Virus record (IMG/VR): IMGVR_UViG_3300006990_000045
Coordinates: 1 to 49,574 of that record
Direction: 5' to 3' (one strand)
Source of the DNA: a virus
DNA: 49,574 bases
Shown here one piece after another: positions 1 through 49,574 of this stretch. The notes under the pieces were generated by a model, which was not told where the DNA came from, made no database searches, and worked only from the letters and a program-made list of their open reading frames with translations. The translations under genes and the position numbers were made by a program. How positions within the stretch are numbered: position 1 is the first letter of the stretch; each line of letters opens with the position of its first letter.

Positions 1-48
1 AAGTCGTATGTGGTGGTGTAGCTATACATTAGTTCCAATTTCCTAGGT

Positions 49-180
49 CTAAGAACCGCACGAATCACAAGTATGGTCATCAATATTACAAGACTTACCA
101 GTTTCCTTAGCTTTGTCTTCCATTTTTTTAACAGTATCATTAGTAGCCAAGAACGCTACGTCGTCAAAATCGTTGTCCAT
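49..180 (-). CDS. small acidic protein, unknown
   Basis: An open reading frame of 43 codons starts with ATG at 180 and stops with TAG at 49-51. The product begins MDNDFDDVAFLATN and ends in a Cys-rich tail (C-x6-C-x2-C, near DHTCDSCGS) that could bind a metal. It is acidic and has no membrane segment. It lies in line with the minus-strand genes to its right, separated from the next one by 7 bases, as expected for the end of an early operon. I do not recognise the family. The regular spacing and the sensible amino-acid composition support it as real, but 43 codons is short enough for chance. Confidence 0.45.
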   Translation of the reverse strand: MDNDFDDVAFLATNDTVKKMEDKAKETGKSCNIDDHTCDSCGS

Positions 181-187
181 CTTAATG

Positions 188-337
188 TCAGTTTAGTGTT
201 GTAAATTTAGTAACCTTTTCATCTGCGAGAGATTCTTCGAGAACTAGAACAGATTGTTCAAGGAACTCTATGTAGGTAAGTACTTCTTCTGGCAGTAAAA
301 CCGTTACCATTTCGCCTAGATTATTATCGAAGAACAT
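188..337 (-). CDS. small acidic protein, unknown
   Basis: Reads ATG at 337 to TGA at 188-190, 49 residues. It is rich in Glu, Leu and Val (MVTVLLPEEVLTYIEFLEQS) and is predicted to be mostly helical. No Cys pattern or membrane segment is seen. It is co-directional with its neighbours, 7 bases from the 43-codon gene downstream and 54 bases from the next gene upstream. The family is not recognised. A role in the early takeover of the host would be a guess from position only. Confidence 0.45.
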   Translation of the reverse strand: MFFDNNLGEMVTVLLPEEVLTYIEFLEQSVLVLEESLADEKVTKFTTLN

Positions 338-391
338 AAACTCTTTCACCCCACAAAAGTACGGATAATAAAGGGGAGGTGGTGTAATGTT

Positions 392-622
392 TTAATCAAG
401 TACAGGGTTGTTTTCCATGCCTAGTTCACCGAGTATTTCTATCTCTGTGATTCTTAGTTCTTTGTCTCCGAAGATTCGTTTGTGCTTTCTTGATTGTAGC
501 CAATCGTTTAGTATACCTTTTTCTGTTGGTATGGTGGTGGTAGTATCTATTTTCTTGGTATAAATTCCTCGTTTATTCCCGCGATTTACTACACTCACCC
601 TATATTTAACGTGATATATCAT
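392..622 (-). CDS. hypothetical early protein
   Basis: 76 residues, basic N-terminal half (MIYHVKYRVSVVNRGNKRG) followed by an acidic C-terminal end. The start ATG at 622 overlaps the stop of the upstream nuclease gene by four bases (ATGA), so the two are translationally coupled. The N-terminal part, with alternating hydrophobic residues, looks like a small beta-sheet domain. No known motif is seen. The coupling to the Fe-S nuclease makes a shared role in recombination or DNA processing possible, but this is inference from position. Confidence 0.65.
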   Translation of the reverse strand: MIYHVKYRVSVVNRGNKRGIYTKKIDTTTTIPTEKGILNDWLQSRKHKRIFGDKELRITEIEILGELGMENNPVLD

Positions 623-1335
623 CCCTTTTGATTACAAATGTTTCTGAAATTACAGATATTATCACAAAAAAAGTAATTCGGGTTCGCAGGGAACTCCTCA
701 GCTTCAAGTATCTCATCTACCTTTCTCTTAGCCCAATCAACAGCAGCGTTATACTCCTTTAAGCTAAAGTCTATTACTGTCTTTTTATTCTGTCGGAAGT
801 GTAGGAACTCTAGTTGCTTTGGGTATTTTCCTAACATCTCTTTTACCCCGCGAGAATACAGATACATCTGCCTTCCCTTTTGCTCGATGTCCTTCTTGAT
901 AAAAGGCTTAGAGCTTTTAAAGTCTATCATCACTAGGTCTTTTCCACGGGACTCCAAACGGTCTACAAAACCTTGAAACTTAAACATTTCAAAACCTAAC
1001 AGAATATGTTGCTCCGTCCAAACAGTTTCCCCTTCAAAACCTTTAAACTCATCAAAGAACCAACTTCCCTCTGCTTTCCACTTCTTTTCCCAAGGTGGTA
1101 TCTCGTGAGGGTTGGTTCGGTCTAAAACTCGTTTTTGGTAGTGGTTTATCCAAACATCAAAAGGGTTGTCGATTTTCCCGAGGGCAAACAATTCAAAGAT
1201 AAGGTGGGCAAACGTACCGTAGTGAGCGTAGAAGTTACTCTCCCCTGATATGTTTTCAATGTAGTTGTACGACCACATAAGAGGGCAGGTGTCGTGTGCT
1301 GTAAGTCTTGAGTTAGAAAATAATGGCTTAGTCAT
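619..1335 (-). CDS. Cas4/RecB-like PD-(D/E)XK exonuclease with Fe-S cluster
   Basis: 238 residues with the order of motifs expected for the Cas4/AddB-type nucleases. Cys17 (TCPLMW) precedes His44, followed by GFVDR at 122-126 (Asp125), IDFKSSK around 137-143 (Asp138, Lys140) and QMYLY at 156-160. Three cysteines close the protein (C224, C228, C234). Cys17 plus the three C-terminal cysteines match the 4Fe-4S ligands known from this family, whose members resect DNA ends with 5'-3' or 3'-5' exonuclease activity. Together with phage RecA, SSB and a Holliday-junction resolvase in this window it would provide a recombination set. The start ATG at 1335 follows an intergenic gap of about 100 bases with no gene. 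Confidence 0.85.
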   Translation of the reverse strand: MTKPLFSNSRLTAHDTCPLMWSYNYIENISGESNFYAHYGTFAHLIFELFALGKIDNPFDVWINHYQKRVLDRTNPHEIPPWEKKWKAEGSWFFDEFKGFEGETVWTEQHILLGFEMFKFQGFVDRLESRGKDLVMIDFKSSKPFIKKDIEQKGRQMYLYSRGVKEMLGKYPKQLEFLHFRQNKKTVIDFSLKEYNAAVDWAKRKVDEILEAEEFPANPNYFFCDNICNFRNICNQKG

Positions 1336-1438
1336 GGTGTTTGTTATCTTATTCTGCGATTAGCTATGTTATTCGATGAAATCTATTTCCTAATAAGTAG
1401 TTAGTTGCAATTATTTTTGCTACGCACCATACATAATG

Positions 1439-1591
1439 TTAGCAATCCTTTAAATATTCATCACACCCCTTTTTATCTCCTTCAAAGACTACTTGGTAGT
1501 ATCCTTGGTTGTCTTTATACCAAATTCGGGACTGACCAGACCAAAGAGGTACTATACGATACCGCCCTTTTGTTATCATTCCTTTTATCAT
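1439..1591 (-). CDS. small protein, unknown
   Basis: Start ATG at 1591 overlaps by one base the TGA stop of the upstream DnaA-like gene (TGATG), a typical coupled arrangement. It runs 50 residues to TAA at 1439-1441. After MIKGMITKGRYR come IVPLWSGQSRIWYKDNQGYY and VVFEGDKKGCDEYLKDC, a clean aromatic-rich sequence that looks like a small beta domain (resembling small SH3-like or WW-like folds by eye only). An internal ATG at 1579 is an alternative start. The minus strand is open here, whereas the longer plus-strand reading frame over this region crosses two minus-strand genes and is judged spurious. Confidence 0.6.
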   Translation of the reverse strand: MIKGMITKGRYRIVPLWSGQSRIWYKDNQGYYQVVFEGDKKGCDEYLKDC

Positions 1592-2121
1592 CAGTGTTGG
1601 TACATTTTGTTTTTAAGGTCGAGAAGATACTCTTTTCTTTTTTGCCAGAACTCTATTCTTTTATCTGTGTAAGAAATTTGCTCAAAAACCTTATCCATTT
1701 CTGTCTTGAAGGTGCCTTGTGGTTCTCCCGATATTTCCTCCATGTCAAGGTACGGATTTTCTTTGTTAGCAGCTCTAAGAGCCTCTACAACAGCATCAAT
1801 GACTCTAACCACCTCTTCCGTAACCCCCATAGTCACATACCCGTTTACCTTTTTCTTTGCGTGAAGTACAGTAGCGTGGTCTTTGTTTATGAACTTTCCA
1901 ACGGTGGAGCAATTAATCCCTAGATGCACATGGCAAACGTACATGAAGGCGTGTCTTGCGGCAATAACAGCAGAGTACCTTGTCTTAGCTTTTATCTCAT
2001 CCTCTTCTATCTCTGATATAAAGGAAACAGTTTTAAGCACTGTAGCCATCTTTGTTTTCATAAGACCTAATTTCATTGCTCTTAAGTCTTCTGTCTGTTC
2101 GTTTAAGTTAGTTAGATTCAT
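1591..2121 (-). CDS. DnaA domain IV-like DNA-binding protein
   Basis: 176 residues. Positions 49-92 carry the helix-turn-helix signature of DnaA domain IV: YSAVIAARHAFMYVCHVHLG, then GKFINKDHATVLHAKKKV at 75-92, matching the DnaA pattern G-x-x-F-x-x-(R/K)-D-H-(T/A)-T-V-L-H-A. The AAA+ domain of DnaA is absent, since only about 48 residues precede this region. The C-terminal 80 residues are helical and charged (KRIEFWQKRKEYLLDLKNKM). DnaA domain IV recognises DnaA boxes, so a likely role is origin binding or interference with host DnaA. It sits in the early minus-strand operon, overlapping the upstream gene by 14 bases. Confidence 0.75.
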   Translation of the reverse strand: MNLTNLNEQTEDLRAMKLGLMKTKMATVLKTVSFISEIEEDEIKAKTRYSAVIAARHAFMYVCHVHLGINCSTVGKFINKDHATVLHAKKKVNGYVTMGVTEEVVRVIDAVVEALRAANKENPYLDMEEISGEPQGTFKTEMDKVFEQISYTDKRIEFWQKRKEYLLDLKNKMYQH

Positions 2122-2557
2122 AACGTTCTTTTTCTCCTTTTAATTTTGAAACAGCGCTCCTCATAGACTCATAGAGCTTCTCTGTGGTGTTGTAAAGCTT
2201 TGTGTAGGCTCTGTATGCAGCTTGAGCGGTATCTCGTCTTTTGGCAATTCCTGAGCCCGATAATTTACACACTTGCTTTGTCAATTCATCTGACATCTTC
2301 TTTTCGTGGTCGTTCTTTATTTTCGTGAAGTTCTCCGCAAATTGTTCGTCGTAATCATTTTCCGCAGCAGACCTTAGAACATCCCAGTGACCAATACGGG
2401 CTCCTATGAAGTCTAGCATTCCAACAGCCTTTGCTTGGTTCTCAAGAAGGTGGTCTATACTTCCTGATGGAAGACCTTCGTTTATGTACCAATTACAAAT
2501 TTCTGTTACTCTTTCCCGAGTTTGTTGAAACTCACTCTTTTTCTTTTGTTCACTCAT
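2108..2557 (-). CDS. hypothetical helical protein
   Basis: 149 residues, strongly charged and mostly helical (MSEQKKKSEFQQTRERVTEI to KLKGEKERYESN). It has no cysteine-rich motif, no membrane segment and no recognised domain. The 3' end overlaps the start of the DnaA-like gene by 14 bases, and 4 bases separate its ATG from the stop of the upstream gene, so it is part of one operon. A role in replication or early takeover is suggested only by context. Confidence 0.7.
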   Translation of the reverse strand: MSEQKKKSEFQQTRERVTEICNWYINEGLPSGSIDHLLENQAKAVGMLDFIGARIGHWDVLRSAAENDYDEQFAENFTKIKNDHEKKMSDELTKQVCKLSGSGIAKRRDTAQAAYRAYTKLYNTTEKLYESMRSAVSKLKGEKERYESN

Positions 2558-2561
2558 ATCC

Positions 2562-2936
2562 CTATTCTTTTATAAAGTATTCGGTGTAAATATTCTCTTT
2601 CCAATGAAGAGGTATTTCAAACCTTACGCAGTCGTCGACAAAGCCTCCTACATCTTTAGGGGTGGGTATGAACACGTTAGGCTTTATCATGTAATGTTCT
2701 TCTTCGAGGTCGTGAAAATTACCTCGAATATCCTCAGAGAACAGAAGAAATAAAAGGTCAAGACTACAATGCCTACGATAAAGAGCGTGAAGGTCAAAAT
2801 AAAAGTCTGCATCATTCAACCTACCGAACTCAAAAAAAGCGTCAGCAAATCTTTTCACCCTACGAGGATTATCCTCTCCGTAAACATCATCAAGATATTT
2901 ACCGTAATCGTTTAATTCATCCTTAGTTGCTTTCAT
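2562..2936 (-). CDS. hypothetical protein
   Basis: 124 residues, rich in Asp, Phe and Tyr (DAFFEFGRLNDADFYFDLHA). The family is not recognised. Its first codons overlap the end of the upstream DUF3310 gene by 14 bases. The high content of aromatic and acidic residues is typical of small phage proteins that bind host targets, but nothing in the sequence shows a partner. Confidence 0.7.
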   Translation of the reverse strand: MKATKDELNDYGKYLDDVYGEDNPRRVKRFADAFFEFGRLNDADFYFDLHALYRRHCSLDLLFLLFSEDIRGNFHDLEEEHYMIKPNVFIPTPKDVGGFVDDCVRFEIPLHWKENIYTEYFIKE

Positions 2937-3147
2937 TTTTGTAATGCTTAATTAATCGTTTTAATGTTTCTTGCGCCTTTAGTAAGTCCTCTAATCCATT
3001 CTTGTCTTTATATCTGGTGATGTACTTTATACAATTTCCTTCAAGTAATCCAAGGTCGTTAGCTAAACAGAAGTCGTAGACATCTATCTTGCTTTTGTAG
3101 TGCTTAGGCTTTATTGGGTTCGTTTCTTTTTCCCGTAAATCTTTCAT
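2923..3147 (-). CDS. DUF3310 family protein (SaV-like)
   Basis: 74 residues with the compact DUF3310 pattern: PKHYK near residue 14, a DVYDFCLAND stretch, then EGNCIKYITRYKDKNGLEDL and KAQETLKRLI. The family is common near replication genes of many phages and has been described as nucleotide-kinase-like, but its function is not settled. This is the first gene of the leftward early operon. Its ATG at 3147 lies only four bases after the -7 box of the predicted promoter, so the mRNA may be leaderless. Confidence 0.8.
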   Translation of the reverse strand: MKDLREKETNPIKPKHYKSKIDVYDFCLANDLGLLEGNCIKYITRYKDKNGLEDLLKAQETLKRLIKHYKNESN

Positions 3148-3151
3148 TCAG

Positions 3152-3181
3152 CAAACATAAACATCTTTTCAACATAACAAA
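3152..3181 (-). promoter_or_regulatory. host-like leftward early promoter
   Basis: On the minus strand the sequence reads TTTG (3181-3178), 18 bases, then TATGTTTG (3159-3152). This matches the Bacteroidetes vegetative consensus TTTG-N17-19-TAnnTTTG. The -7 box ends four bases before the ATG of the first leftward gene, so transcription would start at or very near the start codon. It is back to back with the rightward promoter at 3204-3238. Confidence 0.65.
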
Positions 3182-3203
3182 AAGAAAAGTTGGGAAATAA
3201 ACC

Positions 3204-3238
3204 TTACACGCCCAATTAAAAAATATTTTGTACTTTTG
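3204..3238 (+). promoter_or_regulatory. TTACA-type phage promoter (ncRNA/leader)
   Basis: TTACA at 3204-3208, 22 bases, then TACTTTTG at 3231-3238. This is one of seven such sites in the window; the other six have exactly 21 bases between the boxes. It faces a region without genes and a terminator about 115 bases downstream. Confidence 0.6.
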
Positions 3239-3242
3239 TATC

Positions 3243-3361
3243 TTCTTGGCGGGGGGCAACGAAAAAAAAGGATATATTTGGAGAACCATCTAGGTTACCA
3301 TCTAAGCCCTCGCAGTTCGTTGTCTTCGCCGAGAACGTATGGAAAGCGGGGGCTTTTTTTT
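3243..3361 (+). ncRNA. predicted short terminated RNA / attenuator leader
   Basis: Bounded by the promoter ending at 3238 and the hairpin-plus-T-run ending at 3361, giving a transcript of about 115-120 nt with no convincing reading frame. Two alternative pairings of its 5' end are visible. TTCTTGGCG at 3243-3251 can pair with CGCCGAGAA at 3327-3335, inside the terminator loop (a pseudoknot). GCGGGGG at 3249-3255 duplicates the right arm of the terminator and can pair with CCCTCGC at 3307-3313, its left arm. The second pairing would act as an antiterminator. It may be a free regulatory RNA or an attenuated leader for recA, 385 bases further on. Structures were judged by eye. Confidence 0.5.
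3304..3361 (+). terminator. rho-independent terminator
   Basis: AAGCCCTCGC (3304-3313) pairs with GCGGGGGCTT (3346-3355), ten pairs including one G-U, around a 32-base loop. It is followed by an unbroken run of T to 3361. No gene ends just upstream, so it terminates the short RNA read from the promoter at 3204-3238. Confidence 0.75.
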
Positions 3362-3689
3362 GCACCCCAAAGGTGTCAGGGCAATCGGTTAATTCCTCCC
3401 TGTTCTCCACTTATAGGTGGATTGATTTAAAGGTGAAATTTCAAACACCGAGCAACGGAGTTTTATTGTGTCTCCGTTTATGTCATTAAAATCAAAAACT
3501 ACTTATCGAAAGGTTGGCAACACTTTCCTGCGATAGGGGCGTCCGAATCGTACCGAAATAAACTCATCGGGAAGAGACTCGTCTGTTGAGCTGTTTTGCT
3601 TCTTTTTCCTTTGGGGGCGGGGGCAACACTTTTCTTCAGGCAACCTCTCCAAAACCTCTAAAATCTATCAGAAAGAGTTTGAATATTCC
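3362..3689. other. non-coding divergent region with hairpins
   Basis: No gene is seen. It holds AACGGAG/CTCCGTT (3454-3478, 11-base loop) and a longer hairpin with CTTATCGAAAG (3502-3512) against CTTTC and GATAGG (3523-3537, small bulge). There is also a G-rich tract around 3611-3626 (GGGGGCGGGGGCAAC). The string GGCAACACTTT occurs twice (about 3516 and 3624). A structured recA leader or a replication origin are both possible. No recognisable DnaA-box cluster was found. Confidence 0.5.
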
Positions 3690-3720
3690 TTGATAATCTG
3701 CCGTAAAGTTAGTATATTCG
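3690..3720 (+). promoter_or_regulatory. candidate recA promoter (TTG type)
   Basis: TTG at 3690-3692, 20 bases, then TATATTCG at 3713-3720, one base off the TAnnTTTG box. It lies 25 bases upstream of the recA ATG and resembles the host-type promoters of the leftward genes more than the TTACA type. Confidence 0.4.
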
Positions 3721-3745
3721 TAGCTTACGACTCACAACAAAACTT

Positions 3746-4672
3746 ATGGCTAAAGAACAGAAAAAGAGTATCTTAGATAAATACCCTAGTGTTAAGAACA
3801 GAGAGGTAGAAAACGTTAAACGTTTTAGTTCCCAAAGTATTTCTATTGATAAAGCACTCGGTGGGGGATACCCTAGAGGTAGGGTTATAGAAGTTTACGG
3901 ACCTGAAAGTTCAGGTAAGACAACTATCTGTTTACATGCCATTGCAGAACTTAACAGAAAAAAAGAACGGGTTGCTTATGTGGATACTGAACACTCGTAT
4001 GAGCCAATCTATGCTGAGAGCATAGGGGTGGTTCCTGAGCTATTCCACCTTGTACAGCCAGACTCTGCTGAAGAGGCACTACAGACTATGGTTGCTATGG
4101 CAGAAAGTGGGGAGTTTAGTGCTATTGTTTTGGACTCTGTTGCTGCTCTTGTCCCCTCCGCAGAATTAAATGGGGAGGTTGGAGACTCCACTATTGGACT
4201 TGTTGCTAGACTTATGAACCAAACCCTTCGGAAGATTACAGGACCAGCATCTAAGACAGGGACTACTCTCTTTTTTATCAATCAGTTACGAGACAGGGTT
4301 GGTGTTATGTACGGAAGTCCTGAGACTACTACGGGAGGAAAGGGGTTGAAATTTTATGCTTCTATTCGTCTTGATGTTCGTAGGCAAATAGACAAAGACA
4401 AACCAACAGACAACGTAAGGGTAAAGGTAGTAAAGAACAAGGTTGCTCCTCCTTTTGAGTTGGCAGAGTTTAAGGTTCGTTATGGCGTTGGCATTGATAG
4501 GGTTAACGAAATACTTAACGAGTGTGTACTTTCTGGGGTAATTCAAAAAAATGGAAGTTGGTTTTCTTATGGGGAGACTAAGTTAGGTCAGGGAGAAGAA
4601 TCTGTTTCAGAGTTACTTCGAGATAACCATGAGTTATTTGAGGAACTGAAAGCTAACCTTACATCAGATTAG
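3746..4672 (+). CDS. recA: RecA recombinase
   Basis: 308 residues, shorter than cellular RecA (about 350) at both ends. Walker A is GPESSGKTT (52-60). The catalytic glutamate lies in VDTEH (Glu82), and Walker B is AIVLD ending at Asp130. The L2 region NQLRDRVGVMYGSPETTTGG, starting at 179, is nearly the cellular sequence. RecA forms ATP-dependent filaments on single-stranded DNA and drives strand exchange, which in a phage supports recombination-dependent replication and repair. The acidic C-terminal tail of bacterial RecA is reduced to a short charged end (LRDNHELFEELKANL). The gene follows the structured leader at 3.2-3.7 kb. Confidence 0.95.
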   Translation: MAKEQKKSILDKYPSVKNREVENVKRFSSQSISIDKALGGGYPRGRVIEVYGPESSGKTTICLHAIAELNRKKERVAYVDTEHSYEPIYAESIGVVPELFHLVQPDSAEEALQTMVAMAESGEFSAIVLDSVAALVPSAELNGEVGDSTIGLVARLMNQTLRKITGPASKTGTTLFFINQLRDRVGVMYGSPETTTGGKGLKFYASIRLDVRRQIDKDKPTDNVRVKVVKNKVAPPFELAEFKVRYGVGIDRVNEILNECVLSGVIQKNGSWFSYGETKLGQGEESVSELLRDNHELFEELKANLTSD

Positions 4673-4692
4673 GTATCAGTACCTTATCTTTG
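4659..4692 (+). promoter_or_regulatory. TTACA-type phage promoter
   Basis: TTACA (4659-4663), 21 bases, TATCTTTG (4685-4692). The TTACA box lies inside the last codons of recA, and the -7 box ends 25 bases before the next gene. It probably drives the long operon that includes the putative cochaperonin, terminase and GroEL. Confidence 0.7.
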
Positions 4693-4717
4693 TGGGTAAG
4701 TTTAAGTTTCAATTACT

Positions 4718-4969
4718 ATGAATATTCCAAGGGATTCTTACATCCAAAGTGTAATTTACACAACCCACGACAACGACTTCAAGTGGAGGCTCGGGCAAGA
4801 GGTCGGTAAACTCATCATAACAGAGATTAAGATTGACGAAGCAAGGGCATACCACGATGGTATCTACCGAGTTATTGTTATGGCTAGTTTTGATGGCGGG
4901 GCTGAGTATCAATGGAAAGATTACCCTTATGGACAAAATACAGCACTAGAATGGGCAGTTGGAGAATAA
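4718..4969 (+). CDS. hypothetical protein
   Basis: 83 residues beginning MNIPRDSYIQSVIYTTHDND. Alternating hydrophobic residues suggest a small beta domain; no motif is recognised. It is the first gene after a TTACA-type promoter, and its end overlaps the next gene by 19 bases. Confidence 0.7.
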   Translation: MNIPRDSYIQSVIYTTHDNDFKWRLGQEVGKLIITEIKIDEARAYHDGIYRVIVMASFDGGAEYQWKDYPYGQNTALEWAVGE

Positions 4970-5205
4970 GGTTAGCCGATTGGCTTCTTAAAGGGATGTA
5001 CACAGAGGTTAAAGATAATGCCGTTAATCTTTGGGTAGAGAACGCTGAGTTGAAGTACAACCTTTCCAAAGAAAAAGACAAGACCAAAGACCTAAAAAGA
5101 AAAAACAAAAAGCTCGCCGAAAAGGGTTACGGACCAAATGGCGGAAAGAAAAAGAAAACCCTAGAGTCTTCGCACAAAGAAGCAAGGAAAAGAAGAGGAA
5201 AGTAA
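4951..5205 (+). CDS. small basic coiled-coil protein
   Basis: 84 residues from the ATG at 4951 (MGSWRIRLADWLLKGMYTEV). A longer frame from 4912 is possible but would overlap the upstream gene much more. Residues 1-16 form an amphipathic helix. Residues 18-57 form a coiled coil (NAELKYNLSKEKDKTKDLKR), and the end is very rich in Lys and Arg. It could bind nucleic acid or a membrane surface. The family is not recognised. Confidence 0.65.
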   Translation: MGSWRIRLADWLLKGMYTEVKDNAVNLWVENAELKYNLSKEKDKTKDLKRKNKKLAEKGYGPNGGKKKKTLESSHKEARKRRGK

Positions 5206-5207
5206 TT

Positions 5208-6047
5208 ATGAAAGGAATCGGAAGATATGTAATAAAATTACCTCAAGACTTTGACCTTAAGAACTACGAGGATAAGGTGGGTGAGAACACCATCTATAAA
5301 GCCGCTCAGTTCGGGGCGGATACAGAACATCTTATTCAGCACACAGAGCTTGCTGCCGTTCCAGACTCAGAGAAGTTTCTTAAACCAAGTGATGTAGTGT
5401 ATATGACTCACGGGTTCTTTGATAGGTTGTATCAGTTTAAGACAAAAGAAAACTTTTTTGCTTCTATTGTAGAGGATGAATGGAACGGGGATAATCGTAA
5501 AGATATAGATAGTAGAGTTATGTTTCCGTTGGCTCTTTTCGTTCTTCGCGGAAAAAAAACAAAGGCACTTTACGAAAACAACATTTGTGATATAGTGTAC
5601 AGGGACGGAGACCCTCTTTCTCCTAACAGAAAACCTTTTGCACAAAGGGCAAAGGTGACAGACTCCCGCACACACAAAAAGAAAACGACTATTCTGTTTC
5701 TTAAAGACTCAGACTATCACATCAATCTTGGGGTGGTTGAACTTCTTTGTATTCCTGAGCGATGGGTATTTGGAACCTTTGAAGATGGTAAGGTAAATCT
5801 AAAGGAAGGATGGAACTCTGTCCGCGCTATCGACGGAGAGGAATGGAAAAAACACAGGTCTGGATACTTCGTTCAAGCTAAAGACTTGCAAGATAAGGGT
5901 ATCGGGGAGGTTGTGGATGGAGAGTTTGCAGGAAAAACAGTGCTATTCAAAAAGAAGTACAAGCTAGAAGAAACAGACAACGAAGAATTATTCGTTTGTA
6001 AGGACACTCAAATTTATTGCACATTAGATAAGTATGAAGGAGTATGA
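5208..6047 (+). CDS. putative tandem GroES-like cochaperonin
   Basis: 279 residues, ATG 2 bases after the previous stop. The N-terminus reads GIGRYVIKLP, like the first strand of GroES or T4 gp31. A polar segment follows (GENTIYKAAQFG, possible mobile loop), then HTELAAVPDSEKFLKPSDVV, which resembles the GroES core ending in the GD-x-V strand. The last 60 residues look GroES-like again: SGYFVQ as the GGI-x-L position, then GIGEVVDGEFAGKTVLF and DNEELFVCKDTQIYCTL, close to the GroES ending (D-N/G-E-E-x-L-I-x-x-x-x-D-I-L-A-I). Two GroES folds in one chain would recall chloroplast Cpn20. The partner would be the GroEL at 11,270. This is pattern matching by eye; the middle region (about 75-215) is not explained, so an unrelated beta protein remains possible. 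Confidence 0.45.
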   Translation: MKGIGRYVIKLPQDFDLKNYEDKVGENTIYKAAQFGADTEHLIQHTELAAVPDSEKFLKPSDVVYMTHGFFDRLYQFKTKENFFASIVEDEWNGDNRKDIDSRVMFPLALFVLRGKKTKALYENNICDIVYRDGDPLSPNRKPFAQRAKVTDSRTHKKKTTILFLKDSDYHINLGVVELLCIPERWVFGTFEDGKVNLKEGWNSVRAIDGEEWKKHRSGYFVQAKDLQDKGIGEVVDGEFAGKTVLFKKKYKLEETDNEELFVCKDTQIYCTLDKYEGV

Positions 6048-6375
6048 AAAAAAGTCCAAGGAAGAACTCCTTGAGATTCTGTACAAGCTAGGCGCATCTT
6101 CAACAAAGGTAAAGGCATTCGAGTCTTACAAAAGACAGATAGATAAAATGATTGACCTATTGGAAGACCTAGATATAGCAACGGCAGATAGTCTTTCGGA
6201 TAGTTCAGAGAAAACTTGGGACAGGGGAAGAGTCTTGTTTGAGAAACTACCATCTTACATCAAAGACCTAGACGAGATGGAGGCTTCTATAACAGAGGTA
6301 AGGTCTAAGTATTCCAAGCAAGCCGTAGAGGGAACAGCAGAATCCTTCTTTAAGAAGTACGGCGAAAAAAAGTAA
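6034..6375 (+). CDS. small helical protein; possible terminase small subunit
   Basis: 113 residues, almost entirely helical and charged (MKEYEKKSKEELLEILYKLG to SFFKKYGEKK). The ATG lies inside the end of the upstream gene (14-base overlap), and the large terminase gene starts 9 bases after its stop. Small terminase subunits are usually helical oligomers encoded just upstream of TerL, so that role is plausible. No helix-turn-helix is clear, so the assignment rests on position. Confidence 0.6.
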   Translation: MKEYEKKSKEELLEILYKLGASSTKVKAFESYKRQIDKMIDLLEDLDIATADSLSDSSEKTWDRGRVLFEKLPSYIKDLDEMEASITEVRSKYSKQAVEGTAESFFKKYGEKK

Positions 6376-6384
6376 CAACATTGA

Positions 6385-8451
6385 ATGGCCTCATCTTCAG
6401 GACGCATAACACTTTCGAGTCTTTATAAAAAGGCTTACGATAACTTTGAAGAAGAAAGAGAGCTTCGGGATATAAATATAAAGCTTCCTGAGAAACCCCC
6501 TATAAAAGAAATCTCTAATTACCTAGAGCCATCCGACAAGAAAAGAAAGTTTCCTTACGTAAATCTACCCGACGAACCCTCCGATGAAATAATGGAAAGG
6601 GAGTGGAAACGCCGTCGAGAAGGGTTGTGGTTCTTCAATGGAAAAAAGGATAACATTCAATTAGAGTACGTTACTGGGTATCACTATATGTTGCTTCAGT
6701 ATTTTCCTGTTCTTCTTCCAAGCGGAAACATGGGTAACGCTTTTTTTGTAGATGCACACAGGGATGCGTACTACGTCTGGCAAGAGGTGGAGAGGTCTAG
6801 GACGGTAGCGGGATTAATGCTGTTCTCAGGTCGGCGATTTTCAAAGACCACAATGGCAACGAACATAGGGTATTGGAAGACGACGGATGGAAAGAACAGA
6901 AAGTTCGGTATTCAGTCTATGACGTTTGAAGATGCTAAGAAGACTGTCTTTCAAGATATACTCATAGCCTCTTGGAAGGAGATGCACCACATTTGGAAAC
7001 CCGCAGATACAGGTAACGCAAACCCAACAGAAAGCTTAGTCTTTCAAGCACCGCGTAAGGTAACAAATAACAATAAGATAAGTGCTTACTACTTAGGTGG
7101 TACTATCGAAACATTCACGGCAAAGACAAACGCTATGGATGGTAAAGCCTTCACCTATGTCTACCACGATGAGATTGGAAAGGCAGAGACGGGCGTAGAC
7201 CCTGAAGAAAGGTACAACGTTGTAAAGCCTACTATGTTTGTTGGACCTCAAAGACGGGGTACTTGTATGCTCACTACTACGGTGGATGATATGGATAAGG
7301 GCGCAGCACAAGGAACTAAAAGACTTTGGGATGGCTCAGACCCTAAGAAAATCTCGGAAAAAACAGGGACTACACAAACTGGACTTATAAGATACTTCAA
7401 CCCAGCAGACTACGGATACATTGGTTCACACCCAATAACAGATGTACCTTTTGTAGATGAGTACGGTTATTCTAACAGAGAGGCGGCGCGAGAGTTTATC
7501 GAAGACCAACGCTCAGAGCTTTCAGGAGTACAACTTATTTCTTTTAAGCGTAAGTATCCCCTTAACGAAAAAGAGATATTCCTTAGTGATGCGGAGGCTA
7601 GTTCTTTCGATACTGCAAGTATTGTGGAGCAAATGGATTACAATGAGGGTGGTGCTAAAGACATCATTCGTAGAGTTACTTTCTTCCGTGATGCGGGTAG
7701 TGGTGGTACTGGCGCTGTTCGGTGGAGGGAAGATGAGAACGGCCCTTGGTTTATCCGCGATTTTCCCGCCCCAGAAGACCAAAACAAGAACAGACCTATG
7801 CAAGAGGATAGGACTCAATTAGAGCCTACTAGAGGGTACTTTAAGATGGGTGTTGACCCTTTCGGTTCATCTGAGGTTCGAGACAAGCGTAGGGCTTCCA
7901 AGGGTGCAGGGTTAATACTTGACATCAACCACAGATGGGTGGCTATGTACCACGCTAGACCCCCGAAGATTGAAATATTTGCAGCACAGATAATCTTAGC
8001 CGCTCAATTTTATAGTTGTGAGTGTTTGGTGGAGGATAACAAAGACTTCCTTGTGGGTGAGTTTCGTCGCCGCGGGTTTCTAGGGTATCTAATGTATAAC
8101 CCATTAGAAAGGGATAAAAAGAAAAAGTTTAAGAAAAGGGGTATTGCCACTACTTTAGATAAGAAGCCTGAGATGGTTCAGGTGCTTGCAAGTGAAATTT
8201 ACGACCACATAGGCTACAATGAGGAAACAGAAGAGTACGGAGATTGTGCGTTTCAAGCCCTTCTTCAGGAGTGGCTAGACTTCGAGGCTGCTAATTGGAC
8301 TCCTTATGACCTTACTGTTGCTGCTATGCTTGCTGTCGCTGCTTGGAAAGACCAACGGATAGACCCGCTATCGGAGGTTCAAAGCATCGGGCTTGGGAAA
8401 ATAAGAAAATTTTCTACAAAAGGTAACGGAGTTACGAGAAGAATTAAGTAA
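6385..8451 (+). CDS. terL: terminase large subunit
   Basis: 688 residues. The ATPase domain has a Walker A-like loop FSGRRFSKTT (about 147-156) and Walker B FTYVYHDE with the Asp-Glu pair near 262-263. A TTTVDD stretch may serve as the coupling motif III. The C-terminal RNase H-like nuclease domain shows MGVDPFG (near 488-494), LVEDNKDF (near 548) and DLTVAAMLA near the end, supplying the usual three acidic metal ligands. The protein packages DNA into the prohead by ATP hydrolysis and cuts concatemers. It lies upstream of portal, scaffold and capsid, with an unusual 5.5-kb insertion containing GroEL between terL and the portal. Confidence 0.92.
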   Translation: MASSSGRITLSSLYKKAYDNFEEERELRDINIKLPEKPPIKEISNYLEPSDKKRKFPYVNLPDEPSDEIMEREWKRRREGLWFFNGKKDNIQLEYVTGYHYMLLQYFPVLLPSGNMGNAFFVDAHRDAYYVWQEVERSRTVAGLMLFSGRRFSKTTMATNIGYWKTTDGKNRKFGIQSMTFEDAKKTVFQDILIASWKEMHHIWKPADTGNANPTESLVFQAPRKVTNNNKISAYYLGGTIETFTAKTNAMDGKAFTYVYHDEIGKAETGVDPEERYNVVKPTMFVGPQRRGTCMLTTTVDDMDKGAAQGTKRLWDGSDPKKISEKTGTTQTGLIRYFNPADYGYIGSHPITDVPFVDEYGYSNREAAREFIEDQRSELSGVQLISFKRKYPLNEKEIFLSDAEASSFDTASIVEQMDYNEGGAKDIIRRVTFFRDAGSGGTGAVRWREDENGPWFIRDFPAPEDQNKNRPMQEDRTQLEPTRGYFKMGVDPFGSSEVRDKRRASKGAGLILDINHRWVAMYHARPPKIEIFAAQIILAAQFYSCECLVEDNKDFLVGEFRRRGFLGYLMYNPLERDKKKKFKKRGIATTLDKKPEMVQVLASEIYDHIGYNEETEEYGDCAFQALLQEWLDFEAANWTPYDLTVAAMLAVAAWKDQRIDPLSEVQSIGLGKIRKFSTKGNGVTRRIK

Positions 8452-8460
8452 GTTTGTTTT

Positions 8461-8778
8461 ATGAATGATGTATTAGCTAAACAAAAGTTAGAAGACCAGA
8501 TTATAACTGTTTCTCTTCTGTGCGCTCACTTCGAGGCGTGTGATAACATATTGCTAAACAGCAATTCCTTGTTTACATTCAAGGCTAAGTCGCACGTTAA
8601 CTTAATCCGCAAGAAGGTAAAGCACCTCATCAAAGACATTGAGAAAAGGCTGTCAGAAGAGCAAGTGGAAGAGTTAGATATGCTTTGTGATTACTACGAG
8701 CAAGTTCTAAACCAAGCAGATAAAATGTTAGCTACTCAGATACACGAACTTCAAAATGCTAATAAGCCAAAGGATTAA
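8461..8778 (+). CDS. hypothetical helical protein
   Basis: 105 residues, helical, with a charged middle (KSHVNLIRKKVKHLIKDIEK) and a leucine-rich C-terminal half. No domain is recognised. The start follows the terminase stop by 9 bases, and the end overlaps the next gene by 23 bases. Confidence 0.65.
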   Translation: MNDVLAKQKLEDQIITVSLLCAHFEACDNILLNSNSLFTFKAKSHVNLIRKKVKHLIKDIEKRLSEEQVEELDMLCDYYEQVLNQADKMLATQIHELQNANKPKD

Positions 8779-9184
8779 AAGTTTGCGACAAGGAAAGGAA
8801 GATTGGTTAAGGTTCAAAGAAACCATCAACGAATCAGACCTTTCTAAGATAAGCCTTAGATGGTTGAAGTCTACGGCAGACTCTTACGCTGACCACGGCA
8901 CAAAAGAAGAAAGATTAGGAGGGCTTATAATCAGTATGTTCTCAACTTGTTTTAAGATAGCAGACTCAGGTAACGGAGGAGAACTTTACGATGGGGTTAT
9001 GAACCTTTCTTCTCACGATGATACAATGGGTAATCTGTTGTACAGGGTTCGCCGCGAACTACCAAAGAATCTCCACGACTTATGGGATGAAGTACTAACA
9101 CGAACAGAAGAACAAAGTCCAACAATACAAAAGAAACTAAAACACACCCCTTGTTTAATGGATGAAACATTCTACGGAAAATGA
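8756..9184 (+). CDS. paralogous family member 1, unknown function
   Basis: 142 residues. Residues 33-61 contain SLRWLKSTADSYADHGT-x-x-ER-x-x-GLIIS, which closely matches the protein at 10,292-10,852 (SLRWLISISDSYLTHGT-x-x-ER). A later LYDGVMN matches LYDGMIS of the same protein. A third, more diverged copy is at 9,738-10,292. The protein is helical and has no known catalytic motif. The start is inside the upstream gene, and the end overlaps the methyltransferase start by four bases (ATGA). Confidence 0.7.
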   Translation: MLISQRIKSLRQGKEDWLRFKETINESDLSKISLRWLKSTADSYADHGTKEERLGGLIISMFSTCFKIADSGNGGELYDGVMNLSSHDDTMGNLLYRVRRELPKNLHDLWDEVLTRTEEQSPTIQKKLKHTPCLMDETFYGK

Positions 9185-9741
9185 ATACAATAAGTAAAGA
9201 TTACAAGAAACTTCTTACAGAACATCACAAAGAAAAAGAAGGTTGGGGAACTAGCGGTGTGGTTCACTTAAAAAAGGTGTTGGACTTAATTCACTCCACA
9301 AGTTCTAAGTCTGTTCTTGATTATGGTTGCGGTAAGGGAACTTTGGGTGATAGGGTAAAAGATAAGTTAACAGAAATTGATTGGCTTGACTACGACCCAG
9401 CGATAAAGGGGAAAAAGAAAAAAAGGAAAAGCGACTTAGTGGTTTGCACTGATGTCATGGAACACGTAGAGGAAGAGTTTGTTGATGCTGTTCTTTCAGA
9501 TATTAGCGAGTTGTCTAACGTTGCTTATGTTCATATTGCTTGTGGCGCAGCAGGAGAAATACTTGCGGATGGAAGAAATGCCCACATAACACAGCGTTCA
9601 ATAGAGTGGTGGCAAGATAAGATAGAGCATAACATGGAGGGGGTTAAAAAGTACTTTCCAGAAAAACACAGACCTCGCGGAGGAATGAGTGGTAGAAGAA
9701 GTGGCGGAGATATTGCTTTAACCGCAATCGTAACTAAGTGA
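9181..9741 (+). CDS. class I SAM-dependent methyltransferase
   Basis: 186 residues. Motif I is VLDYGCGKGTLG (45-56), the S-adenosylmethionine loop. A second acidic site is WLDYDP (69-73), and VVCTDVMEHVEE (87-98) is the motif common in small-molecule and protein methyltransferases of the UbiE/Methyltransf_11 type. No DPPY or Cys-Pro catalytic motif of DNA methylases is seen, so the substrate cannot be told. It is inserted between members of a paralogous family, with four-base overlaps on both sides, so it is translated with them. Confidence 0.8.
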   Translation: MNTISKDYKKLLTEHHKEKEGWGTSGVVHLKKVLDLIHSTSSKSVLDYGCGKGTLGDRVKDKLTEIDWLDYDPAIKGKKKKRKSDLVVCTDVMEHVEEEFVDAVLSDISELSNVAYVHIACGAAGEILADGRNAHITQRSIEWWQDKIEHNMEGVKKYFPEKHRPRGGMSGRRSGGDIALTAIVTK

Positions 9742-10292
9742 ACCCAAACGATAAAGTATTTTGGAAGAAGTTGATAGCCCTTCGGCAGCGTAACATAAGC
9801 TACCGAGAACTTATTGATTACGTCAGTAAGAAAGGTATAAAGCACTTATCCTTTCGTGAGCTTATCAGTTTGAATGATTCGATAGCTGATAACGACCCAG
9901 ACTTAGCAACTCGAGCAGTAGCTCAGGTTATAACTACTTTATTCAATAAGATTAGGCTTTGCGATACTTTAATGAAAGCGGAGAATTTCCCGCAAAAAGA
10001 AGTGATTCTAAAGATAGGAGTCCAACAGCTCTACGGAAAAGCAGAAACCTACGGACTAAGATTCGGAAACACCTTCACCAACCAAACTTGGAGAATACAT
10101 AAGTTAGTAGATGAATTGGAAAACGACCTAGTTACAATAATATGGAAGGATGTACTAAGTAGATTAGAGTCCTTAAGCCCATTTATGAAGCTGTGGGAGG
10201 AGATAAGGAACCACGACCCTGAGATGTCCAACGGAAGTATTTGGAGGACTACACAGCCTTATAACGGACGGATGATAAACTTTAAAAGGTAG
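9738..10292 (+). CDS. paralogous family member 2, unknown function
   Basis: 184 residues from a GTG at 9738 that overlaps the methyltransferase stop (GTGA). Residues 36-50 (HLSFRELISLNDSIAD) align with SLRW-x-x-S-x-x-DSY of the two neighbouring paralogs, and LYGK follows at a comparable distance. The C-terminal half has WKDVLSRLESLSPF and KLWEEIRN, similar to the DLWDEVLTRTEEQSP of member 1. Divergence is high. Function unknown. Confidence 0.65.
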   Translation: MNPNDKVFWKKLIALRQRNISYRELIDYVSKKGIKHLSFRELISLNDSIADNDPDLATRAVAQVITTLFNKIRLCDTLMKAENFPQKEVILKIGVQQLYGKAETYGLRFGNTFTNQTWRIHKLVDELENDLVTIIWKDVLSRLESLSPFMKLWEEIRNHDPEMSNGSIWRTTQPYNGRMINFKR

Positions 10293-10852
10293 TGCAAAGA
10301 CCCCCAAGGTATAAACAAGTGCAGATGCCATCCAACCCAGATATAAAAACTAGGGTGGAAGTGATGTCTAAGAACTTGCGGCGGGGCTTCCAAGACTTCA
10401 AGGAGTTTCAACAATTAGTAGAGGTGGTTGAACTTAAAGAACTATCCCTTAGGTGGTTAATAAGTATTAGCGATTCTTATCTAACGCACGGAACAGAAAA
10501 AGAACGTGCTATATCGGGAATTATCTCTACATTTGCAACCATAGGAGCAAGAACCCTAGACACAGTGACTCTAAACCAACCACTAGAAAACCTACAAGAA
10601 AACCACCAAAATCTCTACGATGGGATGATAAGCGTGAACCTTAATTCTTGCGATACCTACCAAAATTACTTTGAAAGAATAGATTCGGTTATTAGGCTAG
10701 AACCTTTTCTTTACAAACTTTGGCGGGAGATAAAAGGGCGCATACAGCGCAACAGCAAAGTATTTAAAAAGCTAGACGAACTACACGAAAGAGGAATCTA
10801 CAAACTTCCTATTTACAGTCAATGGAAAGGTAAGCACTATGAGCAACTATAA
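10292..10852 (+). CDS. paralogous family member 3, unknown function
   Basis: 186 residues if the GTG at 10292 (overlapping the previous TAG by one base) is used; the ATG at 10328 gives 174. The conserved core is ELSLRWLISISDSYLTHGTE with ER and GIIS following, and later LYDGMIS and LYKLWREIKGRIQRN. The pattern is shared with 8,756-9,184 and, weakly, 9,738-10,292. The C-terminus is basic and aromatic (YSQWKGKHYEQL). No enzyme motif is seen. Confidence 0.65.
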   Translation: MQRPPRYKQVQMPSNPDIKTRVEVMSKNLRRGFQDFKEFQQLVEVVELKELSLRWLISISDSYLTHGTEKERAISGIISTFATIGARTLDTVTLNQPLENLQENHQNLYDGMISVNLNSCDTYQNYFERIDSVIRLEPFLYKLWREIKGRIQRNSKVFKKLDELHERGIYKLPIYSQWKGKHYEQL

Positions 10853-10866
10853 CTTTTTGTATTGGG

Positions 10867-11277
10867 ATGAAACGAACTCCACTGAAGAGAAAGACAAGGT
10901 TGAAATGCCAAAGCAATCTGAAGAGGACAGGGTTAAAAAAGGTATCCCAAGCAAGGGCAAAAAGGGAACGGGCGAAACACAAGGCTTATGAAGAAATCGA
11001 CAAGAAGTGGGATGGAAAATGCAAGGGGTGTGGTGAGTCTTCATGGACGGCAGGTCCAATACATCACTCTCACCTCATTCCCGAGAGTGTTCGAGCAGAC
11101 CTTGCGGCAAATGAAGAGAATCTCACCTTTCATTGTATCCCGTGCCATTTAAAATGGGAGGTAAATTCTCCAAAGGCGTCAGAGATGTTAGACTACCGAG
11201 AGAACCTTGGACGTCTTAGAGAATTAGATTGGGATTATTATTTAAAATTTAAAGAAAAGCATAACAGGAATGAGTAG
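10867..11277 (+). CDS. HNH endonuclease-like protein (NinG-like start)
   Basis: 136 residues. The very basic N-terminus (MKRTPLKRKTRLK) is typical of phage NinG and related zinc-binding proteins. Then come C-K-G-C (52-55), IHHSHLIPE (65-73), Asn85 and FHCIPCH (88-94). Two CxxC pairs and the HH/N/H residues define a zinc-stabilised beta-beta-alpha metal nuclease. Such proteins cut or nick DNA during packaging, recombination or as homing enzymes. It stands immediately before GroEL and overlaps that gene by 8 bases. Confidence 0.8.
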   Translation: MKRTPLKRKTRLKCQSNLKRTGLKKVSQARAKRERAKHKAYEEIDKKWDGKCKGCGESSWTAGPIHHSHLIPESVRADLAANEENLTFHCIPCHLKWEVNSPKASEMLDYRENLGRLRELDWDYYLKFKEKHNRNE

Positions 11278-12895
11278 AGAAGTGGATAAGAACGCAAAGG
11301 AAACAATGCTTATTGGTGTTAACATGGTGGCTGACCCAGTTGCATCAACTCTAGGCGCACAAGGTAAGCTAGTAACTATCAGCACTAAAGACCAAACCGT
11401 TCCTGACGGACAAGGTGGGTACAAGATAGTCAGAGGAAAGGCTATAACAACCAAAGATGGTGTTACGGTAGCTAAGGCAGTAACAAGCGACGAGCCTAGA
11501 ACAGAGGCGGGGATACGCATGATTAAGGAGGTCGCAGAGAAGACTGTTGAAGAGGTAGGAGACGGGACGAGCGGTAGTACCATCCTAGCAAGGTACATGA
11601 TGAACGAAGGTGTTAAAGCTATTAACGAAGGTGTAAATCACGTAGACTATTGTAACGGAATACAACAGGCTGTAATAGCAGTAACAGAAAAAGTAAAAGA
11701 ACTTGCTAAACCTGTAGACTCCCAAGAACTTGCCACTAAGATTGCTACTATTTCCGCAAATAATGATGCAGAGTTAGGGGGTCTCATTGGAGAGGTGTTC
11801 GGTCAAATAGGTCTAAACGGCGCGGTTAGCATCGAGGAAGGAACAGAGTTTGAAACTACGTTCGACGTAGTAAAGGGTATGGCTATCTCTAGCGGGTACA
11901 TAACTCACCACTTTATAAATACTTACAAAGGAGAGTGCGTTCTTGAGAATCCTATCATCGTGCTATTCTCGGGAGAGGTAAACACGGTAAACGAAATTAC
12001 CAACGTCTTAGGTAAGGCTATGCAAGCCAAAAGACCTCTTCTTTTAATCGCAGACATTCAAAACGAAGCACTAGAAACAGTTATCGTGAACAGGGAGCGC
12101 GGAGCGTTAGATGTTTGTATTGTTAAGCCACCATCAATGGGAAGCACAAGAGATGACCTCATGCGAGACATTTCTGCTGTTACTGGGGTAGAGTACATTA
12201 CCAAAGCCCAAGGTCGTAAGTTCAGCGAGATTGAGCCAAACCTAAGCGGGGGTGCTTCTAAAGTTATCGTGTCTAAGAACGATACTAAGATTGTAGGTGG
12301 TTTCGGAACAGAGGAACAAATCGCACAAAGAAAAGAGGAACTGGAAGAAAACCTTAAGCAAGCAAAGAATAAGAAGTGGTTGAAAAGCCGTATCTCAATG
12401 CTTGAGGGTGGTGTGGCTAGAATCATCGTAGGGGGAAAAACAACCTCAGACATGAAAGAAAGATACGACAGGGTAGAAGATGCTGTGTTGGCTACTCAGT
12501 CTGCGGCTGAAGAAGGATATGTAGCAGGAGGAGGAAGTACGTTCAGACATATTGCCCTAAACGAGAAGAAAGCGTTTAACGCAAGTGGCTATAACCCCGA
12601 CTTCATTAAAGGGTATAACTTAGTACTAGAGGCTTGCATTGAACCTGAGAACACTATTCTTAAGAACGCAGGGCAGGTGCATGAGGAAACCTTTTTAGAT
12701 AGGTTATTCCCGCCGAAGCAAACGGAACAGCAAGAATACGGGTATGGTTTTGATGCAAAGGAATACGAAACAAAAGTAGACTTAATTGCGCGAGGAATCA
12801 TAGACCCTGCAAAAGTATTAGACAGATGCTTAAGAAACGCATCTACAAATGCAATTACACTGCTCAAGACAGATTTCTTGATATTTGACAAGTAA
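11270..12895 (+). CDS. groEL: GroEL-type chaperonin, phage-encoded
   Basis: 541 residues, full-length compared with E. coli GroEL (548). The ATPase aspartates are kept: TKDGVTVA (Asp63, equal to Asp52), GDGTSGSTIL (Asp98, equal to Asp87) and RVEDAVLATQ (Asp404, equal to Asp398), followed by EEGYVAGGG. The C-terminal IIDPAKVLDRCLRNA matches the equatorial domain end. Differences include LGAQGK for the usual LGPKGR nucleotide loop, GYITHHF in the apical substrate groove (His for Tyr203, Phe204 kept), and no Gly-Gly-Met tail. The protein should form a folding cage, most simply for capsid or other virion proteins. Chaperonins are known in a few phages but are rare. The gene overlaps HNH and is followed by an exonuclease; its cochaperonin may be the protein at 5,208. 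Confidence 0.95.
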   Translation: MSREVDKNAKETMLIGVNMVADPVASTLGAQGKLVTISTKDQTVPDGQGGYKIVRGKAITTKDGVTVAKAVTSDEPRTEAGIRMIKEVAEKTVEEVGDGTSGSTILARYMMNEGVKAINEGVNHVDYCNGIQQAVIAVTEKVKELAKPVDSQELATKIATISANNDAELGGLIGEVFGQIGLNGAVSIEEGTEFETTFDVVKGMAISSGYITHHFINTYKGECVLENPIIVLFSGEVNTVNEITNVLGKAMQAKRPLLLIADIQNEALETVIVNRERGALDVCIVKPPSMGSTRDDLMRDISAVTGVEYITKAQGRKFSEIEPNLSGGASKVIVSKNDTKIVGGFGTEEQIAQRKEELEENLKQAKNKKWLKSRISMLEGGVARIIVGGKTTSDMKERYDRVEDAVLATQSAAEEGYVAGGGSTFRHIALNEKKAFNASGYNPDFIKGYNLVLEACIEPENTILKNAGQVHEETFLDRLFPPKQTEQQEYGYGFDAKEYETKVDLIARGIIDPAKVLDRCLRNASTNAITLLKTDFLIFDK

Positions 12896-12904
12896 GTTTT
12901 AATT

Positions 12905-13900
12905 ATGGCTCAGTGGTCTAAGTACGATTCCCAAATAGGAAAAGCGTTAAACAAAAACCCAGACATTAATAATCAGAAGTTGGCTGAGAAGTTGTTGGGC
13001 TTGAAAAGAAAAAGTAACGGAGATTCAGTAGACTTGCTGAGAACATACATCGCTAGGCACAGAAAAAAGTTAAAACGTAAACAATCCCCAGCTAAGGTTC
13101 TTATTTTTGACCTTGAGACAGCGCCAAACAAAGGTTACTTTTGGGGGCTTTGGGAGCAGAACATTCAGACAAGTTTTGTAATTGAAAATTGGTTTCTTCT
13201 TTCTTGGAGTGCTAAGTGGTTGTTTGAAGATGAGATATTCAGTTCTAGGCTTACGGTTAAAGAACTTCGGGAAGGAAACGATAAAAGAATTATTCAAACC
13301 CTTTGGGGTATGCTCGAAGAGGCAGATGTGGTAATCGCGCATAACCTGAATAAGTTCGATAAAAAAAGAGCGCAAACAAGGTTTATGATGAACGGACTTC
13401 AACCGCCATCCTCTTACCTTCAAATAGATACATTACAACACGCTAGAAAATCATTTTCGTTCCCGTCTAACAGGCTAGATGCTCTCGGGGAATACCTCGG
13501 GGTTGGAAGGAAGATGGATACACCTAAAGGTCTTTGGATGGATATTATGCAATGCACTGAAGTAAAGCATTACAAGTCCAAGAAGGCAGCAAAGAAAGCT
13601 GATGAGTCTTTAGATATAATGGTTGCCTATTGTAATCAAGACGTTCTTCTTTTAGAAGATGTTTATATGGAAATCAGGGGATATGTGAAACCCCATCCAA
13701 ATATCGGTCTGTTCTCGCACGAAGAAGGTATGATATGCCCTACTTGTGGTAGCACCGACTTAAAGCTAGTTGGAGAGTACCATACAACAGCCAATTCTTA
13801 CGATGAGTACAGATGTGAGCATGGTCATACATCTAGGGCTAGAAAAGCAAACACATCCATTAAGAACAACAAAGGGATAATGTCAAGTATCCCAAGGTAG
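12905..13900 (+). CDS. DnaQ/RNase H-fold 3'-5' exonuclease with zinc ribbon
   Basis: 331 residues. Residues 1-60 are a basic helical segment, possibly helix-turn-helix. The exonuclease domain has VLIFDLETAP (Asp69, Glu71), IAHNLNKFDKKR (about 143-154) and YCNQDVLLLEDVY (from 241, Asp245), the ExoI, ExoII and ExoIII positions of the DEDD family. A C-terminal zinc ribbon follows (CPTCG near 278, later CEHGH). This layout resembles the RNase_H_2/YprB group more than a polymerase proofreading domain, and no polymerase domain follows. Its role may be DNA end trimming or repair. It follows groEL by 9 bases and ends 56 bases before the portal gene. Confidence 0.8.
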   Translation: MAQWSKYDSQIGKALNKNPDINNQKLAEKLLGLKRKSNGDSVDLLRTYIARHRKKLKRKQSPAKVLIFDLETAPNKGYFWGLWEQNIQTSFVIENWFLLSWSAKWLFEDEIFSSRLTVKELREGNDKRIIQTLWGMLEEADVVIAHNLNKFDKKRAQTRFMMNGLQPPSSYLQIDTLQHARKSFSFPSNRLDALGEYLGVGRKMDTPKGLWMDIMQCTEVKHYKSKKAAKKADESLDIMVAYCNQDVLLLEDVYMEIRGYVKPHPNIGLFSHEEGMICPTCGSTDLKLVGEYHTTANSYDEYRCEHGHTSRARKANTSIKNNKGIMSSIPR

Positions 13901-13906
13901 TCAACA

Positions 13907-13940
13907 TTACATCATAACACCTTAGTTCTACGTATTTTTG
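13907..13940 (+). promoter_or_regulatory. TTACA-type phage promoter (portal)
   Basis: TTACA (13907-13911), 21 bases, TATTTTTG (13933-13940), 16 bases upstream of the portal ATG. The preceding gene has just ended, so the site lies in one of the few intergenic gaps. Confidence 0.75.
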
Positions 13941-13956
13941 CACAAATCGTGTATTA

Positions 13957-16389
13957 ATGCCCAAAGGTAAAAACGACAATTCAAAAAAGAAGTTAGGAGC
14001 TTTTCCAAATCCATTAGCTAAACCATCAGAAAAAGCCAAAGAAGACTACGGTAAGGCGATGGCTTCTGCCATGTGGTCAAGAGCTAGAAGTGATGGGTGG
14101 AGTTCTTATGCTTCCACGCGCAAAAGAATCGTGGAGGCTCGGGAGTGGGTTCGCGGGACTCAAAGCATATCTAACCTTAAAGACCTTGTTAATACAGGCG
14201 GCGGTACATCATACGCTCCTTTTAACTTCAACGTTTCCAACCCAATACCAAACCTTTCCAAATCTTTCATCAACAGCGTAACTGGTCGTAACTATGATGT
14301 GGTGGCTGAAAGCCTTGACAAAACATCTAAGGGTAAGCTTGACGAGGAGATGAACAAAAAGAAGTTCAAGGTCGCTGCAAAGAAATACAAGAAAGAACTA
14401 CAGGACCTCGGGATTGATGCTGTCAACCCAATGGAGGAAGACTCTATCCCAGATACCTTTGAAGATGTAGAATTAGACTTTGAGTTAAACTACAAGACAG
14501 AGTTTGAGGAGTTTGTAGAGACGGGTATCAACTTCGTGTTTAACAACAACAACATTGAAGAGAAGAAAAGCAACATCGCAGAAGACGCTATTACCATTGG
14601 TAGGCTAGGCTTAAGAGTCGGCTTTGACCATAACCGAGACCCATTCTTACGTTGGGTGGATTGGAAGAACGTCATCCATAGTAACTGCAAGAATAAAGAC
14701 TTTAGCGATTGGTCTTACTTCGGCGAGGTGATAGAGATGTCTATAGCAGAGCTTCAGATGTCATCAGCTAACAAGTTCACAGACAAAGAGATATTTGATA
14801 TTGCAAAAAGATACGCAGGACCAGATTACGGAAACAGAATTTGGGGGTATGGCGCGTACTACGGGCAACAAGGCGGTTTTGGGTTTGACGATGTTCAAGA
14901 CTTTAAGATTCCTGTTATGGACTTTATGTTCAAGACAGTAGACGACCAAAGGTATCTTATAAAAAAGAATAACAAAGGTGGAATTTTCCGCCCGAGAAAA
15001 GTAGATGACAATTACGAGTTACCACCCAACACAACTAAGAAGCAACTTAAGAGTGTAGGCTTAGAGGTAATCTACCAAGGGTATTGGATTGTTGACTCAG
15101 AGCATATCTTCAACTATGGTTTGATGGAGAATATGGTTCGCCCGAGAAAAGACGGAATCTATAGCACTAAAGTAGTATGTCCTTACGTTGCTTACGCGGT
15201 GGATATGCTAGACTCTAAGGTGAAGTCTAAAGTAGAACAAATGATTCCCCTAGCGGAGTTTATGATGCTTATAGACCTAAAGCTACAACAGATGGTAGGA
15301 CTCACGCGCCCCACAGGGGTTGCTGTTGATGTTTGGTCTATGGCTAACCTTAAATCTGTCTCAGGAGCTGCGGGAGAAGAAATGGACTTAGGAGATGCCT
15401 TGGAGATGTACAACCAACTCGGTACGTACTTCTACGCATCCCAAAGAGAGCATGGTGGGTTTGTGAACCAAAAGCCAATCGAACAGCTAGACAACGGACT
15501 TCCAGCATCTACTATGATGATGATTGAGATGTACCGAAACGCTCAAGAAAGACTTTATCAAATAAGCGGTTTTAACCCTACGGTTGACGGAACCTCTATG
15601 GATAAGAACGCTCTTGTTGGTGTAGAGAAGATGCGTGTTGATATGCACAACAATGCCATCCGTCACCTTACCGATGCTTACACAAACGTAATTTCTCGTG
15701 CCGCTCAAGTTACTGGGTTGTTCATTCAGGATGCCCTTGAGTTTCATAAGAAGTCAGAGGGTTACGACATGGCTATTGGGTTTGAAAGGGCTTTCTCTTT
15801 GAAAGAGATGGCGGGGTACAACTACGCTGAACTTGGTATTACCATTAAGTACAAGCCTAATGACGATGAGAAGGCTTACTTCGAGCGAAACTTAGAACGG
15901 GCGATTCAGGGTAGTCAAATAGATATTAGTATTGCAACTCGCGCACGAAGAGTAGCAGACACGTCTATTAAAGCTGCAGAGAAATACTTAGAAAGAGCAG
16001 TAGAGAAGTACGCACAACAACAGCAACAATTCGCAATCGAAAGAGGTCAAGCTAACGCACAAGCACAAGCACAAGCTGCGGCAATCGCAGAGGAAGAAAG
16101 GCGTAAGACACTTCAACTAGAATATCAGCTAAAGGCTCAGAATGTTCAACTAGAGTATCAGTTGAAACAAGGAGAGTCACAACTTGACCACATTGAGGAT
16201 ATGGCTAAGATTGAACTCAAGGCTGAAAAAGATTCTGAGTTGATTGAGACAGCTGCTGATATGGATAATAAGTCAGATGACGGAAGACCTAATAAACCTA
16301 CAGACAGGGCGCAGGTAAAAGGTCGTGACGTAATGCCTAGAGTAATACCTCAACCATCAGATAACGCTATTGTAAGGGCGAAAACCTAA
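13957..16389 (+). CDS. portal protein
   Basis: 810 residues. Assigned from size, position between terminase and scaffold/capsid, and composition. The N-terminus is basic; the central part is acidic and aromatic (VDWKNVIHSNCKNKDFSDW), typical of a portal wing and clip. A helical region follows (IEMYRNAQERLYQISGFNPT), and the C-terminus is a Gln/Ala-rich coiled coil (YAQQQQQFAIERGQANAQAQ), the likely barrel or tail. NPTVDG in this region resembles portal proteins of podoviruses. A dodecameric portal is the packaging channel and neck base. The large size is comparable with portals of crAss-like and Cellulophaga podoviruses, but that link is inferred. Confidence 0.8.
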   Translation: MPKGKNDNSKKKLGAFPNPLAKPSEKAKEDYGKAMASAMWSRARSDGWSSYASTRKRIVEAREWVRGTQSISNLKDLVNTGGGTSYAPFNFNVSNPIPNLSKSFINSVTGRNYDVVAESLDKTSKGKLDEEMNKKKFKVAAKKYKKELQDLGIDAVNPMEEDSIPDTFEDVELDFELNYKTEFEEFVETGINFVFNNNNIEEKKSNIAEDAITIGRLGLRVGFDHNRDPFLRWVDWKNVIHSNCKNKDFSDWSYFGEVIEMSIAELQMSSANKFTDKEIFDIAKRYAGPDYGNRIWGYGAYYGQQGGFGFDDVQDFKIPVMDFMFKTVDDQRYLIKKNNKGGIFRPRKVDDNYELPPNTTKKQLKSVGLEVIYQGYWIVDSEHIFNYGLMENMVRPRKDGIYSTKVVCPYVAYAVDMLDSKVKSKVEQMIPLAEFMMLIDLKLQQMVGLTRPTGVAVDVWSMANLKSVSGAAGEEMDLGDALEMYNQLGTYFYASQREHGGFVNQKPIEQLDNGLPASTMMMIEMYRNAQERLYQISGFNPTVDGTSMDKNALVGVEKMRVDMHNNAIRHLTDAYTNVISRAAQVTGLFIQDALEFHKKSEGYDMAIGFERAFSLKEMAGYNYAELGITIKYKPNDDEKAYFERNLERAIQGSQIDISIATRARRVADTSIKAAEKYLERAVEKYAQQQQQFAIERGQANAQAQAQAAAIAEEERRKTLQLEYQLKAQNVQLEYQLKQGESQLDHIEDMAKIELKAEKDSELIETAADMDNKSDDGRPNKPTDRAQVKGRDVMPRVIPQPSDNAIVRAKT

Positions 16390-16406
16390 GATATTTACCC
16401 TCGTTA

Positions 16407-16676
16407 TTAAAGTTCTAAACGTGAGCAATGAGTAAGAAACTCGGTAAGGCTCATCTTATATAAATATGCTATTCTAAAAAGAAGGTAAACTGAGGGAGGT
16501 TGCTTCCCTGTTTCTACTGAGGCTAACGTCTGCCTTGTGATTCCTAGTAGGTCAGCCATTTCTAGCTGTGTTAGCTCTCGTGATTTCCTGAGATTACGCA
16601 TCCCGTTTTTAAGTCGTTTAGTTGTTTGATTCCAAGAGGTTTGAAAGTGTTTAGATTCTTCGTCTATAAAGTCCAT
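16407..16676 (-). CDS. XRE/Cro-type transcriptional regulator
   Basis: 89 residues. A helix-turn-helix of the XRE family lies at about 25-80: NGMRNLRKSRELTQLEMADL, LGITRQTLASVETGKQPPS and LFRIAYLYKMSLTEF. It is the only minus-strand gene between 3.1 and 45 kb, placed between portal and scaffold. The start ATG at 16676 lies 14 bases from the TTACA box of the scaffold promoter on the other strand, so the protein could control that promoter or its own. Isolated regulators of this sort are known in temperate and virulent phages. No integrase is seen here, so lysogeny is not supported. Confidence 0.85.
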   Translation of the reverse strand: MDFIDEESKHFQTSWNQTTKRLKNGMRNLRKSRELTQLEMADLLGITRQTLASVETGKQPPSVYLLFRIAYLYKMSLTEFLTHCSRLEL

Positions 16677-16689
16677 GTAGGGAATAGGT

Positions 16690-16723
16690 TTACATTCAGT
16701 ACGATAAGCAATGCGTATTTTTG
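16690..16723 (+). promoter_or_regulatory. TTACA-type phage promoter (scaffold/capsid)
   Basis: TTACA (16690-16694), 21 bases, TATTTTTG (16716-16723), 48 bases before the scaffold gene. It is divergent from the XRE regulator gene, whose start lies 14 bases away. The major capsid gene has no promoter of its own in view and is likely read from here. Confidence 0.75.
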
Positions 16724-16771
16724 CAAAACTAATAAATTTTAGTCACATAAGTCAATTTTAATTCAATTACT

Positions 16772-17908
16772 ATGGAAGAAGGTCAAATAGGTTTAGAAGA
16801 TATTGGTAAAGCCGTAGCTGAAAAAAGCGGGGCTATTTCCGAAGAAACAACGGAAGCTAAATCAGAAGAAACAAAAGAAAAGGTAGCAGAGTCTTCTGCC
16901 ACCGAAGAGAAAAGTTCTTTGAAAAGTGAAACGGATGCTGTGTTAGATTCTCCTGAGAAATCAGCAGAAGAAACAAAGCAACCAACAGAAACCACTGCTG
17001 ATTGGAATGAGCAATACGCAAAACTCGCGGAGCAAAACGGATACGTTAAGTCCCAAGAGGAAGATGAGTTCATTTCAAGAATTAAGCAGTTACGTTCTGA
17101 AGGAGTAGATGTTGAGAACCCTGACTTTTGGGCGGAGAAAACTGTTGATTATTCAGCATTCGACCCTAAAGACCCAAAGCAAGCTCAAGAACTAATCCAA
17201 AAAGAACTAAAGATAAAGCGTCCAGACTATAATAGTTTGGATGTTCAAGACCACCTCGAAGAGTCATATCCTGAACTCTATGAGTCGTTCAAAAAAACTG
17301 AAGATGACTTCGACACAGATGCGGAGTACGAATCAGCAAAAGAAAAATGGAACGCCAAAGTAGAGAGAGCAAAACGGAGATTGACTCGGGATGCGAATGG
17401 TGCTATTGCTGCGTTAAAGGAACGTCAGGATAAATTCGGACTTCCAAGCTCTAAAGAAACACAAGAGCAGCGTGAACAGCGAGAAGCACAACAAGCGGCA
17501 GCAGTCCAAGCTTATAATAACTATGCTGATAAAAAGGTAAAGTCATTTGAAAAGCTAGGAGTTGAAGTAGAAGGCGTAGGTCATTTTGAGGTTGAGGTAG
17601 ATGATTCAACTCGTTCTAATGTTCTCAAGACTATGATGAACATGAACGACCACTGGAACAAATACTTATCCGAAAATCCCAACGACCCTCTTAGCGATGA
17701 TATCACAACAGATTTAGCGTGGGCATCGAAAGAGTTTAGGGAAAAAGCACTCAATGTAATTGTTGAACAAGCGATTGCAAAGAGTCAAACTGAGATTATT
17801 GATGCTCAAAAGAATCAGAAAGCTCCGAACGCACAAAGCTCAGAGTCGAAAGAGACTATTGACATTATGAGGCAGATTGGAACACAAGTTATCAAAAACT
17901 CCCATTGA
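16772..17908 (+). CDS. capsid scaffold protein
   Basis: 378 residues, very acidic in the first 90 (runs of Glu, Ser, Thr and Lys such as AKSEETKEKVAESSATEEKS), then helical and charged with a coiled coil and Gln-rich stretch (TQEQREQREAQQAAAVQAYN). It has no enzyme motif. Scaffold proteins are usually acidic, helical and encoded just before the major capsid gene, as here. They guide prohead assembly and are then removed. The capsid gene follows after 76 bases. Confidence 0.8.
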   Translation: MEEGQIGLEDIGKAVAEKSGAISEETTEAKSEETKEKVAESSATEEKSSLKSETDAVLDSPEKSAEETKQPTETTADWNEQYAKLAEQNGYVKSQEEDEFISRIKQLRSEGVDVENPDFWAEKTVDYSAFDPKDPKQAQELIQKELKIKRPDYNSLDVQDHLEESYPELYESFKKTEDDFDTDAEYESAKEKWNAKVERAKRRLTRDANGAIAALKERQDKFGLPSSKETQEQREQREAQQAAAVQAYNNYADKKVKSFEKLGVEVEGVGHFEVEVDDSTRSNVLKTMMNMNDHWNKYLSENPNDPLSDDITTDLAWASKEFREKALNVIVEQAIAKSQTEIIDAQKNQKAPNAQSSESKETIDIMRQIGTQVIKNSH

Positions 17909-17984
17909 TGAGGAAAATCGCGGGAGGATACTAAGGGTTTCATTCTGTCAATTATTAACGTAGAATAAATAAACAACAAACGAC

Positions 17985-19418
17985 ATGGGATATAATGTAA
18001 CCCCTTCAGCCGTTCGTACGACTACCAATAGAAACTACGTCAACTCTCAGGCTATTTCAAGCTCTATTACAAACTTGAACTTGGAGAAGCCTATTGTTGA
18101 CCCGAACTTAGTTCGTGGTTTCCGCGGTCTGTTGACAACCTTTGTATCAAGCATGGGTGCTATGAATGGTGTAGACAACCCTTGGTACTCTCACGTAGAG
18201 AAAGATTGGATTCGTGAAATCGTAAAACCTTCAGCTTCCGTAGCTGCTGGTTCTACAGCGGGTGCTTCAGTAAATATTAGCGCTGCTTCTGGATACGTTC
18301 AGAACATCTCTAACTCTGCTGCTCCTGAATACTTCGAGTCTTCTACAAGCGCAGCTTACGTTCCTGCGGTAGGTGATATTCTTGTAGTTCCAAACGGCGC
18401 AAGTCCTGTACAGGTTCTTGTTACTGCTGTTTCTGCAGCGCAGTTTACCATCTTCCCACTTCTTTCTGGTGATACAATTCCAGCGGTAGGAACATCAACA
18501 GAGATTGTACGTATTGGAACAGCCTTCCCAGAAGGTAGCTCTGCTGCTGCACCTCGCGCTTCTCGCATCAGTGGATATGAGAACAACCTTCAGTCTTTCC
18601 GAGACGCTTTCAAAGTAACTGGTTCAGCTTCGGCTTCATGTACTTGGTTAGAGAATCTTGGTGAAAGTGGAAATGGTTATGCATGGTACTTGGAAGGTAT
18701 CCGAGATACTGTAGACAACCACCAAACTGACTGTGAGGTAACAATGCTTGTTGGTGAGAAAGCCACAAACACTACTCTTGCCGCTGTAGCTGGTCAAGGT
18801 ACAACTACCACAACAGAAGGTTTGACTCCATTTGTAGAGTCTAATGGTCAGCGTGAAGATTACGCTAGTGCCATCGACTTGGGAGACATCGCTGATATGT
18901 CTAAGGCTCTTTGGAAGTACCAAGGTGCTAAGGAAAACTACTTGTGGGTTGGACACGGTTTGTCTGTATCCATTGATGATTTACTTCGTACTTCAAGCGG
19001 TTTGACCTCTGGTGGTATTATGTACGCTAACATCAGTGAGGACAAAGCGGCTAACCTTAACTTTAAGTCATTCACTTATGGTAACGTAACTTACCACAAG
19101 AATGTACTTGAGGCTTATACTCAGCCGAACTTGTTGAACGCAACAGGATTACAGTATGACATTCAAGGTCTTGTAATTCCAGCCGACAACGTGAACGCAC
19201 CTAAAGACGGACTCAGAGGACAAACTGAATCTGTTCCTTCTCTACGAATTAACTACCTAGAACGTGAAGACGCGGTTAACGGTTATAAGGAGTGGGCAAC
19301 TGGAGCAGCTATTTTGGATACTCCTACTGATGACGAAGATGCGATGACCATTCATATGCTTTCACAAAAAGGCTTTGAAGGATTCGCTGGACACCGATTC
19401 GGGCAGTTCTATACCTAG
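17985..19418 (+). CDS. major capsid protein
   Basis: 477 residues. Assignment comes from size, position after the scaffold, and a composition rich in small residues with no charged runs. Residues about 80-190 form an inserted beta-rich domain (Ala, Ser and Val rich: YVPAVGDILVVPNGASPVQV). The rest has the mix expected for the HK97 fold, including SGYENNLQSFRDAFKVTGSA and a long segment near GMI-type helices. It would form the icosahedral shell. It is also the most likely client of the phage chaperonin, by analogy with T4 gp23 and gp31. The leader before the ATG is A-rich (AACAACAAACGAC), the usual strong start context in Bacteroidetes. Confidence 0.85.
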   Translation: MGYNVTPSAVRTTTNRNYVNSQAISSSITNLNLEKPIVDPNLVRGFRGLLTTFVSSMGAMNGVDNPWYSHVEKDWIREIVKPSASVAAGSTAGASVNISAASGYVQNISNSAAPEYFESSTSAAYVPAVGDILVVPNGASPVQVLVTAVSAAQFTIFPLLSGDTIPAVGTSTEIVRIGTAFPEGSSAAAPRASRISGYENNLQSFRDAFKVTGSASASCTWLENLGESGNGYAWYLEGIRDTVDNHQTDCEVTMLVGEKATNTTLAAVAGQGTTTTTEGLTPFVESNGQREDYASAIDLGDIADMSKALWKYQGAKENYLWVGHGLSVSIDDLLRTSSGLTSGGIMYANISEDKAANLNFKSFTYGNVTYHKNVLEAYTQPNLLNATGLQYDIQGLVIPADNVNAPKDGLRGQTESVPSLRINYLEREDAVNGYKEWATGAAILDTPTDDEDAMTIHMLSQKGFEGFAGHRFGQFYT

Positions 19419-19440
19419 AATTATATTGAAGGCAACGTGT

Positions 19441-19464
19441 GGGGATGGCGACTTGTTCATCCCT
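19441..19464 (+). other. hairpin downstream of capsid gene
   Basis: GGGATG (19442-19447) pairs with CATCCC (19458-19463) around a ten-base loop, plus a terminal G-U. No T-run follows, so it is not a clear terminator; it may stabilise or process the capsid mRNA. Confidence 0.4.
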
Positions 19465-19518
19465 GCGCAACCTTCGATAACATAAGATTACATATTTAAA
19501 TTTTAATACAAATCAATA

Positions 19519-20625
19519 ATGCAAACAGCAGAATTAAACAAGGGTGCTATCTTTGTAGTCAAAGAAAGACCTAACAGGACCTCCACTACTCTCGGGGGAA
19601 AATACGGGGCTAAAGGCAACGTAAACACAACTCAACTCGGAATCAAAGCATATGCGACTATCGTAAAAGATGGCGTCTACAAGCAAATCGCTTACGACCC
19701 TATTCTTTCCTCTCGCTTTGGTATCTACACAGAAAATTGGGAAATGTCTAATGATGAGATTGATAAGAGATTATCAAACTTAAAGAAAATCGTTTTTAAT
19801 GGCGGTATCATGTGGACAAGACCTGAAGAGAAAGCTCTTAGAGATTACTTAAGAGAATATATGAAGCGTCCTAACGCCACTCAATCCTTTTACGAGGTTA
19901 ACCCTGCTAAGACGGCAGAAGAGGAAATGGCTCGGGATATGCTCGAAACAAAAGCAAAACAACTTGTTTATAGCGGAAGCGAGAACGATATCATTAACTA
20001 CGCTATGGCGCTAGGGATTAAGACAAACGAAGACTCTCAACTAGGAGGTCATCGTCGTCCGTTCAAGTCTGTTCAGTGGGATTTATTGAAATTTGCGGAG
20101 GAAGACCCAGAAGGTTTCCTTAATGGATGGCAAGACCCCGCAACAGAAAAGCAAGTACAAGTACGCAAAGCACTACAGAAAGGTGTTATTACGTATGACC
20201 AAACACGCAACTCTATTAATTGGAGAAGCAACGGAAACATTATCGCTACCGCTCCTGCTGGCGCATCCCCTGTGGAACACTTTGCAGCTAACGTAGACCA
20301 TGATGAGCAATACTTCAAGTCTTATCAAGCTATGGTAGGAATGATGGAGGAGGAATCTCCTAATATGACTATTGAAGAGGCTAGAGATTCTATTCAAGAC
20401 ATGGGTGCTGACATCGCAGATGATATGAGCATTGGTACTTTGGTGGAGTTTGCTCTTAACCAAGAGGTAATTGAGACTCGCGCCCCTAAGAATAAAAAGG
20501 GAGGCGTAGGATACTTCGTAGACGGAGAAAAGGTTTGTCGTCTCTCTAAGAAAGACCTTTTAGATTTGGTAGAGGTAGATGGAGACTTGCAAGATAAGTT
20601 GAGAAAACTTATTGTGGTTAGCTAA
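19519..20625 (+). CDS. capsid-proximal structural protein, unknown
   Basis: 368 residues. The first 75 residues are beta-like and basic (GAIFVVKERPNRTSTTLGGK); the rest is helical and acidic (TAEEEMARDMLETKAKQLVY), ending in KKDLLDLVEVDGDLQDKLRK. It stands alone between the capsid gene and a strong terminator. The position suggests a head completion or vertex protein. No domain is recognised. Confidence 0.65.
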   Translation: MQTAELNKGAIFVVKERPNRTSTTLGGKYGAKGNVNTTQLGIKAYATIVKDGVYKQIAYDPILSSRFGIYTENWEMSNDEIDKRLSNLKKIVFNGGIMWTRPEEKALRDYLREYMKRPNATQSFYEVNPAKTAEEEMARDMLETKAKQLVYSGSENDIINYAMALGIKTNEDSQLGGHRRPFKSVQWDLLKFAEEDPEGFLNGWQDPATEKQVQVRKALQKGVITYDQTRNSINWRSNGNIIATAPAGASPVEHFAANVDHDEQYFKSYQAMVGMMEEESPNMTIEEARDSIQDMGADIADDMSIGTLVEFALNQEVIETRAPKNKKGGVGYFVDGEKVCRLSKKDLLDLVEVDGDLQDKLRKLIVVS

Positions 20626-20673
20626 AGTTTCCTTATATTTGACATCAGTCATTGTTAATCATTTTTTTACTTT

Positions 20674-20704
20674 AAGCCCTGTTAGGAGACTAGCGGGGCT
20701 TTTT
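20674..20704 (+). terminator. rho-independent terminator
   Basis: AAGCCCTGTTAG (20674-20685) pairs over 12 positions, including two G-U, with CTAGCGGGGCTT (20690-20701) around a GAGA tetraloop, followed by TTT. It ends the capsid transcript and is followed directly by the next TTACA promoter. Confidence 0.85.
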
Positions 20705-20710
20705 GTTGCC

Positions 20711-20744
20711 TTACACTATTTCAGGGTGAGTGTTTGTATCTTTG
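20711..20744 (+). promoter_or_regulatory. TTACA-type phage promoter (neck and tail genes)
   Basis: TTACA (20711-20715), 21 bases, TATCTTTG (20737-20744), 27 bases before the next ATG. It lies seven bases after the terminator of the capsid block, showing that the tail block is transcribed separately. Confidence 0.75.
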
Positions 20745-20771
20745 CAATACTAAGAAATTCGCACACGAAAA

Positions 20772-22220
20772 ATGGCAACTACAACCAACGAAATTAATTT
20801 CATAACGTCCTTTGATTGGAACTCTAAGACCCTTTCAGTATCGGACGCTTCTGATTACACGGGAACGAACCTATCTAATATAGACCCCATCTCTGATATG
20901 CGGGGCTTAATTAAGGTCGTTGACCCTAATGGTAGCACAGCGTATAATAATACGTCTACGGGCTCCCCAGACATCACAGCGGCAGCACAAACTATCGCCT
21001 CTTTTAACGCCACAACAAACATCTTCACCATTACGGCGCATGGGTATGAGACTGGACAACCCGTGGCTTATGATAGTCTTGCGGGAACAGATATCACGGG
21101 GTTAACAGATAGAGCTAACTACTTTATAATCAAAGTAGACGCTGATAGATTCGGGTTAGCAACAACTTACGATAACGCAATATCTGCAATTGCTGTAGAT
21201 GTATCAGGTTCTCTTGTTGGGACGCAAGTATTTGTTTCTAAGAACTCTAGCATCACAATCAACCTACCTACTAACTCAGATGGTACACCCGTAACAGGCT
21301 CTTACCTTGTTACCCTTACGATGTTTGATTCGGGTTCTACGAGTACTCAGTACGATAGAGTTCAGTATGTTAATCTTGACTACTCACGCCCGACGTTATC
21401 ATTTGATATCTCGCACAGCGTTATAACTCCAATCTTTTTCAAGTCTATTATTGAAAACTCTTTTTCTGTCGGCGGTGTTACCCCAACGACTACTTACTCT
21501 CACATTTTGTATAACCCACCATCAATCGGCGGGAATACAACGGGAGCAGCAGCGACACTAAACACCAACGTATTCTACACAGGTGCTTGTCAAGTAGTAG
21601 GAACAGCAACAAATACATGGCAGTTCTCTAACGCTTTCTACTCAGACGATACAACAGCCAACACAATCCGTTGGACTCTTACTGATGTAGTAACAGGAAC
21701 AGAGGCGTACACTGTAGATGGAACGAACTCTATCTCCGACTACTACCCTTGCATGAAGTCCTTGTTTGATAGGATGGAGGCAAAAAGAACTACTAATCGC
21801 GGGGGTTATGACCGATTAAAGGCTGACTTTGAATTGGCTTCTTCTAACTACCAAATGCTAGAGGCAGCACTCAACTCAGATTACTCAACAGATGTTAATA
21901 CTTATGCTCTTGAGATTCAAAGGCTAACTGGCTGCTCACCAACAACCGCTTCTACGCAAGTATTTGGAATTGGGACTACAAGCGAGATTACCAGAAAGTA
22001 TGTAGACACTATAACTGGGACAACGTATACTCCGCTAGACGCTAACTCAAACGCAGCATTAGTAGGCTATAGCACTGAAGATATATTTGTTTTCATCGAC
22101 TCAGAATTTTCTGATGGCGCTGCAGCAACAACCAACACGTTAAACTCAAGCACAGGGGTTATCACGTTTGGAGCTTCATTAATTTCCGCCACAGTAACCG
22201 TGTACATCAACAAGCCTTAA
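20772..22220 (+). CDS. virion structural protein with inserted beta module
   Basis: 482 residues rich in Thr, Ser, Asn and Asp. Residues about 72-154 form a module (FTITAHGYETGQPVAYDSLA, DITGLTD, YFIIKVDADRFGLATTYDNA) resembling the FCCH-type domain seen in phage proteins. Related modules occur in the genes at 22,227 and 24,583. The centre has Ig-like beta character (SYLVTLTMFDSGSTSTQYDR). Residues about 318-380 are helical (CMKSLFDRMEAKRTTNRGGY). It is probably a neck, tail or head-fibre component; the exact role cannot be told. Confidence 0.65.
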   Translation: MATTTNEINFITSFDWNSKTLSVSDASDYTGTNLSNIDPISDMRGLIKVVDPNGSTAYNNTSTGSPDITAAAQTIASFNATTNIFTITAHGYETGQPVAYDSLAGTDITGLTDRANYFIIKVDADRFGLATTYDNAISAIAVDVSGSLVGTQVFVSKNSSITINLPTNSDGTPVTGSYLVTLTMFDSGSTSTQYDRVQYVNLDYSRPTLSFDISHSVITPIFFKSIIENSFSVGGVTPTTTYSHILYNPPSIGGNTTGAAATLNTNVFYTGACQVVGTATNTWQFSNAFYSDDTTANTIRWTLTDVVTGTEAYTVDGTNSISDYYPCMKSLFDRMEAKRTTNRGGYDRLKADFELASSNYQMLEAALNSDYSTDVNTYALEIQRLTGCSPTTASTQVFGIGTTSEITRKYVDTITGTTYTPLDANSNAALVGYSTEDIFVFIDSEFSDGAAATTNTLNSSTGVITFGASLISATVTVYINKP

Positions 22221-22226
22221 TCTTAG

Positions 22227-23198
22227 ATGTCTATATTTGCTAACATAAACGAGGTCTATCAACAGGTCTTCAAAATCGCAAACAAGTCACAAAAAGGAGG
22301 ATATTTAGACTCCACGACTTTCAACCGATACGCAAGGTTGGCGGAAAGCGATTGGAAGAACGATGCCTACTTAAAGTATGATAGTGGACAAAAGAATTGG
22401 GACGACATCTCAGCTTTTAGAAAGACTCCAAGCCTCATCTCTTTAGATGGTGCGGGATATGCTAGATACCCTTATGACTATTGGCACGCTAGTAGGGTTC
22501 AACTTCCTTTCGCTCAGAACGGTGCAGTGGTTCCTGTTACGGGTGTTGGTGATAACGAACTTGCAGAACTTCTTCAGTCCGAGCTTACACCTATTGACTC
22601 AGAGCATCCTGTTATCATTTATTACGATGACAAGTTTCGAGTTCTTCCTGTTGGTCTTAATAACGTAGAGTTTAGCTACTTACGCAGAACGCCTGTACCT
22701 TATTGGAACTATACGGTATCAAGTAGCCGAAAGGTCTTTGCGGGAACAGGAGGAGCGGTGGTAAACGATAACATGGGAACATCCTTTGCGAGTAACGACG
22801 TAGATACAGGCGGTAATCAAATAACATTAGCAGGACACCCCTTTAAGACGGGGGATGTAGCTTTCTACACATCTAATGACAACACTACTGTTGGCGGGTT
22901 AAACGAGAACCAACAAGTTTACATTATAAGAGTAAGTTCTTCAGTTATAGCTTTAGCCTCTAATTACACGGACGCCATTGGCGGGGTAAGGATAGGTCTT
23001 ACATCAACTCCCACAGGAGAAACGCATTACCTAGCAAACTTCCCTGATATTCTCAGCGGAGACAGCACAGACTTTTTAGTACCCGACTTTGCAACAGATG
23101 ATTTGGTGTACAGAATTTGTGTTTATCTAGGAATATACCTTAGAGACGCAGAGGTTGTTCAAGCCTCAGAAGCAAGTAAAAACACCAGCAACGGATAA
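22227..23198 (+). CDS. neck/tail structural protein with beta module
   Basis: 323 residues. The N-terminal 170 residues start with MSIFANINEVYQQVFKIANK and include NRYARLAESDW and PYDYWHASRVQL, the mixed helical/beta type seen in phage neck or connector proteins. Residues 186-270 carry the same inserted module as the neighbours (GNQITLAGHPFKTGDVAFYT, GLNENQQVYIIRVSSSVIAL). The C-terminus returns to a helix (RICVYLGIYLRDAEVVQASE). Spacing to both neighbours is five or six bases. Confidence 0.6.
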   Translation: MSIFANINEVYQQVFKIANKSQKGGYLDSTTFNRYARLAESDWKNDAYLKYDSGQKNWDDISAFRKTPSLISLDGAGYARYPYDYWHASRVQLPFAQNGAVVPVTGVGDNELAELLQSELTPIDSEHPVIIYYDDKFRVLPVGLNNVEFSYLRRTPVPYWNYTVSSSRKVFAGTGGAVVNDNMGTSFASNDVDTGGNQITLAGHPFKTGDVAFYTSNDNTTVGGLNENQQVYIIRVSSSVIALASNYTDAIGGVRIGLTSTPTGETHYLANFPDILSGDSTDFLVPDFATDDLVYRICVYLGIYLRDAEVVQASEASKNTSNG

Positions 23199-23203
23199 AA
23201 GGA

Positions 23204-23818
23204 ATGTCAACGAAAAGGCTTTTAGCAGAACAAGTACAGAAAATACTAACGCCTCGCGTCACTACGGATGCAAAGATAGACATTCGTGAGTGTGAGTTGG
23301 CGGTATCGCAAGTGAGGGATAACATTGCTTACACCTTTCTTACTGCGGCAGCTTACCAAGATGAGTTAGACCTTTTCGGTGGTTTTGTTTCTTCTCCTGA
23401 CGAGTACACGATTCAAAAAGGTGATGACGGAAATTACTTTATTCAGCTTACCTCAACACCTTTAGACCTCCCAAAGAACATGGGCGTCTACGCTGTGTAC
23501 GGAAAAGAGGATATGTCCACTCAGTACCTTCCTGTTGGAATAAACTTCACAGCAATGTTCAAGGAAAGTGAGGCTCGGGATAACGAAGGCAACCCTGCTT
23601 TTGCTCTTCACGCGGATAAGTTAATCTTTCATGGAGATGTGACGGAGGGAACAGGGCTATATGTGGTGATGGTTAAAAGCGGTTTTGATATTCCTTCGCG
23701 AGGATTCTTTCCGATTCCACCAAGCTACGAAAGGGAAGTTGTAAGAGGGGCGTTAGAGATGCTTGCCCCTGAGAAGCAAATACCAGAAGATTTAATTAAC
23801 GACGGAATAGACAACTAA
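23204..23818 (+). CDS. neck/tail structural protein
   Basis: 204 residues. It begins with a helix (TKRLLAEQVQKILTPRVTTD), then alternating beta-like segments, and ends with PPSYEREVVRGALEMLAPEK, a helical tail. Size and place in the block fit a head-tail joining or stopper protein. No family is recognised with confidence. Gene spacing to both neighbours is a few bases. Confidence 0.6.
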   Translation: MSTKRLLAEQVQKILTPRVTTDAKIDIRECELAVSQVRDNIAYTFLTAAAYQDELDLFGGFVSSPDEYTIQKGDDGNYFIQLTSTPLDLPKNMGVYAVYGKEDMSTQYLPVGINFTAMFKESEARDNEGNPAFALHADKLIFHGDVTEGTGLYVVMVKSGFDIPSRGFFPIPPSYEREVVRGALEMLAPEKQIPEDLINDGIDN

Positions 23819-23819
23819 G

Positions 23820-24581
23820 ATGGCACTCAGCGCAAATAAAAGTTTAGAGCAAGTAGTAAAAGACTACATGATTGAGCGTGGGTTTGAGTCTCTTCACGGG
23901 TTCAGCCGATACCTAAACATGGCTATCCAAGGATTAAAGATATTGGAGCGTGACGTTTCCTCGCAAGTACAGAAGTGTGAACTTTCAGTTTCTAGCGCAC
24001 TCACCGCAGACCTTCCAAGTAACTGTGTAAAGACACTAGGTTTTGCTATACTAAAGAACAACACCTTCTACCCTCTTACTCACAGCTTCGACCAAGCGCC
24101 TGTAGGAACCGACTCGAACGGAGATGATGTTGTTAGTGATAACGAAGATAGTAATGCCGTTACAGGCATCGGAGTGGGCTTCTACACGACAACTACCACT
24201 AACCTTCACGGAGAGTTTATAGGTAGGATGTACGGGCTCTCGGGCAGACAAAACGGAACGTACTCAATAAACCAAGCACAGAACAGAGTAGAGTTCAACA
24301 GAAACTTCAGCACTAAGAACCCTGTGTACGTATTCTTCATTGGCAACCCCGATAAAATAGATGGTAAATACAGAGTAAACGAAATCAACGTAGAAGCTAT
24401 TAAGGCTTACATCCATTGGGCTGATATGCGGTACAAGAGAAGCGGAAGCATGGGCGCAAAGGAACAGGCTAAGATGGATTGGTGTAACGCTAAGATTAAA
24501 GCAATCGCCGACCACTCAAGCAAACGAAGAACAGATTGGGAAGATATTATCCGCAAGAACTTCAAAATGCTAAAATTCTAA
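23820..24581 (+). CDS. neck/tail adaptor protein
   Basis: 253 residues. The start (SLEQVVKDYMIERGFESLHG, then FSRYLNMAIQGLKILERDV) and the following CELSVSSALTADLPSNCVKT resemble tail tubular or head-tail adaptor proteins of podoviruses, with helices then a beta sandwich. The end is a charged helix (AKIKAIADHSSKRRTDWEDI). It is immediately upstream of the 1,386-residue protein and is probably assembled with it at the portal vertex. The assignment is from pattern and position only. Confidence 0.6.
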   Translation: MALSANKSLEQVVKDYMIERGFESLHGFSRYLNMAIQGLKILERDVSSQVQKCELSVSSALTADLPSNCVKTLGFAILKNNTFYPLTHSFDQAPVGTDSNGDDVVSDNEDSNAVTGIGVGFYTTTTTNLHGEFIGRMYGLSGRQNGTYSINQAQNRVEFNRNFSTKNPVYVFFIGNPDKIDGKYRVNEINVEAIKAYIHWADMRYKRSGSMGAKEQAKMDWCNAKIKAIADHSSKRRTDWEDIIRKNFKMLKF

Positions 24582-24582
24582 G

Positions 24583-27500
24583 ATGGCTACCGCAGAGGAA
24601 GTAAAAACATTTAGCGGTGGGATGAATAAAGACGACGACCCGCGTTTTTTACCAGATGGTGACTATACTGATGCGCTTAATCTTACCTCAAAGGTCGTAG
24701 ATGGTACGTCTGGAATTTTAACATCTCAAGTTGGAAATACGGAGATATGGACATACCTTGGCGTAGACGTTTCATTTAATTCATCTAGCGTAAATACAAC
24801 AACAGACGTTTTTACAACAGCAAGCACGACTTCCTTGATTGATGGCCTAGCTGTTAGGCTTTTAACATTTACATCATCAACAGCCGCCACTACCCAAAAC
24901 TCAGTTTATTTTATTGGTAGTATTGTTTCTAATACGTCTTTTAAGCTTTACCCAACGCAATCAGATGCCTTAGCATCGACAAATGCTATAGATATTTCAG
25001 TTGATTATGGCGCTCTTAATTGGGAGGTTTGTTATGCCTTACCCGTTGGTACTAATACGGTAATTGGGGCGCATGAAGACATTAGAAATAGCAGCGTTTA
25101 TTACTTCATCCACAATAGTAATGATAATCATGTTGTTTTAAAATATAACTCGCTTGAGAATGTAGCTAGACTAATCCTTCAAGACAACTCTTGGAATCAG
25201 CCATTCTCTCAATGGTATAGCCTTTATCAAAGCAGTTCTTGGGGGTCAGGTACTACTTATGATATGCTTGATATTGTGGAACATAATGGTAGTTACTATG
25301 TGAGCTTGCAAGATTCAAACTTAGGTGTAGACCCCGAGGGCGCTGATACAACAACCACTGCGGCAAACACAACCCCTGTTTATACTGAATTGTACTGGAA
25401 GAAGTTGGATAATTACCTTAACTTTCCATCAGCCACAATAAGTATAACTGGTATCGAGACGTTTGAGTATGATGGAGACACGTTCCTTTCTTGGACTGAC
25501 GGCTCTAATGAACCCAAAATGGTTAATGTGGATAGGGCTATGGCTTATGGTGCGGCTAATAGATATGCACCAATGGAGCCTGAGTACACAAATCTGTACG
25601 CAAATACCCCGCAGTACATCGTAAAGTCTGCTTATCAAAACGATTCTGATGTCGATGGTAATACTGTTGGGCGGAAGATGTTTCAGTTCAGGTATCGTTG
25701 GAGATACAGAAACGGGGAAGTCTCGGCAATGTCTCCGATTTCAAAAGTACCACTACCTACCAACAACGTAGCTTCTGGGCAGATAACAGCAGAGAACAAT
25801 AAGATAAGATTAAAGATACCTGTAAGGGATAATTACAACAACGCTTCCACTAACACAGGTTGGGCAAGTGAGGTTGAGTCTGTTGAGGTGTTCTATAGGG
25901 ATAATGGAACTAATAATACTGGTAGTTGGTATAACGCCACAACCCTTAAAATAGATGACGCTACGATAAGGTCGCAAGAGGACTTTGCTATAAGTGCAGT
26001 TGACACAGGAACGGAGCTAATAACAATAGGAACTGATAGGTTGGCTGTTGGTGACCCCGTTCAGTACAACTCTTCAGGAACAGATATTACAGGGCTTACT
26101 TCTGGAACTGTGTATTATGTAACGCTTCCAAGTGGTAACGATGTTTCATTAGCAATATCTATTAGAAACGCATTAAATAGTACAGCAATAAATTTAACTG
26201 GTGCGGGTTCTGGAACGCAAACTCTTACTAACTTCTACGACGCTCAAGACGCACCTTTTTGGATAGAGTACGATTTCTATGAGAGTGCCACATCGGTGGC
26301 CGTTGATACGTTGGAGGCGAATTTATTGTATGACTTCATCCCGCGAAAAGCAAAGTCATTAACCTTATCTAACTCAAATAGATTAAACTTTGGAAACGTT
26401 ACAAACGGATACGACTTTGATGTTTCTAATTTAGATATAACCGTATCCTTAAACCCATCCACAACGGAAAACGGAATGGCAGTAAGTGGTTTTAAGTCAG
26501 GCAGTTACCATAAGTTTGGTATTGTTTACTCAGACGCTCAGGGGAGGTTGTCTACGATTTACACAAACGAAAATTGTCTTTTCTATATACCATACCCTAA
26601 CTCTGTTAATACGGACTCTAATTGGCTTAAAATAAATATCGGGCACTCTCCACCTTCTTGGGCTACTCATTATCATGTTGTTTGGTCTGGGAACCAAAGT
26701 AAATCTAACTATATTCAGTTTGTGGGGGCTGCGGCAGGCACTCCTGCGGGTAAGACAAACATTAGAACTGTTGCGATGAAAAGTGTTAACGACCTTAATG
26801 ATGAGGCTGACACTTCTAACGTTAACTACAACTACTCTTTTACTGAGGGTGATATAATCGTACCAATAAAAGAGGCTGGTTCCTCGCCGAGTCCTGATGT
26901 ATATTATAGGGATATAGGCGGTACAGACGAGGTTGACTACTCTCAAGTATTAGAGTTTGACTCCGCAACCAATACAATTACCTTTGACGTAGATGGGTGG
27001 AAAACGTTTGGCGCAAGTGGGGATGTGTATGAGATTTATAGTCCAGCAAATATTTCAGATACATCTCTATGGTACGAGATTGGTGATGCTTATAGGCTTG
27101 GGTTTGATGAAAACGGAGCCTTAGCTCATAATGCTTATAACGGAACTTCTAACTCTCAGAACCAAAAGATAGGAGTCCAAGACGCTGTTGTTGTAGCGCA
27201 GGCTGGTGATTGCTATATGTTTGGTATCGGTCAATGGATTGACTCCCTTTCCACGCCATATCCTGTATATGGCGGTATTGAGGCTAGATATACAGCGCCC
27301 ATATACGGGCCTGTCGCATCTTCTATTGGGAGACCTAATGTTGTGAATGATAGTTTTGCGGAAGTAAACTACGAAACAGAGATAGATTACACGGAGCCAT
27401 TCTTAGATAACACAAACTTCTTTGGCGTATCTAGGGCTTACGATAGCAACTTTGTAGATAACTTAAATCAATCTTACGGAGACATTCAACTGCTACATTC

Positions 27501-28743
27501 CTATGGTGATTTTATCATCTGCATACAGTCTAATAGGACTTCTAGGTTAATGTCTGATAAATATTATATAAACACAGCTGATTTAAGTGGTAGTATTATA
27601 GGTCAAACTAATTCTCCGCTATCAGAGCCACAGTATTTTAACGGAAGATACGGGACTAAAAATCCAGAGAGTTTCGCAGCTTATGGTTCTTCTATGTTTT
27701 GGGTGGATACCGGAAGTGGCGCTGTTGTTAAGTGTGACGGAAATGGGCTTATGGATATTGCTGAGATAAAAATGTCTAGTTACTTTGAAAGTAACCTTAC
27801 ATCAAGCACAGCTCAGTCGATAAGAGCGAATTTTTCAGCCGCAAATAAGATAATAGGCGCATATAACGTAAATGATTCTGAATACGTGATTAATCTAATT
27901 ACGTTTGACGAGGTTTCAGTAATATCGGCAGCAGGGCAGGCTCCGAATTATTTTGAGTTTTATTTTTCAAATCCAGACCAAGAAAAAGGGTATGTTTCCT
28001 ATATTTCAAATCTTGGATTCACTTACATTAAAGCTCAAGACGGAAGTAATTACAATATTGTAAAAGCAAGCTATTTTCAAAGTGTTGATAATGGATTTGA
28101 AGCTTTTCCAGTGCAAACTATAGGTGGCGTTGATTATGAAATTCAAGCGGGAACTCAATATTTAGTTATACCAATACCAACTACGATAGCCTTTAACAAT
28201 GAGAAGAAAAGATGGAATAGTAAATATTCTTTTATCCCACAACACATGGTTTCTTCTGGAAACTATTTAGCGTCTTTTAAAAACGGGCTTATGTATATTC
28301 ACTCTCAAGATACATATAGGACGGATAGCGGCTCTAGTTATATTAATAACCCTAACTGGAATAGATTTTATGGAAATGTGTATAATTCGTATGTTGAGTT
28401 TTGCGCAAACAAGGAGCCTATTAAGATAAAGGTTCCGTTAAGCATAAACGTTGAGAGTAATCAGTCATGGTCTATGCCGTATTGCATAAATGAGCGCAAG
28501 CAAGCGACGGAGCTTGCCGCTGCAGATTTTGAACTTTTTGAGGGTCAATATTGGTCTAATTTTCTTCGTGATAAATACACACCGAATTTAGATTACCCAT
28601 TGTTAGATGGCGATGAAGTGCGCGGGGCTTATCACATAATAAAGCTAGAAACAGCAATTCAAACAAGCACTCAATCTTTTACTGCGCCGTTACCTATATT
28701 GTTTTCAGTAACTGTACTACAACTTTACTCTCCAATAAGCTAG
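24583..28743 (+). CDS. large tail hub/nozzle-type protein
   Basis: 1,386 residues. The start (TFSGGMNKDDDPRFLPDGDY) is the form seen in the large tail tubular/nozzle proteins of podoviruses, which begin with a G-G-x-N type motif and are rich in beta propeller strands. The body is rich in Asn, Ser, Thr, Tyr and Gly with no enzyme motif. Two copies of the inserted beta module are present (about 65-148 and 467-552). Blocks such as FRYRWRYRNGEVSAMSPISK and FGIVYSDAQGRLSTIYTNEN recall fibronectin-like or propeller repeats. The protein probably forms the distal tail tube. From here the DNA looks somewhat more AT-rich than the upstream genes. Confidence 0.65.
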   Translation: MATAEEVKTFSGGMNKDDDPRFLPDGDYTDALNLTSKVVDGTSGILTSQVGNTEIWTYLGVDVSFNSSSVNTTTDVFTTASTTSLIDGLAVRLLTFTSSTAATTQNSVYFIGSIVSNTSFKLYPTQSDALASTNAIDISVDYGALNWEVCYALPVGTNTVIGAHEDIRNSSVYYFIHNSNDNHVVLKYNSLENVARLILQDNSWNQPFSQWYSLYQSSSWGSGTTYDMLDIVEHNGSYYVSLQDSNLGVDPEGADTTTTAANTTPVYTELYWKKLDNYLNFPSATISITGIETFEYDGDTFLSWTDGSNEPKMVNVDRAMAYGAANRYAPMEPEYTNLYANTPQYIVKSAYQNDSDVDGNTVGRKMFQFRYRWRYRNGEVSAMSPISKVPLPTNNVASGQITAENNKIRLKIPVRDNYNNASTNTGWASEVESVEVFYRDNGTNNTGSWYNATTLKIDDATIRSQEDFAISAVDTGTELITIGTDRLAVGDPVQYNSSGTDITGLTSGTVYYVTLPSGNDVSLAISIRNALNSTAINLTGAGSGTQTLTNFYDAQDAPFWIEYDFYESATSVAVDTLEANLLYDFIPRKAKSLTLSNSNRLNFGNVTNGYDFDVSNLDITVSLNPSTTENGMAVSGFKSGSYHKFGIVYSDAQGRLSTIYTNENCLFYIPYPNSVNTDSNWLKINIGHSPPSWATHYHVVWSGNQSKSNYIQFVGAAAGTPAGKTNIRTVAMKSVNDLNDEADTSNVNYNYSFTEGDIIVPIKEAGSSPSPDVYYRDIGGTDEVDYSQVLEFDSATNTITFDVDGWKTFGASGDVYEIYSPANISDTSLWYEIGDAYRLGFDENGALAHNAYNGTSNSQNQKIGVQDAVVVAQAGDCYMFGIGQWIDSLSTPYPVYGGIEARYTAPIYGPVASSIGRPNVVNDSFAEVNYETEIDYTEPFLDNTNFFGVSRAYDSNFVDNLNQSYGDIQLLHSYGDFIICIQSNRTSRLMSDKYYINTADLSGSIIGQTNSPLSEPQYFNGRYGTKNPESFAAYGSSMFWVDTGSGAVVKCDGNGLMDIAEIKMSSYFESNLTSSTAQSIRANFSAANKIIGAYNVNDSEYVINLITFDEVSVISAAGQAPNYFEFYFSNPDQEKGYVSYISNLGFTYIKAQDGSNYNIVKASYFQSVDNGFEAFPVQTIGGVDYEIQAGTQYLVIPIPTTIAFNNEKKRWNSKYSFIPQHMVSSGNYLASFKNGLMYIHSQDTYRTDSGSSYINNPNWNRFYGNVYNSYVEFCANKEPIKIKVPLSINVESNQSWSMPYCINERKQATELAAADFELFEGQYWSNFLRDKYTPNLDYPLLDGDEVRGAYHIIKLETAIQTSTQSFTAPLPILFSVTVLQLYSPIS

Positions 28744-28758
28744 TAATGCTTATTTTTG
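28725..28758 (+). promoter_or_regulatory. TTACA-type phage promoter variant (TTACT)
   Basis: TTACT (28725-28729), 21 bases, TATTTTTG (28751-28758), ten bases before the next ATG. One base differs from the other six sites in the first box; the spacing is identical. Confidence 0.65.
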
Positions 28759-28768
28759 CATTTAGATT

Positions 28769-29305
28769 ATGATTATTAGTTCTATTGTAAAAAAAGTTCG
28801 CGGGATATTCAAGCGCAAAGATATTGCAAAGGAAGCCCTAGAAAGCATTAATGAGAATCGTGGTCTGTTATGGGAGAAGATAGCGATATTTAAAGAACAA
28901 GTACTCAGCATAGAGGGGTCGGTAAGGCATCACACAGAAGAGATGGACGACCTTTTTCCCACGAAGCATCACCTGAAGAATGGGATGTACACGCGGGAGG
29001 TCTTCATGCCAAAGGGTTCGTTGGTAGTAAGCTTTATACACAAGCAAGACCACCCATCGTTCTTCCTTGAGGGTGAGATGTCTATACTGATGGACACTGG
29101 AGAGGTAAAAAGAATTAAAGCGCCGATGCAGTTTCAAACTGAGACAGGCACACAGAGAGTAGCTTATATGCACGAAGACTGTAGATGGACTTGTGTGTAT
29201 AGGACGGATGCAAAAGAAATTGAGGTAGCGGAAAAAGAAGTTTATACAGAGGACTTCACTGAGCTACCTGAACACGTAATATTGAATAAGAGATGGCTGG
29301 AGTAG
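28769..29305 (+). CDS. cupin-like protein
   Basis: 178 residues. The N-terminal 45 residues are a basic helix (IVKKVRGIFKRKDIAKEALE). The rest has the alternation of short strands and glycines of a cupin barrel: TREVFMPKGSLVVSFIHKQD, HPSFFLEGEMSILMDTGEV and RVAYMHEDCRWTCVYRT. Metal-binding histidines are partly present, but the cupin assignment is by pattern. Such proteins occur in phage tail and neck gene blocks. It is the first gene after a TTACA promoter and overlaps the next gene by 13 bases. Confidence 0.6.
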   Translation: MIISSIVKKVRGIFKRKDIAKEALESINENRGLLWEKIAIFKEQVLSIEGSVRHHTEEMDDLFPTKHHLKNGMYTREVFMPKGSLVVSFIHKQDHPSFFLEGEMSILMDTGEVKRIKAPMQFQTETGTQRVAYMHEDCRWTCVYRTDAKEIEVAEKEVYTEDFTELPEHVILNKRWLE

Positions 29306-30177
29306 TAGCAGGATTAGCATTAACTGGCGTAGGGATGGGTATTAAAGCGGGACAAAATTTCTCGCAAGCAAAAAAGCAAAGAAAATCCGCAAGGGGTAAG
29401 CAGTTTGCCGAAATGGGGATATATAAGAAGGGGGATGGGACTTACGGTGCTGATAAGAGCCGTATGATTGAATACACAGACCCCGCTACTGGAGAGACTA
29501 AACTGGTTCCTCAAGCTTTTGCTGGATTAGTCGCAGCAAGAGAGAACCAACAGAACATGGAACTTGCTCAAGCTGATAGAACCAAGAAACTTGAAGGTCT
29601 TGAGAGTCAGTATCAAACCTTAGCACAACAAGGATTACCCGATGCTGTAGAGCGGGGGATGGAACAAAACATACAACAAGGTACTAATCAATTGCTTAGA
29701 GGGTTGCAAGCATCACGTTCAGGGCTTCGCGGGTTAAGCGGAGTAGCCTCCCAACAGAATCAAGGCTATCAGAACCTTGCAATGATGGACGCACAAGCAA
29801 GGCAATCTGCTACTCAGAACTATCTTAACTTCCAAAACCAAGCTTCGGCAGAGCAATACGCAATGCAACAAGACCAACTAGCGTTAAACAACGCATTCGC
29901 AGCGCAGCAACTAGGAATTTACAACCAAGGTCAAGACCAAATCAACGCTCTTTACGGAGCAGCTCAACAGAACATGAATGAGGGTTGGAACACCGTGGGG
30001 GATGCCTTTGGTGCTGCTGGTAATATTGCTGGCGCTGGAGGTTTTGGCGGGGGCGGTAAAAAAACCCCAACCACCCCAACCACCCCAACCACCCCACAAC
30101 AAGGATTATATCAAGGGTTAGGTCAAGGTGGTTATGGAAACAAAAGCTTCGGAGAACTGCTAGCGGATGGTAATTAA
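29293..30177 (+). CDS. Gln/Ala-rich internal virion protein
   Basis: 294 residues. It starts with a glycine-rich hydrophobic stretch (AGVVAGLALTGVGMGIKAGQ), then a Gln/Ala helical region (NYLNFQNQASAEQYAMQQDQ). It ends with a glycine loop and a Thr-Pro repeat. Such composition, with a membrane-like N-terminus, is typical of small ejection or internal proteins in podovirus virions, which insert into the host envelope. It is followed by two more large proteins likely to share that role. Confidence 0.6.
   Translation: MAGVVAGLALTGVGMGIKAGQNFSQAKKQRKSARGKQFAEMGIYKKGDGTYGADKSRMIEYTDPATGETKLVPQAFAGLVAARENQQNMELAQADRTKKLEGLESQYQTLAQQGLPDAVERGMEQNIQQGTNQLLRGLQASRSGLRGLSGVASQQNQGYQNLAMMDAQARQSATQNYLNFQNQASAEQYAMQQDQLALNNAFAAQQLGIYNQGQDQINALYGAAQQNMNEGWNTVGDAFGAAGNIAGAGGFGGGGKKTPTTPTTPTTPQQGLYQGLGQGGYGNKSFGELLADGN
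30064..30096 (+). repeat. 9-bp tandem repeat ACCCCAACC
   Basis: Three full copies of ACCCCAACC (30064-30090) and a partial fourth, encoding Thr-Pro-Thr units in the C-terminal linker of the protein at 29,293. The tract is in frame, so slippage would change linker length without breaking the protein. Confidence 0.85.
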
Positions 30178-30188
30178 GATAGTATAAA

Positions 30189-31523
30189 ATGGCAGGAAGA
30201 ACACAACCAATAGTATATAAGCCAACGAACGTAACTAAGTACGCTGATGCTTATGCTAACAGGCTTAACGCTGCTGCGGCGGAAGCTAAGAAGCAACAAG
30301 CTATTCGTGATAAGCGTAGGCAAAAAATGTCTGATGAGTTGGATGTGTCTATGGCAGGAACCTTTGTCGCTCCTGCGGCTCAAGACGCATGGGATGCGTA
30401 CCGAGAGGAGAAAATGAAATATCTTCAAGAAAATCCCAACAAGATAAAGCGAGTAATTAGTGAGTTGACAGAATATAAAAAATCTTTAGGCGGGGTTGAC
30501 GAAGAGTACATAAGAAAATCATCAGCCATCGACCCTAATACACAGCATGGCGTTGATTATGCTATGTCGGAAGCTGCTAAGGGCTTGCCAGAAGGTGCTA
30601 ACCACAATAATATAAACCAAGTACGTCAAGCTGCTTTGTATCCGTTTAATATGGTTACTGACAAACAAAACCTAGAGGAGGGTATTTCGGCTGCTCAGGC
30701 TTCGGTTTTAGAGGACATCTATAATAGCGACGAAAGAGATGATTTCTTTGTTTCAGGTCAAACTATTACTAATATTGGTGACGGGTATCAAAGCACGAAG
30801 TTTGCTAGGAATGTAATCGACGATGATACAAAAAAGATGGAAATTGCTCGAAGGATAGTAGGTAGGCTTGAAGATAAGTATTTAGTTGAGGCTAGTTTTC
30901 TCGCTAACAACAACAACGACTTTAACTTAGAGACAGAGATTTCTCAAAGAAACATGGGGCTTGCTCCGTTTGCAGGAAAGGCACAGAAAGACGATAAAGA
31001 TAAAAGTAGTTTTGACTTTAAGTATTTAGGTGATAATGCTTGGAGTAACGGATTGTTCTCGTTTGTTCGCGGTGAGACTAAAAAAGGAAGAACGGCGAAA
31101 TTCCAAGAGGAGGTTTCTACTGACTTTATTTCTATAGAGAAAGAAAAATCCACAGGAGACGTCCCTATTCAAGAGTACTTCTACGAGGGGCAAAATATTA
31201 AGGGTCGGGTAAAGGGCATTGAGAAGGTTGGTGACACTATCTACGCTGTTGTCCCAACTACTATTGATGCTCCCAAAGTGATTAATGGAAAGGAGTACCC
31301 TAACAGTAAGGTTAAAAAAAGAGTAGACGCTAGAGTAGAACTTGACCCCACATACAACCTATCTATATTTACAAACGCTTACAAGATAAGCCCAAGTCAG
31401 CTAGAGTATATGCTTTCCAATAAGCGTGGTGGGACTCAATCAGGAAATGTTGGATACAATAACTCGAATAACAACAGATTTACTCAGAGCCCTCCACCTA
31501 CTCCACCATCAATGGGTCAATAA
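30189..31523 (+). CDS. internal virion protein, unknown
   Basis: 444 residues, helical and charged (AYANRLNAAAAEAKKQQAIR at the start), with a coiled-coil centre and an Asn/Ser/Pro-rich end (NNNRFTQSPPPTPPSMGQ). There is no enzyme motif or membrane helix. It lies between the Gln/Ala-rich protein and the giant protein, matching the three-gene internal/ejection set seen in many podoviruses (small, medium, giant). Exact role unknown. Confidence 0.6.
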   Translation: MAGRTQPIVYKPTNVTKYADAYANRLNAAAAEAKKQQAIRDKRRQKMSDELDVSMAGTFVAPAAQDAWDAYREEKMKYLQENPNKIKRVISELTEYKKSLGGVDEEYIRKSSAIDPNTQHGVDYAMSEAAKGLPEGANHNNINQVRQAALYPFNMVTDKQNLEEGISAAQASVLEDIYNSDERDDFFVSGQTITNIGDGYQSTKFARNVIDDDTKKMEIARRIVGRLEDKYLVEASFLANNNNDFNLETEISQRNMGLAPFAGKAQKDDKDKSSFDFKYLGDNAWSNGLFSFVRGETKKGRTAKFQEEVSTDFISIEKEKSTGDVPIQEYFYEGQNIKGRVKGIEKVGDTIYAVVPTTIDAPKVINGKEYPNSKVKKRVDARVELDPTYNLSIFTNAYKISPSQLEYMLSNKRGGTQSGNVGYNNSNNNRFTQSPPPTPPSMGQ

Positions 31524-31534
31524 TCTAAGTAATA

Positions 31535-34500
31535 ATGAACGAAAAATACATCAAGCAGTTATACGACTTTATAGGTGGCAAAGATGCTGGCTTTGACTAC
31601 GATGCCTTTAAAAACGACATATCCACAAACGAAGAGTACAACAAGGAGATTTTTGATTACGCTTACGGAGAGCAAGAGGGCATTGATTACAACGCCTATG
31701 CGTTTGACACTGGATTAAAAAAAAAAGAACAACCCGATTCAAGTTCTTCTCCAGAACCTACACCTTCGAGCGAGGCTACAAGTACGTCAGAGTCAGTTGG
31801 CGTCGCAGTAAACCCATCTGATTACGCATATTCTTGGGGCGAAAGTTCGCTAGAGCCCACGAATGAAATCACGAAGGATGGAGTAGCTGTTAAGCGCCCA
31901 GAAGTGACACCAAAGGAGAATCAAGTTGACGCTCAATTTGAAGAGTTCAAGAAATCCCTCCCAACTGAATACGAAACAACGCCCCCAACAGGGCAATACA
32001 AGCTTGATGGCGAGGCTATTGGGCGTGAAGAATTACGAACATTATTATTTGACAATAAGTTCATAGATAAAGCGCAAAAAGGGGGCTATGCAATCGAGGT
32101 AAACTCCAATGAAAACGGCGAAAGGGATGTGGTTATGGAGAGCCTTCTCAATCGGCAAATGCAGTCAGAAAGTGAGTCGAGTGATAAATGGGATATGTTC
32201 AAGGCGGATGTGTATTCTATCGCATCTGGGCTAGAGGGTGGTCCAAATTTAGCCGCCAATGTTTTAGAGGAAATTACTGGATACCCATTCACCAAGAACC
32301 CCATTGCTGTGAAGTCGTTAGTTGGCTCTATGAGTCTAGCTAAGATGGCGGAAGATGAAAGAAAAAAAACTAGGGAGTACGAACAAGAGTTTATATCTAA
32401 TTTAGCGGATGGTAATTGGTCTAATGCGGCCAACCAAGCGATGAACACAGTCACAGGTTCACTACCCACATCAATGATTATGATGGCGACTGGTGGCGGG
32501 GCTACAACTTTGGGTGGCATCGCAGCTAAGAGTGCGGCAACAATGATTCCCTTAATGACATCTAGGGAATACGCTGACACTCAGATAAGCCCAGAAATAT
32601 CTGGTAAGCTAACTAATAGTGAGCAACTTTTAAGGAGCGGTCTTTATGGAACCTTCGAATGGGCTGGAGAAGTTCCATCCGCCTTAATCGGCATGAAGTC
32701 TTTTAATGTTATGAAGGCTGGATTAAGAAGTGCTGTATCTAAGGCTGAGTCTCAGTTTGGCAAAGCCGCCGCAGAAAAAGTAGCTGCCGACATAGCCAAA
32801 AAAACTTGGGGTCAATTTTACAAAGAGTTAGGTGTCGATGCGGCTTTAGGCGGTGCGGGTGAGGGCTTTACTCAGGTGGGGCAAATGATGACCGACGACC
32901 TTATGGGCGTGAAAGACTACACTCTTTACGATTATATGTATCAGGGTTCAAATGCCGCCGCATTGGGGTTGGTTCAATCCACTGTAATGCAGTCCCCACA
33001 GATTACGTCAAAGGCGGTGTCAGATGTAAAGAACTTAAGTAAGTTTGGTGATTTAACCCCAGAAGATATAAACCAAGCGGTGGAGGATGGGTTAATGTCA
33101 GTAAAGGCATCAGAGGTAGTTGAAGCGGTAAGCAAAACCCTCCCTACTGACTCAGATGAGAAGAGAGCTAACGACGCTAACTTAATAAAAGAGAAGGAAA
33201 AGTTAGAGGCTGAAATAGAAAGGGTTGACAAAGTAATCTCTGAGTCAAGTCCGCAAGCTAAAAGAATAGCTAAAATAAACGAAGAGCTTAGTCAAGAGAG
33301 TGACCAAGCTAATGACGGAGCTAGTGACCAAGTAACCCAAGAAACGCCAGTAAAGGAAGATATAGAGAAAAAATATGAAGATTTAACTCTTGATGAAAAA
33401 CTAGAACTTCAAGACATAGCCATCGACCAAATGGAAAATGAGATGGCTGAGCAGGGTATTAAAGAATACGAATTGACCAATGAAATGGTTGATGAAAGAG
33501 CATCTCAAATACTTCAACAAGACATAGATAATTTAGAACGTAGCCTAGAAGGTGAAACTAGATTTAGTATAGCCGAAGAAGGTGAGTCGGCATTCGTTGC
33601 TGACCCCGCAGACTCAGAAGCTATTACTGAAGAGATGAATCAAATGGATGAGGCTGAGGTAAACTTTACAACTCCTAAAGGTCAAACAACATCTCAAGTT
33701 AATCCTTTTGAGGCTAGTAATTCTTCTACAAATTTAAATGAAAACGAGGTTACCGACTTAGGTTTTGAATCACAAGACGATATGGTTGGTGGTATTGAAG
33801 AGTTTAATGGAATACCTATGATTACAGGTGTTTCAGATATCGCTGCAGGTGGAACAATAAAAGATTCCAAGGGTAACGATATGAATGCAAAAGGTGGTGT
33901 AATGTTTAATGCACTTGCTAAAGTTAAAGCGGCTTGGGCAGGAGTAAAAAGAGAAACATCTCAAGGTCAATATGATAACGCAGTTAAACTATACAAAAAA
34001 AATAAAGACTTATTTGACAGATTGTGGGATGAAGGAAGACTACCAAAGGGACATATTCCAATGGCGATTATCCGTATGGGTAATGATGCTATCAATTCAA
34101 ACGAACTTGTATTCAGGTATCTTGCACCCGAGATTAAAGAACAATCAACAGAAAACCAAACTGCCGCTTTAAATGAACTTGTGTCTGACTTAAAAAGAAG
34201 GAAAGGAAAGTTTGGAAACAACCCTAGACTTCTTCAGTTTATAGGAGATAAAAACATAAAGACCTTAGGAGGTTTAATGGATGCGGTTGTTTTTGATGCG
34301 AATGCTAGAGCAAAGGGAGATGTAAACAACACTTTAACTCTTAATGAAAGAGCGGAATTATTCTACAACATAACCTCACCTGAAGGAGTTTCAACTCCAA
34401 ACAAGACATTCTTAAAAGCACTATACAAAGGAACAACGGATAACTCAAATGTTTTTGCTTCAGATAATATTTATGCTGCAGTAGGTGAACCTTCTATGAT

Positions 34501-37500
34501 GAAGGCAAACAAAGGAGACGTGGTTTCAGTTGTAGGTGTAGATGTTTTGAATGGTGGTGTTATAGATATAGACCACCCTAACTATGGTTCAGGTCCAAAG
34601 GGTAGATTGATTAAGCTTATTAAAAATCCAACAAGCGGAATGGAAGTATTCCCTGAATGGAAAGCAAAATCAAATAGAGTATTTAAAAAGGATAAGGCAG
34701 GAAAGAGACCTTCAGATAAAAATGTTTCATCTCAAACTATGGGAACTGTAGCTAATGATAAGGCATTTCAGGGTGCATCAGTTCAAGCTGATGGCATAAC
34801 TGATATGCAACAGTTAGCTGCCAAATTTAGATTTGCATTTCCAGATGTAACTGTAGTAGAAACACAACAGGAGTTTGATGCTATGTTAAAAGAATCAGGT
34901 GTTAGAACTAAGGTTTCAAAAGGTAAGACCATTCTTGGTATGACTAAAGATGGTAAGGTGTTTTTAAATCCTGACCAAGCTTCTTTAGGTACACCCATTC
35001 ATGAGTTCGGTCACATATGGATTGATTTTCTAAGGTCTAAATCTAGTGGTATAAAAGGAACTAGACTTTTAAAAAGAGGATTAAAACTTGTGGAGGGAAC
35101 TCCTGAATTAAAAGCAGCTATAGAAAAATATGGTGACAACAAATTAGCTAGAGAGGAAGCGTTAGTAGAGTTGATGGCTACAAAAGGAGAGACCATTATT
35201 AATGCTGCAAAAAAGTCTAGGTTTAAAGAGTGGATGAATGCCATCTTTAAATATATTAAAGAAAAATTTACTACGCTTGAAGGTCTTAAGACAAAAGAAA
35301 TAGAGTCAATGTCTTTAGAAGACTTTATTAATACAGGTCTTGCTGATTTATTTGCAGGTAAAGCAGTTGATGCAAAATCAAAAATAAAGTTTGATGCAGC
35401 TAAAGAATCACAAGGTGTGATGCCAAGGTTCTCATTAGGAGATGATGTTGCTGCGTTTATAAAAGATGCAAGGGGACAGGGTATCTCGGAGGTTGCTATT
35501 AAAACTGTTTTAAATAGAAGAGGTGTTTCAATGCCTGATATAAAAGCAGCGTTTGAAAAAGCGGGGTCTAAAGCAAGCCAAAAAAGTAAGGTTAAACCTG
35601 ACGTAGCTACTACGGGGGTTAAAGATGTTGTCACGCCTGAGATACTAGAGCAAGGAAAGAAAGAGGTCACCGACGTAACTAAGGGAACCTTTTCTACTGC
35701 CAATCCAGTAAAAATATTCAAAGGTATAGGTGGAAAGAAAGATTTACAAGGCTTTAGGATAAATGCTCACAAAGGAGCGAAAGGTGTGTTCTCTTCAGTG
35801 GACTCTGAATTAGCCGCTACTTATGGTAGGGATGAAGGTGTAGCCGAGGTCGTAATACCTAAAGGTACATCAATAGAGGTTGTAGAGGTTGATGGTACTG
35901 GGATGAGGATGAGTGATTATCGTGCGGATGAGGTTAAGGCTATTAATAATTCAGATGCGCAAATCGTAAAACTAATCACTATTGATGGGGTGATGAAGGC
36001 GGGCGAAAAAAGGCAACAGCAATACGTTATAAAGGATGATTCGTTAATTGAAGGACTAAAAAAAGAAACACCAAATGAAGAAGTTCAGGCTAAACCTGAT
36101 GTAGTTGATACGAAAATTGAGAAGGAAGCGCCGATAGAGAAAGAAGAATCTCCGAGATTAGAAATAGACTTAGATGAGTCAACTAAATCTTGGGTTCCCA
36201 AGAAGCTAAATTCAGCACTTGAGGGTATTCGTGTGGGACTTCAAGATAGATGGTATAGATTAAGAAAAACCATACGCCTTGCTAGGAAGGCTGGCGCTGT
36301 AATATCAGATGAAATTGACGCATACACCAAGCGGGAGTTGCAATCTGGAAAAGTCTCAGAGAAAGTTACTAAGTTTAAAGAGTTAATAATAAAGTCAAAG
36401 CCTAATCAGAAAAATGCTCTTCTTGAAGATATGCAAGAGGATGGCGTAACTAACTTGGATGAGTTTGGTTTATTTATTTATGCTCAACACGCACCAGAAA
36501 GGAATCAGACATTAAAGGATAGAGCGGTGGAGGAAGGCCGAGAAGACACGGAAGGCTTAAGCGGCATGACTAATGAGCAAGCTCAAGAAATAATTGAGTC
36601 TATGCCTAAAGATAAATTAGCTAAATACAAAGAGTACGCCAAAAGGTTTAGGGAAGAGGTTATACTTCCCTCTATTGATGAGTTGGAAAACTCGGAGTTA
36701 ATAAATTCAGAATTAGCTAACACACTGAGGACTAAGTGGAAAAACTATGTACCCTTAATGGTAGAAGAGTTTGTTTCGGATAAAGCAAAGTACCCAAGTC
36801 CTAAGTTTAGTGTAAGGGGGAAAGATATTTATAAAGCTAAAGGCTCTAATTTCTACGACAACAAATCTAGGGTTAATCCATTTATATCTGGAATAGAGAG
36901 GTATATAAATTATGCGTCAAGAGCAGAGGAAAACAGAACCTTTCAATCTTTGGTTGGGTTAGCTGAAAAGATTAACAACCCAGATATTTTAAAGGTAATT
37001 CGACCTAAATACGAATCAGTAAGGGATACAGATGGCAATACTGTATATGTTAGAAGGAAGTTTGAAAATGAGGCTGGAAAAAACTTAGTTGAGGGAAAGA
37101 TAGATGGGAAGCCTGTTTTAATTGAGGTTGTAAATAAAAATCTGTTTGATGCTTTAGAAAACAGTACAATATCATTGAATAAAGTAGAGCAAGTTTTGAA
37201 TGCGGTTAACTCATATCTACGCGCAGTAAACACACTGATGAACCCCGAGTTTATAGTAAGAAACTTTGTGAGGGATATCCAAACCGCTTTTATTAATATT
37301 TCCGCTGAAGATGCTAAGGGTATGGCTGCTCAAATGGTTAAGAATGTGCCTAGTGCCATAAGGGGTATTATAGACAATCAGCGTGGTAATGAGACGGAGT
37401 GGTCTAAGATATATCAAGAATTAAAAGATGAGGGTGGTGATGTTAGTTGGTTAGAGGCTAATGATTTAACCAAGATTAAGAAAGACATCGACGCTAGTAT

Positions 37501-38734
37501 TAAGAGGTATGATAAATCTTCGACAAAAAGGAATCTAATAAGGGCTCTTGAGTCTATTGGGGGTGGGTGGAATACGTCCATGAAGGCAACGGAAATGGCT
37601 ACTAGGGTAGCAGCGTATAAGACGGCAATAGACAAAGGGTATTCAAAGCAAAAGGCAGCGTCATTAGCTAAGAACTTGACTGTTAATTTTGAAAAGAAGG
37701 GTGTGTACGGGAGCTTGATTAACTCCTTTTACTTATTCGCAAACGCGGGGATTCAAGGCTCCGCTGTTATATTTAAGGCAATGAGTAAAAAAGGTGTTGG
37801 CGGTAATAGAGCAAGGGCTTTAGCAGGGTCTATTATTGGTATGTCTTTTCTTAACGCCATGATAAACGATTGGGTTGATGATGATGATGAAGTTGATAAG
37901 CTGACAGAAGTAGATAAAGAGCGTAATATGATATTTATGTTACCTAACAAAGAAAGGGTTACCATACCACTTCCGTATGGATACAATTTGCTTTGGGTTA
38001 CGGGTCAGTTATCGTATGATATGGCTAGTGGTAATAAAACCGCTGGGGATGCGATGGCTTCATTTTTACGAGCCTTTGATGGGGCGTTTAACCCATTATC
38101 AAGTGGTAACTTAGGTCAAATGTTCACTCCGACTATTGCGAAACCATTCGTTCAGGCAGCTACAAACAGAAACTATAAAGACGCTCCTATAAAACCAGAG
38201 GACAGTCCAGTCTCCCCTAAACTAAAAGAGTCGTCTAAATTTTTTAAAACCGCTAGGGGGAGTAGTAAAGCGGTAACAGACTACTTAAATAAGGTAAGTG
38301 GTGGGACGGAGGTTGTTTCTGGCAAGGTTGATATAAGCCCAGAGATAATAGACCACTACATAGACTTTTTAGGTGGTGGTTTAGGTAGATTTGTCACTAA
38401 CTCAGCAGATATTCCTTATAAAATAGCTACTGGTGAAGATATTTCGACAAACAATATACCCTTTGCTAGGATATTTTACAGAACTCCTAGTAGTGGGAGA
38501 GACCTACAAGTAATATACAGAACCATTGAGGACTCTTATAAGACTAAGTACAACGACCGACAGAAGCAAAAGTTTTTTAACTCTCTTAATTCTGCGCTAG
38601 AAGAACAGGTGATAACTGTAGATGAGTATGAGGGGTTTTTAGATGATTTCAATAGGGCTGAGATGATAAAATCTATTTCAGAGTCTAATCCAGATTTAAT
38701 GTTAGAGGATATTAAGGAGATTTTGAAGGATTAA
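31535..38734 (+). CDS. giant polyvalent internal/ejection protein with zincin and ART-like domains
   Basis: 2,399 residues. The start has a short duplicated motif (GGKDAGFDYDAF and EQEGIDYNAYAF), followed by a Ser/Pro linker. A hydrophobic stretch lies near 305-350. A zinc peptidase motif HEFGH occurs at 1156-1160 with a downstream Glu (ALVELMATKGE). Residues about 1386-1515 look like an ADP-ribosyltransferase-type domain (KIFKGIGGKKDLQGFRINAH, VFSSVDSELAATYG, AEVVIPKGTSIEVVEVDGTG). The C-terminal third resembles the LPD38 domain of large polyvalent proteins (NPEFIVRNFVRDIQTAFINI, then NSFYLFANAGIQGS). Such proteins are packaged and ejected with the DNA to disarm the host. The catalytic residues of the ART part are not verified. 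Confidence 0.7.
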   Translation: MNEKYIKQLYDFIGGKDAGFDYDAFKNDISTNEEYNKEIFDYAYGEQEGIDYNAYAFDTGLKKKEQPDSSSSPEPTPSSEATSTSESVGVAVNPSDYAYSWGESSLEPTNEITKDGVAVKRPEVTPKENQVDAQFEEFKKSLPTEYETTPPTGQYKLDGEAIGREELRTLLFDNKFIDKAQKGGYAIEVNSNENGERDVVMESLLNRQMQSESESSDKWDMFKADVYSIASGLEGGPNLAANVLEEITGYPFTKNPIAVKSLVGSMSLAKMAEDERKKTREYEQEFISNLADGNWSNAANQAMNTVTGSLPTSMIMMATGGGATTLGGIAAKSAATMIPLMTSREYADTQISPEISGKLTNSEQLLRSGLYGTFEWAGEVPSALIGMKSFNVMKAGLRSAVSKAESQFGKAAAEKVAADIAKKTWGQFYKELGVDAALGGAGEGFTQVGQMMTDDLMGVKDYTLYDYMYQGSNAAALGLVQSTVMQSPQITSKAVSDVKNLSKFGDLTPEDINQAVEDGLMSVKASEVVEAVSKTLPTDSDEKRANDANLIKEKEKLEAEIERVDKVISESSPQAKRIAKINEELSQESDQANDGASDQVTQETPVKEDIEKKYEDLTLDEKLELQDIAIDQMENEMAEQGIKEYELTNEMVDERASQILQQDIDNLERSLEGETRFSIAEEGESAFVADPADSEAITEEMNQMDEAEVNFTTPKGQTTSQVNPFEASNSSTNLNENEVTDLGFESQDDMVGGIEEFNGIPMITGVSDIAAGGTIKDSKGNDMNAKGGVMFNALAKVKAAWAGVKRETSQGQYDNAVKLYKKNKDLFDRLWDEGRLPKGHIPMAIIRMGNDAINSNELVFRYLAPEIKEQSTENQTAALNELVSDLKRRKGKFGNNPRLLQFIGDKNIKTLGGLMDAVVFDANARAKGDVNNTLTLNERAELFYNITSPEGVSTPNKTFLKALYKGTTDNSNVFASDNIYAAVGEPSMMKANKGDVVSVVGVDVLNGGVIDIDHPNYGSGPKGRLIKLIKNPTSGMEVFPEWKAKSNRVFKKDKAGKRPSDKNVSSQTMGTVANDKAFQGASVQADGITDMQQLAAKFRFAFPDVTVVETQQEFDAMLKESGVRTKVSKGKTILGMTKDGKVFLNPDQASLGTPIHEFGHIWIDFLRSKSSGIKGTRLLKRGLKLVEGTPELKAAIEKYGDNKLAREEALVELMATKGETIINAAKKSRFKEWMNAIFKYIKEKFTTLEGLKTKEIESMSLEDFINTGLADLFAGKAVDAKSKIKFDAAKESQGVMPRFSLGDDVAAFIKDARGQGISEVAIKTVLNRRGVSMPDIKAAFEKAGSKASQKSKVKPDVATTGVKDVVTPEILEQGKKEVTDVTKGTFSTANPVKIFKGIGGKKDLQGFRINAHKGAKGVFSSVDSELAATYGRDEGVAEVVIPKGTSIEVVEVDGTGMRMSDYRADEVKAINNSDAQIVKLITIDGVMKAGEKRQQQYVIKDDSLIEGLKKETPNEEVQAKPDVVDTKIEKEAPIEKEESPRLEIDLDESTKSWVPKKLNSALEGIRVGLQDRWYRLRKTIRLARKAGAVISDEIDAYTKRELQSGKVSEKVTKFKELIIKSKPNQKNALLEDMQEDGVTNLDEFGLFIYAQHAPERNQTLKDRAVEEGREDTEGLSGMTNEQAQEIIESMPKDKLAKYKEYAKRFREEVILPSIDELENSELINSELANTLRTKWKNYVPLMVEEFVSDKAKYPSPKFSVRGKDIYKAKGSNFYDNKSRVNPFISGIERYINYASRAEENRTFQSLVGLAEKINNPDILKVIRPKYESVRDTDGNTVYVRRKFENEAGKNLVEGKIDGKPVLIEVVNKNLFDALENSTISLNKVEQVLNAVNSYLRAVNTLMNPEFIVRNFVRDIQTAFINISAEDAKGMAAQMVKNVPSAIRGIIDNQRGNETEWSKIYQELKDEGGDVSWLEANDLTKIKKDIDASIKRYDKSSTKRNLIRALESIGGGWNTSMKATEMATRVAAYKTAIDKGYSKQKAASLAKNLTVNFEKKGVYGSLINSFYLFANAGIQGSAVIFKAMSKKGVGGNRARALAGSIIGMSFLNAMINDWVDDDDEVDKLTEVDKERNMIFMLPNKERVTIPLPYGYNLLWVTGQLSYDMASGNKTAGDAMASFLRAFDGAFNPLSSGNLGQMFTPTIAKPFVQAATNRNYKDAPIKPEDSPVSPKLKESSKFFKTARGSSKAVTDYLNKVSGGTEVVSGKVDISPEIIDHYIDFLGGGLGRFVTNSADIPYKIATGEDISTNNIPFARIFYRTPSSGRDLQVIYRTIEDSYKTKYNDRQKQKFFNSLNSALEEQVITVDEYEGFLDDFNRAEMIKSISESNPDLMLEDIKEILKD

Positions 38735-38738
38735 AACC

Positions 38739-38772
38739 TTACACCCTAACCCACTTGGTATTCGTACTTTTG
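38739..38772 (+). promoter_or_regulatory. TTACA-type phage promoter (late distal block)
   Basis: TTACA (38739-38743), 21 bases, TACTTTTG (38765-38772), 19 bases before the next ATG. The TTACA box begins four bases after the stop of the giant gene. Confidence 0.75.
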
Positions 38773-38791
38773 CAAGTAAACTCATACGAAC

Positions 38792-39262
38792 ATGAAACTA
38801 AGACAAAAAATATACACAACCAAGGACACTTGCCCTCCTGCAACTACCGCAGCCTCGGGTAATATAACGTCTTCAGGTGATGTATTTACCACTACCACAG
38901 CAGTACTCTCAAAAGGCGCTTTTGTTTGGAATGAAACAGATGACGAACTCCTTGAGGTTATTAAGATAGACCGAGCAGGAACATCGGGGCAATTCGATAA
39001 AACTCCATCAACAGCTTTTTCAGCAGACGCAAGTTACAAGTACATAGCAAAAGCCGATGCAAAAGGAACGCTTTCAATCTCAGCAGCTTCTCCATCAGGG
39101 GGTGCGTCAGACGTTATTGATGAAGATGGGAGTTCAATGGCTCTTCCCGCATCTACAAGCCTTACAGGCAACTCTGAGGGCGCACAAGTAGGCAAGAAAG
39201 TACGTCCCGTAATTATAAACGGGGCAACACATAACGCAACGGTATCTTACCCTCAATTCTAG
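38792..39262 (+). CDS. structural or decoration-like protein
   Basis: 156 residues, rich in Ser, Ala, Thr and Gly with few charges (TTAASGNITSSGDVFTTTTA). It looks like an all-beta virion decoration or fibre component. Its own promoter 19 bases upstream and A-rich start context predict high expression. No family is recognised. Confidence 0.6.
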   Translation: MKLRQKIYTTKDTCPPATTAASGNITSSGDVFTTTTAVLSKGAFVWNETDDELLEVIKIDRAGTSGQFDKTPSTAFSADASYKYIAKADAKGTLSISAASPSGGASDVIDEDGSSMALPASTSLTGNSEGAQVGKKVRPVIINGATHNATVSYPQF

Positions 39263-39269
39263 TAAAAAG

Positions 39270-39908
39270 ATGAGTTGGATAGGGGATTTGGTAACTTTCC
39301 TGATAACCTCGGGGTTGTTGGGAATTGTGGCTAGGTACATAAAAAAGTCATCTGGGCAAAATATATTTGCTAAAGGCTTTTGGACTAAGGGGCAGTATCA
39401 AGAGCAGTTAAAGAAGGAGATTGACCGAACCACAGAACTCTACAAGGAGATGGACTACTTTCGGGATACCTTCAACTTAAAGAGTATTGATATTGTGGAA
39501 TTTCATAATGGGGACTACATAAACTCAAGGTCAGTTCAAAAATATACAATGACATTTCAAATGTGTAGGGCGGGTGTTCCAGAGACGATGCATTTATATC
39601 AGGACAAGCCATTAGAGGACCAGTACGGGCTTTTAAATCTGTATAAGCAACGTGAGGGCAATGTTGTGGTAACGGACAAGGACAACTTACCAAAAGACTC
39701 ACCGCCACTGTTTTTGGAGAAGATGATACAGTTAAAAATAACGGGATATGTAGCTCTTGGTTTATTTGCAAATAAAGAAGATGTTTATCCTAGAGCGATT
39801 ATAAGTTGCGTATTAGACGAGGAGGCTAAACGAGATGGGCTTGATGTTGAACTAAATATGCACAGCGACAAACTAAAAGCCTTAGTGCTATCTGGATTAA
39901 AGCCATGA
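39270..39908 (+). CDS. membrane-anchored protein, possible lysis-region gene
   Basis: 212 residues. Residues 5-24 form a hydrophobic membrane segment (DLVTFLITSGLLGIVARYIK), followed by a charged helix. The C-terminal 150 residues look like a GAF-like alpha/beta domain (SIDIVEFHNGDYINSRSVQK). It overlaps the next membrane protein by 4 bases (ATGA). Its place among membrane proteins suggests host lysis or envelope action. No catalytic residues are visible. Confidence 0.6.
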   Translation: MSWIGDLVTFLITSGLLGIVARYIKKSSGQNIFAKGFWTKGQYQEQLKKEIDRTTELYKEMDYFRDTFNLKSIDIVEFHNGDYINSRSVQKYTMTFQMCRAGVPETMHLYQDKPLEDQYGLLNLYKQREGNVVVTDKDNLPKDSPPLFLEKMIQLKITGYVALGLFANKEDVYPRAIISCVLDEEAKRDGLDVELNMHSDKLKALVLSGLKP

Positions 39909-40501
39909 TTAGTTCTATAACCATATTAAGACTTTTGAGCTCTAAGTGGACTTGGTTTGCTCTTCTTGTCACTATCATAATTGCGCTGTTCGCCATGTAT
40001 CGTTCAGCTATGAGGGAGTTTGAGAGGCTTGAGGGAAATGCAGAGGCTATTAGGATGCAAGACCAACGCACTATAAAAGCAGAGAATCTTAAGGTCGCCG
40101 AGATGGAAGAGTTTTATGCGTATGACTTACAGGTTCTTAGAGATAGCCTCGCGGTTAAACCTAAACAAATCATTAAGTATCAGTACATCAAGAGCGTTAA
40201 GAAAATCATTGACACTATTGAGATACACGATACCATCGTAAATAGTGTTCCGTATTTCACGGCAAACTACAATGACAAATGCGTGGATGCTACGTTCATA
40301 TGGAAGAACGGGGACACCGCAGGGATATTCGACATTAATGTGGAGACAGACATCTACGTGGCAGACTACTGGAAGAGAAAAGATTTATGGGGAAAGAAGT
40401 GGCTACCTAGATGGGGGTCTAAAGAAGTTTTTATAGATGTGGTTAATAATTGCGGCAACGACACAATCATTACTAACCGAAGAATAAACATAAAGAAATA
40501 G
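39905..40501 (+). CDS. single-pass membrane protein with periplasmic coiled coil (i-spanin-like)
   Basis: 198 residues. A transmembrane helix lies at about 15-33 (WTWFALLVTIIIALFAMY). A coiled coil follows (RSAMREFERLEGNAEAIRMQ to EMEEFYAYDLQVLRDSL), then a beta-rich domain with two or three cysteines. This topology, N-terminus inside and long coiled coil in the periplasm, is that of an inner-membrane spanin or Rz-like protein, which helps disrupt the outer membrane. No lipoprotein partner is found nearby. It overlaps the upstream membrane protein by 4 bases. Confidence 0.6.
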   Translation: MISSITILRLLSSKWTWFALLVTIIIALFAMYRSAMREFERLEGNAEAIRMQDQRTIKAENLKVAEMEEFYAYDLQVLRDSLAVKPKQIIKYQYIKSVKKIIDTIEIHDTIVNSVPYFTANYNDKCVDATFIWKNGDTAGIFDINVETDIYVADYWKRKDLWGKKWLPRWGSKEVFIDVVNNCGNDTIITNRRINIKK

Positions 40502-40568
40502 TGGTAAGCACAGGACAATTAGTTGTAGGTGGCTCAGGTGACTTTCACATAAAACCTTAAAGCTGAAG

Positions 40569-40790
40569 ATGAACAACTTAAAAGAAATCAAGAGTACTGT
40601 TGTCGGCATCACCCTATTTATTGTAGGGTTGTCGCTTGCGTCAAAGGCGTACTTATCAGACACTACTGCAGTGTGGAATGACTACATAATGCCAAGCGTT
40701 CTTATGGTGTTTGGTATTGGGATGTTGTTCGCACCAGACAAGACAATTAATTGGATATTCAAAAAAGCAAACAAAAACGTAGGAAAATGA
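40569..40790 (+). CDS. small two-helix membrane protein, candidate holin
   Basis: 73 residues with two hydrophobic helices (about 11-29, VVGITLFIVGLSLASKAY; 38-55, YIMPSVLMVFGIGMLFA) and a basic C-terminal tail (KKANKNVGK). Size and topology match class II holins, which open the inner membrane at lysis. The neighbours include the spanin-like protein. No endolysin is recognised next to it, so the holin role is an inference. Confidence 0.6.
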   Translation: MNNLKEIKSTVVGITLFIVGLSLASKAYLSDTTAVWNDYIMPSVLMVFGIGMLFAPDKTINWIFKKANKNVGK

Positions 40791-40900
40791 AAAGAAAAGG
40801 ACCCACTGGATACAAAAAACGAAAAGTATTAAAGAAAAAGACTACTTATACTCCCCCTTCAAGACCAAAAAAGGGCAGTGTTAGAACTAAAAAATATTAA
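40787..40900 (+). CDS. 37-residue very basic protein
   Basis: ATG at 40787 overlaps the holin-like stop by four bases (ATGA) and reads MKRKGPTGYKKRKVLKKKTT to a TAA at 40898-40900. Nearly half of the residues are Lys or Arg, and it ends in SVRTKKY. Such peptides can bind DNA or RNA. It is the first of four very basic products in a row (with 40,878, 41,402 and 41,660). Confidence 0.6.
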   Translation: MKRKGPTGYKKRKVLKKKTTYTPPSRPKKGSVRTKKY

Positions 40901-41399
40901 TCATAGGAGACCTAACAAAAAAAGAAAAGAAAGGTTATTAAGAAACGTGGCTCAAAGTAGAACCAGAAGCAATACCAGAAAAAGAAATAAGAAGCGCAAT
41001 ATGGGCAAGTTCCGTTCTATGTTCGAAAAGAATTTCGCCCAAGATTGTCAGAAAAAAGGTATTGATTTTGAATATGAGAACCTTAAGATAAAGTGGACGC
41101 CACCCCAGAAGACGTACAACCCAGACTTTATGTTTGAGAAGCACGACGGAAGCCTTATGATTATTGAGACTAAGGGGCGGTTCACCGCAGCGGATAGAAC
41201 CAAAATGAAGATGGTTGTAGAGCAGCACCCTGAGTTGGATGTAAGGATGGTTTTTCAGAACGCCTCAAACAAGATTACAAAGGCTAGTGGTTCAAAGACT
41301 TATAAGGAGTGGTGTAAATACCACGGGATTAAGTGGAGCGAGAAGACGATTCCTGCAAGTTGGAGAAAAGAAATAAAGCAACAGATAAAGGCAGCGTAA
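40878..41399 (+). CDS. T7 endonuclease I-type Holliday-junction resolvase
   Basis: From FRSMFEKNFAQ onward the sequence follows T7 endonuclease I: FRS-x-x-E, GIDFEYENLKI, YNPDF (catalytic Asp), IIETKGRF (catalytic Glu and Lys), EQHPELDVRMVFQNASNKIT and EWCKYHGIKW. It resolves branched DNA before packaging. The start is uncertain: GTG at 40878 gives 173 residues with about 40 very basic residues in front; GTG at 40947 or ATG at 41001 gives a length close to or shorter than T7's (149). The longest frame overlaps the 37-residue gene by 23 bases. The core identification is firm whichever start is used. Confidence 0.9.
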   Translation: MLELKNINHRRPNKKRKERLLRNVAQSRTRSNTRKRNKKRNMGKFRSMFEKNFAQDCQKKGIDFEYENLKIKWTPPQKTYNPDFMFEKHDGSLMIIETKGRFTAADRTKMKMVVEQHPELDVRMVFQNASNKITKASGSKTYKEWCKYHGIKWSEKTIPASWRKEIKQQIKAA

Positions 41400-41401
41400 C
41401 A

Positions 41402-41656
41402 ATGGTAAAACCAAGAAAAGGAAAGGCAAAGGTAAAAATTACTTCAAGTGGCAAAAAAGTAAGCTATGGTCAAGCAGGTAAAGCAAAAGGTGGTGGACCA
41501 AGGGTAAAGCCCGGCACATCTAAAGGTGATAGCTATTGTGCAAGAAGTTTGGGAATAAAGAAAAGATTGTCTGCTAAAAAAAGAAATAACCCTAATACAC
41601 CAAACAACCTTTCACGAAAGCGTTGGAAGTGTGTAGGTGCTAAATCAAAAAGATAA
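41402..41656 (+). CDS. small basic protein (DUF6321-like)
   Basis: 84 residues from ATG at 41402, two bases after the resolvase stop. About a third are Lys or Arg. It contains VSYGQAGKAKGGGPRVKPGT, GDSYCARSLG and LSRKRWKC, a pattern that recurs in small basic proteins of marine phages (DUF6321-type). The two cysteines (YCARS and WKC) are in fixed places. It probably binds nucleic acid. Function not established. Confidence 0.75.
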   Translation: MVKPRKGKAKVKITSSGKKVSYGQAGKAKGGGPRVKPGTSKGDSYCARSLGIKKRLSAKKRNNPNTPNNLSRKRWKCVGAKSKR

Positions 41657-41659
41657 GCT

Positions 41660-42019
41660 ATGCCTAAAGATGCTTGTTACAGAAAAGTTATGAAGAGTTA
41701 CGGCAAGTGGTCGGCTCGTGCCGCACAAGCAACTGCTAAGTGTAGAAAAAAAAGTGGCAAGGTTAGAAAAACTAAAGCAGGTTCTGACTTAAAGAGATGG
41801 GGTAAAGAGAAGTGGATAGACACTCGCACTAATAAACCCTGTGGAACAGGAGGTAAGAGTGAATATTGTAGACCATCAAGAAGAGTGTCTTCAAAGACAC
41901 CAGTTACTAAAAAAGAAATGTCTTCAAGGACATTAAAGAAAAAGCAATCTGAAAAGGCAAGGATTGGAAAGCAAGGTGCAGGAGGCAAAAAGGTTAAATC
42001 AGTTAGAAGAAGGAAGTAG
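41660..42019 (+). CDS. basic protein of DUF5872 type
   Basis: 119 residues, highly basic. The middle reads LKRWGKEKWIDTRTNKPCGT, then YCRPSRRVSSKTPVTKKEMS, a pattern I associate with DUF5872, known from phages and from large algal viruses. The N-terminal half has MPKDACYRKVMKSYGKWSAR. Three conserved cysteines may bind metal. A DNA- or RNA-binding packaging role is plausible. It follows the previous basic protein by 3 bases. Confidence 0.75.
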   Translation: MPKDACYRKVMKSYGKWSARAAQATAKCRKKSGKVRKTKAGSDLKRWGKEKWIDTRTNKPCGTGGKSEYCRPSRRVSSKTPVTKKEMSSRTLKKKQSEKARIGKQGAGGKKVKSVRRRK

Positions 42020-42021
42020 TA

Positions 42022-42759
42022 ATGGCAAGCGTAGGAACGGTATATACGGGAATTATCATTAGAGGTAGTGGAGGTAGTGGAGGTGGTGCTCCTCAACTTA
42101 TTACTCTTTACAAAAGACCTCCTGAACCAGCGCAAACTACATCTTACGATACTTATGATATAGGGTGGCAGCTTGCGAACGGCGTTTACGCCAATTTTAA
42201 CAGCACCACAGCCACAGGTTTCCAGTTGCAAACGCAAGAAATTGATTTTGCTACAGATTCAACAGGAAATACCCTGCTTCATAATAACCCTTTCGGAAAC
42301 AAGGACCGTTGGACAGATGAAAATGGTCTGCAAGTTTATGGTAACAATGTGGCTATAGATAACTTAACGGGAATAAGGTGGAAGCGAGACATAGACGATA
42401 TCAATTTTAATAATAGTTCCATCGTTTATGCTACCTTATTATCTGATACGGTGGCGCACACAGACCCCTTAGGAAATTCGGATTATTACCTTCCTTCTAT
42501 TGAGCTAGTCAAAACTATTAGCATAATAGATATTAATCAATCAACAATTCAATATACGGCAGCTTTAACACCAAATGGCGTTAATGGTAATCATTTGTTT
42601 ATGACTTCTACTTCAGGTCCGAATTATACTACTCACTTTTACTCAGTAGCGCACAGAAATAGGTCGCAACAGTCTTTGTATTCTAAGACGGGGTCACAAT
42701 TTAGAAACTATGCAGTGCCTTGCGCAATCCTACCACAACCAACGACAGCAAATCCATGA
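42022..42759 (+). CDS. tail fibre or surface protein
   Basis: 245 residues. The N-terminus has a glycine-rich stretch (IIIRGSGGSGGGAPQL), followed by Asn/Thr/Ser-rich beta-like sequence (TATGFQLQTQEIDFATDSTG). No enzyme motif is seen. Placement next to a jelly-roll adhesin and the composition suggest a receptor-binding or spike component. It overlaps the next gene by 4 bases (ATGA). Confidence 0.6.
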   Translation: MASVGTVYTGIIIRGSGGSGGGAPQLITLYKRPPEPAQTTSYDTYDIGWQLANGVYANFNSTTATGFQLQTQEIDFATDSTGNTLLHNNPFGNKDRWTDENGLQVYGNNVAIDNLTGIRWKRDIDDINFNNSSIVYATLLSDTVAHTDPLGNSDYYLPSIELVKTISIIDINQSTIQYTAALTPNGVNGNHLFMTSTSGPNYTTHFYSVAHRNRSQQSLYSKTGSQFRNYAVPCAILPQPTTANP

Positions 42760-43049
42760 TACTAGCCAAGATAGACCAAAGACCCTCAAAAGTTGAGATA
42801 TATTCACTAAATATAGTGTCATTGAAGGCAGACATACCGCTAGGTGTACAGCTAGGCGTTGACGTTACTATAGAATTTATTACTACTGAAAAGGCTGGCA
42901 AGCTTAGAAATGTTAGGACTATGCACTTCACAGGCCCTCATGCCTCTGTATGGAGTAAAGAGAAGGCACTCGCCGAGGTCCTTACTTTTATTAATAACGG
43001 CGGAGTCATTATTACAGATGTAAAATATCCAGAAACCGAAATAGTATAA
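42756..43049 (+). CDS. hypothetical protein
   Basis: 97 residues from the ATG at 42756, which overlaps the previous stop (ATGA); a longer frame from 42720 would overlap much more. Beta-like N-terminus (MILAKIDQRPSKVEIYSLNI), helix near the end (KEKALAEVLTFINNGGVIIT). It may be a chaperone or assembly factor for the neighbouring fibre genes. No family is recognised. Confidence 0.65.
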   Translation: MILAKIDQRPSKVEIYSLNIVSLKADIPLGVQLGVDVTIEFITTEKAGKLRNVRTMHFTGPHASVWSKEKALAEVLTFINNGGVIITDVKYPETEIV

Positions 43050-43113
43050 ACATACATATAAATAGGTACTGATGAGATATAAATCTCAAATAAATTAAAA
43101 GGAGAAAGTAGTA

Positions 43114-44037
43114 ATGGGAAACATAGGAGCGTCTTCAGGAATTAATAACGGCTCGGTACTACCGCTAGGGCTTAGTTCTGGGTTGCACGTTAAAGGTGCT
43201 GGCTCTACTCCTAGCCCTGCGTTTGAGGGACTGCTAGACACTTACACTGGGGCGGTGGCTGCCTACGCTTACATTTGGCTTAATGGAACTTACTCTGGAC
43301 CGCTAGTAGAATTAAGAAGAAGCTCTGATAACGCCACAGAAGACTTTTATCCTGATGGTGACGATATCCTATCACTTACCTCAGAAAGCAGCGAAGGAGT
43401 TACTCTAGCTACTTGGGTGGGTGCTAACGATGCTTATGTAAGAACAGCGTATGACCAAACTGGCAATGCAGCGCATTGGTCAAGCACAACAACAAGTCGT
43501 CAACCTAAGATTATAACCAGTGGAGCTTTGGAGGTGGACGCCAACGGAAATGTTGTTGCATACTTTGATGGCTCGCTAAGTTACTTGCAAAATACGTTTG
43601 CATCTTCGGTCTCTGACCCCTCTACATTCGTTCACGTAACAAACACCTTAAGTGTTCCCATACTCGGGTCTACCCTTGTAAATAGTAATGACAATGTAAA
43701 TGATAAAAGACTTTGGTATAGGAGTCCATCTATATACAGGGTTAGAAATGGTGGTGGTACAGAGGGTAATATGACTGTCGCCTCTGGCGCGTTCATACAA
43801 TCTAGTGTCTTTGAAAACGGAACAAACTTCAGAACTGCAATAGATGGAGGTTCTGTTAACACGCTAACAGTAAGTGGAGCTTCAACAGCTACAGGTACTA
43901 CATTGGGGGATTGGAATGCCTTGACTAGACCGCTAGAAATGGAGCAGTCCTTGTTCATTGTCTTTGACAGCGACATAGGGAATACAGACCTTCTTGCGAT
44001 AAACTCAAGTATAAACGATATTTACTCACACTACTAG
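43114..44037 (+). CDS. jelly-roll adhesin, arabinofuranosidase B-like fold
   Basis: 307 residues. Region about 45-150 has YSGPLVELRRSSDNATEDFY, WVGANDAYVRTAYDQTGNAA and QPKIITSG, the pattern of the ArabFuran-catal/LamG jelly-roll found in phage tail proteins. The C-terminus (LFIVFDSDIGNTDLLAINSS) ends the fold. It likely binds a host polysaccharide, with enzyme activity possible but not shown. The gene has an unusually clear ribosome site: AAAAGGAGAAAG ends 6 bases before the ATG, in an AT-rich 64-base gap. Confidence 0.7.
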   Translation: MGNIGASSGINNGSVLPLGLSSGLHVKGAGSTPSPAFEGLLDTYTGAVAAYAYIWLNGTYSGPLVELRRSSDNATEDFYPDGDDILSLTSESSEGVTLATWVGANDAYVRTAYDQTGNAAHWSSTTTSRQPKIITSGALEVDANGNVVAYFDGSLSYLQNTFASSVSDPSTFVHVTNTLSVPILGSTLVNSNDNVNDKRLWYRSPSIYRVRNGGGTEGNMTVASGAFIQSSVFENGTNFRTAIDGGSVNTLTVSGASTATGTTLGDWNALTRPLEMEQSLFIVFDSDIGNTDLLAINSSINDIYSHY

Positions 44038-44039
44038 GT

Positions 44040-44480
44040 ATGTATTACACAGGTACACAGAAGCAATGTTGGACTTATGACGCTGAGGTGTCTAAGATGG
44101 AGGGGTACGTCAAGGAAGACAACTGGGCGACTACAGTAAAGCACCCAGACAAAGAGCTGTACGCTATATTCAAGCACCCTAAGTATGACTCTGAGGTTCT
44201 ATCCGAAGTGGTTAAGTTGGATGGTGATTGGCTCGTGCTAGAGGGCACTGTGAGTATTGACGAGAATGTTTACGAAATGTCTGAGGTTACACCCACAATA
44301 GAGTTCATATCAAAAAAATCGGTAAACTTAAACACAGAAGTAGACGTAACCTTCTATTATGACCTAGACAAAAAGACTTACACTATAAGACTTCAAGACT
44401 GGTCATTATGGAGAACCCTTACGGATGAGGAGTGCTACGACACACTAATCAAAACACTACAAACAAAACAAGCGGTATGA
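44040..44480 (+). CDS. hypothetical protein
   Basis: 146 residues, mixed beta with many charged and aromatic residues (MYYTGTQKQCWTYDAEVSKM; LDGDWLVLEGTVSIDENVYE). It ends in a helix (DEECYDTLIKTLQTKQAV) whose stop overlaps the next start (ATGA). It may be an assembly factor for the adhesin two bases upstream. No family is recognised. Confidence 0.65.
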   Translation: MYYTGTQKQCWTYDAEVSKMEGYVKEDNWATTVKHPDKELYAIFKHPKYDSEVLSEVVKLDGDWLVLEGTVSIDENVYEMSEVTPTIEFISKKSVNLNTEVDVTFYYDLDKKTYTIRLQDWSLWRTLTDEECYDTLIKTLQTKQAV

Positions 44481-44944
44481 TTAACAGATTGCAGATTGTT
44501 AGGTACTACACAAAAGAGCAGACCGAAGGAGATATATATGTCTTTGGTGAGGACAACGGAATAGAGTGGACGTGTAAAAGCCTTGAATTAAAGTGGTTGG
44601 ACAATAAATCCAGAATTAGCTGCATCCCAGAGGGGGAATACACTGTCGTTGTTCGGTACTCAAAGAAGTACAGCCGCCACCTGCACATTACAGACGTAGA
44701 AGGACGTAGCTATATTCTAATCCATTGGGGCAACTACGCTGGAAGTAAGAACCCGCGCACAGGCAAGAGCGATATACAAGGTTGTGTTATGACTGGGAAC
44801 AAACTCGTTGACATTAACAACGACGGAATACTAGACGTGGTAGCCTCGAAGAAGACCTTCAAGGAGATGATGGAGTTCTTCCCTGACGACGACCAGAAGA
44901 TAGACCTTCTAATCACCGCAAAGAACGACTACCCTACGGATTAA
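44477..44944 (+). CDS. DUF5675 family protein
   Basis: 155 residues from ATG at 44477. It contains the DUF5675 features: SLELKWLDNKSRISCIPEGE, RYSKKYSRHLHITDVEGRS, ILIHWGNYA and DIQGCVMTGN. This family is frequent at the end of phage late blocks in Bacteroidetes, often with lysis genes. His in the HWGNYA motif and Cys in DIQGCV might form an active site, as in L,D-transpeptidase-like enzymes, but this is not established. It is the last plus-strand gene. Confidence 0.75.
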   Translation: MINRLQIVRYYTKEQTEGDIYVFGEDNGIEWTCKSLELKWLDNKSRISCIPEGEYTVVVRYSKKYSRHLHITDVEGRSYILIHWGNYAGSKNPRTGKSDIQGCVMTGNKLVDINNDGILDVVASKKTFKEMMEFFPDDDQKIDLLITAKNDYPTD

Positions 44945-45159
44945 TAGGTTTCTGTGGGTTTTCTGTCGGGTGGCGTGTCGTATTTATTAATACGTCTAAA
45001 AAACGGGGATAAGGACAAGACTTACATCTCGTAGCCCCCCTATCCCCGATATATTTCACCAGAGAACCATCTTTACCCTCTCCAACAATCTACCAAGTAA
45101 TGGGCTGTTGTTGTTAATTATATAAATGATTCAATAATAATAGGCCCGAAGGCTTTACT
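44945..45159. other. convergent non-coding region with hairpins
   Basis: Lies between the last plus-strand gene and the SSB gene on the minus strand. CGTATT/AATACG (44979-44994) forms a six-pair hairpin. CGGGGATA (45004-45011) pairs perfectly with TATCCCCG (45041-45048) around a 29-base loop. GCC/GGC around 45145-45155 gives a weak hairpin next to the SSB stop. GATATATTT and GAGAACCATCT at 45048-45072 recur in the RNA region at 3271-3291. Bidirectional termination is the simplest role. Confidence 0.5.
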
Positions 45160-45567
45160 TTAAAATGGTAATGGCTCAGAGTCATTATTCAAACTCTCTG
45201 CATCATTAGCTGCGGGTTGCGGTGTGGCGGTAACTCTTGGCTTACTTGCGGGAGAACCTTCCGAACTTCCTAACAGATGAACCTCATTACACATAATAGT
45301 AGTATACCACTTACCATTATTCTCTTTGTACTCAACACTGCCCACAACAGAGATACGGTCACCTTTCTTAACGTAAGACTCCACCACTCCTTGAATGGCT
45401 TCTCTCCAAATGTCAACATTGTGCCATTGGGTATTCTCTTGCTTCTCTCCGTTTTTATTCTTGTAGCGTTCTGTTGTTGCTATTCGTAGCTTCACGACTT
45501 TTCCTCCCGAAAATTCTTTTACCTCGGGGTCAGCGCCTACGTTTCCAATTAGTATTACTTTATTCAT
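45160..45567 (-). CDS. ssb: single-stranded DNA-binding protein
   Basis: 135 residues. The OB fold is clear: MNKVILIGNVGADPEVKEFS, LRIATTERYKNKNGEKQ, TQWHNVDIWREAIQGVVESY and VKKGDRISVVGSVEYKENNG. The Pro/Ala-rich linker leads to an acidic C-terminus ending in DSEPLPF, the partner-binding tip of bacterial SSB proteins. It coats single-stranded DNA and recruits repair proteins. It is the last gene of the leftward operon and follows its upstream neighbour by one base. Confidence 0.95.
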   Translation of the reverse strand: MNKVILIGNVGADPEVKEFSGGKVVKLRIATTERYKNKNGEKQENTQWHNVDIWREAIQGVVESYVKKGDRISVVGSVEYKENNGKWYTTIMCNEVHLLGSSEGSPASKPRVTATPQPAANDAESLNNDSEPLPF

Positions 45568-45568
45568 G

Positions 45569-46129
45569 TTACTTAGCTGTTATATAGTTAAACAATTTGG
45601 TTGCCTCTGTTACTAGGTCTTTACCATCTTTAAATTCTTTGTACGCTGCCATTAATGCTGCGTTGTTTACTGCCGAGAGTCGGGAAGTAAGAAGAGAGTC
45701 ATCCTCTCCAAACTTTTCAATTCCGTCCGTTAACCCTCCGATGGTAAATGCTAGTATTGTAGATAGGTCTTTCCCGCTAAGAACCTCAGACCCCTTAGCA
45801 CTATTCACACTAACAACAGCATGCACAGCATTACTCTTACACATACGCTTAATGTCTACAAATTCAAGTCTAGGCTTCTTATACCCACTACTCTTACCAC
45901 CGCCACCTTGGGTGTACTCTCTTTTAATCTTGGGGTTTCCTTTCTTATCCGTGAGCAAGGAGTACTCAATCTCCCCATTTACAACCAACCAATCTGGCTT
46001 AGAACTCATAGTTGTAATTTGACCTTCGTCTCCGTTGTCCATAACAACTTTGTGGAACCACATGGGTTTAGCACCTCCGTCCCAAGACTTATTTGCGTAG
46101 TCTATGCTTTTAAACTTTGCTTTTTTCAT
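45569..46129 (-). CDS. possible DNA-associated protein with OB-like N-terminus
   Basis: 186 residues. The N-terminal 75 residues look like an OB fold (FHKVVMDNGDEGQITTMS, LVVNGEIEYSLLTDKKGNPK). A glycine/serine linker follows (TQGGGGKSSGYKKPR), then a helical C-terminal half (SAVNNAALMAAYKEFKDGKD). It is located directly before ssb and after a short gene, in the replication operon. It may assist recombination or annealing. The family is not recognised; the start overlaps the previous gene by 3 bases. Confidence 0.6.
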   Translation of the reverse strand: MKKAKFKSIDYANKSWDGGAKPMWFHKVVMDNGDEGQITTMSSKPDWLVVNGEIEYSLLTDKKGNPKIKREYTQGGGGKSSGYKKPRLEFVDIKRMCKSNAVHAVVSVNSAKGSEVLSGKDLSTILAFTIGGLTDGIEKFGEDDSLLTSRLSAVNNAALMAAYKEFKDGKDLVTEATKLFNYITAK

Positions 46130-46308
46130 TCTGATATAATTTGATTTATTCGTTCTGTTGTTGTTTGTATTCGTATTAGTGATTCGTAGGTACTTAGGAG
46201 TGTTGCCACCTCATCGTATTCATAAGATTCTTTTTTCTGATGCCAAACTCCAAGAAACTCTTTAGCTTTCTCTTCTCGGTCTTCGGGGAGGGTGTCTATG
46301 TCTATCAT
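46126..46308 (-). CDS. small acidic helical protein
   Basis: 60 residues, acidic and helical (MIDIDTLPEDREEKAKEFLG to IRIQTTTERINQIISE). The ATG at 46308 lies four bases after a TAAATTTG box with a TTG 20 bases upstream of it, so translation may start at the first base of the mRNA. It heads the three-gene group that ends with ssb. Function unknown. Confidence 0.65.
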   Translation of the reverse strand: MIDIDTLPEDREEKAKEFLGVWHQKKESYEYDEVATLLSTYESLIRIQTTTERINQIISE

Positions 46309-46312
46309 AATT

Positions 46313-46343
46313 CAAATTTAAGTAAAATTAATGGGAACAGCAA
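46313..46343 (-). promoter_or_regulatory. host-like promoter, leaderless
   Basis: Minus-strand TTG (46343-46341), 20 bases, TAAATTTG (46320-46313), then AATT and the ATG at 46308. The geometry matches the promoter at 3152-3181, where the -7 box also ends four bases before the ATG. Confidence 0.55.
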
Positions 46344-46375
46344 TGGAATGTTCGCTTATCCCGATTACGAGTCTG

Positions 46376-48166
46376 TTATTCAAAATCATCTGTTTTATAT
46401 TCCCACTCGTCCTCTTCTTGTTCACTATCATCCTTGTACGGGAGCCTAGCCCTGTGTTCAGCTACGCTATCCCGTGAGTCCACTTGTATGTATCCACACC
46501 TATCCTTTCTCATACTCATAATAAATGGGTCATCGTTAGGGCTTGGCTTTCCACCTGTCTCTTGGACTTTTATCTTATCAACGTGTATCTCAGTGTACAT
46601 CCATTCGGTAGGGTGTTTGCTGTTCCTGTGTACTGCTAGGAAGTCGTCAGCCTTGTTGGCTTTTAGTTGTCCTCCGTCTACGCTGCTCTTGTAGGGTCTT
46701 CTAATATATCCATCTGAGTCCTTGTCTCTTGCCGCAAATGTGTTGGCGTGGTCAGGTATCCACACAGCAGAGTAGTTCTCTTTGAACACACGTATTAGGT
46801 TCAGGCTATTTTGATTGTGTCTGTGGTTGTCTGTACCATGAGGTATGTCAAGAGAGTTGTACGGGTCTACAATCAAGCAGTCGTACTCAAAGTCTTCATC
46901 AAACAATATCTCTCCTCGCAATAGGAGTTCTTCCCAAGTGTAATTCTTTTTAGAGGTAAGGATTCTAAAGTACTTACGAACAAACTCATCGGCTTCCTTT
47001 TTCTCATCAGCGTTCATTTGCTCTAGGGTTTTACCTATGTAGAACTCCTTAAACTTCCTTGATACGTGTCCGTCTGAGTTCTCTGCCGAGTACACCGCAA
47101 ACTTCCATCCGTGGTTAATCGCAGCAAGAACAGCGATATACCAACAGATAGTAGACTTACCACTACCATCAAGACCAAGGAAGAACACAAGGTGATTCCT
47201 TTTAATAAGCCAGTACTCATCAAGACCCGTAAGACCTGTACTCAAACCCATCTCAAGTGTACCATCTACAACAGCACGTTCGTACTCATCTATCTCTTCT
47301 TGGTCGGCAAGGAAGTCAAAGGTTCCATCGTCTCTTTTGATAAACTCTTGAGCCTTTTCAATCTTCTTTGCTTCTTGGATGGGTCGAGACTTACCATACT
47401 CAATACCATCCTTGATAGCTTGTAGCGCCCCTGCTTCGTCTTTAATGTTTTTAGCTAGTATTTCATCAGTTAGCACTTGAACCGCATGAGCCTCTTCTAT
47501 ACGCCCTACAGCGATATATCCTCCTAGTAACTTCGCAGCACGTAAAAGGGTGTCATGCTTCTCACCATCAACAGAACCCCTTACCATACCAACCGCAATA
47601 GAAAGAATCTTGTTGTTTCTATGGGTCTTACGAATGTTATTATTGTTTTGCTTATCCCTTGCCTTAGAGAACCTAGAAGTCCATGTAGTACTATTCTTAT
47701 TTAGAAATATGTTAGGGTCAAAGGACTCAAAGCAAAGCCTTGCGATGTTGCGTGAGGTAGTGTCAAGTTCAGGGTATCTCCCAATAAAGGAGTCGTAGTA
47801 CTCTGAGTGAGTCTCTATATTTGCAGGGATTCTAACCAAAGCCTTTACTCCGTTACCGCTAGGGCTTATCCAAGCTGCGTAGATGTAGGGGTCTTGGGAT
47901 AGTTGAGACTTCTTAGAGATAGGGTCTACCTTATCCCAATCAAGTACCATGTACCCGCTGTGTGTTTTTACGTCTACGTCTTTTCTTGTGGGGCTTGTTA
48001 TCTCTCCCGCAAATATCACGCAAGGCAAGTCCTTTTTATCAACCCCCCCGTTTCTCACGCCTTCAACAGCGACCTTACTTCTTCCGTTTTTAATCCGCGC
48101 AAGGGCTTTATCCACGTCAATAAGGATGGGCTTCTTTGATTTCAGTGTTTCATATATTGTAACCAT
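46376..48166 (-). CDS. primase-helicase with BT4734/VirE-like N-terminal domain
   Basis: 596 residues. The N-terminal domain shows GYMVLDWDKVD (Asp76 and Asp78), SPSGNGVKALVRI (101-113) and RNIARLCFESFDP (139-151). This is the pattern of the BT4734/VirE-N group related to archaeo-eukaryotic primases, with Lys where classical primases have His. A linker follows, then a RecA-type helicase: Walker A GLDGSGKST (about 331-339), Walker B CLIVDPYNSLD (about 427-437), and VDGGQLKANKADDFLAVHRN like the DnaB motif 4 region. It probably primes and unwinds DNA at the replication fork. The AEP-like activity is inferred from motifs only. Confidence 0.8.
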   Translation of the reverse strand: MVTIYETLKSKKPILIDVDKALARIKNGRSKVAVEGVRNGGVDKKDLPCVIFAGEITSPTRKDVDVKTHSGYMVLDWDKVDPISKKSQLSQDPYIYAAWISPSGNGVKALVRIPANIETHSEYYDSFIGRYPELDTTSRNIARLCFESFDPNIFLNKNSTTWTSRFSKARDKQNNNNIRKTHRNNKILSIAVGMVRGSVDGEKHDTLLRAAKLLGGYIAVGRIEEAHAVQVLTDEILAKNIKDEAGALQAIKDGIEYGKSRPIQEAKKIEKAQEFIKRDDGTFDFLADQEEIDEYERAVVDGTLEMGLSTGLTGLDEYWLIKRNHLVFFLGLDGSGKSTICWYIAVLAAINHGWKFAVYSAENSDGHVSRKFKEFYIGKTLEQMNADEKKEADEFVRKYFRILTSKKNYTWEELLLRGEILFDEDFEYDCLIVDPYNSLDIPHGTDNHRHNQNSLNLIRVFKENYSAVWIPDHANTFAARDKDSDGYIRRPYKSSVDGGQLKANKADDFLAVHRNSKHPTEWMYTEIHVDKIKVQETGGKPSPNDDPFIMSMRKDRCGYIQVDSRDSVAEHRARLPYKDDSEQEEDEWEYKTDDFE

Positions 48167-48169
48167 AGT

Positions 48170-48487
48170 TTAAAGTCCTCTGTCTATATCTCGTTGTCTA
48201 TCCATAAAGTAAGCCTCTCTTTCTTGCTCGTATTCCTCAGAGCAAAGGTACATAGCAAGGGATACATCATCTGGTTTTTCTTTGAACCATTCATCGTGTA
48301 CGTCCACGCCAAAAAGAATTGCCTTTATTATAGATTGGTCGTCATAATCAAGTTCAAGGTCAACGTCTATGAATACCTCTCCGTCATCAAGGTAGTCAAA
48401 ATCCTCTAATGGCATTGGTATTTCCTTAGTTCCTATAAATACTTTGTCGTCCACTTTCTTAAAGTGTAAGCTTGTAGTGTATATCAT
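48170..48487 (-). CDS. hypothetical acidic protein
   Basis: 105 residues, strongly acidic (FDYLDDGEVFIDVDLELDYD), beta-like at the start (MIYTTSLHFKKVDDKVFIGT) and helical at the end (EEYEQEREAYFMDRQRDIDR). It is 3 bases upstream of the primase-helicase, so it may modulate that protein. The acidity recalls DNA-mimic inhibitors, but without evidence. No family is recognised. Confidence 0.65.
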   Translation of the reverse strand: MIYTTSLHFKKVDDKVFIGTKEIPMPLEDFDYLDDGEVFIDVDLELDYDDQSIIKAILFGVDVHDEWFKEKPDDVSLAMYLCSEEYEQEREAYFMDRQRDIDRGL

Positions 48488-48518
48488 TTCTATATTTGTT
48501 AGTTGTTTAATGTATCGT

Positions 48519-48800
48519 CTAAATCTTCTCTACCCATTTTCTTGCTTTTTTAATGTCATTAATCTTTTCAGTTGTTTCGTTTCTTTCTTGGAGGTGACCG
48601 CAAATATAGTATTTTCTACAGTACCTGATTAACAGGTCTTTATCGTCACTAGCTCTTTGTAATTTCCCGCGAAAGTCAACGACATAAATAGTATTCCTAC
48701 TCTCCCTAACAACAGAAGAGAAGGCATCCGACCAACTCCCAGACCCACTCATACCACTACCTAGTAGCCATACAAGCATAAAGTGAAATATACTTATCAT
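48519..48800 (-). CDS. hypothetical protein with hydrophobic N-terminus
   Basis: 93 residues. The first 14 residues are hydrophobic (MISIFHFMLVWLLG), possibly a membrane anchor or signal. The rest is soluble and charged (VRESRNTIYVVDFRGKLQRA, YYICGHLQERNETTEKI) with two cysteines. Function unknown. Spacing to neighbours is 31 and 56 bases. Confidence 0.6.
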   Translation of the reverse strand: MISIFHFMLVWLLGSGMSGSGSWSDAFSSVVRESRNTIYVVDFRGKLQRASDDKDLLIRYCRKYYICGHLQERNETTEKINDIKKARKWVEKI

Positions 48801-48856
48801 AATAATATGTTTTTTTTAATTTAAGTTAGTGAGGGCAACGCACCATACCCCTAACG

Positions 48857-49171
48857 TTACAACTCTTTATAGTTTCCGTTTCTAAATTCTTTACTTGGTA
48901 TTCCGAAAGCTTCGCGCACTCTCTCAGCAGTCAAATCAACAGAAAGAAGGTCAAGAAGTAAGTCCGTACCATCATTAATAAGGTCTTGCTTATGCTTGTA
49001 ATTTCTTCCAACGTGTTGAGATACCAGTTCATCTCTTTCAAAAGTTGTCTTTATAAAGATACCTTTTCTAGTAGGGTCTGCGTACTTTGAAACTCTTACT
49101 TTTTCAGTACGCTTTTTCTTGAGGCGAGTTTGCGCAAGGTTCTCTCGGATTAAGCTTTTTCTTTTTCTCAT
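48857..49171 (-). CDS. hypothetical basic protein
   Basis: 104 residues. The first 30 residues are very basic (MRKRKSLIRENLAQTRLKKK), followed by a helical, more acidic part (DLLLDLLSVDLTAERVREAF). The N-terminus could bind DNA or RNA. No family is recognised. It lies between two other small early-type genes of unknown function. Confidence 0.65.
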   Translation of the reverse strand: MRKRKSLIRENLAQTRLKKKRTEKVRVSKYADPTRKGIFIKTTFERDELVSQHVGRNYKHKQDLINDGTDLLLDLLSVDLTAERVREAFGIPSKEFRNGNYKEL

Positions 49172-49236
49172 GTTATTGTTTTAATTTAACACCACATAAC
49201 AACGTATATAAAACATTTCCTTTTGTGGTCTTTTAT

Positions 49237-49431
49237 TTAGTTTTCAAATACTTGTAATAAGGCTTCAAGAAGCTTCACATCTCTACCTACTTCAGTTGAT
49301 ATTATGTTTTGCGTGTCCTTGTGCGGCTCAAATCGAAGAACATAATCCTTCATAGTAGTAGTATATGAAGGTCTACTGCTTACCTTTACTAAAGAGCCCA
49401 GGGCTTTAAATGGTTGTTTATTTTCTTTCAT
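49237..49431 (-). CDS. hypothetical small protein
   Basis: 64 residues, start ATG at 49431 overlapping the upstream stop (ATGA). It has a beta-like N-terminal half with many Ser and Thr (LGSLVKVSSRPSYTTTMKDY) and a helical end (LLEALLQVFEN). No motif is recognised. Confidence 0.6.
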   Translation of the reverse strand: MKENKQPFKALGSLVKVSSRPSYTTTMKDYVLRFEPHKDTQNIISTEVGRDVKLLEALLQVFEN

Positions 49432-49574
49432 AATCCTCTGTTAAAATCTATTGCTTGGTCAACTCGAAAAGAAATCTCTTCTTCTCGGTATTTCTCGAGT
49501 GCTAGTTCTTCAATCTCATCTCTATCGCATGGGTGGTAAACAAGAAAAGCATCAGCGTCAGACTGAAACTCTAT
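49428..49574 (-). CDS. partial hypothetical protein, cut by window edge
   Basis: 48 codons of an open frame running off the right edge, ending in TGA at 49428-49430. The visible C-terminus reads IEFQSDADAFLVYHPCDRDE and ends AIDFNRGL. The start is outside the window. It is translationally coupled to the next gene by a four-base overlap. Confidence 0.6.
   Translation of the reverse strand: MEFQSDADAFLVYHPCDRDEIEELALEKYREEEISFRVDQAIDFNRGL

Follow-up and report, generated by a model that had tools for sequence, protein, structure and literature searches.

Two competing predicted folds in a short non-coding RNA upstream of recA in a podovirus-like phage

Introduction

In the PR′-6S RNA-tR′ late leader of phage lambda, a rightward operon is preceded by a short RNA that ends at a terminator. 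In the pT181-type plasmid attenuator, as outlined in the excerpt of PMC4878617 used here, the antiterminator captures the terminator stem on its 5′ side. Among phage RNAs, Gifsy-1 IsrK and the P4 CI RNA possess a terminator and occur in short and read-through forms (excerpt of PMC4825925); the HK022 put RNA, ~70 nt in length and folded into two stem-loops, binds the polymerase and acts on distant terminators (excerpt of PMC9378689). Within a limited literature collection, no paper on RNA control in Bacteroidota phages was found.

The window, i.e. the whole stretch of DNA analyzed (49,574 bases), is the virus record of a podovirus-like phage, the terminase and portal of which are ~23–27% identical to those of Flavobacterium and Cellulophaga phages. 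Similar to the lambda leader, a short terminated RNA would precede the rightward operon of this phage; unlike in lambda, several structural blocks have candidate promoter boxes of their own. With the pT181-type attenuator the locus shares a 5′ leader that may adopt either an antiterminator or an intrinsic terminator (PMC4878617, same excerpt); it differs in that the 5′ end takes the terminator loop, the stem-arm pairing having a probability of 0.0 and its partner being lost in the related contig L002, and in that the leader is free of an antisense promoter box (consensus scan of 3148–3760, the sole minus-strand box being situated at 3152). A terminator and complementary copies located upstream or downstream are common to IsrK, P4 CI (PMC4825925, in the part cited) and the present locus, whereas two cellular forms, processing, trans action and the lysogenic switch belong to the former and the leader described here is known from sequence alone. 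Compared by description only, put resembles the leader in being structured, in its position at the 5′ end of a phage transcript and in its potential to favor read-through (PMC9378689, as excerpted); unlike for put, the effect at the present locus would be a local competition. The attenuator frame is thus a known one that fits in kind, the unusual feature being a competitor that takes the terminator loop.

Genomic context and promoter boxes

The divergent gap 3148–3745 is situated between a leftward operon of the replication type, encoding a DUF3310 protein, a DnaA domain-IV protein and an exonuclease, and a rightward operon in which recA comes first, followed by the terminase and virion genes. 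The following features are referred to below:

3152–3159, minus strand: candidate −7 box of the leftward (replication) operon, TATGTTTG; matches TAnnTTTG, conserved in L002
3204–3238, plus strand: candidate promoter of the RNA, composed of TTACAC (3204–3209), 21 nt and the −7 box TACTTTTG (3231–3238); TTACAC and −7 box identical in L002
3243–3263, plus strand: 5′ arm of helix P1, beginning at the predicted transcription start; pairs in the folds with 3316–3335 (20 bp, one bulge)
3273–3280, plus strand: a further TAnnTTTG box within the RNA, TATATTTG, aligned with TATCTTTG in L002
3304–3313, plus strand: terminator left arm, AAGCCCTCGC; identical in L002, inside the P1 loop when P1 forms
3316–3335, plus strand: 3′ arm of P1, within the terminator loop, according to folds and duplex energy
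3346–3361, plus strand: terminator right arm, GCGGGGGCTT (3346–3355), and U tract; L002 has the same arm but a shorter U tract
3362–3640, plus strand: conserved non-coding stretch with a predicted multibranch fold (closing helix 3365–3373 with 3608–3616, inner helix 3422–3428 with 3486–3492)
3713–3720, plus strand: candidate own −7 box of recA, TATATTCG, from the motif scan; identical in L002, 26–33 nt before the start codon at 3746
3746–4672, plus strand: recA, a RecA/UvsX-like recombinase of 308 aa (Pfam RecA, 1.1e-87; phrog_97)

The promoter that the first-pass annotation had placed at 3204–3238 was confirmed in its −7 box: TAnnTTTG, the −7 consensus in Bacteroides (PMC7366714, in the sections used), was commoner than chance in this genome (72 observed versus 48.4 expected; none of 100 shuffles reached 72), and such boxes precede several structural genes. 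The published upstream element is TTTG at −33, which the TTACAC at 3204–3209 does not match; according to the same sections of PMC7366714, no −33 motif was identifiable in Flavobacterium johnsoniae. From the position of the −7 box, the RNA is predicted to start at ~3243. The leftward box lies so close to the start codon at 3147 that the 5′ UTR of that operon would be very short or absent. The box at 3273–3280 may represent an internal start, a pause site or a chance match; an RNA begun there would be devoid of the 5′ arm of P1, so that its termination could proceed unhindered. The motif scan revealed no promoter box between 3281 and 3712.

The region is carried by three contigs, i.e. the window itself, L001, which matches it at 99.9% identity, and L002 (~90%). 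L001 and L002 were the only contigs with this region recovered with RecA and TerL queries, TerL and RecA alignments, DNA patterns in viral contigs and genome contigs: all of the 80 TerL-family loci were without the region, its comparison with 159 loci (nhmmer/blastn) yielded nothing above chance, and blastn against phages gave chance-level matches only. Rfam 15 had no match in the window at gathering score and no aptamer in the leader, the four weak matches in 3148–3745 (up to E 5) being far below gathering scores. An apparent copy of the RNA near 45,050 was rejected, as its score of 42 was no better than others among 450 stretches (top score 46). Between window and L002, identity amounted to 93% in 3148–3242 and to 56% in the 5′ part of the RNA, 38% in the terminator loop and 100% in the terminator left arm, with flanks of at least 90%. 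Within the 7 kb compared, low identity was confined to two islands, the RNA and the DnaA domain-IV protein (encoded at 1591–2121, minus strand), which is 70% identical in L002 versus 93–98% for its immediate neighbors. The longest run identical to L002 in these 7 kb comprises 194 nt (2725–2918) inside the gene 2562–2936, and a phage-encoded GroEL-like chaperonin (11270–12895; phrog_5725, 6.4e-109) is 97% identical in L002.

Terminator hairpin and P1 helix

The strong terminator reported within about 120 bases of the promoter, with no gene between, was found as described: a terminator-like hairpin with a 10-bp stem, a 32-nt loop and eight T (3354–3361) is located ~118 nt after the predicted start, and 3243–3360 contains no convincing gene but only mechanical ORFs (ORF listing). 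In L002, the U tract of the hairpin consists of six T. The G+C-rich hairpin with U tract that a terminator/antiterminator attenuator requires is therefore present in both phages; the terminator scan did not list the 3304–3355 hairpin, its rule accepting loops of 3–8 only. The comparison of the window and L002 sequences revealed no leader ORF with a conserved ATG, which makes translational coupling unlikely. An apparent long-loop hairpin followed by six T is also present at the end of the leftward operon (~44990–45052, minus strand).

Pairing between the RNA 5′ end and the terminator loop, proposed earlier over 9 bp, was corroborated and extended to the 20 bp of P1. The fold of the 118-nt RNA was not equaled by any of 200 shuffles (z −3.62) and was better on the plus than on the minus strand (−43.4 versus −32.2). 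The duplex of the 5′ 25 nt with the terminator loop reached −28.6 kcal/mol in the window and −24.0 in L002, in each case with none of 5000 shuffles as good; the window statistics of P1 are post hoc, and L002 constitutes the independent test. Genomic pairs of equal geometry were as good as the P1 duplex in 9 (window) and 8 (L002) of 20,000 cases, and window and L002 ranked first and second among 81 long-loop terminator-like sites (these two and 79 others retrieved by one pattern). When the arms were swapped between the two phages, the duplex energies dropped to only −13.4 and −11.1: each 5′ arm fits its own loop only. The covariation expected in a related phage was indeed observed, the P1 of L002 being situated at the same place with 16 pairs; with the pairs of the two helices matched one by one, counting inward from the outer end, 10 of the 16 were changed on both sides, four on one side and two were unchanged. 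Part of the L002 helix is a GA/TC repeat.

A second pairing had been postulated, in which GCGGGGG (3249–3255) takes the terminator left arm CCCTCGC (3307–3313). This pairing was not borne out: its equilibrium probability was 0.0, it appeared only transiently in the first 76–80 nt of the window RNA, and L002 lacks the 5′ GCGGGGG, a loss of complementarity that the first-pass annotation itself had named as speaking against it. Of the idea that competing structures decide between termination and read-through, P1 and the identical terminator arms thus stood in L002, whereas the second pairing did not.

Competition between the folds

In nested folding, P1 and the terminator were mutually exclusive in both phages. 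The P1 fold was more stable than the forced terminator fold, with −43.4 versus −34.2 kcal/mol in the window and −31.2 versus −28.8 in L002, and in stepwise folding P1 was present from nt 92 on in both. An alternative fold that excludes the terminator is therefore conserved in a relative, on two sequences and within a nested model. At equilibrium, the terminator had a probability of 0.0 in the window; in L002, P1 prevailed in the short RNA (0.82–0.91; terminator 0.09) and the balance was reversed in the read-through RNA (terminator 0.93; P1 0.06). The balance point therefore differs between the phages, and P1 of the window is so stable that any switch would need a strong factor. Equilibrium values were relied on for P1, the terminator, the closing helix and the distal pairing only, those of small hairpins being possibly misplaced (first string matches). 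A pseudoknot of P1 with a shortened terminator could undo the exclusivity; full coexistence is unlikely in L002, since the three bases between P1 and the terminator right arm are too few to span a 16-bp helix; a shortened P1 may instead combine with the terminator in a pseudoknot.

The short non-coding RNA with its two competing folds probably represents a genuine switch or a regulatory RNA, and the two sequences support a terminator/antiterminator geometry. Our favored reading, held tentatively and with slightly less than even confidence, is a bistable attenuator-like leader whose transcripts would either end early at the terminator or extend into a long read-through RNA. According to this model, transcription would start at ~3243 and the first ~21 nt would pair with the future terminator loop, giving rise to P1 as antiterminator; P1 would be complete at ~93 nt, before the terminator right arm (nt 104–113) exists, and would enclose the terminator left arm in its own loop. 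Once P1 has formed, the polymerase would read on into 3362–3690 and then into recA; with the 5′ arm held elsewhere (by a protein or an RNA, or through a start further downstream), the terminator would form and an RNA of ~118 nt would be released. Actual termination, a regulation of the choice, an effector and a purpose of the long RNA are presumed in this scheme; that the choice between the folds is regulated, we infer by reasoning. The attenuator reading is favored because P1 covaries, each 5′ arm fitting its own loop while the terminator arms stay identical, and because the folds exclude each other (nested) and P1 precedes the right arm in stepwise folding; it is weakened because there are effectively two sequences, L002 being the sole divergent one, and because the L002 helix is in part the simple repeat. 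Its more specific form, in which the emerging 5′ end would seize the terminator loop instead of a stem arm and thereby choose between a ~118-nt RNA and one of at least ~450 nt with a multibranch domain, the letters of P1 changing fast and its pairing being kept, appears unlikely. A covarying antiterminator combined with a frozen terminator would represent a compact, directly testable leader.

The main rival, less probable than the attenuator-like leader and yet to be taken seriously, is a free, stable regulatory RNA of ~118 nt, for which the terminator would be no more than the 3′ boundary (if required, in a pseudoknot with a shortened P1); P1 would protect the 5′ end from decay, and the variable loop and inner part would engage a target. 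In Bacteroides, canonical intergenic sRNAs characteristically combine a promoter with an intrinsic terminator (PMC7366714, in the sections used); the strong overall fold would suit a free RNA, and a region of low identity flanked by conserved sequence one with a specific target. However, no good complement, i.e. none above background, was found at the 17 gene starts tested in the window, the full 16-bp P1 and the terminator could hardly coexist in L002 given their 3-nt link, and this reading would not account for the conserved non-coding sequence downstream of the terminator.

The conserved stretch behind the terminator

The region 3362–3690 was 94% identical to L002 (recA 91%, terL 92%), contained a run of 136 nt (3454–3589) without any difference, ranking second in length within the 7 kb compared, and had no ORF of note in the ORF listing. 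Read-through into recA, as proposed initially, is weakened by the conserved box TATATTCG and by the ~330 nt of conserved non-coding sequence between the terminator and that box; since recA has its own candidate −7 box, it would not need read-through. Any RNA copy of the stretch would probably arise by read-through; if there is none, the stretch is a DNA element. The fold of 3362–3640 differed little from shuffles (z only −0.83). In the centroid fold built from the window only, none of the 13 substitutions fell in pairs (4 of 275 shifts were as low), compared with four of 13 in the MFE fold (36 of 275 shifts) and three of 13 in the MEA fold (29 of 275); all 17 differences were unpaired in a fold that was built from both sequences and is thus biased. 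In the whole-leader fold, the closing helix reached a probability of 0.976 in L002 and of 0.0 in the window, which counts against a firm domain model, and the fold depends on the length folded; a multibranch domain at 3362–3640 is plausible, with modest support. Ten of the 12 matches to a closing-helix pattern (all but L004 and L005) were rejected because of unrelated contents. The stretch is a candidate for either an undescribed structured RNA or an origin.

A DNA-level element, i.e. a replication origin or packaging site whose hairpins or G-rich runs act in the DNA or in an R-loop primer, is regarded as improbable. The GC skew changes its sign here, between the divergent operons, a DnaA domain-IV protein is encoded nearby, three of seven GCGGGGG and four of 20 GGCAAC of the plus strand fall in this region, and the 136-nt run is identical in L002; however, the skew change also tracks gene direction, the 5′ G-run is lost in L002, and DnaA boxes (at most one mismatch to the consensus) numbered 94 genome-wide versus 118.6 expected, with no exact one in 3148–3745.

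Comparably improbable is a two-form RNA that acts in trans on its own transcript in the manner of P4 CI RNA or Gifsy-1 IsrK: the short RNA would bind the long one, its terminator left arm pairing with the distal GCGGGGG (3617–3623), and would thereby set termination or activity. This second, downstream partner of the left arm is also present in L002, and fast-changing sequence would suit self-specific recognition, whereas the probability of the distal pairing in cis was 0.0 in the window and 0.005 in L002. That P1 is a coincidence at an ordinary terminator between divergent operons is highly improbable, since P1 recurs in L002 with other letters, even if such arms occur in unrelated phages (L006–L008, rejected as homologs because they carry ordinary short-loop terminators) and a hairpin with a long loop apparently closes the leftward operon as well.

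Within the conserved stretch, GGCAACACTTT is present at 3516–3526 and 3622–3632, 106 bases apart, and is absent elsewhere in the window; both copies are kept in L002 and are possible protein sites.

Follow-up and report, generated by a model that had tools for sequence, protein, structure and literature searches.

A predicted three-domain GroES-like protein encoded beside the terminase of an uncultured virus, and its probable role as a lid for GroEL

The sequence analyzed here (the window) is a 49,574-bp IMG/VR record of an uncultured virus that lacks terminal repeats, and it is probably a genome fragment. Its plus strand carries a RecA/UvsX-like recombinase (3746..4672; PF00154, E=1.1e-87; homolog in contig L287, E=6.5e-85), which forms the upstream flank of a syntenic block, followed by an 83-aa ORF (4718..4969; phmmer to L287:3076-3336, E=1.5e-4) and by a predicted 279-aa three-domain GroES-like co-chaperonin (5208..6047, stop codon at 6045-6047), recognized by an HMM of its relatives, by phmmer and by its gene slot. 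Downstream lie a 113-aa ORF (6034..6375), the terminase large subunit (TerL), which served as the synteny anchor (6385..8451; phrog_6681, E=3.4e-67; L287 homolog, E=4e-169), a 541-aa group I chaperonin, GroEL (11270..12895), and the portal protein (13957..16389; phrog_6547, E=3e-88; L287 homolog, E=3.5e-233). The portal is ~25% identical to those of Cellulophaga phages phi38:1 and phi46:3, Flavobacterium elemo phages, and Maribacter phage Panino, and because of this relatedness a Bacteroidota host is likely for the window virus.

Between TerL and GroEL, three adjacent ORFs (8756-10852; 142, 184, and 186 aa) have motifs such as ISLRWL..ADSY..HGT in common and resemble a small family of paralogs with a methyltransferase interposed; database searches gave no strong match for them. 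On the minus strand, a 596-aa protein (46376-48166) with a BT4734-like N-terminal domain (PF08800) is possibly a replication primase/helicase.

An earlier note on this DNA had placed a GroEL with all three ATPase aspartates in the interval between terminase and portal. This was borne out by matches to Pfam Cpn60_TCP1 (PF00118, E=6e-37) and to phrog_5725 GroEL (6.4e-109), and by an alignment in which the catalytic D52, D87, and D398 of Escherichia coli GroEL correspond to D63, D98, and D404. The GDGT and GGG motifs are retained, and judging from its sequence, the protein is a genuine full-length group I chaperonin. It has an insertion of ~14 residues near the equatorial stem-loop and a C terminus without a GGM tail, and the equivalents of E. 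coli A109, E434, and R452 are E, P, and N. The statement in the same note that few phages carry GroEL is dated, since 273 INPHARED records contain a GroEL-like match to the window protein. Known phage-encoded GroELs include gp146 of phage EL, that of AR9, and the flavophage GroELs; the window gene is likewise a phage chaperonin gene, and it differs from these in being accompanied by a three-domain co-chaperonin. In this phage group GroEL has already been reported, both in 36 environmental phi38:1-like genomes (PMC5332604) and, together with GroES, in Panino (PMC11590407). The new part is the putative three-domain lid.

Translation of the ORF at 5208-6047 (+) confirmed a protein of 279 aa with the N-terminal start MKGIGRYVIKLP and C-terminal end GEVVDGEFAGKTVLFKKKYKLEETDNEELFVCKDTQIYCTLDKYEGV. 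Used directly as a query, this protein gave no match in Pfam (including Cpn10), PHROG, or tblastn searches, and the phrog_13932 model did not detect it. AF2 prediction with near-identical relatives only was uninformative (pLDDT of 31). A first profile of the tandem family gave weak matches at both ends (P about 0.02, equaled by 3 of 300 shuffles). The signal became stronger once the profile was enlarged with closer, TerL-guided relatives, and a 56-member tandem profile matched residues 1-192 at P=9e-5, with a second match at 187-272. Compared by hhalign with GroES-domain profiles built without it, the window protein scored 30.4 (residues 1-74) and 27.9 (residues 199-272), above the maxima of 23.6 and 20.5 obtained from 400 shuffles. 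The GroES likeness that had been noticed at the two termini therefore exceeds chance, none of the 400 shuffles reaching the observed scores.

Relatives were located by a scan of the collection, which yielded hundreds, and by TerL-guided scans. The gene that lies one or two places ahead of TerL in phi38:1, elemo, phi19:3, and Panino carries the annotation co-chaperonin GroES (180-200 aa, phrog_13932), and for phi38:1 and phi19:3 Pfam Cpn10 matches the C-terminal half of the product. The order of a ~75-aa ORF, a tandem GroES of ~190-208 aa, a ~91-aa ORF, and TerL recurs in nearly every contig whose upstream sequence could be read. It is paralleled in the window by ORFs of 83 and 97 aa, the 279-aa protein, the 113-aa ORF, and TerL. 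The 83-aa ORF is likely the counterpart of the ORF of ~75-87 aa that precedes the multi-domain GroES in relatives. The slot between multi-domain GroES and TerL holds an ORF of ~90-135 aa in nearly all relatives, and from its position and size the 113-aa ORF possibly encodes the small terminase. With the closest long contig (L254, the same as L287), synteny spans RecA, the 83-aa ORF, the 279-aa protein, TerL, the portal, and head proteins.

The proteins encoded in this slot by the closest relatives are of similar length, namely, 259 aa in L253, 268 aa in L255, and 277 aa in L252; another long member is the L176 protein (258 aa), whose gene is cut at the contig start. The L253 protein, from a contig whose TerL is 44% identical to that of the window, matched the window protein by phmmer at E=1.2e-20 and the tandem-GroES HMM at E=1.4e-20. 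An HMM of the L252, L253, L255, and L176 proteins, from which the window protein was left out, matched residues 1-274 of the latter at E=4.9e-25. Pfam Cpn10 (PF00166) matches four of the five other family members scanned (best, 7.2e-9), the exception presumably being the 94% relative of the window protein. The profile search against GroES proposed in the earlier note thus gave no direct match, the protein alone being below the Pfam threshold, yet homology to GroES/Cpn10 was obtained through the relatives' HMM. By way of these relatives, the 279-aa protein is recognized as GroES-like.

For the tandem relative L095 (193 aa, 21-sequence alignment), AF2 gave a model with a pLDDT of 76.8, whose best PDB match was Cpn20 (7ekq_R; Foldseek E=8e-6, Z 11.6, residues 1-192), followed by single GroES chains. 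The relatives of ~190-200 aa contain exactly two GroES domains, as is characteristic of the Cpn20 type. In the window protein and in those of L252, L253, L255, and L176, three matches were found instead. Profile comparison resolved the window protein into three putative GroES-like domains on the plus strand: domain 1 (residues 1-113; 5208..5546), domain 2 (residues 114-192; 5547..5783), and domain 3 (residues 193-279; 5784..6044). Each segment has a match in its own counterpart domain of the relatives and in no other of their domains, with hhalign P-values, which refer here and below to single comparisons, of 2.4e-13 and 1.7e-6 for domains 1 and 2 against those of the four other triples and of 3.3e-4 for domain 3 against that of the other triples.

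The three domain families are in turn homologous to GroES at the sequence level. The domain-1 and domain-2 families match domains 1 and 2 of the tandem GroES (P=4.5e-19 and P=2.1e-17, respectively), and the domain-3 family (5 members) matches the GroES-domain profile (P=5.9e-10). Searched alone against the PDB, the domain-3 family has Cpn20 (E=1.6e-4) and GroES chains as its top nine matches. In the window protein, the signal of domain 3 is weaker than those of domains 1 and 2. In L252 (277 aa), GroES profiles are matched by each of the three segments (P=1.6e-13, 1.5e-11, and 2.1e-8), and the proteins of L253, L255, and L176 have the same domain order, with a weaker third domain. When the three domains of the window protein were simply compared in pairs, no similarity reached significance, so the three-domain assignment rests on profiles and not on visible internal repeats. 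The two GroES-like segments of the earlier note correspond to domains 1 and 3, with residues 114-192 forming a further putative domain 2. Its proposal of a Cpn20-like double-domain viral cochaperonin holds as regards a multi-domain GroES, given the homology, the synteny, and the model of the tandem relative, and fails as regards the number of domains, which comes out as three. By eye, GENTIYKA in domain 1 and HRSGYFVQ in domain 3 stand in the alignment where the mobile loop, with its hydrophobic GroEL-binding tripeptide, would be expected, and no clear hydrophobic tripeptide was seen in DPLSPNRK of domain 2.

The triple GroES occurs together with a single-domain GroES and GroEL in three relatives, clustered within ~4 kb in L252 and L176 and on one contig in L253. 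L254 and L255 carry the triple and the single GroES, with GroEL undetected on their 50-53 kb contigs, and L257, a shorter contig whose triple protein is that of L255, has neither single GroES nor GroEL. A single GroES is encoded by every relative with a three-domain protein and enough sequence; none was found in the 49.6-kb window, which is a probable fragment. GroEL was undetected in several contigs of 54-69 kb that carry tandem GroES and in phi19:3. The multi-domain GroES is thus kept more widely than GroEL, and the GroEL-less cases must use the host GroEL or something else. Because so many relatives have a multi-domain GroES and no detectable GroEL, we infer rather than observe the pairing of the 279-aa protein with the GroEL of the window. 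The GroELs of the window and of L253, the closest GroEL-bearing relative, are only 32.6% identical, compared with 44% for their terminases. GroEL may therefore have been acquired or replaced independently; co-inheritance of GroEL and GroES was not supported by the GroEL identity matrix.

The lack of a direct Pfam or PHROG match for the 279-aa protein and the pLDDT of 31 obtained with near-identical relatives would be compatible with an unrelated phage head or tail protein that carries GroES-like strands by chance. Such an origin is extremely improbable and is effectively refuted by the homology chain, given the match (E=4.9e-25) to the HMM built from four relatives that themselves match Cpn10, the conserved slot, and the shuffled sequences, none of which reached the observed scores. 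An architecture closer to that of Cpn20, with two GroES domains and an insertion of ~92 residues (about 83-174) in domain 1, would account for several observations. A tandem-dominated MAFFT alignment assigns residues 1-82 and 175-192 to domain 1 and residues 193-279 to domain 2, the linker DGKVNLKEGWNSVRAI of the window protein resembles the tandem linker, and segment 193-279 is similar to domain 2 of L095 (shuffle p=0.0035). This reading is, however, weakened by residues 157-189, which align to domain 2 of L176 in an ungapped 33-residue match (shuffle p=0.006) that includes the domain-2 motif of the tandem family, ..F.K..DY. Moreover, segment 114-192 matches, among the domains of the triples, domain 2 alone (P=1.7e-6), and L252 displays three separate domain matches. 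We consider an inserted two-domain protein unlikely.

A three-domain protein of GroES fold could also cap another sevenfold ring, such as ClpP, or serve in the virion or in packaging, with the fold put to a new use. The ClpP alternative arises because 7ekq, the PDB entry that the family model matches best, is a Chlamydomonas ClpP structure containing Cpn20. The multi-domain GroES gene is also linked to those of terminase and portal, and large contigs retain it where GroEL is undetected. Against these roles stand the three relatives in which a single contig encodes a triple GroES, a single GroES, and GroEL, and the precedent of T4 gp31, a phage-encoded lid that works with the host GroEL (PMC6318259). 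Overall, a function away from GroEL appears improbable.

The reading that we favor, and consider probable as a whole, is that of a three-domain GroES-like lid protein that caps a GroEL ring and is one of a group of proteins with concatenated GroES domains kept beside the terminase by flavobacterial-type podoviruses. We infer the lid function from the established knowledge of GroES, gp31, and Cpn20, and the stoichiometry, the capsid clients, and the identity of the capped GroEL are proposed in the same conditional manner. Most likely, two three-domain chains, alone or joined by one single-domain GroES of the ordinary kind (3+3 or 3+3+1), would form a near-sevenfold lid, the two chains providing six domains and the single GroES the seventh. 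This lid would close the folding chamber of GroEL, either that of the phage or that of the host, and its clients would be phage head proteins late in infection, as with T4 gp31. Cpn20 combines with Cpn10 into functional lids that contain seven GroES domains, and concatemers of six or eight domains work too (PMC5780408).

Since the relatives with a triple GroES and enough sequence also encode a single GroES, a 3+3+1 lid is arithmetically possible. Much more tentatively, two triples and one single GroES (3+3+1 = 7) might build an asymmetric hetero-oligomeric lid with specialized domains facing fixed positions of the ring, which, if true, would solve the symmetry problem in a way that is not known from cells. 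A fixed domain order would make the lid asymmetric, and it raises the questions of whether each domain needs a mobile loop and of how six or seven domains are counted. Tuning of the folding chamber by the phage for its own capsid proteins is open to test.

The lids of bacteria are formed by single-domain GroES and those of chloroplasts by two-domain proteins; two-domain GroES is an oddity of chloroplasts and apicoplasts, and its fit to a sevenfold ring has been debated. Like Cpn20 of these organelles (7ekq_R), the window protein has concatenated GroES-like domains in one chain, with a single-domain Cpn10 alongside in its relatives. It differs in having three domains instead of two, in being viral and encoded beside the terminase, and in its very low sequence similarity. 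The phrog_13932 GroES proteins of Cellulophaga, Flavobacterium elemo, and Maribacter Panino phages (~180-200 aa) occupy the same slot and have homologous domains 1 and 2, whereas the window protein has an extra C-terminal GroES domain. T4 gp31, which favors phage protein folding, has a single GroES-like domain and forms a homoheptamer. The likeness to this phage-encoded GroEL lid is one of function, by analogy only, and gp31 works with the GroEL of its host, whereas a GroEL gene is present in the window phage itself. Among the core genes listed for the Pervagoviridae is cpn10 (PMC8776804).

No three-domain GroES was found elsewhere among INPHARED phages or, with peptide patterns of limited sensitivity, among GTDB contigs. 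In the open-access literature, neither a two-domain architecture in these phage GroES proteins nor a three-domain GroES from any source was found to be described. Two- and three-domain GroES in a widespread phage family, alongside single GroES and in some cases GroEL, would represent concatenation outside plastids, and it would assign a role to a gene next to the terminase that some annotations leave as hypothetical.

Several further features of the family were observed. Gene UOF82516.1 of MW202828.1 and the gene at 49847-50425 of KC821614, both annotated as hypothetical, are tandem GroES of the phrog_13932 kind. Multi-domain GroES with GroEL undetected (54-76 kb) was recorded in NC_021789 (phi19:3) and in the IMG/VR contigs behind L185, L212, L213, L232, L238, and L243. 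In some TerL relatives (L178:461-1069, L230:1820-2536, and L247:2335-3051), an unrelated protein of 202-238 aa rich in Ser, Thr, Val, and Ala replaces GroES in the slot ahead of the small ORF. Many marine tandem GroES proteins (L096, L100, L157, and others) end in a conserved tail (..GNEEEYNPSWA..) that is missing from ordinary GroES and from the window protein and that is perhaps a docking tail.
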